From Desulfotomaculum sp. (GTDB lineage Bacteria; Bacillota; Desulfotomaculia; Desulfotomaculales; Desulfallaceae), in the NCBI GenBank assembly GCA_016841675.1, contig JAENYQ010000028.1:1-38322 (forward strand): a stretch of DNA of 38,322 nt. Reading direction: 5' to 3'. The notes beneath the pieces are model-generated. The model did no database searches. It saw only the letters and a program-made list of their open reading frames with translations, and was not told the origin of the DNA. Below, in pieces: positions 1-38,322 of the stretch (position 1 is the stretch's first letter; the number at the start of each line of letters is the position of its first letter). The position numbers were made by a program, and so were the translations under genes.

Positions 1-159
1 TATTTGCTATGTCCATTTACTTTACAGGTAATCCAAGCTAACTATTTCAGACTTTGGCCTCCTTCTGGATTTTAGTTAATTGTTGCTTCAACTTATAATT
101 GTAGCACTTCGACTTTAAGGCACTTTAAAGCGAACTTAAAACAACTTAAAGATAATTAT

Positions 160-259
160 GGTATAATTGGTGGCTGAAACCATGGCGCATTTTTTCTCAA
201 ACGTAGTCATTAAAATCATGTCCGAGTTCTTCAAGCCGATAAAGCCATTTTTCAGGCAT
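160..259 (-). pseudogene. Remnant of the N-terminus of a PEP synthase / pyruvate phosphate dikinase-like gene
   Basis: A ribosome binding site (AGAGGGG) and ATG at 259 open a 20-codon frame, MPEKWLYRLEELGHDFNDYV, that stops at 197-199. Removing one T next to the stop lets the frame continue as EKKCAMVSATNY. The whole resembles the start of PEP-synthase-type ATP-grasp domains (pattern W-[LF]-EEL-x4-ND-x-VG-KK-CA-x-LGEM). After about 30 codons the similarity is lost and only AT-rich sequence follows to base 1. It lies 40 nt downstream of the SDR gene on the same strand, so it was probably the next gene of that operon. The family assignment rests on recall of a short motif and is uncertain. Confidence 0.4.
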
Positions 260-298
260 GTTCTACCCCTCTGCCATTTTGTTCACGCAGCACGGTTG

Positions 299-1108
299 TC
301 AATGTGCTGTCCAACCTCCGTCGGAAGCAATAATCTGACCCGTTACATAGGACGACGCATCCGATGCCAGGAAAAGCAACAATCCCTGCAACTCTTCGAT
401 GCGCCCACGTCTTCTCATCGGTGTTCGGGCGACGAGCCTTTCTTCCCTTTCATTTTGCTCTTTCGTTGTTTGAATGTCCGATCTCGTCTTGGAAAGGGAA
501 GTACCCGAATGCCAGGCCGGTGCGATTGCATTGACACGGATGCCGTATTCGGCATATTCGACAGCGCCTTGTTTAGTGAGTCCATTGACGCCATGTTTGG
601 ACGCGATATAATTGACACGCGGTTTCATGTCGGCGAATGCCCCGACCAGTCCTAAAACAGAAGAATTATTGATGATGCTCCCTCCGCTTTCTTGCTTCAT
701 CATCAGTTCGATCTCCTTTTGCATGCAGAAGAACAGGCCGGTTAGGTTCACTGAAATCACATTCTGCCAGTCTTCAAGACGCATTTCATGAAATCTTACA
801 GGCGGGGATACAATTCCGGCATTGTTTACGGCAATATCTAATTTTTGAAACACGGACACCGTCTCTTCGATCATTCGGGCCACATCGTCTGGTTTTGAAA
901 CATCCGCAGCGATGGAAAGGACTTTTCTTCCGGCCTTTTTTATAATGTCTTCAGTTTCTTTCAGGCGTTCCTTGTTCCGGGCAGTTATGACGACATCAGC
1001 TCCGGCCTCAGCCAATGTCTGCGCAAAACTTTGTCCCAGCCCATATGAGGCCCCCGTTACAAGGGCCGTTTTGCCATTTAAATTAAACAGGTTTTTCGTA
1101 AAAGACAT
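299..1108 (-). CDS. Short-chain dehydrogenase/reductase (SDR family oxidoreductase)
   Basis: A 269-residue classical SDR, normal family length. Seen: the Rossmann cofactor motif TGASYGLG at 18-25, NNAG at 95-98, catalytic Ser at 149/150 and the YxxxK pair Tyr167/Lys171; the C-terminus has the usual SSYVTGQIIASDGG pattern. It should interconvert an alcohol and a carbonyl with NAD(P)H in the cytoplasm; the substrate cannot be read from sequence. It is the last intact gene of the minus-strand block that starts at 6743 and is separated from the FAD oxidoreductase by 170 nt containing a perfect stem-loop. The start ATG is preceded by GGAGAAATAAAA. Likely role, by context: a dehydrogenase step in the same pathway as the ETF-linked flavoprotein. 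Confidence 0.9.
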   Translation of the reverse strand: MSFTKNLFNLNGKTALVTGASYGLGQSFAQTLAEAGADVVITARNKERLKETEDIIKKAGRKVLSIAADVSKPDDVARMIEETVSVFQKLDIAVNNAGIVSPPVRFHEMRLEDWQNVISVNLTGLFFCMQKEIELMMKQESGGSIINNSSVLGLVGAFADMKPRVNYIASKHGVNGLTKQGAVEYAEYGIRVNAIAPAWHSGTSLSKTRSDIQTTKEQNEREERLVARTPMRRRGRIEELQGLLLFLASDASSYVTGQIIASDGGWTAH

Positions 1109-1217
1109 TTTTATTTCTCCTCTATTTTTTAAGGTATTCCACGACCCGGTACTCCTTCGGCATAAACCAAAGTCGCGATTCCGGTTAGATAAAAAAACGG
1201 TTAATACCGACTGTAAT

Positions 1218-1257
1218 ATTTCGGTTGATGGTCCTTTTTTAAACCATCAACCGAAAT
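1218..1257. other. Intercistronic perfect stem-loop
   Basis: Arms ATTTCGGTTGATGGT (1218-1232) and ACCATCAACCGAAAT (1243-1257) are perfectly complementary over 15 bp around a 10-nt loop. It lies between the FAD oxidoreductase and SDR genes. No T-run follows on either strand, so it is not a classical terminator; an mRNA-stability or processing hairpin is more likely. Weakly related ATTCCGGTTAG and CGGTTAATACCG strings flank it. Confidence 0.6.
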
Positions 1258-1278
1258 CCCGGTTGCCATCCATAAACC

Positions 1279-2916
1279 CTATTCCGGCTTGCGGAGTCCG
1301 AAGTCTTCGGCGATCACTTTATAGCAGTTATAACTCGCCCCCCGTGCGATTCCACCGCCGCCGAACATAGCCGAAGAACACATATAAAGGTTATTAATGA
1401 AGGTTCGGAAACCGCCTGGCTCTCCCCTGAACCGCCCGCTCTGGGAGCCAGCCATGCTGCCACAGCACCAGGATCCGTTCTTCATGTCAAGATGCGTATC
1501 CTGCAGGTCCACAGGGTTGGTGACCCGGTAACCGATGATGTTGCTCTTTTTCATATTGGGGGCGTACTTTCCCCATTGTTTAAGATATTCTGTAAAAAAT
1601 TCTTCAGACAGCTGACGCCAATCTTTCCTGGAGAAAAAATGCATGGGGCTGGTGTAATCCTCAATAAGCACTGAATGCTTACCTTCCACTACGCGTGACG
1701 GGTCCCATATGCTGTCAGGCGCCGTCAGGCCGAAAAACTTGGATGCCATTCCCAATAGGATGACTTCATGCATGTACTTGTCTTCGATGTAGGCCAGGTC
1801 TTTGGGCCCCCAGTAGGTTCGGGGGCATGCATTGACGACCGGATTGTTTTTAGCCGCTTTATAATCCGGAAGTTCGTGCATAGCTACAGTTCCCCACCAC
1901 ACATGCCCCCTGTCGTACAAATTGGTTTCAAGTTTGCGCTGCAATTGGTCCGTTTTGAGGTCTGGGTTGAGCATCCGATCGAACATTTGGGCGTTACCGA
2001 TGTCGCCGATCACCATTTGTTTGGCCGCGATTTCAGTTCCATCCGTCAGTCGTATGCCAGTTGCCTTGCCGTTCTCAACCATAATCTGGTTGACCTCCGA
2101 ATTGACGAAATACTCAACTCCTAGCTTTTTACCCGCAGAAACAAGAGCTTTGGTGATAGCCCCCGTTCCACCTTTGGCGATGGCGGCCGATTCCCATCCG
2201 AGTACTAGATGGATCGCAGCGATCATCATGCCGATTCCAGGAAGATCATCTGGGAAGATGCCCGCAGAGGTTAAAAAGCCGCGATTCGTCAATATTCGTA
2301 ACTCATCGCTTTCAAAAAAATAGCGCGCAAACTGTTTGCAGTTCCAGAACTGCATCGAAGGTTCTATACCGCTTTTGGGATCCGAAAACATTTCCTCGTA
2401 AGCGTCCGGGGTTCCCCAGGGTGTCGGCGGAGAATAACGGTATTTTTTGAATGCCGGACGCCATTTCTCCTTGTACATTTCCGTCAGCCGGAGATAGGTT
2501 TCAGCATCCTTTTTGGAAAACTGGGCGATCTGATCATATGTTTTATTCATATTTGTTTCGCTGAATTCAACTTCCCCGGTTTCAGGATTGACCACCCGCC
2601 ACGCAGCATAGCTAGCGTAAGATGAGCCGTCGTCAAAGAGCATGCACTCATTGGTTTCGGGAAACATATATTCCAGTCCTTCAGCGCGAAGGTTGAATTC
2701 CTTGTAGGCGGGATGGCCGAAAAACCGGGTAAAATGCGCACAAAAATTCATATTGAATCCTGGTGCCGGCCCTTCCTGGGTAACCGCGCCGCCGCCGAGG
2801 TGATCCAGTCGCTCGAAAACGCCTACGGACAGACCTGCTTTTGCAAGGTAAGGGGCAATGATGGTACCGTGATGTCCGCCACCGATAATAATTGCATCGT
2901 AAGATTTGTCAGCCAT
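1279..2916 (-). CDS. Phytoene desaturase-like FAD-dependent oxidoreductase
   Basis: A 545-residue flavoprotein of the phytoene dehydrogenase/amine-oxidase superfamily (COG1233 type). The N-terminal dinucleotide-binding motif G12-x-G14-x2-G17 (DAIIIGGGHHG) is followed by the FERLDHLGGGAVTQE strand, and the C-terminus has the LYMCSSAMFGGGGIARGASYN FAD-closing motif. No signal peptide or membrane segment is seen. Family members desaturate, isomerise or saturate C-C bonds of hydrophobic substrates. No carotenoid genes lie nearby; instead etfB is 67 nt upstream and the membrane EMO is in the same block, which suggests a dehydrogenase that donates electrons to ETF. RBS is AGGAGGTAGATACCCC before ATG. 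The substrate is unknown. Confidence 0.85.
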   Translation of the reverse strand: MADKSYDAIIIGGGHHGTIIAPYLAKAGLSVGVFERLDHLGGGAVTQEGPAPGFNMNFCAHFTRFFGHPAYKEFNLRAEGLEYMFPETNECMLFDDGSSYASYAAWRVVNPETGEVEFSETNMNKTYDQIAQFSKKDAETYLRLTEMYKEKWRPAFKKYRYSPPTPWGTPDAYEEMFSDPKSGIEPSMQFWNCKQFARYFFESDELRILTNRGFLTSAGIFPDDLPGIGMMIAAIHLVLGWESAAIAKGGTGAITKALVSAGKKLGVEYFVNSEVNQIMVENGKATGIRLTDGTEIAAKQMVIGDIGNAQMFDRMLNPDLKTDQLQRKLETNLYDRGHVWWGTVAMHELPDYKAAKNNPVVNACPRTYWGPKDLAYIEDKYMHEVILLGMASKFFGLTAPDSIWDPSRVVEGKHSVLIEDYTSPMHFFSRKDWRQLSEEFFTEYLKQWGKYAPNMKKSNIIGYRVTNPVDLQDTHLDMKNGSWCCGSMAGSQSGRFRGEPGGFRTFINNLYMCSSAMFGGGGIARGASYNCYKVIAEDFGLRKPE

Positions 2917-2983
2917 GGGGTATCTACCTCCTATTATTTATTGAATGTTAGTAAACAGTTGGGGCCCGACTTAAATGAACGTT

Positions 2984-3772
2984 CTAACGGAGCGACACAA
3001 AAACATCGACCAGCGCTGCGGCCTGCTGATCGGGGGAGCCTTCAAGAAACTGGCAGTCCCGGGTCATGTCCGGAGGCGTGGTCAGGGAGGCAATATTCAT
3101 TTTTTCGATCGCATCGTCAGAAACACCGATCTCCTCGGCCGTCCAGGCAGGGATGTCCCCCCCCCGCATCATCTTCAGCATCCGGGTTCGGGAAATATAG
3201 CGCAGCTCGCCCACTTCATTGCTCACCGTGATCAGGGCCGGCAACTTCGCCTTGACCCGCTCGTAGCCCTCGGGTACTGTTTTTTTGACGATGACACTAC
3301 CGTCTTCGACTGTGATTTCGCGTGCCAGGCTAATGCAGGGAAGCCCCAGCATCTCGCCCAGAATCAGTCCGACCTGGCCGGAATCCCAATCGCCGGCCTG
3401 CCGTCCGGCCAACACCAGGTCAAAGGACCCGATCTTTTTGATGGCCGCTGCTAGTACCGTGGCCGTGGAATGGCTGTCCAGTTTTTCGAAGCCGTTGTCT
3501 TCCAGCAAAATCAATTCGTCGGCACCGGCCGCAAGAGCTTTGCGCAGCACGCTGTCCGATAGCTTTTTCCCCATGCTAAGGACGGTAACCTTGCCATCGA
3601 GTTCTTCTTTCAATTGAATAGCGGCTTCCAGCGCGTTCTCGTCAAAGGGGCTGATGACCTGGGGAGCGTCGACGACGACCTCCAGGTTTTCGGCGTCGAT
3701 GCTCACATCGGAGAGCGGTGCTTCGGGATCGGGAATCTGTTTGACACAGATAATAATGTTCAATTCAGTCAT
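2984..3772 (-). CDS. etfB: Electron transfer flavoprotein beta subunit
   Basis: A 262-residue EtfB. Seen: the N-terminal IICVKQIPDPEAP motif, the FDENALEAA segment, and the nucleotide-binding VLAGRQAGDWDSGQVG region. With EtfA it forms a soluble cytoplasmic heterodimer that carries electrons as FAD, accepting them from dehydrogenases and giving them to a quinone reductase. The ATG overlaps the etfA stop as TAATG (one shared base), and its RBS (GAGGAGG) lies inside the end of etfA, so the two are translationally coupled. I see no clear sign whether it is of the bifurcating type; absence of a fused ferredoxin domain and presence of EMO favour the simple menaquinone-linked type. Confidence 0.95.
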   Translation of the reverse strand: MTELNIIICVKQIPDPEAPLSDVSIDAENLEVVVDAPQVISPFDENALEAAIQLKEELDGKVTVLSMGKKLSDSVLRKALAAGADELILLEDNGFEKLDSHSTATVLAAAIKKIGSFDLVLAGRQAGDWDSGQVGLILGEMLGLPCISLAREITVEDGSVIVKKTVPEGYERVKAKLPALITVSNEVGELRYISRTRMLKMMRGGDIPAWTAEEIGVSDDAIEKMNIASLTTPPDMTRDCQFLEGSPDQQAAALVDVFVSLR

Positions 3773-4761
3773 TACAGTACCTCCTCAAGTCTCTTAATTA
3801 AGGCCGGCACAACTTGTTCGAAGTCTTCGACAATGCCGTAATCGGCAACCTTGAAAATGTTGCAGCTCGGATCCGTGTTGATGGCAATGATCTTTTTGGA
3901 GTGAACCATGCCCACCAGATGTTGGATCGCTCCGGATATCCCCACAGCCACATAAATATCAGGAGCGATAATGGTACCGGTGAGGCCGATCTGATGGTCG
4001 GAGGACATCCATCCCTTGTCGACGGCCATTCGACTGCATCCAACCATCACGGAACCGAATGACTTGCCCAGCGCCTCAGCTAGTTCCTCAAGCATCTCAA
4101 AACCGTCTTCATCGCCAAGGCCCGCACCGCCTGAGATGACAACATTGGCCTTATCCAAGGCCACCGTATCCTCCTCAACAATTTCAAGTGATTCCAAACG
4201 AGACATGGATTTGTCGATGGTGACGTTGATGGATGCAATGGCGCCGCCGGCATTGCCGGATTCGGCAGGTGGAAACACATTGCCCCTGACCGTCACCATC
4301 TGCGTCTGCCCCGCGCATTTGAACACGCAAATGGCATTGCCGCCCGATACAGGTTTGGTTCCCAACAGACGCCCGTCTTCCGAATCGATAGTCAGATCAA
4401 TACAGTCGGTGGTCAAGCGGCTGTCAAGCCGGTAAGCCAAACGTGGCCCCAGTTCCATGCCGATGAAGGAATGGCTCATCAGGAGGATGCTGGGCTTTAT
4501 CTCAGCGCAGGCCTGTTCTAAGGCTGCCAGCCAGAGATCTGCATTGAACCTTTCGAGAAGGGGGTGTTCGATCTTGTAAACAGAATCCGGGCCATAGGAC
4601 GCTGCCGCCTCAGCGACGTCCTCTACTCTATCCCCCATGAGAAGGACCGATAACTTGTCACCCGATGCTTCGGTCAGTTTTTTCCCAGCCCCCAGCAACT
4701 CCAGTATTCTCGGATCCAGGGATGCGTCTTTTACTTCCCCTAAAATTAACACCTCTTTCAT
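3772..4761 (-). CDS. etfA: Electron transfer flavoprotein alpha subunit
   Basis: A 329-residue EtfA of normal length. The C-terminal FAD domain is clear: CSRMAVDKGW near residue 243, QIGLTGTIIAPDIYVAVGIS and GAIQHLVGMVHSKKIIAINT, followed by a DYGIVEDFEQVVPAL tail. The N-terminal half has the GDRVEDVAEAAASYG segment typical of the family. It is preceded by GGAGGTACGGTACGTT before ATG and lies 47 nt downstream of the EMO gene. Order EMO-etfA-etfB-FAD oxidoreductase supports a dedicated electron chain from substrate flavoprotein through ETF to the membrane. The subunit order alpha then beta is less common than beta then alpha. Confidence 0.95.
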   Translation of the reverse strand: MKEVLILGEVKDASLDPRILELLGAGKKLTEASGDKLSVLLMGDRVEDVAEAAASYGPDSVYKIEHPLLERFNADLWLAALEQACAEIKPSILLMSHSFIGMELGPRLAYRLDSRLTTDCIDLTIDSEDGRLLGTKPVSGGNAICVFKCAGQTQMVTVRGNVFPPAESGNAGGAIASINVTIDKSMSRLESLEIVEEDTVALDKANVVISGGAGLGDEDGFEMLEELAEALGKSFGSVMVGCSRMAVDKGWMSSDHQIGLTGTIIAPDIYVAVGISGAIQHLVGMVHSKKIIAINTDPSCNIFKVADYGIVEDFEQVVPALIKRLEEVL

Positions 4762-4808
4762 AACGTACCGTACCTCCTTATTGCCATTCGTTTTTGCCTA
4801 TTTTGAAA

Positions 4809-6743
4809 CTATTTGTTTTCCAGTGCCTCCAGAAGCAGTTCGTTGAGATCCATCACGCGGAATCCTTCCCGTGTTCCGGCGGCTTTGCGGGCGTCCTCCA
4901 TCATAATGAGGCACATCGGACAAGCCGTTATTAGAATCTGCGCGCCGGTGGCCTCTGCCTCCTCTAACCGAACTTCACTCATTTTGCGCTCCCCTTTCAG
5001 GTCCTGCCACATGCGCCCCCCGCCTCCACCGCAGCAGAGACTGTTTTCCCGTGAGTGTTCCATCTCCACCAGCCTGAGGCCCGGAATGGCGCGAATCACA
5101 TCCCTCGGCTCATTGAAAATGCGATTGTGACGGCCTAGATAGCAAGGGTCATGATAGGTGACGGTCACGTTGAGGGGCTTTTCAAAGGAGAGCTTTTTGT
5201 TTTTCAAAAGCTCTTTTAGCACCATGGTGTAATGACGGGCCCTGAATGAACTGTCCGGATAATCGTTTGCCAAAGTATGGTAGCAGTGGGGAGAAGATGT
5301 TGCGATCTCTGTAATGCCGTATTGGTCAAACAGCGTTTTGCATTTCTCCTTCTGTTCTTCGAAAAGGCCAAATTCTCCCACGCGGCGGGCGATGTCTCCG
5401 CAACATGGTTCTTTTTTCCCAAGAATTCCGAAATTAACACCGGTTAGTTGCAGTATTTTCGTAAAAGAATGGGCGATGCTCCTGGCTCTGTCATCAAATG
5501 ACGTAGTGCAACCAACGAAATAGCAAAGGTCAGTCACTGCCCCGCGCTTGGTCAGATCGGCGATGTCAAGGCCTTCGGCCCACGCGCCTCGCTGTTTTTT
5601 TGATGATTCCCAAGGGTTGTCATAGCGGAAAAGTTTTTCTAGGGTCTGGTTCAATATAGTAGGGACCAGGGTGCCTTTTTCCACCGCTTGCCGTCTTTCT
5701 TTGGCAACCGCTTCGAATGCGGCACCATACACGGGACAAACTTCAAGGCAGGCCCGGCAGGTCGTGCAGTACCACATGCTCTCATTAGTACCCTCATAGT
5801 CACCTCGATTCCACAGCCGGATATCATTAAGGGGAAATTGAGTTTGCCACATCTGTTTGCGCGCCCACTGCACAAAATCCCTTGGTGCATAGGCCTCTCC
5901 AGCGCCGGACGACGGGCAGGCCGCCACACAACGTCCGCAACGCATGCAGCCATCGTAGAAGACGGCCTCGGCCACGTCCAATCGGCCGGTTTCGTCTTCA
6001 ATGCTTGGGGGTAAGACGGGCGACGCACTGCTAAAAAAAATGCTGGCGGGCGCACTGAGAATGTGAAACATTTTTGAATAGCAAACCACTGAAATGAAGC
6101 CCAAACAAAGCAGGGCGTGCACCCACCAGAATGATGGGTAGAGTCTTTCGGCTGCTGCCGCTGGGATGAGACCGGCAATCCAGTTGCCGACAAAGGACCA
6201 ATCTGCCCATTGGGGCGAGTTAGCGGCTAGCCTGGCACCTTCTAGGAAGAATCCGGAAAGAACCATCAAAACGAACCACAGCGGCAAAATCGCGTCCTCC
6301 GCACGTCTTTCCAGCCGGGGGACGCGCTGCAAGTATCGACGGACAAGCCCCCAGATGATACCGACAAGGAGCGAGATGCCCCCGATTTCCATCAACACAG
6401 AGAACCAAAGGTAGCGAGCACCCTCAAGGAATTCAAATAAGTGTTCATGCGCAACCAGCACACAAGTGCCGATGAAGAGTAGAAAAAACCCCCAGAAGAT
6501 TAAAAAGTGCATCAATCCAGCCGCCATGTCGCCCCGGATCAGCCGTCTTCCGGTGATGATATCGATGCACATTTTATTCAATGCATGTCCAACGCCCTTC
6601 AATGACATTGATTTGCTGTTTTTTTTCCATACCCATATGTGGCTCCCGGCACCGATGAGAAACAAAAGAACTGCGATTGCTGATAAAAGATAAAAGAGCC
6701 AAGTGTATTCAATTTGCCAGAACATAATGCGGTGAGCTGACAT
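4809..6743 (-). CDS. Membrane ETF:menaquinone oxidoreductase (EMO-type, heterodisulfide reductase-like Fe-S protein)
   Basis: A 644-residue fusion. The N-terminal third has about five hydrophobic segments (around 12-32, 70-95, 108-130, 150-170, 205-227) with scattered His (SHIW, LMHF, AHEH, WWVH) as in nitrate-reductase-gamma-like b-heme domains. Then come two 4Fe-4S motifs, CMRCGRCVAACP near 265 and CTTCRACLEVCP near 325, and two CCG domains with EPCCGD near 446 and LCCGGGG near 570. This layout matches the DUF224/HdrD-like proteins shown in syntrophic fatty-acid oxidisers to pass electrons from ETF to menaquinone. It is the first gene of the block; RBS is AGAGGAG before ATG 6743. The inner-membrane location is inferred from the segments. 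Confidence 0.85.
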   Translation of the reverse strand: MSAHRIMFWQIEYTWLFYLLSAIAVLLFLIGAGSHIWVWKKNSKSMSLKGVGHALNKMCIDIITGRRLIRGDMAAGLMHFLIFWGFFLLFIGTCVLVAHEHLFEFLEGARYLWFSVLMEIGGISLLVGIIWGLVRRYLQRVPRLERRAEDAILPLWFVLMVLSGFFLEGARLAANSPQWADWSFVGNWIAGLIPAAAAERLYPSFWWVHALLCLGFISVVCYSKMFHILSAPASIFFSSASPVLPPSIEDETGRLDVAEAVFYDGCMRCGRCVAACPSSGAGEAYAPRDFVQWARKQMWQTQFPLNDIRLWNRGDYEGTNESMWYCTTCRACLEVCPVYGAAFEAVAKERRQAVEKGTLVPTILNQTLEKLFRYDNPWESSKKQRGAWAEGLDIADLTKRGAVTDLCYFVGCTTSFDDRARSIAHSFTKILQLTGVNFGILGKKEPCCGDIARRVGEFGLFEEQKEKCKTLFDQYGITEIATSSPHCYHTLANDYPDSSFRARHYTMVLKELLKNKKLSFEKPLNVTVTYHDPCYLGRHNRIFNEPRDVIRAIPGLRLVEMEHSRENSLCCGGGGGRMWQDLKGERKMSEVRLEEAEATGAQILITACPMCLIMMEDARKAAGTREGFRVMDLNELLLEALENK

Positions 6744-6922
6744 AAATCTGTCTCCTCTAACTTATTCTGAGATTTCTTCTGCAAAATACTTAGTAGCTAT
6801 TAAATGCTTATTCCTCCTTTCAGGTTTTCGTATGTTGCTCATCAATAGAATTTTATTAGAATTTTATTGGTTTTTGCCTTGCCCCCTTTCAGCCCAATTT
6901 TGGATGTGCTCAATAAATTTAA
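6744..6922 (-). promoter_or_regulatory. Upstream region of the EMO-etf operon
   Basis: AT-rich region upstream of the EMO start. On the minus strand it contains an 11-bp direct repeat (AATAAAATTCT twice in tandem, about 6849-6873) and an apparently orphan ribosome binding site (GAAAGGAGGAATAAGC) about 80 nt upstream of the gene that is followed by no frame of any length. I could not identify a convincing -35/-10 pair. The promoter of the five-gene block should lie here because the next upstream gene remnant is divergent. Confidence 0.35.
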
Positions 6923-7060
6923 ATGCATAATATTTCTGAATTAACTGAAATTATAAAGCATCCTGAATTCTTATCATATTCACCGCAGTGTATGAATCTT
7001 AGGGGAATAATTCATCTGCAGCAGATGATAAGTATTTTGGGTAAGACTTTTTTTAGATTA
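6923..7060 (+). pseudogene. Possible CheW-like fragment
   Basis: A short frame contains ELTEIIKHPEFLSYSPQ and then LRGIIHLQQMISILGKTFF. This echoes the CheW core pattern (EIIR-x-PE-x2-xPxSPxYVxGIINLRGxMIPILDLRKxF). The rest of CheW is missing on both sides and the frame soon diverges. The next remnant downstream is a chemotaxis receptor on the same strand, which supports the idea of a lost chemotaxis pair. The similarity is short and judged by eye only. Confidence 0.35.
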
Positions 7061-7083
7061 TGTCTGTGCAGGAGGAAGGAAAA

Positions 7084-7120
7084 ACCTCCGGAGGATTCAT
7101 CCCCCGGAGGTGATTATTTT
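7084..7120 (+). terminator. Hairpin terminator
   Basis: ACCTCCGG (7084-7091) and CCGGAGGT (7104-7111) form an 8-bp GC-rich stem with a 12-nt loop, followed by GATTATTTT. It would end transcription rightward after the CheW-like remnant. Confidence 0.55.
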
Positions 7121-7200
7121 ACATTTGAAATGGTGATAAAATGATTTTATAATTTTCCGAATTGTAAATAGTTGCACCAATTTTTCAAAAACCCGTTCCC

Positions 7201-7660
7201 ATGGATTGTATGATAGGGGTGACTGATAAAGAGAAGTTTCTTTATGGCTTATATGGTAAAGAGATGGTGCTTCTTGGTGGTAAAGATATAGCCGGAATGC
7301 CTATACCAGAGGAAGATGCAATATTTAAAGCTATCCATACAGGCAACGTCACATACGTCGAGATGCCTAAGGAAGCTTTGGGTATACCTTTTAAATCCAT
7401 AGGTGTACCGGTAAGGGTGAAAAAGGTAATGTGATAGGTGGTATAGGTATGGGGATTAGTGTTGCTAACCAGGAAAAGTTGTTAAATATTTCTCAAATGT
7501 TTGTTGCAGCATCACACCAAATTGCTTCCACCGCAGGGGAGCTTTTTTCTACGGCGCTACAAAAGAAATAACTGCTGCAATAGAAAATTTGGCTAACTCT
7601 TCTGTTGAAATCGAGGAGATTGCTAAGATTATTTAAGAAATTTAAAGCACCCCAGACCAA
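7201..7660 (+). pseudogene. Decayed methyl-accepting chemotaxis protein
   Basis: The first 70 codons (from ATG 7201) read DCMIGVTDKEKFLYGLYG...IPFKSIGVPVR, the N-terminal sensory region typical of short cytoplasmic MCPs in this clade. One base is missing near 7416: shifting frame restores EKGNVIGGIGMGISVANQ and then SQMFVAASHQIASTAGEL. A second shift near 7553 restores ATKEITAAIENLANSSVEIE, the start of the signalling coiled coil, before an in-frame TAA. The signalling hairpin tip and methylation helices are gone. No RBS is evident. It is a clear pseudogene with at least two frameshifts plus truncation. Confidence 0.6.
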
Positions 7661-7780
7661 TTTCGGTATAGCCGGCAAGGATGTGCCGGCGGAAGGGGAG
7701 GTGATAGGTTACGGCAAGGTTTAGGGCATGACGGTTATTATGATTCCAGAATAAGGAGAAGCATAGAGGAGGGTATTTGT

Positions 7781-8974
7781 ATGTATTCAAAAGCATTTAT
7801 TCCTTACCGCGCATACTTCAGTTCCCCTTTTGCCCGCTGGCAGGGGAGCCTGCAAAATGAACATGCCATCGAACTGGCGGCGGCGACCACCAGGAGGTGG
7901 CTGGCAGCAAAGAATATAGAGCCAAAGATATTTGATTACTTATATTTAGGAAAAACCATCGGACAAAAGAGTACCTTTTACGCCGCCCCTTGGGCGGCTG
8001 CTCTTATGGGAGCTGCGGAAATCCCCGGCTGTCATATCCCCCAGGCGTGTTCCACATCCACAACCTGCGTAAGTCAAGCGGCAGCGGGTATCGAAACATG
8101 CCTTTATGAAAACGTATTCTGCCTGATGACAGACCGTTGTTCTAACGGCCCGTTAACTGTCTGGCCCAATCCCCCAGGTCCTGGTGGGTCGGTAATTGCG
8201 GAAAACTGGATGATGGACAATTTCGCCAAAGATCCCTGGGGAGGGGCCGCCATGATACAAACAGCGGAAAATGTGGTTAAAAAGGCCGGGGGGATTACCA
8301 AAGAAGACTGTGATAGGGTTACTTATAGGCGTTATGAGCAGTACCAGGACGCCCTGGCCAATGACCGGGAGTTTCAAAAGCGTTACATGTTTCCGGTGGA
8401 GTATAAAAAGAGCAAAAAGGAAAATGCATTACTTGAAGCGGATGAAGGCGTGACACCCACAACAAGGGAGGGACTGACTAGATTAAAGCCGGTTGTTGAG
8501 GGAGGAGTACACTCTTATGGCGCCCAAACCCACCCGGCTGACGGCAACTGCGGAATTGTTGTATGCACCAGGGAAAAAGCGCGGGAACTTAGTACCGATA
8601 ACAAAATAGAAATACAGGTGCTTTCCTACGGTTTTGCCCGCGCCCCCAAGGCTCATATGGCTATGGCGCCGGTACCCGCGGCAAGCATGGCGCTGGAAAA
8701 AGCCGGGGTTGACATTAAGGGTATAAAGGCCATAAAGACGCATAATCCCTTTGCGGCCAACGATCTATACCTTGCCAATGAAATGAACATAGATGTAATG
8801 AAAGTCAATAATTACGGTTGTTCACTTGTTTACGGACATCCCCAGGGACCGACAGCCGGCCGTGGAATTATTGAAATGATTGAAGAGTTGGTTATCCTTG
8901 GCGGCGGTTATGGACTGTTCACTGGATGTGCGGCCGGGGATACCGGTGCAGCCCTGGTTGTCAAGGTGTCCTGA
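7781..8974 (+). CDS. Thiolase-family protein (acetyl-CoA acetyltransferase / 3-ketoacyl-CoA thiolase)
   Basis: A 397-residue thiolase of normal length with an intact catalytic set: nucleophile Cys90 in QACSTSTTC, His353 in GHPQGPTAGR and Cys383 in FTGCAAGDTG; HNPFAAND supplies the usual Asn/His substrate loop. It condenses or cleaves acyl-CoAs in the cytoplasm. The start ATG follows GGAGGG with 7 nt spacing. It stands alone, with a decayed MCP upstream and an HD-domain fragment touching its end, so it has no operon partner. Its reading frame is nevertheless clean, implying it is still under selection or only recently orphaned. Chain-length preference is not readable. Confidence 0.88.
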   Translation: MYSKAFIPYRAYFSSPFARWQGSLQNEHAIELAAATTRRWLAAKNIEPKIFDYLYLGKTIGQKSTFYAAPWAAALMGAAEIPGCHIPQACSTSTTCVSQAAAGIETCLYENVFCLMTDRCSNGPLTVWPNPPGPGGSVIAENWMMDNFAKDPWGGAAMIQTAENVVKKAGGITKEDCDRVTYRRYEQYQDALANDREFQKRYMFPVEYKKSKKENALLEADEGVTPTTREGLTRLKPVVEGGVHSYGAQTHPADGNCGIVVCTREKARELSTDNKIEIQVLSYGFARAPKAHMAMAPVPAASMALEKAGVDIKGIKAIKTHNPFAANDLYLANEMNIDVMKVNNYGCSLVYGHPQGPTAGRGIIEMIEELVILGGGYGLFTGCAAGDTGAALVVKVS

Positions 8975-8975
8975 G

Positions 8976-9107
8976 GGTGATTATGCCTTGAAACTTTTAG
9001 AAAAGGAAGCCGGCGATTCTGATGTTGTTATTCCGGCAATAATTCTTCATGATCTAGGTTGGTGGCAGGTGCCGGAAGAAAATTTCCTTCAATCTTTGTA
9101 TAAGTAA
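8976..9107 (+). pseudogene. HD-domain phosphohydrolase fragment
   Basis: Starting two bases after the thiolase stop, a frame without its own start codon reads DYALKLLEKEAGDSDVVIPA then IILHDLGWWQVPEENFLQSL and stops at 9105-9107. LHDLGW is the hallmark HD motif of small HD hydrolases, and the preceding helix matches that family. The first His-containing helix and everything after the HD motif are absent, so metal binding cannot be completed. It is an internal fragment fused by chance to the end of the thiolase region. Confidence 0.55.
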
Positions 9108-9225
9108 ACCGGTAGGTAATATGATGCGGAATAACCTTGAATCATTTTTCAAAGATTAGGCTCAAATCAAGCCGGAGTAGGTAATCTATTTGCTTCGGAA
9201 TGACAATAAAGCTCTAGATTTTCAT

Positions 9226-9400
9226 CCTCTGATGGTGCTGCTCATCGCAAGGATGGTTATATTGATAAAAACGGCGGGTTTTTGGTTGGGACCGTACCGG
9301 ACGCTTCAGTCCTGGAAGAGTTGTTTCGCCCAAGGTCTTCAGCGTGCTGAAAAAGGAAGGAAAAATAAAAAAGAGTTGGTTCAGGTGGGGTTTTGACCCA
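9226..9400 (+). mobile_element. Fragment of an IS91-type (Y2) transposase
   Basis: One frame reads AHRKDGYIDKNGGFLVGTVP then DASVLEELFRPR; a shift near 9330 gives KVFSVLKKEGKI. This resembles the middle of IS91-family transposases (FHLIVTDGYxDKxGxF ... LxxLFRxKVxKxLxxEGxI, normally followed by a WRHSGFSV motif). Both ends are missing and the frame is broken at least once. No intact insertion-sequence ends are visible. Assignment is from remembered family patterns. Confidence 0.45.
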
Positions 9401-9421
9401 TACGTTGGGACATTATACGTT

Positions 9422-9452
9422 GGGGACATTCCTCCGAAGGAGGTGTGTCCCC
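9422..9452. repeat. GGGGACATTCC-type inverted repeat, copy 1
   Basis: GGGGACATTCCTCC, loop GAA, GGAGGTGTGTCCCC: a near-perfect hairpin. Related copies lie at 11085-11114 (inverted orientation) and 12401-12453. A partial GGGACATTATACG string sits just before it (9407-9419). All copies lie between gene remnants. Confidence 0.7.
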
Positions 9453-9510
9453 TGGCCGCTGATGGTGTATCCCCTATCCGCTAAACTTAGTCGCACTTAT
9501 TTCGAGCTTA

Positions 9511-9555
9511 CAGCCTGTTAATCCCCGACCTAAGAGGGCGGGGTCTTACAGGCTG
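9511..9555. terminator. Long imperfect hairpin, possible bidirectional terminator
   Basis: CAGCCTGTTAATCCCCGACC pairs with the complementary GGGCGGGGTCTTACAGGCTG, leaving a short loop. It lies between the IS91-type fragment and the 3' end of the MBL-fold pseudogene. No strong T-run follows, so it could equally be a dispersed repeat. The rest of 9108-9620 holds only the transposase and repeat remnants. Confidence 0.45.
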
Positions 9556-9619
9556 TGCGAAGATAAAAGGTGAGCATCATCCGAATAGCATGACGGTGTC
9601 GCACGAGTAATCTATAAGC

Positions 9620-10536
9620 TCAGGCTCTTTTTCCAGCCAGATGCTTCACCTGGGCTGTAACATTCAAAAGATACGGAACCTCGGGTTGCTTAGGCCCTTT
9701 GATGGTGTCGTACAGTTCTGCTTTGATTCTTTGAATGACACGGTCTATGGGGCCGCCTTCCTCGTCAAGAAGCCCGTAGACCCTGTCCTTAAAACATATT
9801 GCTTCACTGATGGAACGCTCTAAAAAGGCACGAACTTCTTCCCGGCCAACAATCACGAATCGGTGGCCCTGGCAAAGAACCTCAACAGGAAGAGCGGCTA
9901 ATCGCTGCAGGGAGGACATGTATGCTTCGTAATCAGAGAGGAATTCAGTTATTATATTACCGGAACTTTCAAGGCATCCCGATGATTCTGCTGCGATCAG
10001 GATTTTTTCTTTGGGTAAATAGTAAAACTGAGGTGGTCTCGCGTATGACCTGGGGTTGCCAGCACTTCGACGGTCGCGCCTTGGCCCAATTCTACTGTTT
10101 GATCGTCTTCAAGTATAATATCCACTTTAAAGGGTCGAAAGGATTCATTTATTAACCGGGATGGATCAACCTCGGGGAGACTATTTACATGGGTCCTGGC
10201 TTCCTCGTTAAGTTTATTAATTAGTGCCAGTGCATTTTCCCTTTTAAAGATCTCCGCTGCCTGGTTTGAGGCCGCTATTTTCAACGATGGGAATGCGTCT
10301 TTCAGGTAGGAAACCGCCCCGCAATAGTCCCAATGGAGATGAGATATAAAAAGCATGGTTGGTTGCCGGTCAGCAAGGACGGAACGGATCGCGTCCACGT
10401 ATATTTTCCTTGCGCAAATTATACCCCCGTCAAAGAGCACCGGGTTTGACGGGACATCTAGTAGATGTACGGGATAGGTAGATAACCCTGATATGTAAAA
10501 ACTATCCCGTACCAGACCGGTTGTAGTAAAAAGCAT
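9620..10536 (-). pseudogene. Metallo-beta-lactamase-fold hydrolase with a frameshift
   Basis: ATG 10536 (GAGG RBS) opens an MBL-fold protein: SHLHWDYCGA (metal motif), a middle helix, then ATPGHTRDHLSF (third metal His). Just after YPKKK the frame is lost at a six-A run (plus-strand T-run 10003-10008); dropping one A restores ILIAAESSGCLESSGNIITE and joins the frame ending at 9620 (VEVLCQGHRFVIVGREEV). The product would be about 305 residues. In the metal motif HxHxDH the last His is Tyr, which should impair the second metal site. Frameshift plus the lost ligand point to a pseudogene, though a sequencing error in the A-run could explain the shift alone. Confidence 0.7.
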
Positions 10537-10730
10537 GAAAAACCTCGCTTGAATCAATATTTCCGTTATTATATCTTATCAGATCTGGTACAACAATAGG
10601 ATAATGCTAAACTTTCCCCGGCATCCTAAACAGCTTGATTAATATTAATTATAATTTACCAACCCCGAATTATTTGACGCACAGGAAAATGATCCGCGTT
10701 CGTTGAAGTCTTTGCCAGAGGTGAATTGCC

Positions 10731-10889
10731 ATGACCAATGATGAACTGCTGAAAAAAAACAACGAGCAAATTTACCAATTAGAGAAACAAATAGACGAAA
10801 CCTTTGACCCGAGGGAAAGACGAACCTTTAAACGCCGTCAAAAACAATTGCAAAATGAGTATATCAAACAAACCACCAAGCTGGAATGA
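10731..10889 (+). CDS. Small charged coiled-coil protein (52 aa), unknown function
   Basis: ATG at 10731 follows AGAGGTGAATTGCC. The 52-residue product (MTNDELLKKNNEQIYQLEKQ at the start) is mostly Lys, Glu, Gln and Arg with heptad-like Leu/Ile spacing, so it is probably one or two helices forming a coiled coil. A strong hairpin follows 60 nt downstream, consistent with a monocistronic gene. I do not recognise the family. It appears intact, unlike its neighbours. The flanks 10558-10730 and 11000-11160 hold no other convincing gene. Confidence 0.6.
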   Translation: MTNDELLKKNNEQIYQLEKQIDETFDPRERRTFKRRQKQLQNEYIKQTTKLE

Positions 10890-10950
10890 AAACAATTTTG
10901 GGATTAACCCGGCGGGCCCGGGTTTAAACGGGACAGTCCAATAATACGTA

Positions 10951-10999
10951 AAAATTGACCCCCGGAAGGTAATTTCATGTCTTTCCGGGGGTCAATTTT
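10951..10999. terminator. Strong bidirectional hairpin terminator
   Basis: AAAATTGACCCCCGGAAG (10951-10968) pairs with CTTTCCGGGGGTCAATTTT (10981-10999): about 18 bp with a 12-nt loop. The A/T outer stem provides U-rich 3' ends in both directions. Confidence 0.7.
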
Positions 11000-11084
11000 G
11001 ATTAAACTATATCGTGTTGTAAAGAACCCCAAACCGCGTGGCATGTTCCAATTCATCCAGCATCAAAACATACCGATGAAAAAA

Positions 11085-11114
11085 GGAACACCCCTTCCCG
11101 AAAGGAATGTCCCC
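11085..11114. repeat. GGGGACATTCC-type inverted repeat, copy 2
   Basis: GGAACACCCCTTCCC ... AAGGAATGTCCCC. Read on the minus strand it starts GGGGACATTCCTTTCGGG, the same family as 9422-9452 and 12401-12453. It sits just downstream of the ferredoxin-like remnant. Confidence 0.6.
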
Positions 11115-11159
11115 AATCTTCTTGGTTAATCAATATTAAACTTGCTGGCACCACCTTTT

Positions 11160-11745
11160 TTATATCCCGGTTAGCCAACCGTTGCCCGTCATTTTGGCTC
11201 CGCTGGCCATCATGGATAGGAACGTAGACCGTAGCGAGTCGCTCATTAACGCTCTCTTTACTGGAGATAGCCTGAGGAACCCCCCGATGATGCCCCGCAT
11301 TACTTTTTGCGTTACGGCCTGGGGGTTATCAAAGATGTAATTTTGCAGGTTGCCCCTTTCCAGACACTGTAGTATGTTGCGCTCGAAGGTAGTGTCCGGG
11401 TGGATCACTTTTTGCTTCCTCTTTTTTAACTGCATGGCACCGTGCTCGCACTGCAGGGCGCAGACGCCGCAGCCCAGGCAGAAGGAACTGCGATTCTGGC
11501 CACTTGTTTGCCTTTACCATCCCCCTTAATTGATTCCATGATAATAGTGTTTACCGGGCAAGCCCTGGAGCACTTGCCGCAACCCGTGCACTTTTCGGGG
11601 TCCACGGTGGCTGCATAAGTGGACGTAACCAGGAAATTGTGATACCCGAACTTGTTAACCGCCTCAAGTATGTGACAGCAGCATGAGCAGCAACTGCAGA
11701 TAAAAGTAATGTTCCGTTTTACGTTATCAGAATAAGCAGGTAATT
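11160..11745 (-). pseudogene. 4Fe-4S ferredoxin-like protein, C-terminal part, frameshifted
   Basis: Reading leftward from 11745: YSDNVKRNITFICSCCSCCC, HILEAVNKFGYHNFLVTSTY, then a 4Fe-4S motif CTGCGKCSRACP. A frameshift near 11520 is needed to reach the second cluster motif CLGCGVCALQC and the tail that ends at 11160 (FERNILQCLERGNLQNYIF). The family is a soluble Fe-S protein with a Cys-rich segment before the two clusters. The N-terminal part that should lie upstream is found inverted at 11805-11975. Frameshift plus rearrangement make this a clear pseudogene. Confidence 0.65.
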
Positions 11746-11804
11746 AGCCGAATTAGTCGAAATACCATAAATATTTACTTAAATATTTACTTAAACCTTT
11801 AAAA

Positions 11805-11975
11805 ATGCTACACCTGGACCTGAAGAAATGTAACGTGCCCCTGGATACATGTTCCAGTTTCGGCTATGCAGCCGAATATACCATCAGGCGCGGCCTAGCC
11901 AGGGAAGTTAGTCGGGGGGAAATGCTGGAGAACCTGGCCCGTTCCAAGGAACTGGGGCTGGTGCTCTCAGTGTAT
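11805..11975 (+). pseudogene. N-terminal part of the same ferredoxin-like gene, inverted
   Basis: The frame reads CNVPLDTCSSFGYAAEYTIR, RGLAREVSRGEMLENLARSK and ELGLVLS. In this Fe-S family that segment (C-x2-P-x3-C, then a REVxxEEALExLxxAxExGLV helix) directly precedes the ENVxxxxxFICNCCxCCC segment, which here begins the oppositely oriented remnant ending at 11745. After GLVLS the similarity stops and the frame ends at 12014 next to a GGGGTCAGGCTC repeat fragment. The simplest reading is an inversion with breakpoints near 11750 and 11975. The interval between the pieces (11746-11804) is AT-rich with a repeated AATATTTACTTAA. Confidence 0.5.
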
Positions 11976-12022
11976 CAGCGCGCCCAAAGGGGTCAGGCTC
12001 TTAACTTAAATTAACAATATAG

Positions 12023-12232
12023 TTAATTAGTTACCCAATTATATGATAGTAAGTCTAACCAGTTATCCTGGACTATAACCTTTAAACCAATTTCACCCAG
12101 AGCTAATCCAACAATGATTTCGGCAACTACAACCGGAATGGCTTTTAGTCTTAACCTATGCAGGATAATTGGAGTAATAAATGCCGCAATTACAACTATC
12201 ATCAGCGGGGTGACAGATTGCTGACCTTCCAT
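12023..12232 (-). pseudogene. Truncated cation/proton antiporter (KefB/NapA type), N-terminal fragment
   Basis: ATG 12232 has a strong RBS (AAGGGGGAG). The 69 codons read VTPLMIVVIAAFITPIILHR, RLKAIPVVVAEIIVGLALGE and WLDLLS, matching the first two membrane segments of CPA2-type sodium or potassium/proton antiporters (IPVVVGEILAGIxLGPSxLG...WLxLLS). Such proteins normally have about 12 segments and 380 or more residues; here a stop follows at once. Start signals are intact, so loss was by 3' truncation or deletion. Confidence 0.7.
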
Positions 12233-12280
12233 GTGCTCCCCCTTAGACAAGCCATGAACCGCACCCGGAAGAAAAAAAGG

Positions 12281-12379
12281 TTACGGGTTCTTGACTAGGA
12301 TATGTTTTTTGCGGTTGCGCTTCACCTTGGCGGGATACTTGTTTAGAATTTCGTCGAGCATTTTTTCACTGATAGCCAA
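12281..12379 (-). pseudogene. nifD: First 32 codons of nitrogenase MoFe protein alpha chain (nifD remnant)
   Basis: A TTG start at 12379 follows AAAGGGGGCG. The peptide begins MAISEKMLDEILNKYPAKVK and goes on RNRKKHILVKNP before a TAA. This matches the N-terminus of clostridial/archaeal-type NifD (xEEILxKYPxKVxKNRKKHIxIKDP), where IEANxRTVPGIITNRGC should follow. Only the translation start region survives. The identification rests on one recognisable motif but is supported by a truncated nifV 0.5 kb upstream on the same strand. Confidence 0.55.
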
Positions 12380-12400
12380 AATTACGCCCCCTTTACTAAT

Positions 12401-12453
12401 TGGGAACATTCCTCGACCCCCGAAGCCCGGCTTTTTAGCTGAGGTGTGTCCCC
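12401..12453. repeat. GGGGACATTCC-type inverted repeat, copy 3
   Basis: TGGGAACATTCCTCGACCCC ... AGCTGAGGTGTGTCCCC. The outer arms match copy 1 (GGGGACATTCCTC / GAGGTGTGTCCCC) and the middle carries a second GAAGCCCGGCTTTTT hairpin. It abuts the nifD remnant and may mark the breakpoint that removed what lay upstream of nifD. Confidence 0.6.
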
Positions 12454-12510
12454 TTTCCTATAATCCTTTGGTGCCACTGCTGATGGATCGGGAGATCCCC
12501 TGTAAAGGGA

Positions 12511-12540
12511 AGGACACCGGTGTTTAAATACCGGCGTCCT
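12511..12540. terminator. Hairpin, possible terminator
   Basis: AGGACACCGG and CCGGCGTCCT flank TGTTTAAATA, a 10-bp stem with one mismatch. No long T-run follows on either strand, so terminator function is uncertain. Confidence 0.4.
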
Positions 12541-12867
12541 CGCCTAAAACTGGTATCGATACTGCAACGCATCGTATATTAAATTAAATACTAAGCAAAA
12601 ACTAAACGCCGGCTGCTTCACCGACGTCAATGCCATCTTCTGTTAGTACAACAACGTACCAGCTAATTGAATTAATTGCATTACAACAGATTCAATTTTA
12701 TAGCGCAACATCTAATTACTAATAAATTGGCTATTGCAATTATTTTTTCATTTTTAAATAATTTATTTAATTTACTTTAAACCATAATTTATAACTTATT
12801 TATTAAAAATACCGACAAGTACTACTTTTTAAGTTACCCGCATCATCCATCCAGGATGGGGTAACCG
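12541..12867. other. AT-rich intergenic region in the vestigial nif locus
   Basis: No supportable gene. The minus strand has a short open stretch near 12608-12660 reading YVVVLTEDGIDVGEAAG before a stop, which may be another remnant I cannot assign. The rest (12700-12820) is very AT-rich with no clear structure. A small GC-rich inverted repeat, ATCCATCCAGGAT, lies at about 12845-12857. Confidence 0.4.
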
Positions 12868-13452
12868 CTAACAATAACACAGCATGCTTACCATCCGCCG
12901 CGTGGTAAAAGGTTCCAGAACCCCCACCGTGTCGGCGTAACGCAGCCTTTCGGCACCCGCATCCTGTGCCATCAGGGCATATTCCAGCAAAAAATTAAAA
13001 TCCGCCCGGGAGGCATCCTCAGCACCCACTGATACACGGCATCCGTGTTCCCGGGCATAGCGGACCGCCCTGAGCAAGCAATCCATTACCCAGTGTCTGG
13101 TCTTGCCCAGTTTCTCCCTGATATGCAGGTCCGATACCGGGGCGGATATATGCACTTCCCCAACACCGCAGGCCAATGAGGCCCTGATATCCGCAAGCAG
13201 AACGCGGTTCCAGGATGCAACCCGGGATTTTAAACCCCGTTCGCAGATAGCCCGCACAGCATCTTGTTCTATTTTTCCCATGGCTGGAACACCGGCCTCA
13301 ATGACTTGCACACCCAGCAGATCTAAAAGCCTGGCAATGGTGACTTTCTCCCGCAAGGTAAACGCCACACCCGGGGCCTGTTCACTGTCTCGCAAAGTAG
13401 TGTCAACAATGGCAGGCCCACGTGCACTAAATATTTTCTTCTCTACCAGCAT
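12868..13452 (-). pseudogene. nifV: Truncated homocitrate synthase
   Basis: ATG 13452 follows GGGGAGTG. The product keeps the N-terminal half of NifV: PAIVDTTLRDSEQAPGVAF (metal/ligand loop, with DSEQ where most have DGEQ), VIEAGVPAMGKIEQDAV, HISAPVSDLHIREKLG, SVGAEDASRADFNFLLEYA and ERLRYADTVGVLEPF. After LEPFTTRRM it runs into five unrelated codons and stops, giving about 194 residues instead of about 380; the rest of the TIM barrel and the C-terminal domain are gone. The enzyme makes homocitrate for the nitrogenase cofactor and cannot work in this form. Codon reading is otherwise clean, so truncation is probably recent. Confidence 0.8.
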
Positions 13453-13489
13453 TTTTAATATCACTCCCCTGCTTATGATAAAAACAAAA

Positions 13490-13526
13490 CCCCCTGCAGA
13501 AAATCACTTAACCTCTGTCACGGGGG
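13490..13526 (-). terminator. Hairpin with T-run just upstream of nifV
   Basis: On the minus strand CCCCCGTGACAG pairs imperfectly with CTGCAGGGGG and is followed by TTTTGTTTTTATC. It lies about 40 nt before the nifV start, so it ends an upstream transcript or acts as an attenuator. Confidence 0.5.
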
Positions 13527-13535
13527 CATCTTCGC

Positions 13536-13566
13536 CTTAAATACGACATCGTATTTAAGTTTTTTA
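13536..13566 (+). terminator. Perfect hairpin terminator with two-base loop
   Basis: CTTAAATACGA, loop CA, TCGTATTTAAG, then six T. It is an 11-bp perfect palindrome that works as a terminator on the plus strand and could also be a protein-binding palindrome upstream of nifV. Confidence 0.55.
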
Positions 13567-13669
13567 ATTTTATTAGGGTATAAGAAATTATAATTCCTGG
13601 TTTACTTAAAAATCAACAACAACTTTTGGAAGATTAATCAACTGTGAAACAGCATCCATGAAAAGTCTA

Positions 13670-13708
13670 AATAATTTAACCCGGAGCAAATTCCCGGGTT
13701 TAATTATT
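13670..13708 (-). terminator. Terminator downstream of the zinc-ribbon gene
   Basis: AATAATTTAACCCGG and CCGGGTTTAATTATT form a 15-bp stem with one mismatch around AGCAAATTC. It lies 22 nt beyond the stop of the minus-strand zinc-ribbon gene, with A/T outer stems. Confidence 0.65.
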
Positions 13709-13730
13709 ACATGATAGCAAACAGTTTTGG

Positions 13731-13967
13731 TTATACCTTATTATTTTTTAATTCCTCATGTTCCATGACTTCCTTGTTTGTATTAACTGGGTACTGTTTG
13801 TTAGAACCAGCTAATTCAGGCTGCACCTCAGTTATATTTCGACTGCAATGAGGGCAAACCCAATTCCCCACCCCGGAAGCACTGTATGAATCTTCACGAC
13901 AATAAGGGCATATCTTCTTAAACAAATCTTTCAACCCTTCCACTAACAACATTAGCTCTAATTTCAA
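13731..13967 (-). CDS. Small zinc-ribbon protein, unknown function
   Basis: A 78-residue protein starting at TTG 13967 (LELMLLVEGLKDLF) or at ATG 13952. It has two CxxC knuckles, CPYC near 20-23 and CPHC near 38-41, spaced as in a rubredoxin-like zinc ribbon, then a charged tail with no hydrophobic segment. No RBS is strong. A terminator follows. The family is not recognised; a role in nucleic-acid or protein binding is only a guess from the fold. Confidence 0.55.
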   Translation of the reverse strand: MKLELMLLVEGLKDLFKKICPYCREDSYSASGVGNWVCPHCSRNITEVQPELAGSNKQYPVNTNKEVMEHEELKNNKV

Positions 13968-14412
13968 CCAAGACTTATGAGCTACTACAGAAATTATAAA
14001 CCAGTTTTAATTAAAAATCTCATCTAAGAATGTCACAATTACGATAATGTTCACAACAACTTATAAAATGCTACGGTCAACAAACGGTATGTATGATTTT
14101 TTTACTGGTATCGGAATTATATACAGTTTTAGGAGATTTGCTCACACAGGGTGAAGCCTTTATCATCCGCTGATAAACCCTATAATATGTTATACCGCAG
14201 AATCGTACAAAATGACCACTCTCTTATAAATTTTGTCAACTTAACAGTCCCAACGAATTAACTTACCTCGGCGCGCAGGTTTGGCCACGGTTGAGGCGAG
14301 AGAACATAAAAGGCACGTTGAAACAACCTTGACATTACTCGGCCAGCCTTGCCCTGTAACCGACCAATGCTCTGGTGGATGAGGGTTTTTAGGAGATAAA
14401 TTATAATAACAC
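13968..14412. other. Intergenic region without a recognisable gene
   Basis: AT-rich, with a mixed-composition patch at 14270-14390 (CCTCGGCGCGCAGG, CCAGCCTTGCCCTG) that could be a remnant of an older gene on the minus strand (readings such as TLIHQSIGRLQGKAG) but matches nothing I recognise. No repeat family of this window is present. Confidence 0.35.
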
Positions 14413-14748
14413 TCACTTATACCTGCCCAGGTACTTCTCTACCGGATACTTGCCGGCATTCCTGGCCACTTTATTGCGCACCGCGGTGGTCAGGTCCAGC
14501 CCCGCGGCATTGGCCAGGGAAATGCAGTAAATCACTACATCGGCCAGTTCTTCATTCAATTTGTTCGTTTGTTGTTCGTCTAAAGGCTCCCCGGAGCCCG
14601 ACCATTGAAAGAGCTCCATTAACTCGGCAGCCTCTATGGCAATGGACATGGATAGGTTTTTAGGGTTGTGAAACTGACTCCAGTTCCGCTCATCTACAAA
14701 TGCAGCCACAAGGTCTTTTATTTCCTGTAATGTGGTAGTCTTGTCCAA
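14413..14748 (-). CDS. MazG-like nucleotide pyrophosphohydrolase
   Basis: A 111-residue all-alpha NTP pyrophosphatase of the MazG/RS21-C6 (dCTPase) type. The metal-binding helices are intact: EAAELME at 39-45 (Glu39, Glu42, Glu45) and EELADV at 66-71 (Glu67, Asp70). It hydrolyses non-canonical or excess (d)NTPs to (d)NMP and pyrophosphate in the cytoplasm. It starts with TTG at 14748 behind GGGAGGT with 7 nt spacing, which decides the start. It is monocistronic by spacing. The exact nucleotide preference cannot be told. Confidence 0.88.
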   Translation of the reverse strand: MDKTTTLQEIKDLVAAFVDERNWSQFHNPKNLSMSIAIEAAELMELFQWSGSGEPLDEQQTNKLNEELADVVIYCISLANAAGLDLTTAVRNKVARNAGKYPVEKYLGRYK

Positions 14749-14982
14749 AGGAATACCTCCCGGTTACACCTACCATTTTTTCTATTGTAACACGGATCAG
14801 GTTAATTCTGTATAGTTTCGAAATCTACCGTCATAATAAAACAACCGCACATGGTCAATCACATCCCTTTTTTCTGTCATTTTATCATTAACACCGTTTT
14901 TTGTCGTTTGGCAGGTATGTTAAATATGCCTTTTCCGGTATAATAAGTTAAAGTATAAACAACCCTGCAGGGAGGTAACGAA

Positions 14983-15561
14983 GTGAAAACACTTGTATTA
15001 TTTGCCCATCCCAATCCCAAAAGTTTTAACGCCGCCGTACTGGAGACGATTAAAGAAGAACTGGGCAAAAAAGAAGCCGAGGTCCGGGTGAAGGACCTGT
15101 ACGCCATGAACTGGAACCCGGTATTGAGCGCCGACGACTTCCAGCAGATGCTGGGGGGCCAAATGCCCCAGGATATCGCCAAAGAGCAAGCCGACGTGGC
15201 CTGGGCTGATTTGCTGGTAGTGGTGTGCCCCATCTGGTGGTTCACGGTACCGGCCATGCTCAAAGGTTACATCGATCGGGTAATGAGCCAGGGATTTGCC
15301 TACCAGTATACCGAAACCGGACCGGTGGGCCTCTTGAAAGGCAAGCGGGCGGCAGTGATCACCACCACGGGCGCCGATGAGAACACCGCCAAACAAAGCG
15401 GCATGATGGAATCCATCAAAGCTTCTGTAGTGCATGGTGTTTTCGGCTTTTGCGGCTTCGATGACGCCAAGTACATGAACTGTTACGCCGTACCCCTGGT
15501 TTCGGACGCCGACCGTAAGCGCATGCTGGAGGAAGTGCGGGAGTTCGTCCGCAACTTGTAA
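14983..15561 (+). CDS. NAD(P)H-dependent quinone/flavin reductase, flavodoxin-like fold
   Basis: A 192-residue protein of the NQO1/KefF/MdaB-type flavodoxin-fold family. Seen: KTLVLFAHPNPKSFN (phosphate loop), the VCPIWWFTVPAMLKGYIDRV segment that lines the flavin and dimer interface, and TTTGADENTAKQSG. It should bind FMN or FAD and reduce quinones or other acceptors by two electrons. The start is GTG behind GGAGGTAACGAA. A TATAAT box lies at 14939-14944, about 40 nt upstream, without a good -35. A strong terminator follows the stop. Confidence 0.88.
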   Translation: MKTLVLFAHPNPKSFNAAVLETIKEELGKKEAEVRVKDLYAMNWNPVLSADDFQQMLGGQMPQDIAKEQADVAWADLLVVVCPIWWFTVPAMLKGYIDRVMSQGFAYQYTETGPVGLLKGKRAAVITTTGADENTAKQSGMMESIKASVVHGVFGFCGFDDAKYMNCYAVPLVSDADRKRMLEEVREFVRNL

Positions 15562-15568
15562 TAAATTA

Positions 15569-15612
15569 GGGCAGGGCCGGGTTTTGTGCTTAAGCCGGCG
15601 CCTGCCCGTTTT
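15569..15612. terminator. Terminator after the quinone reductase gene
   Basis: GGGCAGGGCCGG (15569-15580) pairs with CCGGCGCCTGCCC (15595-15607) and is followed by GTTTTA. It lies between convergent genes and may serve both. Confidence 0.7.
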
Positions 15613-16159
15613 ACTCTTTCTCCATTACCTGCACCAGTTCGGCATAATTGAGCGAGTCTGAATTTGGTACGTAATAAATATTAAAATTATCTATCACAAT
15701 TGTTGCCCTGCCGGAACTTCCCCCGGGCCCCAGCTCATCTTCAGCCCGGTCGTGGTTGGTAAACACAAAAAGATTATCCCGTTTATCTATGTTAAGCCGG
15801 GGAAGTTTATGGGCACTCGCCTCATCCACTGCAAAAACAATTTCATGGTCCAAAAGCGGACTGTTCTCATAGTGGGTGTAAGTCCCACTCAGGATGACCT
15901 CGCCTTTAAACTGCGCAGCCAACCCTGGTTCATCGCTCCATTCCAAGCTGTCAACAGATGCTGAAGCGACTTCCAGCCCCGCAATCTTCTGGCCGACTTT
16001 AATTTTTTCCACTTTAAATACGTTACTGACCACGGCATTTTTATCCGGAGACGGCGACTCCTCGGACTTCGAACACCCGGCAGCCGTTAACGTTATCGCC
16101 AGAGCCAAAACCATGGTCACCACCGCCAAGGTTTTGCATTTTCTCACTACGTGCAGCAC
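15611..16159 (-). CDS. Lipoprotein, unknown function
   Basis: A 182-residue protein with a lipoprotein signal: basic N-terminus (VVRKCK), a hydrophobic stretch TLAVVTMVLALAITLTAAGC ending in the lipobox TAAGC, then a Ser/Pro/Glu/Lys linker. The mature part is a beta-rich domain with no motif I recognise (KIAGLEVASASVDSLEW, FVFTNHD, IVIDNFNIYYVP). It should be anchored to the outer face of the cytoplasmic membrane. The start is GTG behind AAAGGGGC. It is monocistronic and has a repeat element upstream. Confidence 0.7.
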   Translation of the reverse strand: MLHVVRKCKTLAVVTMVLALAITLTAAGCSKSEESPSPDKNAVVSNVFKVEKIKVGQKIAGLEVASASVDSLEWSDEPGLAAQFKGEVILSGTYTHYENSPLLDHEIVFAVDEASAHKLPRLNIDKRDNLFVFTNHDRAEDELGPGGSSGRATIVIDNFNIYYVPNSDSLNYAELVQVMEKE

Positions 16160-16202
16160 TTTTAAATTAGCCCCTTTGTAGTTTTATTTTTAATGATTAT
16201 AT

Positions 16203-16334
16203 CGTTAACTCAGTAAGTGGTACAGCATCATGTCATCTGAACGAAGTGAAGAATCTAGATCCTTCGCTAACGCTCTTAGATGACAGTACCTCTGTGCACA
16301 ATTGTTTATGAAAAACAAAGGGGTTACTGAGTAA
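16203..16334. repeat. MITE-like repeat element (families A and B), copy 1
   Basis: It opens with CGTTAACTCAGTAAGTGGTA and closes near 16324-16334 with TTACTGAGTAA, giving imperfect terminal inverted repeats (TTAACTCAGTAA versus TTACTCAGTAA). Nested inside (16231-16285) is an inverted repeat TGTCATCTGAACGAAGTGAA ... TAACGCTCTTAGATGACA around GAATCTAGATCCTTCG. The opening sequence recurs at 25183 and 38274, the nested one at 25236, 25352, 30668 and 34851. No protein-coding capacity. Confidence 0.7.
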
Positions 16335-16385
16335 AAGGCGCATGTTTATTTTTAATGACGGGCCCGTTAGTATTTATGTTCCCCT

Positions 16386-16682
16386 TTAGCCTTTTAGCCT
16401 GAATTTGCCGCAGCTTTGCTGTTCAGGTTCACCCTTTTCCAGGCACCGTTCCAGCCCCTCCAGGCCCACCCGTTTGATAATCTCCAGCACCGGCACCACC
16501 GGCGGGATCCGTTTTTCCAGGTTGCCGTAGGCCTTTACGTCCACCACGCAGCCATACCGGGTCTCCTTAAGCCCCCGGATAGATACGAAAAACCGGCAGT
16601 GCCCACAGCGATGGACCGCCTTCTCCCGCATTTGAGGCAGCATCATCCGGTGTTTCTCCCACAGCACGTTTCGCTTATCCAC
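16386..16682 (-). CDS. Small Cys-rich protein coupled to DNA polymerase IV
   Basis: A 98-residue protein whose GTG start (16682) lies inside the last codons of dinB, an 8-nt overlap, with the RBS AAGGGAG inside dinB. Cysteines occur as CGHC near 26-29, GC near 45 and a C-terminal pair around CLEKGEPEQQSC, which could bind zinc; a GLEGLERCLEKGE helix is rich in charge. I do not recognise a family. Translational coupling suggests a partner or regulator of translesion synthesis, but that is inference only. Confidence 0.65.
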   Translation of the reverse strand: MDKRNVLWEKHRMMLPQMREKAVHRCGHCRFFVSIRGLKETRYGCVVDVKAYGNLEKRIPPVVPVLEIIKRVGLEGLERCLEKGEPEQQSCGKFRLKG

Positions 16683-17862
16683 GGTTTATACTCCCTTCCG
16701 TCAGGGACACCCCCCGCATAATGGCCCGCTCACCGAAGCGGTCCTTAATGGCGTCGCAAGCCCGGGCCAGGTTAGAGAGGCGCATCCGTTCCCCGAAAAT
16801 ATCGTATTGAAAGTGCTCCCGCTGCACCAGGTTACTTAAAGTCAACCCCACCAGACGCACCGCCCAGGTCTCATCCCAGTGCTTGTAAAGTATTTGGCAG
16901 GCAATGCGGTAAATTTCGTCCGGCAGGTCGGTGTTGTCGCTCATACTTTGGGAACTGGAGAAAAAACGCATCTGGCTGTCCCGCAGGGTCAGTGAAACGG
17001 TGCGGCCCACATACCCCCCCTGGCGCACCCGGCGACCCACCATCTCGCACAGCTCCAGAATTACCACCCTAATCTTGTCAAAACCCCAAATGTCCCGGGG
17101 CAGGGTCCGCTGCTGTCCGATACTTTTGGCAATATCCAGACTGGTGGGCACCACCGGACTGCTGTCCATGCCGTTGGCGCACATCCACAGCATTTCCCCG
17201 TTTTTACCCCACCTCTTTTTTAAAACATCCAGGGAAAAAGCCGCCAGTTCACCGATGGTATGCACGTTGTAGTAACGCAGGTGCTTCTCGTAGCGTGAAC
17301 CGATACCGAACAATTTCCGCACCGGCCGGGGCCAGAACAACCGTTTGAAGTCATCCACGGTTTCCAACACGGTGAGCCCGTCGGGCTTCTGCACCCCGGC
17401 CGCCATCTTGGCGGCCAGCTTGTTGGGACCGATGCCCACGCTGCAGAGCACCCCGACCTCGGAACGAATGCGCGCCTTCAAAAGCAGGGCAATTTCTTCC
17501 GGCGGCCCCCACAGGTGGATTACCCCGGTAAGGTCGGCAAATGATTCGTCGATAGAAAACGGTTCCACCAGGTCGGTAAAGTCGCGCATAATTTTTAGAA
17601 TGCGGGTGGAAGTATCCACGTACAGCAGGTAATCCGGCTTAAAAAAATACCCCTGCGGACACAGCGCCCTGGCCTCCCACAACGCCATACCGGTCTTGAC
17701 TCCCAAGTCCTTGGCCGGGTAGGAGGCCGCCAGCACAATGCCGGTTCTCTTTTGCGGGTCACCGGCCACAATTACCTGTTTGCCCTGTAGTTCCGGTTGC
17801 ACTGCCTGGTGGCAGCTGGCAAAAAAACTGTTCATGTCGGCCAGTAAAATAACTCGTTTCAT
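16675..17862 (-). CDS. dinB: DNA polymerase IV (Y-family translesion polymerase)
   Basis: A 395-residue Y-family polymerase starting at MKRVILLADMNSFFAS (ATG 17862, with GGTGATG 8 nt upstream); longer readings lack an RBS. Catalytic acidic residues are Asp9 in LADMNSF and Asp105/Glu106 in the hallmark SIDESFADLT. The helix-hairpin-helix region (IGPNKLAAKMA, KLFGIGSRYEKHL) and the C-terminal little-finger domain follow, ending with SLTEGSINRG. It copies damaged DNA at low fidelity. It forms an operon with the small Cys-rich gene downstream. I saw no clear LexA box upstream. Confidence 0.93.
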   Translation of the reverse strand: MKRVILLADMNSFFASCHQAVQPELQGKQVIVAGDPQKRTGIVLAASYPAKDLGVKTGMALWEARALCPQGYFFKPDYLLYVDTSTRILKIMRDFTDLVEPFSIDESFADLTGVIHLWGPPEEIALLLKARIRSEVGVLCSVGIGPNKLAAKMAAGVQKPDGLTVLETVDDFKRLFWPRPVRKLFGIGSRYEKHLRYYNVHTIGELAAFSLDVLKKRWGKNGEMLWMCANGMDSSPVVPTSLDIAKSIGQQRTLPRDIWGFDKIRVVILELCEMVGRRVRQGGYVGRTVSLTLRDSQMRFFSSSQSMSDNTDLPDEIYRIACQILYKHWDETWAVRLVGLTLSNLVQREHFQYDIFGERMRLSNLARACDAIKDRFGERAIMRGVSLTEGSINRG

Positions 17863-18071
17863 GCTCATCACATCACCAAACATATGTTTGGTATTTATTA
17901 TAGGTTTTATTCCTCTGCTGATCAACAGGATATAAATGGTTATTTTGCTAATTGGGCAGGATTTTAAACGAATTATCTTGAACAAGTTTGAATGAAAGCT
18001 TAGAAATAAATCTTTGGATTATTTTTACAAAAAAAAGGAATAAATACCTTTCGCAAATTGAGGGATTGATA

Positions 18072-18908
18072 ATGGCTAAAAACAGGCTCGTTGCACCCGT
18101 AGTAAAATGGGTCGGCGGAAAGCGGCAAATATTGTACCAAATAAAAAAATACGTCCCCCAAACATTCTCCACATATTACGAGCCTTTCCTTGGTGGCGGA
18201 GCTGTTTTATTTGAATTGCAGCCCCAAAAGGCCGTTGTAAATGATATCAATAGCGAGTTAATAAATATTTATGAGGTTATAAAAGATAGTGTTGAGGAAT
18301 TAATAGAGGACCTTAAGCAATATAAGAACGAGGAAGATGCCTTTTACAAAAAACGAGAGTTGGACCGGGACAAAGAGCGCTACAACAGATTAACACCTGT
18401 CGAAAAAGCTTCAAGAATCATTTTTTTAAACAAGACATGTTACAATGGTTTATTTAGAGTTAACAAAGCCGGGGAGTTCAATACGCCCTATGGAAATTAT
18501 AAAAATCCGAATATTGTAAACGAAATCACTTTAAGAGCCGTAAGCAAGTATTTCAACAAGGCCCAGATTACATTTACTTGCCAGGATTTTGAGCTTGTTT
18601 TAAAAAAAGCAAGAAAAGGAGCCTTTATTTACCTTGATCCCCCATATGACCCGGTTTCAGATACCGCAAGTTTTACCGGTTACGACAAAGGCGGGTTTGA
18701 CAGAAACGAACAAATAAGACTTAAAAAAACATGTGACAAGTTAGATGAAAAGGGAATTAAATTTCTTCTATCAAACTCAGCGACAGATTTTATAAAAGAC
18801 CTTTATAGTGATTACAAAATTGAAATAGTACAAGCCAAAAGGGCCATTAACTCTAGAGCCGATAAACGAGGCGAAATTGACGAAGTTTTGGTGATGAATT
18901 TTGAGTAA
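18072..18908 (+). CDS. DNA adenine methylase (Dam/DpnIIA type)
   Basis: A 278-residue N6-adenine methyltransferase of class D12. SAM-binding motif: KWVGGKRQI near 12-20 and FLGGGAVLFEL near 39-49; catalytic motif DPPY at 189-192 (YLDPPYDPV). Family members of this architecture often modify GATC; the site here is not proven. ATG 18072 follows TGAGGGATTGATA; a longer upstream reading lacks an RBS. The stop overlaps the endonuclease gene by 8 nt. The pair is much more AT-rich than dinB next to it, which suggests horizontal acquisition. Confidence 0.9.
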   Translation: MAKNRLVAPVVKWVGGKRQILYQIKKYVPQTFSTYYEPFLGGGAVLFELQPQKAVVNDINSELINIYEVIKDSVEELIEDLKQYKNEEDAFYKKRELDRDKERYNRLTPVEKASRIIFLNKTCYNGLFRVNKAGEFNTPYGNYKNPNIVNEITLRAVSKYFNKAQITFTCQDFELVLKKARKGAFIYLDPPYDPVSDTASFTGYDKGGFDRNEQIRLKKTCDKLDEKGIKFLLSNSATDFIKDLYSDYKIEIVQAKRAINSRADKRGEIDEVLVMNFE

Positions 18909-20193
18909 AAGTAGTGAAATTACAAAAAACGATAAAGCCTGGAACCACTTATTTGATAGATATAAGATATTAGATAACATAGAACATCATAGTTACTTTG
19001 AGATTACTTCAACTCAGATAAACAAATTTAGAGAAGCAAGGTTGATGACCAAATTTGACCATCGAGTTAACCTTCCTAAATTATTTTCAGATAACAACCT
19101 TGCAATCCTACCTATCACAAGAGGTAGTTACATAATTTCGAAGTTTGATGCCTACAAGGATTTTGAGCAGTTAAACGCTGAAATCATAATGGCATCCTTT
19201 CCAGATTATATTGATAGTATAGATTATGAAAACATAACCAGTGAAGCTATGGCTCTTAACTGTGCTTATGTTTCCAATATTTTAGCAGATTTTTTAGAGG
19301 ATGAGGAATTGATGCCTACGGTGAGCGGCAGAATGAGTTCCGATACCTTTTCATTTCAAATATTAAATACATCAACACATTCCAATGTTGCGGTAAGTGT
19401 AGCAAATTCACAAATAGAGATAGATGGCGGATATGAAGGCATTAGACAACTGACTCTAATTGAAGCTAAAAACTTCATATCAGACGATTTTATCATTCGG
19501 CAGCTTTATTATCCTTACAGACTTTGGTACAACAGGGTTTCTAAGAAAATTACACCTTTATTTTTAGTTTACTCAAACGGTATTTTTAACCTTTATGAGT
19601 ACCAATTTCAGGATTTACACAATTATAACTCCTTGATTTTAGTCAAACAGAAGAACTACAGTATAGAAGCGGTTGAAATTAACTTAGATGATATTATTAA
19701 TGTTTTAAACAAAGTGAACATTATTAAAGAGCCGGAAGTGGCCTTTCCACAAGCCAATAGCTTTAAACGAGTTATAAACCTTTGCGAACTACTCGCTCAA
19801 AATGAAATGACAAAAGACGATATTACATTTAATTATGCTTTTGACCCAAGACAAACTAATTATTATACGGATGCGGGTCGATATTTAGGCCTAATTGATA
19901 AACAAAGAGAAGACAATGAAATTGTGTTCTCTTTAACAAAAGAAGGCCTGAGAATCGTTCGCTCTAAATATAAGTTAAGGCAATTAAATTTTGTTGAGTT
20001 CATTTTAAGACACAATGTTTTTAACAAATCGTTAAGACTTTATTTGCAACGTGGAGAGGTACCTTCAAGGAGCGAAATAGTTGATATTATGAAACGTTCT
20101 AACCTCTATAAAGTTAAAGCAGAAGATACCTTCCAAAGGCGTGCATCCACCATAATAGGCTGGGTAAACTGGATTTTGGATTTGCAAAGATAA
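18901..20193 (+). CDS. Type II restriction endonuclease, partner of the Dam-type methylase
   Basis: A 430-residue protein starting with TTG inside the end of the methylase gene. A PD-(D/E)XK-like core is visible: IEIDGGYEG near 171-179 followed by LTLIEAKN near 183-190, the D-x(n)-ExK arrangement. The C-terminal part (LTKEGLRIV, RSKYKLRQLNFVEFILRH) looks like winged-helix DNA-binding segments. Position and coupling to the methylase make a restriction endonuclease very likely; it is longer than R.DpnII (about 290) and I recall similar large enzymes of uncharacterised type. It should cut unmethylated copies of the methylase site. Confidence 0.8.
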   Translation: MSKSSEITKNDKAWNHLFDRYKILDNIEHHSYFEITSTQINKFREARLMTKFDHRVNLPKLFSDNNLAILPITRGSYIISKFDAYKDFEQLNAEIIMASFPDYIDSIDYENITSEAMALNCAYVSNILADFLEDEELMPTVSGRMSSDTFSFQILNTSTHSNVAVSVANSQIEIDGGYEGIRQLTLIEAKNFISDDFIIRQLYYPYRLWYNRVSKKITPLFLVYSNGIFNLYEYQFQDLHNYNSLILVKQKNYSIEAVEINLDDIINVLNKVNIIKEPEVAFPQANSFKRVINLCELLAQNEMTKDDITFNYAFDPRQTNYYTDAGRYLGLIDKQREDNEIVFSLTKEGLRIVRSKYKLRQLNFVEFILRHNVFNKSLRLYLQRGEVPSRSEIVDIMKRSNLYKVKAEDTFQRRASTIIGWVNWILDLQR

Positions 20194-20256
20194 ACATTTT
20201 GTTAACAAATTTGTAAGCCTCTTTTTAAATTACCACATAGCCCAATTGGAAAAATA

Positions 20257-20302
20257 AAAACCATGGAAGCACCCGCCTGCCTGGCTGGTTTACCATGGTT
20301 TT
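20257..20302. terminator. Bidirectional terminator between endonuclease and trmO
   Basis: AAAACCATGG (20257-20266) and CCATGGTTTT (20293-20302) form a perfect 10-bp stem with a 26-nt loop. It separates convergent genes. Confidence 0.6.
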
Positions 20303-20320
20303 CAATGGCTCATTTTTTAT

Positions 20321-20794
20321 TTACTTCCCCGGCCCCGGCATATCCACCCAAGCCTCCTGGACTGCGTCAATGCCCGGAAAATAGGGTTTAATATCCAGCA
20401 GGGGACTACCGTCCAGGGCGTCCAGACCGTGTACCTTGAGCTGGCCACCGTTCACTTCCAGCAGTTCAGCGACGCACAGGGCAATAGGGTTGGGACGGGA
20501 CGGCGACCGGGTGGCAAACACACCCCTGGTTGTTTCTCCATAGGGCGTTCTGGTCTGCAGCTTGTTCCTCTCCGACCGGTGGCACCAGTACAGCACCACC
20601 AGGTGGGAGGCCTTGTCCACATCTTTTAACCCCGGCACAAATTCGGGCAACAATTCCAAAACGCACACAGCATCAGAAGACCGGCCCTGCCGGGGGGCAT
20701 CACCCGAATTTTTATAAGGTGTGCGAACAACACCAATGGGCTGTAATATAAATTTTAATTCCGCGTCAAGCCCCGAGTCTGACTGAGGTGTCAT
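20321..20794 (-). CDS. trmO: tRNA (N6-threonylcarbamoyladenosine37-N6)-methyltransferase TrmO
   Basis: A 157-residue protein of the TsaA/UPF0066 family. Seen: PIGVVRTPYKNSGDAPRQG at the start, the HLVVLYWCHRS strand, TRSPSRPNPIAL and the DALDGSPLLDIKPYFP motif, all diagnostic. The family uses SAM to methylate t6A37 in tRNAs for Thr. It follows the FmdE-like gene by 36 nt on the same strand, so they are probably cotranscribed; TsaA homologues are also known in non-tRNA contexts, so the pairing is worth noting. No strong RBS precedes ATG 20794. Confidence 0.88.
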   Translation of the reverse strand: MTPQSDSGLDAELKFILQPIGVVRTPYKNSGDAPRQGRSSDAVCVLELLPEFVPGLKDVDKASHLVVLYWCHRSERNKLQTRTPYGETTRGVFATRSPSRPNPIALCVAELLEVNGGQLKVHGLDALDGSPLLDIKPYFPGIDAVQEAWVDMPGPGK

Positions 20795-20830
20795 CTAGAC
20801 ATCATGCCTTTCAGTTTTAAAAATTTGCCG

Positions 20831-21436
20831 TTACCAGCCCCGACTGTAATCATTAAAGCAGTCCAGGCAAACAGCCTTACCGTCGCGCAGCCTGGCCCGG
20901 GGCTCCATAACCACTTCCCCGCACTGGGAACATTCCACCGAGGGGAATATGCGGGCCTTGGAGGGAAAACTAAAATCTATTTCCTTGACCTGGCAGAAGT
21001 CTTCTTCGGGCATGTGCAGTATGTCTTCAATTCGCCTGCCCTGCAATAACTGGAACTTGGCCTGTTCAGCCGGGCTAGCGGAGCCTCCAAACACTTTTTT
21101 ACGTAATTCCGAGCCTTCAGGGTCGGACTGGCCCGTATTTTTCACCGCTATACGCAGCGCCCGGTTGCCGTTGCGACTGCCGAACGTATAAACCTGTTTG
21201 CCCCGGTCGCGATAAATCAAGTTGCCCTTACCCAGGGTGCAGCCTGTCAACAGCATCACAGCATCCACACCACAGGCGTCGTTTTCCACCACCGCCACCA
21301 GTTCCTCGTCGGCGGATCTTATTTCCCGCAAGCGCTTCATGGCTATCTCGGCCACCCGGTAACCAGTGGCCAATCCGGGGCAGCTGTGACCGTGAAATTC
21401 AACGGCCCTTTCCCAGGGTGACTTTTCCATGCACAT
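20831..21436 (-). CDS. FmdE family protein
   Basis: A 201-residue homologue of formylmethanofuran dehydrogenase subunit E. Seen: FHGHSCPGLATGYRVAEIA at 14-32, the central ENDACGVDAVMLLTGCTLGK with conserved Cys, and a C-terminal zinc knuckle CSQCGE ... CLDC. Despite the name, bacterial members are linked to molybdenum/tungsten enzyme metabolism rather than methanogenesis. ATG 21436 follows GAGGTGTTTTT. A consensus promoter and a 155-nt leader with a hairpin precede it, so expression may be controlled by attenuation. Confidence 0.88.
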   Translation of the reverse strand: MCMEKSPWERAVEFHGHSCPGLATGYRVAEIAMKRLREIRSADEELVAVVENDACGVDAVMLLTGCTLGKGNLIYRDRGKQVYTFGSRNGNRALRIAVKNTGQSDPEGSELRKKVFGGSASPAEQAKFQLLQGRRIEDILHMPEEDFCQVKEIDFSFPSKARIFPSVECSQCGEVVMEPRARLRDGKAVCLDCFNDYSRGW

Positions 21437-21592
21437 AAAAACACCTCGTTTCTTATAAGTATTTAAAAAGACTAATAATAAAGGCCATAAAGAAGACCCT
21501 TCTAGAGCCGACCTTCATGGCCTGTTTCCGAATTATTGTTTAATCTGGCTTTTAAGACTTAGAGTTCAACCAGCTTCCTGCCGATCTTTTCA
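21437..21592 (-). promoter_or_regulatory. Long structured 5' leader of the fmdE-like gene
   Basis: The predicted transcript starts near 21592 and runs about 155 nt before the ATG. At 21483-21532 (minus strand) GGCCATGAAG pairs with CTTTATGGCC around a 30-nt insert and is followed by TTTATTATT, which resembles an intrinsic terminator inside the leader. An upstream segment with GCTGG and CCAG near 21553-21577 could form an alternative helix. I cannot match it to a known riboswitch class. Confidence 0.45.
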
Positions 21593-21598
21593 CTTTTC

Positions 21599-21627
21599 AT
21601 GCTAACCATTTTTAATAGTTTTGTCAA
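21599..21627 (-). promoter_or_regulatory. Promoter of the fmdE-trmO operon
   Basis: Minus-strand TTGACA (21627-21622), 17-nt spacer and TAGCAT (21604-21599). This is close to the sigma-A consensus. It faces away from the divergent tautomerase gene. Confidence 0.6.
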
Positions 21628-21715
21628 TATGGTATCATAATAGCAATCCTCTTATTTATGGGATAAAATAGCACCAGGATTAAAAATTAAACAAACGAGC
21701 CGGAGGTGAATTTAA

Positions 21716-21904
21716 ATGCCCGTAATTTACATGGATGGCCCAACGTTAACCAAGGAGCAGAAAGCCGAACTGGTTAAAGGTTTTACCCGCGTTGCCAGTG
21801 AAGTCACCAAAATACCCGAAAAGTCCTTTATCGTGCTGCTTGAAGAACGGAACCGAGACAACGTTGGCGTAGGTGGCGTATTGCTATCGGATAAACAGGG
21901 TTAG
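21716..21904 (+). CDS. 4-oxalocrotonate tautomerase family protein
   Basis: A 62-residue tautomerase. After Met removal the N-terminus is the catalytic Pro (PVIYMDGPTLTKEQK), and the VTKIPEKSFIVLLEE and DNVGVGGVLLSD segments fit the family, which forms hexamers of small subunits. The substrate is unknown. ATG 21716 has a strong GGAGGTG RBS. It is a single-gene unit divergent from fmdE. Confidence 0.88.
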   Translation: MPVIYMDGPTLTKEQKAELVKGFTRVASEVTKIPEKSFIVLLEERNRDNVGVGGVLLSDKQG

Positions 21905-21933
21905 ATACGCCTCATTTGACACCAAACGACTTA

Positions 21934-22509
21934 TTAGAACCAGTAGTAAGGGTATTTACGCTCCCGGGACAGGTTATTAACCAGCACAGCAATAAGCACC
22001 AGACACAATGCGCCCAGACCAACGGGTGACAGGATAAAACTGAAATCCTGCCCGTTGTATACCGCCATGAAGGCGGTGGCTCCACCGGGCGGGTGCAGGG
22101 TATAAGTCACGGTCATGGCCAGTATGGCCAGTGTGACACCCAGGGTAATAGCCCACCAGGCATCACCCATTAACTGATACACAATTACTCCCGCCAGAGC
22201 CGAAATAACGTGGCCGCCGATGACATTCCTTGGTTGAGCCATGGGCACGCTACAGGCGGCATACAGCAAAACAGCCGACGCGCCGAATGAGGGCAATAAA
22301 AGCGGTAGCCGATAATAAAATGAAAGCAAAGTCACCAGCCCAACGCCGGCAAAACTGCCCAGGGCGGTTACCAGCAACCCCGAAAGGGACATGGCGGGCA
22401 GGTTTTGACACCTGCCCCCTTTCATTTTACAAAAATACGTTTTAAACGTTTCACCTGTTTTAGGTGTGGGCTCCTGTTCGGTTTGCTCATTTAATTCTTT
22501 AGTTGGCAT
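21934..22509 (-). CDS. HPP family membrane protein
   Basis: A 191-residue integral membrane protein with about four to five hydrophobic segments. The family signature HPPGGATAF near residue 143 and the LPSFGASAVLLYAACSVP and QPRNVIGGHVISALAG segments are all present. In plants and cyanobacteria HPP proteins transport nitrite; the role in anaerobes is not established. RBS GGGGATTTAAT precedes ATG 22509. It lies 17 nt downstream of the UspA stop on the same strand, so it is probably in the uspA transcript. Confidence 0.88.
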   Translation of the reverse strand: MPTKELNEQTEQEPTPKTGETFKTYFCKMKGGRCQNLPAMSLSGLLVTALGSFAGVGLVTLLSFYYRLPLLLPSFGASAVLLYAACSVPMAQPRNVIGGHVISALAGVIVYQLMGDAWWAITLGVTLAILAMTVTYTLHPPGGATAFMAVYNGQDFSFILSPVGLGALCLVLIAVLVNNLSRERKYPYYWF

Positions 22510-22526
22510 ATTAAATCCCCGTTCAA

Positions 22527-22958
22527 TTATTTAACCAGTGTAACCGGATTAGTGGCCAGGTGAATTAATTTTTGGCTGACGCTTCCCAGTACCAACCCCT
22601 TAATGTTACCCAAGCCCCTGGAACCCATAATGATTTGGTTAACGTTAGTCTGTTTGGCGTATTCGGCAATCTCATGACCGGGGTCGCCTTCCAGCACCAA
22701 TTTATTAACCTGGATGCCCTCATTTTCAAAAATCACGGCGGTTTCATCAATAATCTGCTCGGCCTGCTCTTTTACAAATTTTTCAATTTCCGGGATATTC
22801 GTCATCATTGAGTAATTATAGATTTCTTTCTTAATATTGACCACCTGTATAATAGTGATTTCAAATTCACTGGTATCCCGGACAAGGTCCAATAGGAAAT
22901 ATGCCGCCCGCTTTGAACAATCAGAGCCATCTGTCGCAAGTAAATATTTTCTCATCAT
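22527..22958 (-). CDS. Universal stress protein UspA family
   Basis: A 143-residue single-domain Usp, starting MMRKYLLATDGSDCSKRAAY. The ATP-binding type motif G-x2-G-x9-G-S is present as MGSRGLGNIKGLVLGSVSQK, so nucleotide binding is likely. The start was set at ATG 22958 because AAGGAGG lies 8 nt upstream; the frame stays open for 48 more codons but those overlap the upstream gap and have no RBS. It sits between fprA (110 nt upstream) and the HPP gene, in a stress-response neighbourhood. Confidence 0.9.
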   Translation of the reverse strand: MMRKYLLATDGSDCSKRAAYFLLDLVRDTSEFEITIIQVVNIKKEIYNYSMMTNIPEIEKFVKEQAEQIIDETAVIFENEGIQVNKLVLEGDPGHEIAEYAKQTNVNQIIMGSRGLGNIKGLVLGSVSQKLIHLATNPVTLVK

Positions 22959-23067
22959 CTGCTTTTCCTCCTTTGTCGGATAAAATGTCGCCCGGCACGC
23001 TGTTTTAACTGCGCGCCGAGCTCTTTTATATTTTAAAACTATCTTATATCCATCATAGCACAATATG

Positions 23068-24255
23068 TCAGGCACGCATCTTGGCAGCGAAAGATTCTCC
23101 AAATGCCTCGCATTCTTTTAAGTTTTCATCTGTCGGATCATATTTCATCTTAATGGATGGTACTAGAACATTAAAACCTGCCTCGGCGAGCCTTTTTTCA
23201 ACTATCACCGGCGATTCCCCGCTCCACCCGTAGGAACCGAAAGCGGCAGCCGCCTTTTCTTTAAATTTCAGCCCCTTAATCACTTCTAGCATTGCAGCGG
23301 TGGAACTGAGAATCCCGCCGTTAATGGTGGAACTGCCCATGATTAACCCTTGCGCTTTAAAAATTTCGGTGATCACGTCGTTTTTATCGCTAGTGCCGAT
23401 GTTCAAAACCTTGGCCCCTATCCCCTTGTTTTCCAGTCCTCGGGCAATGGCCAGGGCCATCTTCCTGGTGGCACCCCACATGGTATCATACAGCACGGCA
23501 ACCGTTCCTTCATGGTAGTTGTCAGCCCACTGGTCATATTTTTCAACAATCTGCATGGGATTGTCACGCCAGATAATTCCGTGACTGGGGGCAATCATAT
23601 CAATGGGGACGTTTAAACCCTTAATTTCCTTTAACTTGGCCCGGACCAGCTTGCTGAACGGAGTCAGGATGTTGGCGTAATATTTCAGGGCTTCCTGGAA
23701 CAACTCACCCTGGTCCACCTGCTCGTTGAACAGATAAGGGGATGCATAGTGCTGACCGAAGGCGTCGTTGGAGAGCAGCACATTGGCACCCGCCACGTAG
23801 GTAGCCATGTTATCCGGCCAGTGCAGCATCGGTGTTTCCACGAAAACCAGCTTGTAATCCCCCAGGTCCACGCTGTCCCCTGTTTTGACAATATTAAAAT
23901 TCCAGTCCTTATGGAAATGCCCCTTAATCATGGCCGCGCCGTTTTTAGTGCAGTAAATCGGGGTATCAGGTATTTTTTCCATCAGGTACAAAAGGCTGCC
24001 GGCATGGTCCTGTTCGGTATGATTAATCACAATCAAATCAATATTTTGCAGACCAAAATCCTGATCTATTTGTTTGACGAAATCCTCGTGAAAAGGCGTC
24101 CAAACAGTGTCCACCAAGGCTATCTTTTGGTCTTTGATTAAATAGGAATTGTATGTAGAACCCCGGTGGGTAGAATACTCCTCGCCGTGAAAGTGTCTTA
24201 GTTCCCAGTCTTTAACCCCAACCCAGAATATTTTATCTTTAATTTCAATCACCAT
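23068..24255 (-). CDS. fprA: A-type flavoprotein (flavodiiron protein, FprA)
   Basis: A 395-residue flavodiiron protein. The diiron ligands are all present: His79, Glu81, Asp83, His84 (HTEQDHAGS), His145 (MLHWPDN), Asp164 (SNDAFGQH) and His225 (PSHGIIW). The C-terminal flavodoxin domain starts near 250 (VAVLYDTMWGATRKMA, GSSTINGGI, GSYGWSGE). It reduces O2 to water or NO to N2O in the cytoplasm of anaerobes. ATG 24255 follows AAAGGGGGTAGTG; a longer frame lacks an RBS. Divergent from rubrerythrin, together forming an oxygen-protection module. Confidence 0.95.
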   Translation of the reverse strand: MVIEIKDKIFWVGVKDWELRHFHGEEYSTHRGSTYNSYLIKDQKIALVDTVWTPFHEDFVKQIDQDFGLQNIDLIVINHTEQDHAGSLLYLMEKIPDTPIYCTKNGAAMIKGHFHKDWNFNIVKTGDSVDLGDYKLVFVETPMLHWPDNMATYVAGANVLLSNDAFGQHYASPYLFNEQVDQGELFQEALKYYANILTPFSKLVRAKLKEIKGLNVPIDMIAPSHGIIWRDNPMQIVEKYDQWADNYHEGTVAVLYDTMWGATRKMALAIARGLENKGIGAKVLNIGTSDKNDVITEIFKAQGLIMGSSTINGGILSSTAAMLEVIKGLKFKEKAAAAFGSYGWSGESPVIVEKRLAEAGFNVLVPSIKMKYDPTDENLKECEAFGESFAAKMRA

Positions 24256-24386
24256 CACTACCCCCTTTAATTGTATTTTTGTGAACCATTTATGGAATAA
24301 TTTTATTATGTACCTGGGCCAAGATTCTATTACGGTAATCACAATGCCGATGTGATATTGCTCACGGCTATTATATCATTTTAACC

Positions 24387-24413
24387 AAGTGAAGAATCTA
24401 AATCCTTCGCTAC
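24387..24413. repeat. Degenerate family-B repeat
   Basis: AAGTGAAGAATCTAAATCCTTCGCTAC matches the core of the repeats at 16231 and 25352, with the outer arms lost. It lies in the fprA-rubrerythrin intergenic region. Confidence 0.6.
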
Positions 24414-24449
24414 AACTTCCCCCCCCCACACCCGTTAAGTATTAACAAT

Positions 24450-24485
24450 TTCTTAAATCCTCTCTTTTTAAAAGGATTTCAAGAA
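24450..24485. promoter_or_regulatory. Inverted repeat upstream of rubrerythrin
   Basis: TTCTTAAATCCT (24450-24461) and AGGATTTCAAGAA (24473-24485) form an imperfect dyad about 60 nt before the rubrerythrin start. It could be an operator for an oxygen or peroxide regulator, or a small hairpin. It does not fit the usual PerR box. Confidence 0.4.
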
Positions 24486-24543
24486 TCTAGGTAAGAATAT
24501 TACTAGAAAAATAAACCATGTTTTAAAAATAAGGAGGTTAATA

Positions 24544-25077
24544 ATGAGTTTAAAAGGAACCAAAACCGAAGCTAATTTAAAAGCTGCTTTTGACGGTGAA
24601 AGCCAAGCCCGCAATAAATACAACTACTGGGCCAGTGCAGCTAAAAAGGAAGGCTATGAACAAATCGCCGGCATCTTTACTGAAACCGCCGATAATGAAA
24701 AAGAACATGCCAAAAGAATTTTTAAGTTTTTAAATGGTATTACCGATACCAAAACACACCTGAAAGAAGCTGCAGCAGGCGAAAACTACGAGTATACCAG
24801 TATGTATTTGGAGTTTGAAAAAGTGGCCCGGGAAGAAGGATTTGAAGAAATAGCTGATGTGTTCCGGGAGATTGGTGAAGTGGAAGAAGAACACGAAAAA
24901 CGTTTCCTGGCCCTACTCAAAAATATTGAAGAAGGTAAAGTGTTTAAGCGGGATGAAGAAGTTAAATGGAAGTGCCGCAACTGCGGTTATGTGCACAAGG
25001 GCAAAGAAGCCCCTGAAGAATGCCCAGCCTGCGCCCATCCCCAAGCCTACTATGAGCTGCTTTGTGAAAATTATTAA
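24544..25077 (+). CDS. rbr: Rubrerythrin
   Basis: A 177-residue rubrerythrin. The N-terminal ferritin-like domain has the diiron carboxylates in [44 protein letters not shown] and [10 protein letters not shown]; the C-terminal rubredoxin domain has two CxxC motifs, CRNCGY and CPACAH. It reduces peroxide in the cytoplasm, usually with electrons from rubredoxin or ferredoxin. The RBS AAGGAGG is 7 nt from ATG. A terminator follows directly. Confidence 0.95.
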
Positions 25078-25091
25078 ACTGACACCAAACT

Positions 25092-25130
25092 AAAAAGGGC
25101 TGGCCAAACGCAAACGGCCAACTCTTTTTT
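25092..25130 (+). terminator. Rubrerythrin terminator
   Basis: AAAAAGGGCTGGCC and GGCCAACTCTTTTTT pair (with G-T pairs) around AAACGCAAAC and end in six T. Confidence 0.75.
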
Positions 25131-25153
25131 ATTAAATTTATTTCATGACTACT

Positions 25154-25440
25154 AACGGTATAGTCATGATTTATTTTTATACCGTTAACTCAGTAAGTGA
25201 TACAGCGTTTGTCATTGCTATGAATACAACAAATTTGTCATTCTGAGCGCAGCGAAGAATCTTAAAGCCCAGATCCTTCGCTACGCTCAGGATGACAAGC
25301 TTAATCTTGACGAAGGTAGATTGTATTCGTTTATCGTGGTGCGGGTACGCGTTGCAATTCTGAACGAAGTGAAGAATCTAGATCCTTCGCTAACGCTCAG
25401 GATGACAGTTTTCCCCTGTTGTGCATAATTATTAAATCCG
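25154..25440. repeat. Composite repeat array (families A and B)
   Basis: It begins with TAACGGTATA ... TATACCGTTA inverted repeats (25154-25188), then a family-A head (25183-25230) almost identical to the sequence at 38274. A family-B hairpin at 25236-25297 (TGTCATTCTGAGCGCAGCGA ... CGCTCAGGATGACA) is bracketed by GAATACAA and TTGTATTC. A second family-B copy follows at 25352-25408. The tail TTGTGCATAATTATT resembles the tail of the 16203 element. No gene is present. Confidence 0.7.
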
Positions 25441-25539
25441 GATACCAAAAGAATACATAAATCCAAGAGCACCCTGAAAAATAATCAGGCTGCCGGGAAA
25501 CCATAAGAGCATATAAAATAAGAAAGGTGTGTACTACAC

Positions 25540-25689
25540 ATGCCAGACATAAAAATCAAACCACCCGGTAGAATAAACGGCCTCAACAAGTACAAAGTAA
25601 AATCTGCCCGTTTAAAGAACACCAACGGGCAAACCATGGCCCCCCCCCATTACGGGCACGGCCAGTATTACGTGCCCATTAAAGAATAA
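25540..25689 (+). CDS. Small basic protein (49 aa), unknown function
   Basis: ATG 25540 follows AAAGGTGTG. The product starts MPDIKIKPPGRINGLNKYKV and ends GHGQYYVPIKE; it is rich in Lys, Pro and Gly and has no hydrophobic segment. Codon use is plausible and the frame is clean, but at this length it could be chance. No family recognised. Confidence 0.4.
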   Translation: MPDIKIKPPGRINGLNKYKVKSARLKNTNGQTMAPPHYGHGQYYVPIKE

Positions 25690-26004
25690 ATGAGGTTTAA
25701 ACACAAATGTTTTTAGCCTTAATTAAGACTGGCAACTCCCGCCTTTGGGAAGCCGGTATTTTTGAAGCTAAGAAAATTGAGACATTAATTGAAGGATTTT
25801 TTAATTTCTTTGTTGAATATTTTTCTTTGTTGAATATTTGTTGTAAAAATATAGGGCTTAATAATAATCCATTAAACCACTAAAAAACGGTCCCGTTGCC
25901 CTGGACAACAATAGATTGACGGACGGGCTGACATTCTTGTCAGTCTATTTTAATCTGATTTCTTCAGCTAAATGAAGATATTGGGAACAAGGGAGCTTAA
26001 AAAC
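25690..26004. other. Region upstream of nrdJ
   Basis: It holds a short open stretch from ATG 25708 (MFLALIKTGNSRLWEAGIFE..., about 58 codons) without an RBS and of doubtful reality, and a hairpin CTGACATTCTTGTCAG (25928-25943) inside an outer AATAGA/TCTATT stem followed by TTTTAAT. I looked for cobalamin-riboswitch and NrdR-box features and saw none. Confidence 0.4.
25911..25950 (+). terminator. Hairpin upstream of nrdJ
   Basis: CTGACA-TTCT-TGTCAG with an outer stem ATAGATTGAC / GTCAGTCTAT and a TTTTAAT tail, about 55 nt before the nrdJ start. It may end the upstream transcript or attenuate nrdJ. Confidence 0.4.
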
Positions 26005-28203
26005 ATGAAACTCTCCGAAAACGGGCAAAAGGTATTTGACGCGCGTTACGCGCGCCGGAACGAAGAAGGCGACGTTATTGAAACCTTCGAGCAGGCAGTT
26101 TACCGGCTGGCGAACGCCGCTGCCGGCCCCGAAAAGGAAAACCAACGGCACTGGAAAGAAAAATTTGCTGCCGCCATAGGCAAATTGTTGTTTGTACCCT
26201 CGACCCCGATTTGGGCCAATATCGGCAAAGACGACCGGGCCTGGCAGCCGGGAGCCTGCTTTGTGCTGGCAGTGGAGGACAGCCTGGAATCAATGTATCA
26301 AACGCTTAAAGATACCGCCATGGTCTTTAAATCCGGGGGCGGTGTGGGCTATAATTTCAGCAGCATCAGACCCAAGGGTTCGCTGGTGCACTCCACCAAA
26401 GGCAAAGCCTCCGGCGTGGTAGAATTGATTAAGCTCTATGACGCATCTTCCAACATGGTAATGCAAGGCGGGGTCCGCCGGGGCGCATCAATGGGCATTC
26501 TGAACATAGACCACCCGGAAATTATTGATTTCATTAATGCCAAGCTGGAGGGCGGACTGACCAACTTTAATTTATCCGTCGGGGTAACCGAAAGATTTAT
26601 GAAAGCGCTGGACAGCGACGCCGAGTGGGAATTGGTGTTCAACGGCCAGGTTTATGATACCGTTGGGGCCGGTGAACTGTGGGATCGAATTACCAGGGCC
26701 GCCCACACCTGCGGCGACCCAGGCATTATTTTCATTGACCGCCTGCAGGAAAATAACCCAATTCCAGTAAATTTGTTAAATTGCACCAATCCATGCGGTG
26801 AGCAGCCGCTCAGCCCGGGTGAATCCTGCCTATTAGGCAGCATTAACCTGGCCCGCATGATGACGGCCGAAGGAGCACTGAACCGGGAACAACTTCGTGA
26901 TATCGTATATACAGCCGTGCGTTTTTTGGACAACCTCATCGACATCGCCCAGTACCCGCTGCCGCTAATCGAAGAATCAACCAAGGCCACCCGTAAAATA
27001 GGCCTTGGCTTTACCGGGCTGCACGACGCCTTGATCATGGCCGGCCTGACCTACGACTCACCGGAAGGCAGAGCATTTGCCGGCGAAATTACCCTGCTCA
27101 TGCAGCAAGCGGCCCATGAAGCATCCCGGGAACTGGCTGATGAAAAAGGGTGCTTCCCAGAGTGGGCAAATAGCGTTCATTATCCCGATCAACAGCGCCG
27201 CAACGCCGCCTGCATTACCATCGCTCCCACCGGAAGCGTAACCGCCATGGCGGGCTGCGAAGGTTACGGCATTGAACCCATTTTTGCGGTGGCTTACGTC
27301 AAGAAGACCAACGTAGCCGGAGATTTCGAAGTTTTTTCGCCGTTGTTCCTGGAAGCCTGCCGCAAGTATTCGGTACCGCAGGAAGTACTGTCGGTAGTAG
27401 CCAATTACGGTTCCTGCCAGAACATCCCGGGGGTTCCGGAACAAATCGCCGCCATATTCAAAGGCGCCCAGGATATCAGCCACGAAGACCATATACTGAT
27501 GCAGGCTGAGGTACAAAAATACGTTGATAACGCAGTCAGTAAAACCATTAACCTGCCCTCCACCGCAACGCCGGATACAATTAACCAGTGCTACCGCATA
27601 GCACACGATTTAAACCTTAAGGGCATTACCGTGTTCCGTGACGGGTGCAAAAAAGGCACCATCACCGTGGGCCAGCAAAAAGAACAGCGCCCCGCCGGCG
27701 AACTACGGCGCGGTGAAATCCTGCCCCGGCCTTTGTCCGCCCACGGGGTAACCCACCGTCTGGATACGGGGTGCGGTAAGATATACCTGACCGTGAATTA
27801 CCAGGAGGACAGCGGCAGAATCATGGAAACTTTTATTACCACCGGCTCTGACGGTGGCTGCCTGGTATATACCGAAGCCACTTCCCGTTTAATCAGCCTG
27901 GCCATCCGCGGCGGTATCGGGGTGGACGAAATTATCGAACAGTTGACGGGCACACACTCCTGCCCCTCTTACATGCTAGCCAAGGGTAAAGGTAAGCAAT
28001 TGTCACCCGGCAAGTCATGCGCCTCGGCTATCGCCAGGAAACTTTTAGAAATTAAAGCGGAACTAGATCTGAAGTGCAACGGCAACTCCAACGGGTATAA
28101 CAGCGAACAGGCAAACGCGCCCAAGTGCGAAGTATGCGGCCAAGAACTAAAAAGAGCCGAGGGCTGCCTAGTGTGCATGAATTGCGGTTTTTCCAAGTGC
28201 TAA
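26005..28203 (+). CDS. nrdJ: Adenosylcobalamin-dependent (class II) ribonucleotide reductase
   Basis: A 732-residue class II enzyme. Seen: the substrate-cavity QPGACFVLAVEDS segment, FKSGGGVGYNFS, GGVRRGASMG, the active-site LLNCTNPCGEQPLSPG near 257-272, and the IAPTGSVTAMAGCEGYGIEP loop. A C-terminal zinc-ribbon CEVCGQ ... CLVCMNCGF carries the re-reducing cysteines. It makes deoxynucleotides from ribonucleotides without oxygen, using B12. The start is ATG 26005 because AAGGGAG lies 9 nt upstream; an ATG at 25972 has no RBS. It is an isolated gene. Confidence 0.95.
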   Translation: MKLSENGQKVFDARYARRNEEGDVIETFEQAVYRLANAAAGPEKENQRHWKEKFAAAIGKLLFVPSTPIWANIGKDDRAWQPGACFVLAVEDSLESMYQTLKDTAMVFKSGGGVGYNFSSIRPKGSLVHSTKGKASGVVELIKLYDASSNMVMQGGVRRGASMGILNIDHPEIIDFINAKLEGGLTNFNLSVGVTERFMKALDSDAEWELVFNGQVYDTVGAGELWDRITRAAHTCGDPGIIFIDRLQENNPIPVNLLNCTNPCGEQPLSPGESCLLGSINLARMMTAEGALNREQLRDIVYTAVRFLDNLIDIAQYPLPLIEESTKATRKIGLGFTGLHDALIMAGLTYDSPEGRAFAGEITLLMQQAAHEASRELADEKGCFPEWANSVHYPDQQRRNAACITIAPTGSVTAMAGCEGYGIEPIFAVAYVKKTNVAGDFEVFSPLFLEACRKYSVPQEVLSVVANYGSCQNIPGVPEQIAAIFKGAQDISHEDHILMQAEVQKYVDNAVSKTINLPSTATPDTINQCYRIAHDLNLKGITVFRDGCKKGTITVGQQKEQRPAGELRRGEILPRPLSAHGVTHRLDTGCGKIYLTVNYQEDSGRIMETFITTGSDGGCLVYTEATSRLISLAIRGGIGVDEIIEQLTGTHSCPSYMLAKGKGKQLSPGKSCASAIARKLLEIKAELDLKCNGNSNGYNSEQANAPKCEVCGQELKRAEGCLVCMNCGFSKC

Positions 28204-28316
28204 AACTTTTTTTAGATGGTCTAAAACTAATTAGTTAAAGGGTGTTAATAACCTATCTGGTTAATTGGGATTTGGCCGCTCCATTCGTAATAGCATACCC
28301 AAAGGGGGTACTATAA

Positions 28317-29918
28317 ATGACCAAGCGACTATTACTGAAGGAATTGTCACGTTACAAGGTAGGCACTTTCGCCGATATAATTTATCGCAATGCACTTCTT
28401 TACCCTGAAAGCGAAGCATTTATTTACGAAAGTGAAAGAATAACCTATGCTCAATACAATGCCATAGTAAATAAGGTCATCCATGCGCTGTTAAAAATGG
28501 GTATCAAAAAGGGGCAAACTGTCGGCCTGCTCTCCTGGAATTGTGTGCAGGCTGCCCAAATATACGGGGCGGCCATGAAGGGAGGCTTCATCGCTTCTCC
28601 TTTCAATCCCAGGTTAGCAGCAAATGAACTGGAATATATAATTAACTATTCAAAAACGGATACGATCTTTGTCGGTCCCGAACTGGTGGATACCATCAAT
28701 ACGCTCAGGCCGCGTCTGCATGGAGTCCATAATTATATTATCCTCGAAGGTTCAGCCGACAACATGATCACCTATCAGCATCTGCTAAATGACAATCCGG
28801 ATCATGAACCGGACATTACCGCGGAGGAAGATGATCCGATCGGGATCATCTATACCAGTGGAACAACGGGTGTACCCCGGGGAGCCCTCTATACACATAG
28901 TTGTTTTATTGATGATGCTAGAACTTTTGCTTTGAATATTAATGTCCGGCAGGGCGACCGGCACCTGCAGGTAACGCCCCAATTCCATATTGCAGGCAAT
29001 ACGTGGTTTCGCACGTTTATGTATGTTGGAGCCTGTACCATTATTCATAAGTTTTTTAATCCGGCCGAGACACTGAAGGCAATTCAGGAAGAAAAAGCCA
29101 CCCACATGAATATTGTTCCCACCCAGCTTGTAGCCATGCTGAATGTGCCCGACTTTGATCAGTACGACCTGAGCTCAATGAAATTAATCTGGTACGAAGC
29201 CTCACCCATGCCTCTGGAGGTGCTAAAGAGAGGTCTTAAGGTTTTCGGTAATATCTTTGGCGAAGGTTACGGTCAGAGTGAGAGCGGCCCGGCTATTACA
29301 CACATGACCAATGAAGATCATGAGGTGGTCAATAAGTCGGGTGCAGACCAGAAGCATCTAATGTCAGCAGGCAAACCTGACATTGGCGTACAGGTAAGAA
29401 TAGTAGATGAGAGTGGCAATGATTGTGAGCTGGGTGTCGTAGGAGAGATCATAGTCAAAAGCAAACATATCATGGTTGGTTACTGGAAAAAGCCCGAAGA
29501 CACTAAGAATACAATTATTGACGGTTGGCTGCATACCGGGGACATGGGTTACTATGATGAGAACGGTTATATCTATATTGCCGACCGGAAAAAAGACATC
29601 ATCATTACCGGCGGAGAAAATGTATTTCCTCGGGAAATAGAGGATGTGCTCTATCAGCACCCCGCAATACATGAGGCTGCAGTGATAGGCATACCCGATC
29701 CATACTGGGTAGAAAAAGTTCACGCTATCATCGTACCAAGGAAAGATGCAAAAATTACCGCGGAAGAGATAATCGCATTTTGTAAGGAGCGTATAGCAGG
29801 TTATAAAACCCCCAAGTCTATTGAATTTGCCACTGATTTGCCGAAAAATGCTGCCGGTAAGATTGTTAAAAAAGGGCTTCGGGTTAAATACTGGGAGGAA
29901 CAGACCAGAAAAATTTAA
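28317..29918 (+). CDS. AMP-dependent acyl-CoA synthetase/ligase
   Basis: A 533-residue ANL-superfamily enzyme. Core motifs: phosphate loop YTSGTTGVPRGALYTH near 179-194, EGYGQSESGP (A5), GWLHTGDMGYYDENGYIYIADRK with the hinge (A7-A8), and the catalytic Lys in LPKNAAGKIVKK near 514. It activates a carboxylic acid with ATP to the acyl-CoA; the substrate is not readable, medium or long-chain fatty acid being the usual case. RBS AAAGGGGGTACTATAA precedes ATG. It is monocistronic with its own terminator. Confidence 0.92.
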   Translation: MTKRLLLKELSRYKVGTFADIIYRNALLYPESEAFIYESERITYAQYNAIVNKVIHALLKMGIKKGQTVGLLSWNCVQAAQIYGAAMKGGFIASPFNPRLAANELEYIINYSKTDTIFVGPELVDTINTLRPRLHGVHNYIILEGSADNMITYQHLLNDNPDHEPDITAEEDDPIGIIYTSGTTGVPRGALYTHSCFIDDARTFALNINVRQGDRHLQVTPQFHIAGNTWFRTFMYVGACTIIHKFFNPAETLKAIQEEKATHMNIVPTQLVAMLNVPDFDQYDLSSMKLIWYEASPMPLEVLKRGLKVFGNIFGEGYGQSESGPAITHMTNEDHEVVNKSGADQKHLMSAGKPDIGVQVRIVDESGNDCELGVVGEIIVKSKHIMVGYWKKPEDTKNTIIDGWLHTGDMGYYDENGYIYIADRKKDIIITGGENVFPREIEDVLYQHPAIHEAAVIGIPDPYWVEKVHAIIVPRKDAKITAEEIIAFCKERIAGYKTPKSIEFATDLPKNAAGKIVKKGLRVKYWEEQTRKI

Positions 29919-29962
29919 CCACTACTTTTTAATGACAGCACAAGGCGCCATTGCATCCTTTC

Positions 29963-30000
29963 AGCTGCTCACCAATAAGGTGGGCAGCTTTTTATTTTTT
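29963..30000 (+). terminator. Terminator after acyl-CoA synthetase gene
   Basis: AGCTGCTCACC and GGTGGGCAGCT pair around AATAA, followed by TTTTATTTTTT. Confidence 0.85.
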
Positions 30001-30160
30001 ATAAATGCCTCGATAATAAATATAAGTTTGGATTATATGTATTTTATTAACTTCAAAGCAGGAGGTGTTAATATTTTGCCGTAAAAATATATATATGCTA
30101 AATAGGCAAATACCTTGAACGGTGCAGGTTTGGGAAAATAAAAAACAGGAGGCTGATCAT

Positions 30161-30598
30161 ATGAAAGCAAAAGATGAAATTACTTTGGTCGCACCATGCG
30201 GCATATATTGTGGCGCATGTGAGGCCTACAAGGCCAAGGATGACCCTGCTATAATGGAGCGCATGATGAATTCAAAAACATTAAATAAAGAAAAGTTACC
30301 CTGCCCGGGTTGCCGACCACTTAAGGGAAACTGCCTGGCCATTGACGGGACATGTGAAACTTACGCATGTGTGACCGAACACGATGTTGACTTTTGCTTC
30401 GAGTGCCCCGAATTTCCCTGTGCCAAATTAAACCCATCGGCAGACAAGGCTAATATCCTGCCCCACAATATAAAAGTGTTCAACCTGTGCTGCATCGAGC
30501 ACCAGGGTCTTGACAAGTTTTTGGAGATGATTCCTACAATTAAGAAAAGATATTACCGCGGCCAAATGGTAATCGGGAAAGGACCCCAGTTGGAATAG
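30161..30598 (+). CDS. DUF3795-type Cys-rich protein
   Basis: A 145-residue protein with many Cys: APCGIYCGACEAYK near 11-24, CPGCRPLKGNCLA, CETYACVTEHDVDFCFECPEFPC and a late NLCCIEH. This CGxYCGxC ... CxGC ... CxxCxxxFPC arrangement is the DUF3795 pattern, presumed metal-binding and of unknown function. ATG 30161 follows CAGGAGG; a longer frame to 30122 lacks an RBS. It is flanked by a terminator upstream and a family-B repeat downstream. Confidence 0.8.
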   Translation: MKAKDEITLVAPCGIYCGACEAYKAKDDPAIMERMMNSKTLNKEKLPCPGCRPLKGNCLAIDGTCETYACVTEHDVDFCFECPEFPCAKLNPSADKANILPHNIKVFNLCCIEHQGLDKFLEMIPTIKKRYYRGQMVIGKGPQLE

Positions 30599-30667
30599 CT
30601 ATAATGTAAGGTTGTTGGTCAGCAAAAAAGGGAATCCCATGACTACCCTGAAAAATAGACTTTAGGT

Positions 30668-30732
30668 TGTCATCCTAAGCGCAGCGAAGGATTTTAAGGC
30701 TCTAGATTCTTCACTTCGTTTTAGAATGACAA
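30668..30732. repeat. Family-B hairpin repeat
   Basis: TGTCATCCTAAGCGCAGCGA ... TCACTTCGTTTTAGAATGACA around AGGCTCTAGATTC: the inverted orientation of the repeats at 16231 and 25236. It lies between the DUF3795 gene and adhE, both reading toward it, and could end both transcripts. Confidence 0.7.
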
Positions 30733-30749
30733 TCTACAATGTTTTCTCA

Positions 30750-33362
30750 TCAAGCCCGGTCGTTGGCATAGGCCCGGTCAAGAATTTCGGCCAACTCTTC
30801 AATTAACGGCATCCGGGGGTTGGTGGTGGTGGATTGGTCAGCAAAGGCGTTTTCGGCCAGCTCCGGCACCCTGCTTTTGAACAAGTACTTATCCACCCCG
30901 CAGGCCGCAATGTTACCTGGAACACCCACCCGAGCCCGTAAATCTTCCACTGCTTTAACTAGGCTGTTAACTCCCTCTTTGACTGTGCTCGCCGGCAAAC
31001 CTAAAAAGACCGCCAACTGCTGGTATTTCTCCGGCGCATGAAAGTATTCGTATTGCGGAAACGAAGCGAACTTGGTGGGCGGGGAAGAGTTATATCTGAT
31101 TACGTGGGGCAGCAAAATGGCGTTGGCCCGGCCGTGGGAGATGTGGAATTCGCCCCCTACCTTGTGGGCCAGGCTGTGGCAAACGCCCAGAAAGGCGTTT
31201 GTAAAGGCGATGCCGGCAATACAGGATGCATTATGCATCTTGCCGCGGGCTTCCCGGTTATCTTCGTCCAGGCAGCTGGCAGGCAGGTACCGGAATACCA
31301 GCTCCGCGGCTTTTAACGCCATCGCATCAGTATAATCAGAAGCCATCACCGAAACGTAGGCCTCCACGGCGTGGGTCAGCACGTCCAAGCCGGTATCCGC
31401 CGCTACTTCTGGCGGCATGGTGACAGCAAAGTCCGGGTCGATAATGGCCACGTCCGGGGTAAGTTCGTAGTCGGCCAGGGGGTATTTAACATCCTCACTC
31501 CGATGCGTGATTACCGCAAAGGCACTTACTTCCGAACCGGTGCCGCTGGTGGTGGGAATGGCTACCAGCCGGGCTCGGCGGCCCAACTTGGGATACTTAT
31601 AGGTCCGTTTGCGAATATCAAGGAATTTAAGGCGCAGGAAATCAAACTCCACTTCGGGGTGCTCATAAAACAGCCACATGCCCTTGGCGGCGTCAATGGC
31701 TGAACCGCCTCCCAGGGCGATAATGGTATCGGGACGGAACTGCTTCATCAGGGCAACTCCCTTCTGCACCGTCTCCAGCGAGGGGTCGGGTTCCACATCG
31801 GCAAACACCTCGATGTTGACCCGCTCCATCCGTTTGTTTAAGTGGTACACCACCTTGTCCACAAAACCGAGCCTGACGATCCCCTGATCTGTTACTATAA
31901 CCACCCTGCCCAGTCCCTGCATCTTTTCCAGGTACTGGACCGCCCCGTGGGCAAAATAAATGCGCTCGGGCACTTTGAACCACTGCAGTTTCTCCCGCCG
32001 GCCAGTGACACGCTTAACGTTGATCAGGTTGTCCACACTGACATTGGAAGTAGTGGCGTTGTGCCCCATGGAGCCACAACCCAGGGTCAGGGAGGGTACG
32101 TTGACATTGTATATATCACCGATGGCGCCGTGGGTGGCAGGTGCGTTGATCATGATCCGGCCGGTGCGGATACGGCTGGAAAAAAGGTCGATTACAGACC
32201 GGTTTTCCGAATGCAGCACTGCCGAATGCCCCAAGCCGCCGAAGTTCACTATTTCCTCGCAGCGTTTGATACCTGCTTGATAATCACTTACCTGATAACA
32301 GGCCAAGATAGGACTCAGCTTTTCCATGGACAGGGGGTGCAGGGGGCCAACACCATCCAGGGGAGCAACCAGAACCTTGGTCCCAGGAGGCACCTCAAAG
32401 CCCGCCATTTGTGCAATATCCCGGGCCGAACGGCCGACAATACTGGGGTTCAGAGAACACTCCCCTTCCTCACCCTTAGCCGCCAAGGCTTCCAGCCGGG
32501 CCACCTCTTCGGTGTTTAAAAAATAGCAGCCGTACTCCTGCATCAACGCAGTGGTTTCTTCATAAATATCTCGGTCTATAACTACCGATTGTTCGGAAGC
32601 GCAGATTAAACCATGATCAAAGGTTTTGCTTAAAATCAGGTCGGTAACTGCCCTTTTGAGCCGAGCCGATTTTTCTATGTAACATGGCACATTGCCCGGC
32701 CCCACTCCAAGGGCGGGCTTGCCCGTGCTGTAAGCCGCCTGCACCAAGCCGGCACCCCCGGTGGCCAGGATCAGGTGCACCCCGGGATGGGCCATTAAAT
32801 ACCTGGTAGCCTCAAGGGATGAATGCTCCAACCAGCCGATACAATTGTCCGGTGCCCCTTCCGCCACTGCGGCATCACGCATCACTCGGGCCGCCGCCGC
32901 GCAGCAGCCGGCAGCGCCGGGGTGAAAACTAAATATCACCGGGTTGGCCGTTTTAATGCAAATTAAAGATTTAAACAGTGTGGTGGAAGTGGGGTTGGTC
33001 ACCGGAATTACCGCGGCAATCACCCCTACCGGTTCGGCTACCTCGGTGTAGTCGTTTTCCTCGTCCATCCGGAGTACACCCACAGTCTTCTTGTACTTAA
33101 TGCTGTGGTATACCGATTCGGTGGCGAATATGTTTTTAATCATTTTGTCCTCGTAAATACCCCGGCCGGTTTCTTGCACCGCCAGACGGGCCAGTTCCAT
33201 GTGTCTGTCCAGACCAGCCAAGGCCATAGCCCGCACAATGCCGTCGATTTGCTCCTGGGACATGTTGGCCATTTCCCGTCGCGCCTCCTCGGCCCTTGCT
33301 ACAAGCCCATCTACAACGCGCAGCAAATCACCATCCGAAACCGCTCCATTTTGCACGCTCAT
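30750..33362 (-). CDS. adhE: Bifunctional acetaldehyde-CoA/alcohol dehydrogenase
   Basis: An 870-residue AdhE of full length. The N-terminal aldehyde dehydrogenase half has VIPVTNPTSTTLFKSL, the GLICASEQS catalytic Cys near 254 and GGAGLVQAAYSTGKPALG. The C-terminal iron alcohol dehydrogenase half has GGGSAIDAAKGMW near 550, PTTSGTGSEV, and the metal ligands in DVLTHAVEAY and HSLAHKVGGEFHISHGRANA. It reduces acetyl-CoA to ethanol (or the reverse) with NADH and forms spirosomes. RBS GGGGGTGG precedes ATG 33362. It is divergent from the tyrosinase-like gene; I found no clear Rex site. Confidence 0.96.
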   Translation of the reverse strand: MSVQNGAVSDGDLLRVVDGLVARAEEARREMANMSQEQIDGIVRAMALAGLDRHMELARLAVQETGRGIYEDKMIKNIFATESVYHSIKYKKTVGVLRMDEENDYTEVAEPVGVIAAVIPVTNPTSTTLFKSLICIKTANPVIFSFHPGAAGCCAAAARVMRDAAVAEGAPDNCIGWLEHSSLEATRYLMAHPGVHLILATGGAGLVQAAYSTGKPALGVGPGNVPCYIEKSARLKRAVTDLILSKTFDHGLICASEQSVVIDRDIYEETTALMQEYGCYFLNTEEVARLEALAAKGEEGECSLNPSIVGRSARDIAQMAGFEVPPGTKVLVAPLDGVGPLHPLSMEKLSPILACYQVSDYQAGIKRCEEIVNFGGLGHSAVLHSENRSVIDLFSSRIRTGRIMINAPATHGAIGDIYNVNVPSLTLGCGSMGHNATTSNVSVDNLINVKRVTGRREKLQWFKVPERIYFAHGAVQYLEKMQGLGRVVIVTDQGIVRLGFVDKVVYHLNKRMERVNIEVFADVEPDPSLETVQKGVALMKQFRPDTIIALGGGSAIDAAKGMWLFYEHPEVEFDFLRLKFLDIRKRTYKYPKLGRRARLVAIPTTSGTGSEVSAFAVITHRSEDVKYPLADYELTPDVAIIDPDFAVTMPPEVAADTGLDVLTHAVEAYVSVMASDYTDAMALKAAELVFRYLPASCLDEDNREARGKMHNASCIAGIAFTNAFLGVCHSLAHKVGGEFHISHGRANAILLPHVIRYNSSPPTKFASFPQYEYFHAPEKYQQLAVFLGLPASTVKEGVNSLVKAVEDLRARVGVPGNIAACGVDKYLFKSRVPELAENAFADQSTTTNPRMPLIEELAEILDRAYANDRA

Positions 33363-33507
33363 CCGCCCACCCCCGCAGTTTTCTCTACTAACCTAAGTAT
33401 CCCACGGTCGCCAACGGTTAATGCGGTTTTTAAAATACCTATTCCTCACCCCTAAACGCAAATTTCATATCTTAATACTATCTAAAAACAAGCCAAGGAG
33501 GAAAAAA

Positions 33508-34029
33508 ATGAGCAGGCCTAGTCTGAACAATCTTAGTGTTGATGACCGGAGGTTATTGGCCAGTCTGATTCAGCAATATGCAACACCGCAAATTATAGAT
33601 TTACACTGGAACGCCGCCCAAGCCGGCGCCCACAGCGACCCAATCATGTTTCTTACATTCCATCGGGAGTATATCGGCGGGTTGGAAACTTTTCTATTGG
33701 AACAGGGTTTCCCGCAGTTCGTACCGCTGCCGGCATGGAATCCGGTTGAACCAATATCGGGGGAGTTTAATATACCCAATGTCGGCCCCCGGCGGTTGCG
33801 CAATTTAAACCCCAATGTCAGTTTTTCACCGGAGTTTGACCCGGAGAACTTAAGCAGTTTCAGGACCATCACCGAACTGGGTGAGGCGCTAATGACCAGG
33901 CACAACCTGGTGCACCAAAGAATCGGGGGGATTATGAATAATATGCGGCTGGCTCCATTGGCCCCGATTTTCTGGCCGTTTCACAGCTTCATTGATGATA
34001 TATATTATAACTGGCAGATTGCCCAATAA
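33508..34029 (+). CDS. Minimal tyrosinase-like binuclear copper protein
   Basis: A 173-residue protein with a tyrosinase-type pattern: His33, His42 and His52 (FLTFHREYIGGLE, the CuA FLPWHRxYL motif), and His132, His136 (HNLVH) and His159 (FWPFHSFIDDIYYNWQ, the CuB third-ligand motif). All six possible copper ligands are thus present, in a protein much shorter than common tyrosinases (about 280 or more). No signal peptide is seen. ATG 33508 has AAGGAGG 7 nt upstream, which rules out the longer frame from 33421. Tyrosinases use O2, odd in an anaerobe. Substrate and activity are unknown. Confidence 0.65.
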   Translation: MSRPSLNNLSVDDRRLLASLIQQYATPQIIDLHWNAAQAGAHSDPIMFLTFHREYIGGLETFLLEQGFPQFVPLPAWNPVEPISGEFNIPNVGPRRLRNLNPNVSFSPEFDPENLSSFRTITELGEALMTRHNLVHQRIGGIMNNMRLAPLAPIFWPFHSFIDDIYYNWQIAQ

Positions 34030-34086
34030 GGTTTGGTATCCTTCCAATAACACCAAACCGGGCCGGATGTTTTCAGGGGAAACTAG

Positions 34087-34776
34087 CTATTTCACTGCAA
34101 CGGCGCAGATAAATCCCCCGTCGGTACGACCGGATTTTACAGCCTCGGCTTCGATGGCTAAGGCCTGTTCTTCCCGGGAGTAATCAAAGTCCGGCGGCAC
34201 GAACAGCACGGCCTTACCCCGCACGGTTCTGCCGGGCATAATTGCCAACAGTTCTTCCAGGGTGTAAAACCGGGCCCGGTTGAATATATTGTCTGGTTCA
34301 CGACGCGATTTTTCATCGTACAACCGCCACCAGTCACTGCCGCGGCCAATTAGGCCCAGCACCAGCCGGCCGCCGGTTTTCAACACCCGCAAGGCTTCAC
34401 TCAGGGCAGTGGACAAGTCGGGCGCGAATTCCAGGGCTGTAACGGATAAAACGGCATCGAAACTTTGGTCTTTAAAGGGTAACTGCAAAGCATCGGCCTC
34501 CAGAAAATGAACATCCAGTCCCGCATGTTTCGCCTTAGCCCCGGCCTGCTCCAGCATGGGCCGCGAAATATCCACGCCGGTGACATCAAGCCCCTTGGCG
34601 GCCAGATCCAGGGCATATAGACCGGTTCCACATCCAACGTCCAGTATTTTCATCCCCGCCCGGGGTTCCAGATAAGCATAAATAGCTTCTTTTTCAATAC
34701 GGTCCACCACGCGGCCGGATGGTGTTTCGTACCAGCTGTCGTAACTGCCGGCCATGTCATCAAACAATTGACTCAT
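34087..34776 (-). CDS. Class I SAM-dependent methyltransferase (Methyltransf_11 type)
   Basis: A 229-residue methyltransferase. SAM-binding motif I is ILDVGCGTG at 44-52, motif II VTGVDISRPM, motif III EADALQLPFKDQSFDAVLSV, then ALRVLKTGGRLVLG. The substrate is not predictable. ATG 34776 follows AAGGGGGTAAAAAA. It is monocistronic between repeat sequences and the tyrosinase-like gene (convergent). Confidence 0.88.
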   Translation of the reverse strand: MSQLFDDMAGSYDSWYETPSGRVVDRIEKEAIYAYLEPRAGMKILDVGCGTGLYALDLAAKGLDVTGVDISRPMLEQAGAKAKHAGLDVHFLEADALQLPFKDQSFDAVLSVTALEFAPDLSTALSEALRVLKTGGRLVLGLIGRGSDWWRLYDEKSRREPDNIFNRARFYTLEELLAIMPGRTVRGKAVLFVPPDFDYSREEQALAIEAEAVKSGRTDGGFICAVAVK

Positions 34777-34850
34777 TTTTTTACCCCCTTGACAAACACA
34801 TTTTTTGTATTATCCACTATCATCCGCAAGATGGCAATAAAGACGCGCGT

Positions 34851-34885
34851 AAGCGAAGGATCTAGATTCTTCATTTCGTTCAGAG
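34851..34885. repeat. Partial family-B repeat
   Basis: AAGCGAAGGATCTAGATTCT ... TCGTTCAGAG matches the centre of the family-B hairpins; outer TGTCAT arms are missing. It lies between the methyltransferase gene and the 34900 inverted repeat. Confidence 0.6.
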
Positions 34886-34899
34886 TTAAGCCAGGCTTT

Positions 34900-34950
34900 G
34901 GTGCCAGGTGTTGAAAGCTGCAGAATACGCAACTTTCAACACCTGGCACC
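34900..34950. terminator. Perfect 18-bp inverted repeat, probable terminator
   Basis: GGTGCCAGGTGTTGAAAG and CTTTCAACACCTGGCACC are exact complements around a 15-nt loop. It lies 15 nt beyond the BON gene stop on the minus strand. No T-run follows, so it may also be a dispersed repeat. Confidence 0.6.
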
Positions 34951-34964
34951 TTACGGTTGTTATC

Positions 34965-35495
34965 CTAAAAAATTCTGGCCTCTCCCTCGTCCTCGTTATC
35001 GTTGTTCACTTGGTGGTGGAAGATAGACTCCAAGCTTTCATCGTCATAACCACCGGGGCGGATGTTCAGTTGGCTGACCACCTCGGTTACCCCCCGGGCC
35101 TTGGCTGCTGTTTTTACGGCTTCGCGTTCTTCTTCTGTTGTCTCCACGGTACCCATCAGAAATACCTTGCCGCCCACCGACTTAGCGCCTACATGCCTTA
35201 AGTTTACTCCGGGGTTGGCGTTTAGTTCCTCCATCACCTCCCAGGTAACATCTTCGTCATCAATAGCTCCGTCGGTGCTGACGGCCAAACCCAGGTCGAT
35301 TTTACCAACGCCCTGCTGCCCCGCCAACAATTCTCTGAGTCGGTCCTTCTCAAACAGCGTGTCCACCACCCCGCTAATCATTACCACGTCATCAACAACC
35401 TGGGCATTTAACCCATAACTCTTGAATTCTTTGCTTTCATCCAGCATTTCCTGCACTTGGCGTTCCAGCGCCTTATTCCCTTTGTCATCGGACAA
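34965..35495 (-). CDS. BON domain protein
   Basis: A 176-residue protein with two BON-like repeats: residues about 15-75 (GLNAQVVDDVVMISGVVDTL, LGLAVSTDGAIDDED) and about 80-150 (VNLRHVGAKSVGGKVFLMGTV, EREAVKTAAKARGVTEVVSQ). The tail is very acidic (NDNEDEGEARIF). No signal peptide is seen, so it is probably cytoplasmic, where BON domains are thought to bind phospholipid or other ligands. RBS CGGGAGGGTTATAATTTG precedes ATG 35495 (spacing somewhat long). Divergent from the MscS gene. Confidence 0.75.
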   Translation of the reverse strand: MSDDKGNKALERQVQEMLDESKEFKSYGLNAQVVDDVVMISGVVDTLFEKDRLRELLAGQQGVGKIDLGLAVSTDGAIDDEDVTWEVMEELNANPGVNLRHVGAKSVGGKVFLMGTVETTEEEREAVKTAAKARGVTEVVSQLNIRPGGYDDESLESIFHHQVNNDNEDEGEARIF

Positions 35496-35650
35496 ATTAT
35501 AACCCTCCCGGCTATTACTTTTGGCTTATTATTGCCGGGATTACCGAACAGTATAAAAACGGGTAACAAACTGGAGACAATTTATTGTTCTAGCCCAGCG
35601 GTGACAAGGAAATTTAGGCTTTGATGGCGAAATAAGTAGATATAAATGAA

Positions 35651-35669
35651 CTGGGGGTCAGGCCCCCAG
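35651..35669 (+). promoter_or_regulatory. GC-rich hairpin directly before the mscS ribosome binding site
   Basis: CTGGGGG-TCAGG-CCCCCAG forms a 7-bp GC stem ending 4 nt before GGAGG. It could modulate translation of the channel or be a copy of the GGGGTCAGG-type repeats (see 11990-12000). Confidence 0.5.
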
Positions 35670-35681
35670 CTTGGAGGAATT

Positions 35682-36818
35682 ATGGGACAAACCGAATTAT
35701 GGGCCACGATAATAGCTTGGTACGCAACCTGGCAGGGATACCAATACTTCAATGAAATTAACTTCCTGGTTTTTATACCGTTGTTTTTTTTACTGCGCTC
35801 AATACTGCTTAAAAGAATTAGCAATTTTATGAGTTTAAGAGCTGGTGAAAATGGCGATAGTGAGTTGCAGCCCTTTATACTTTCCTTAATCAACTGGGTT
35901 ACGTTTTACTCCATCGCCATATACGCCATCATTTACTTTAGGGACACTATCTGGCTGGGGGAAACCTGGTTTACAATCGGCAGTACCCAGGTTACCACCC
36001 TTACATTCCTCATCCCCGCTATTATTATCAGCCTGAGCATCAAGTTTTCCAACCTGTTGTCCAAGTTCTTGCTACACCGGGTGTATAAAAAATATGAACT
36101 GGACAACGGTACCCAATACACCTTTACCAGGCTGCTGCACTACATGATCATTGTTGTTTCCATACTGGTGGCTTTGCCGGTTATCGGCTTTGACTTGAGC
36201 ATCTTCACAGTTTTCGCCGGAGTAGCCGGCATTGGGATTGGTTTTGGTGTCAGCAACATCGCCTCCAATTTTATATCCGGTTTGATTATCCTTTTTGAAC
36301 GGCCCATAAAGGTGGGAGATCGGATTAAAATTGGTGAATTGCATTGTGACGTGGAAAACATCTCCATTAGGTCCACCGTGGTCCGTACCCGCAATAATGA
36401 ACACATTATCATCCCTAACAGCCAGTTTATTGAAAACCAGGTCATGAACTGGTCTTACGGTGACCCCAAAGTGCGAGAGAAGGTATTAATTGGTGTGGCT
36501 TACGGTTCGGACGTCGGACTGCTGGAACGCTTGCTATTACAAACGGCGTACGAACACAAGGACATCATGGATGAGCCCCCGCCGCGGGTGGACTTTCTAA
36601 ATTTTGGGGACTCAGCCTTGGAATTTCGCCTGCTTTACTGGATACCTAACCCGGTTTTGCGCACCCGGGTAAAAAGCGCGCTCAATTTCAGAATTAACGA
36701 ACTGCTGCAGCAACACGGCGTGGAGATACCCTTCCCCCAACGGGATTTACACCTGCGCAGCGTTGACGCAGATTTAATTAGGGAAATGCATCTGGCCACT
36801 AAATCGCCTCGGAGTTAA
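35682..36818 (+). CDS. mscS: Mechanosensitive ion channel, MscS family
   Basis: A 378-residue MscS homologue with extra N-terminal membrane segments (about residues 24-40, 75-95, 105-125, 145-165) before the pore-lining helix around FTVFAGVAGIGIGFGVSNIASNF, followed by the beta domain FERPIKVGDRIKIGELHCDVENI and NNEHIIIPNSQF, then a C-terminal alpha/beta domain. It opens under membrane tension to release solutes on hypo-osmotic shock. ATG 35682 follows GGAGGAATT; an ATG 36 nt earlier lies on the upstream hairpin and has no RBS. Confidence 0.92.
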   Translation: MGQTELWATIIAWYATWQGYQYFNEINFLVFIPLFFLLRSILLKRISNFMSLRAGENGDSELQPFILSLINWVTFYSIAIYAIIYFRDTIWLGETWFTIGSTQVTTLTFLIPAIIISLSIKFSNLLSKFLLHRVYKKYELDNGTQYTFTRLLHYMIIVVSILVALPVIGFDLSIFTVFAGVAGIGIGFGVSNIASNFISGLIILFERPIKVGDRIKIGELHCDVENISIRSTVVRTRNNEHIIIPNSQFIENQVMNWSYGDPKVREKVLIGVAYGSDVGLLERLLLQTAYEHKDIMDEPPPRVDFLNFGDSALEFRLLYWIPNPVLRTRVKSALNFRINELLQQHGVEIPFPQRDLHLRSVDADLIREMHLATKSPRS

Positions 36819-36854
36819 TGATTACCATTGGAAGTTCAATTGACCAGTGACTTG

Positions 36855-36879
36855 TGTTACAATCACAATAGCTGTAACA
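36855..36879. promoter_or_regulatory. Operator-like inverted repeat upstream of the M24 peptidase
   Basis: TGTTACA (36855-36861) and TGTAACA (36873-36879) are exact inverted repeats with an 11-nt spacer, about 125 nt before the peptidase start. TTGACC at 36839-36844 and TAACAAT at 36875-36881 are possible promoter elements overlapping it. Spacing suggests a dimeric repressor site. The remaining part of 36819-37002 holds only the small frame below. Confidence 0.4.
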
Positions 36880-36907
36880 ATTTATCCACGGTTGCGGGGT
36901 AATGTGA

Positions 36908-37030
36908 TTGATTGAAGTGAATTGTGTCCACTGCGGTAAGAAGATGGCAAGTATAACTGCTTACATATTGCATTACAAGAACAGAAAAGAGAGGGGATCT
37001 ACATGCGGCTCACTCCTAGAAGCGAACTAA
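36908..37030 (+). CDS. Small CxxC protein (40 aa) overlapping the peptidase start
   Basis: TTG 36908 follows GCGGGGTAATGTGA. The product starts MIEVNCVHCGKKMASITAYI and ends STCGSLLEAN, with one CVHC knuckle and a third Cys. The frame overlaps the first 28 nt of the peptidase gene in another frame. It could be a short coupled leader gene or chance; weak support. Confidence 0.3.
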   Translation: MIEVNCVHCGKKMASITAYILHYKNRKERGSTCGSLLEAN

Positions 37031-38181
37031 TGGCGCGCATTTCCAAGCTACAGCAATTAATGACTGCAGCCGGGTTCGACGGAACTATTATAGTTCAGAA
37101 CGCGGATTTATTCTACTTTACAGGCACCGTCCAGCAATCCCACCTGTATGTTCCCGCAAACGGAAAACCGATATTTATGGTCAGAAAAAGCCTGGCCCGG
37201 GCCAAAGAGGAATCCGCACTGGAAGAAATAATACCGCTTGCCAACCCCAAAGAAATCCCCAGTATGCTGGCCGATTACGGATACCGGAATTTGGGCGTGC
37301 TGGGGTTCGAGATGGATGTGCTGCCGGCAGCGCATTTTATGCGTTACCAAAAATTATTTGCCTCCACCAAGCTGACAGACGCCAGCAATTTAATCCGAAC
37401 GGTCAAAATGGTTAAATCAGCTTATGAACTAGGCATTATTAAAGAAGCTGCCCAAATGAATCAAGCCATGTTTTCGCAGTTCAAGGACATTTTGCACGAA
37501 GGTATTACCGAGTTGGAGCTCTCAGCTAAGATGGAGTTATTATCCCGCCAGATGGGGCACCAGGGCCACATTAGAACTCGTGGTTTTAACCAGGAAATTG
37601 CATTCCTTGTTTTGTCCGGGCCAAACCTGGCGGTGCCCAATCATATGGACGGTCCCATTGGCGGTCCGGGGCTCAACCCATCCTTTCCCCAGGGTGCAAC
37701 TAACAATAAGATCCAAATTAACGAACCCGTAATGTTTGATTACGGTGGGATGTGTGATGGCTACATTGTGGACCAGACCAGGACCTTTTGTATCGGTCGT
37801 CTACCGGAAAAAATGACCCGGGCTCACGAGACAGCGATAAGCATACAAAATGCAATTAAGCAGAAGGCATTGCCCGGAGTGCTGTGCGAAGACCTCTACT
37901 CCCTGGCCGTTGATATGGCCCACCAGGCCGACCTGGGCGACCATTTTATGGGTTACCCAAAAGGTGTACCCTTTGTGGGTCATGGGGTTGGTACAGAGTT
38001 GGACGAGTGGCCGGTGTTGGCTAAAGGGTTTAAGATACCCCTGGAAGAAGGCATGGTCCTGGCATTGGAACCTAAATTCGTATTTCCGGAAGGGGCTGTG
38101 GGAATTGAGGATACGTTCGTTGTTAGGGACAACGGGCTGGAAAACATCACCGAGTTTGACGAGGGGATTATTTACTTGTAG
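37003..38181 (+). CDS. M24 family Xaa-Pro peptidase
   Basis: A 392-residue creatinase/prolidase-type protein: N-terminal creatinase-like domain (about 8-135, with LFYFTGTVQQ) and pita-bread metallopeptidase domain. The dinuclear metal ligands are all present: Asp246 (FDYGGM), Asp257 (VDQTRTF), His327 (VGHGVG), Glu356 (ALEPKF) and Glu369 (GIEDTF). It should cleave Xaa-Pro dipeptides or oligopeptides in the cytoplasm. ATG 37003 follows GAGAGGGGATCTAC. Ends with its own terminator. Confidence 0.93.
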   Translation: MRLTPRSELMARISKLQQLMTAAGFDGTIIVQNADLFYFTGTVQQSHLYVPANGKPIFMVRKSLARAKEESALEEIIPLANPKEIPSMLADYGYRNLGVLGFEMDVLPAAHFMRYQKLFASTKLTDASNLIRTVKMVKSAYELGIIKEAAQMNQAMFSQFKDILHEGITELELSAKMELLSRQMGHQGHIRTRGFNQEIAFLVLSGPNLAVPNHMDGPIGGPGLNPSFPQGATNNKIQINEPVMFDYGGMCDGYIVDQTRTFCIGRLPEKMTRAHETAISIQNAIKQKALPGVLCEDLYSLAVDMAHQADLGDHFMGYPKGVPFVGHGVGTELDEWPVLAKGFKIPLEEGMVLALEPKFVFPEGAVGIEDTFVVRDNGLENITEFDEGIIYL

Positions 38182-38184
38182 ACT

Positions 38185-38238
38185 AAAAAGGGGACAGGCA
38201 ACTTTTTAAAAAACAAAAAAGTAGCCTGTCCCCTTTTT
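38185..38238. terminator. Long perfect-arm hairpin, bidirectional terminator
   Basis: AAAAAGGGGACAGGC (38185-38199) and GCCTGTCCCCTTTTT pair over 15 bp, with a further AACTTTTT / AAAAAAGT helix inside. It follows the M24 peptidase stop. The GGGGACA arm also recalls the repeats in the graveyard region. Confidence 0.75.
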
Positions 38239-38273
38239 GCGCATCAACTTTTTAAAAACAAAACATTGTTATA

Positions 38274-38322
38274 CCGTTAACTCAGTAAGTGGTACAGCGT
38301 CGTGTCATTGCTATGAATACAA
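38274..38322. repeat. Family-A repeat head, cut by the window edge
   Basis: CGTTAACTCAGTAAGTGGTA followed by CAGCG and GTCATTGCTATGAATACAA is nearly identical to 25183-25230 and begins like 16203. The element continues beyond the window. Confidence 0.75.

Follow-up and report, generated by a model that had tools for sequence, protein, structure and literature searches.

The window, the whole stretch of 38,322 nucleotides analysed here, comes from a Desulfotomaculum sp. contig (JAENYQ010000028.1) and contains a single-copy gene for a protein of 173 residues with a tyrosinase domain (Table 1). The sequence-only reading had placed all six histidines of a type-3 copper site in it, and they lie exactly where proposed, at positions 33, 42, 52, 132, 136 and 159; the protein has no further histidine. 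It was also described as very small, and the shortest tyrosinase chain among the sequence-matched solved structures is 281 residues long. There is no cysteine, and the Cys-His thioether link that is a feature of some tyrosinases (excerpts of PMC11608171) is therefore impossible. Hydropathy reveals no signal-peptide-like stretch at the N-terminus. The other elements noted from the sequence are all present, namely the strong ribosome-binding site, the adhE gene next door (upstream and divergently transcribed) and, 8-9 kb away, the genes for a rubrerythrin and a flavodiiron-type protein. A methyltransferase gene lies downstream on the other strand, further neighbours include a BON protein and others, and no caddie protein was recognised adjacent to the gene. 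The flavodiiron and rubrerythrin genes, together with relatives that include Desulfocucumis palustris, point to a host that is probably anaerobic.

Table 1. Coordinates of the tyrosinase gene, its candidate control elements, its active-site codons and selected neighbours in the window
Feature	Position	Strand	Basis or remark
Minimal tyrosinase-domain gene, 173 aa	33508..34029	+	ORF, start ATG, stop TAA; Pfam PF00264 60.3 bits; dN/dS about 0.1
Ribosome-binding site AGGAGG	33496..33501	+	Six bases 5' of ATG
Candidate sigma-K -35 element AC	33448..33449	+	16 bases ahead of -10; sigma-K/sigma-E difference (excerpts of PMC3789822)
Candidate sigma-K/sigma-E -10 element CATATCTTA	33466..33474	+	Starts 42, ends 33 bases before ATG
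HisA1, His33 codon	33604..33606	+	Invariant 10/10; aligned with four larger plasmid tyrosinases
HisA2, His42 codon	33631..33633	+	Invariant 10/10; aligns to His60 of B. megaterium tyrosinase
HisA3, His52 codon	33661..33663	+	Invariant, four larger tyrosinases included; aligns to B. megaterium 69
Water-keeper position, Glu123 codon	33874..33876	+	Invariant 10/10; aligns to B. megaterium Glu195
HisB1, His132 codon	33901..33903	+	Invariant; aligns to B. megaterium residue 204
HisB1+1 (first activity controller), Asn133 codon	33904..33906	+	Invariant, four larger tyrosinases included; B. megaterium 205
HisB2, His136 codon	33913..33915	+	Invariant; aligns to B. megaterium residue 208
HisB3, His159 codon	33982..33984	+	Invariant; aligns to B. 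megaterium His231
adhE	30750..33362	-	Divergent, upstream of the tyrosinase gene
Rubrerythrin	24544..25077		
Flavodiiron-type protein	23068..24258		

The protein matches the Pfam Tyrosinase family (PF00264) with 60.3 bits (cut-off 22.6, E 4.5e-16). No NCBIfam model reaches its cut-off; the MelC2 equivalog NF047834 scores 30.9 bits against a cut-off of 450, and BagH/FevF matches weakly with a score of 15 against 630. A sequence search of solved structures returns haemocyanin units and tyrosinases with a molluscan haemocyanin ranked first, although haemocyanin chains hold many units whose scores are summed, which affects the top rank. The best of five structural models has a pLDDT of 89.7 and a pTM of 0.88 (the other four score 40-57), and its best Foldseek matches are tyrosinases (E 3.4e-3, probability 1.00, top match 1wx2_A), with none at E 0.001 or below. 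VIA superposition on the Bacillus (Priestia) megaterium tyrosinase 3ntm_A gives a Z of 14.9 and an rmsd of 2.8 over 168 of the 173 residues. Helical bundles may score up to Z 13 by chance alone; given the sequence evidence as well, we take the predicted structural match to tyrosinase to be real. Structure prediction had been proposed as a check and points, in one confident model of five, to a tyrosinase-like four-helix type-3 copper fold, an assignment backed by profile, alignment and predicted structure.

The modelled protein resembles the B. megaterium enzyme (3nm8, 3ntm) in fold (Z 14.8-14.9 and 24-26% identity over 168 aligned residues) and in the spacing of the CuB ligands, and it has equivalents of Glu195 and Asn205. 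It differs in that the B. megaterium chain is about 285-303 residues long, has 134 residues from HisA3 to HisB1 compared with 79 here, and carries the 7th histidine at the residue before HisB3, which is Phe in the window protein; in the model the loops are trimmed relative to that enzyme, chiefly between the CuA and CuB helix pairs. Streptomyces MelC2, to which the top Foldseek match corresponds, has the same domain, but the NCBIfam score lies far from the MelC2 cut-off and no MelC1-type caddie was recognised adjacent. The archaeal tyrosinase mTyr-CNK of Candidatus Nitrosopumilus koreensis is likewise from a prokaryote and bears a separable extension at its C-terminus; excerpts of PMC5722948 give it a core of 303 residues and an extension of 112, whereas the core here is about 172 residues with a PASTA-like extension of about 60 in some members.

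The sequence-only reading had staked itself beforehand on conservation of the histidines among homologues, and all six, together with Glu123 and Asn133, are invariant in the ten full-length orthologues. Five of them (His33, 52, 132, 136 and 159) are also invariant columns in a MAFFT alignment that includes four larger plasmid-borne tyrosinases, and His42 is offset from its counterparts there. Excerpts of PMC11608171 tie the water-keeper Glu and the Asn at HisB1+1 to phenol deprotonation, treat that Asn as not decisive, and describe in characterised PPOs a conserved 7th histidine just before HisB3, a position occupied by Phe158 in all ten sequences. The Phe, the trimmed loops and the leading rank of molluscan haemocyanin, discounted for its summed scores, would suit a spore protein whose type-3 site holds copper or binds O2 reversibly, as in haemocyanin, with no oxidase turnover. 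The invariant Glu and Asn pair argues against such a protein, as does the lack of an extra domain over the site in the short members, and we consider it unlikely. A loss of oxidase activity, which had also been raised from the sequence, is disfavoured because the six ligands and the Glu123/Asn133 pair are all invariant; loss of function is unlikely.

A protein search finds orthologues in seven of 41 relatives (counting the own genome), and Pfam finds carriers in nine of the 113 genomes of the class. Across 398 genomes of the phylum a profile search matches 13, five with the tyrosinase part, of which two are partial (G191 lacks the CuB half and G139 runs off the end of its contig), and eight in which the C-terminal PASTA-like part alone is matched, within frames of 623-707 residues. 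The Pfam Tyrosinase model matches in three of the 398 genomes, always a member of the same family as the 173-residue protein, and the named carriers comprise Desulfocucumis palustris along with two Peptococcaceae MAGs. The clade is small and patchy and is newly described here. Searches of open-licence PMC papers turned up no account of a tyrosinase of this kind in anaerobic spore-formers. Firmicutes are named without detail among wetland tyrosinase producers in excerpts of PMC10515480. The matching text in a clostridial sporulation review is only a reference to surface display.

The nine other full-length sequences are 63-84% identical to the window protein, and dN/dS is 0.09-0.11 in the four of six pairs with finite dS, the remaining two being saturated. 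The patchy distribution and the truncated G191 copy would be consistent with an acquired tyrosinase that is in decay or survives as a non-functional relic, but purifying selection at this level and an active site invariant in ten full-length copies largely refute this, and we give it almost no chance of being the right explanation. The G191 copy itself (L025, G191:C162) has the CuA half only, in a frame of 108 residues, with a CATANNNTA site remaining at -41, and is probably decaying.

Outside the group, neither phages nor viral contigs contain a match. Plasmids yield one to the window protein, the tyrosinase-like C-terminal part of a 542-residue Halomarina plasmid protein annotated DUF3892 (L058:2023-3651; 95% of the query aligned, 24% identity). 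A PASTA-bearing orthologue used as query gives weak matches to 11 plasmid records, the majority of which carry an ordinary tyrosinase annotation; the four larger tyrosinases in the MAFFT alignment are taken from these 11.

Six of the ten full-length orthologues continue directly after the tyrosinase domain into an extension of about 60 residues, which is absent from the window protein. Four of six scanned proteins match Pfam PASTA at 15.2-18.7 bits, all below the cut-off of 23.2, the other two scanned being short members. A profile built from the six extensions matches PknB PASTA chains (best E 1.2e-5), and in the modelled PASTA-bearing orthologue the extension is mostly at pLDDT 40-79 by block. 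From these profile comparisons we take the extension to be, probably, a divergent PASTA domain. PASTA is a wall-binding kind of domain.

An operon or partner gene was sought by ORF clustering over 12 neighbourhoods and rejected, as there is no specific shared neighbour beyond same-genus groups. Sharing of specific neighbours is confined to the window and L035, both of this genus, and to a trio of genomes from another genus; the few other shared clusters are of generic kinds, response regulators and sensor proteins among them. The adjacency of adhE is therefore uninformative, and because the adhE/methyltransferase arrangement is kept within the genus only, the tyrosinase gene is best regarded as autonomous, with a promoter-like site to itself. 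Alternatively, the enzyme could be biosynthetic, oxidising phenols or o-aminophenols to make a small molecule or pigment and not acting on spore protein. The o-aminophenol oxidases belong to the same superfamily (SmNspF superposes at Z 13.2, and there is the weak BagH/FevF match), but no biosynthetic genes recur beside the tyrosinase in the 12 neighbourhoods and the NCBIfam score is far under its cut-off; we judge this role improbable. Rubrerythrin and the flavodiiron-type protein in the window, and the missing export signal, would suit an enzyme in the cytoplasm of vegetative cells that consumes O2 or counters oxidative stress alongside those two proteins. Against that role stand the lack of a conserved operon or neighbours beyond the genus and the mother-cell class of the promoter-like site, and free quinones would presumably harm a vegetative anaerobe, so that to us it too has a small chance of being correct. 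The O2 scavenging and storage envisaged in the sequence-only reading gain no specific support, the gene having its own promoter-like site and adhE beside it only in the same genus.

The promoter-like site was compared with the C. difficile consensus, in which, according to excerpts of PMC3789822, the -35 element is AC for sigma-K and ATA for sigma-E and the -10 elements are very similar. The arrangement AC-N15-17-CATA, 36-42 bases before the start codon, occurs in 8 of 12 orthologues (5 of 8 genera) compared with 5 of 111 other genes (Fisher p 5e-7, by-genus binomial 9e-6), and the strict -10 element CATANNNTA in 7 of 12 (4 of 8 genera) compared with 2 of 111 (Fisher p 4e-7, by-genus binomial 7e-6), figures that lean favourable because the scan window was set after the sites had been seen and the own gene is counted among the 12. 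The background consists of 111 ORFs of 100 codons or more, each preceded by an RBS and taken from the neighbourhoods of the orthologues. Of the 12 orthologues, two (L004 and L024) lack CATA in the stretch scanned; CATA is present but AC absent in L014, and in L025 the -10 element has no AC 15-17 bases ahead of it.

A genome-wide search for the site together with a ribosome-binding site is a more independent check. A first-pass pattern based on the -10 element, with no -35, was too weak on its own (12 sites, with the reversed control giving 6); the -35 element was added and the pattern tightened. The resulting strict pattern, AC-N16-CATANNNTA-RBS, occurs 18 times across four genomes, where its reversed control occurs 3 times; in the own genome the counts are 4 and 0. 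Downstream of these sites are the tyrosinase gene in two genomes, a gene for a SipL/SPOCS-type protein, a spore-type protein, in all four genomes searched (Pfam, run on the own-genome copy only, gives it E 5.4e-63), a LysM-BsuPI protein in one genome, and several small unnamed proteins. Six of the 18 sites fit the sigma-K idea poorly, three preceding genes that look by eye like housekeeping genes (Lon-like, asparagine-tRNA-ligase-like and chemoreceptor-like) and three having no downstream ORF found by the script. Among proteins behind sigma-K-like sites, Pfam names the SipL/SPOCS and LysM/BsuPI proteins only, and NCBIfam gave no label to the four proteins scanned. Taken as a whole, the promoter comparison supports assignment of the tyrosinase promoter to the sigma-K class.

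Several sites of this kind precede small genes. Small hydrophobic proteins, some with an NPFSL-type start, lie behind sigma-K-like sites at L057, L066, L075 and L080; they occur in three of the four genomes searched, the two that were scanned have no family match, and all are candidates for spore proteins as yet unnamed. At L052 and L054, CATAGTATA sites precede glycine-rich single-helix proteins of 34 and 37 residues with no Pfam or NCBIfam match, which presumably resemble the YjcZ kind. An identical 44-base site and the start of a 40-residue ORF are present on two own-genome contigs (L048 on C51, L049 on C59), and part of the own assembly may therefore be duplicated.

The gene for sigma-K is found in all 12 carrier genomes, intact and over the cut-off in eight and as pieces or cut copies in four, which is weak evidence because most relatives should have sigK. 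On single contigs, sigK-like halves lie 3-8 kb apart in three genomes (G050:C130:30340-34188, G034:C63:29909-33884 and G048:C17:232170-241061), as if interrupted by a skin-like element, with an intact sigK also present in G034 and G048. The halves are on separate contigs in G015, G027 and G139.

An intact-looking type-3 site has as its most economical function an O2-dependent phenol oxidase of the spore surface, and an N-terminus with nothing like a signal peptide is as expected for a mother-cell coat protein. The missing signal peptide, the sigma-K-type promoter and, in some members, a domain of probable wall-binding type together fit a late mother-cell protein. The spore-coat role suggested from the sequence gains independent support from that promoter and is compatible with the occurrence of sigK in every carrier, the location itself being a prediction. 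The reading we therefore favour is that of a minimal type-3 copper phenol oxidase which the mother cell makes late, from a sigma-K-type promoter, and which is held on or in the spore envelope; we rate its prospects as about even. Speaking against it, most relatives do not have the gene (nine of the 113 do). Sulfide in the habitats of kin would tie up copper.

There are partial precedents for such a spore oxidase. The CotA laccase of B. subtilis is a copper phenol oxidase in the spore coat (excerpts of PMC4822991), as the present protein would be if this reading is right, but CotA belongs to the unrelated multicopper oxidase family and serves as an analogy only. C. difficile, an anaerobe, puts redox enzymes on its spores under sigma-K, although those described in excerpts of PMC3789822 are manganese catalases (CotCB and CotD) and a peroxiredoxin/chitinase (CotE), and not copper oxidases.

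As we envisage it, the mother cell of the sporulating bacterium would make the tyrosinase late, from its own sigma-K-type promoter, and place it on or in the spore envelope, where the copper-loaded site would stay in the Cu(I)-Cu(I) state as long as O2 is absent. Once the spore meets air, the type-3 site would bind O2, and the O2-bound enzyme would hydroxylate or oxidise phenolic groups, whether tyrosyl or not, the coat becoming cross-linked or pigmented and O2 being consumed locally. A more specific version, which we offer tentatively as possible but doubtful, is an air-triggered spore armour: an enzyme preloaded with Cu(I) under sigma-K, inert until O2 arrives, that would then use this O2 to cross-link or melanise the coat, tethered in some species by a PASTA domain.

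It is puzzling that selection should maintain an O2-dependent copper oxidase in an obligate anaerobe, and with the promoter evidence the puzzle becomes a testable idea about how spores survive in air. The core of about 172 residues with its intact-looking site would also offer a compact scaffold on which to learn what parts of a tyrosinase monophenolase activity requires. If the air-triggered version is true, this would be an oxygenase in an anaerobe whose purpose is to react to air.
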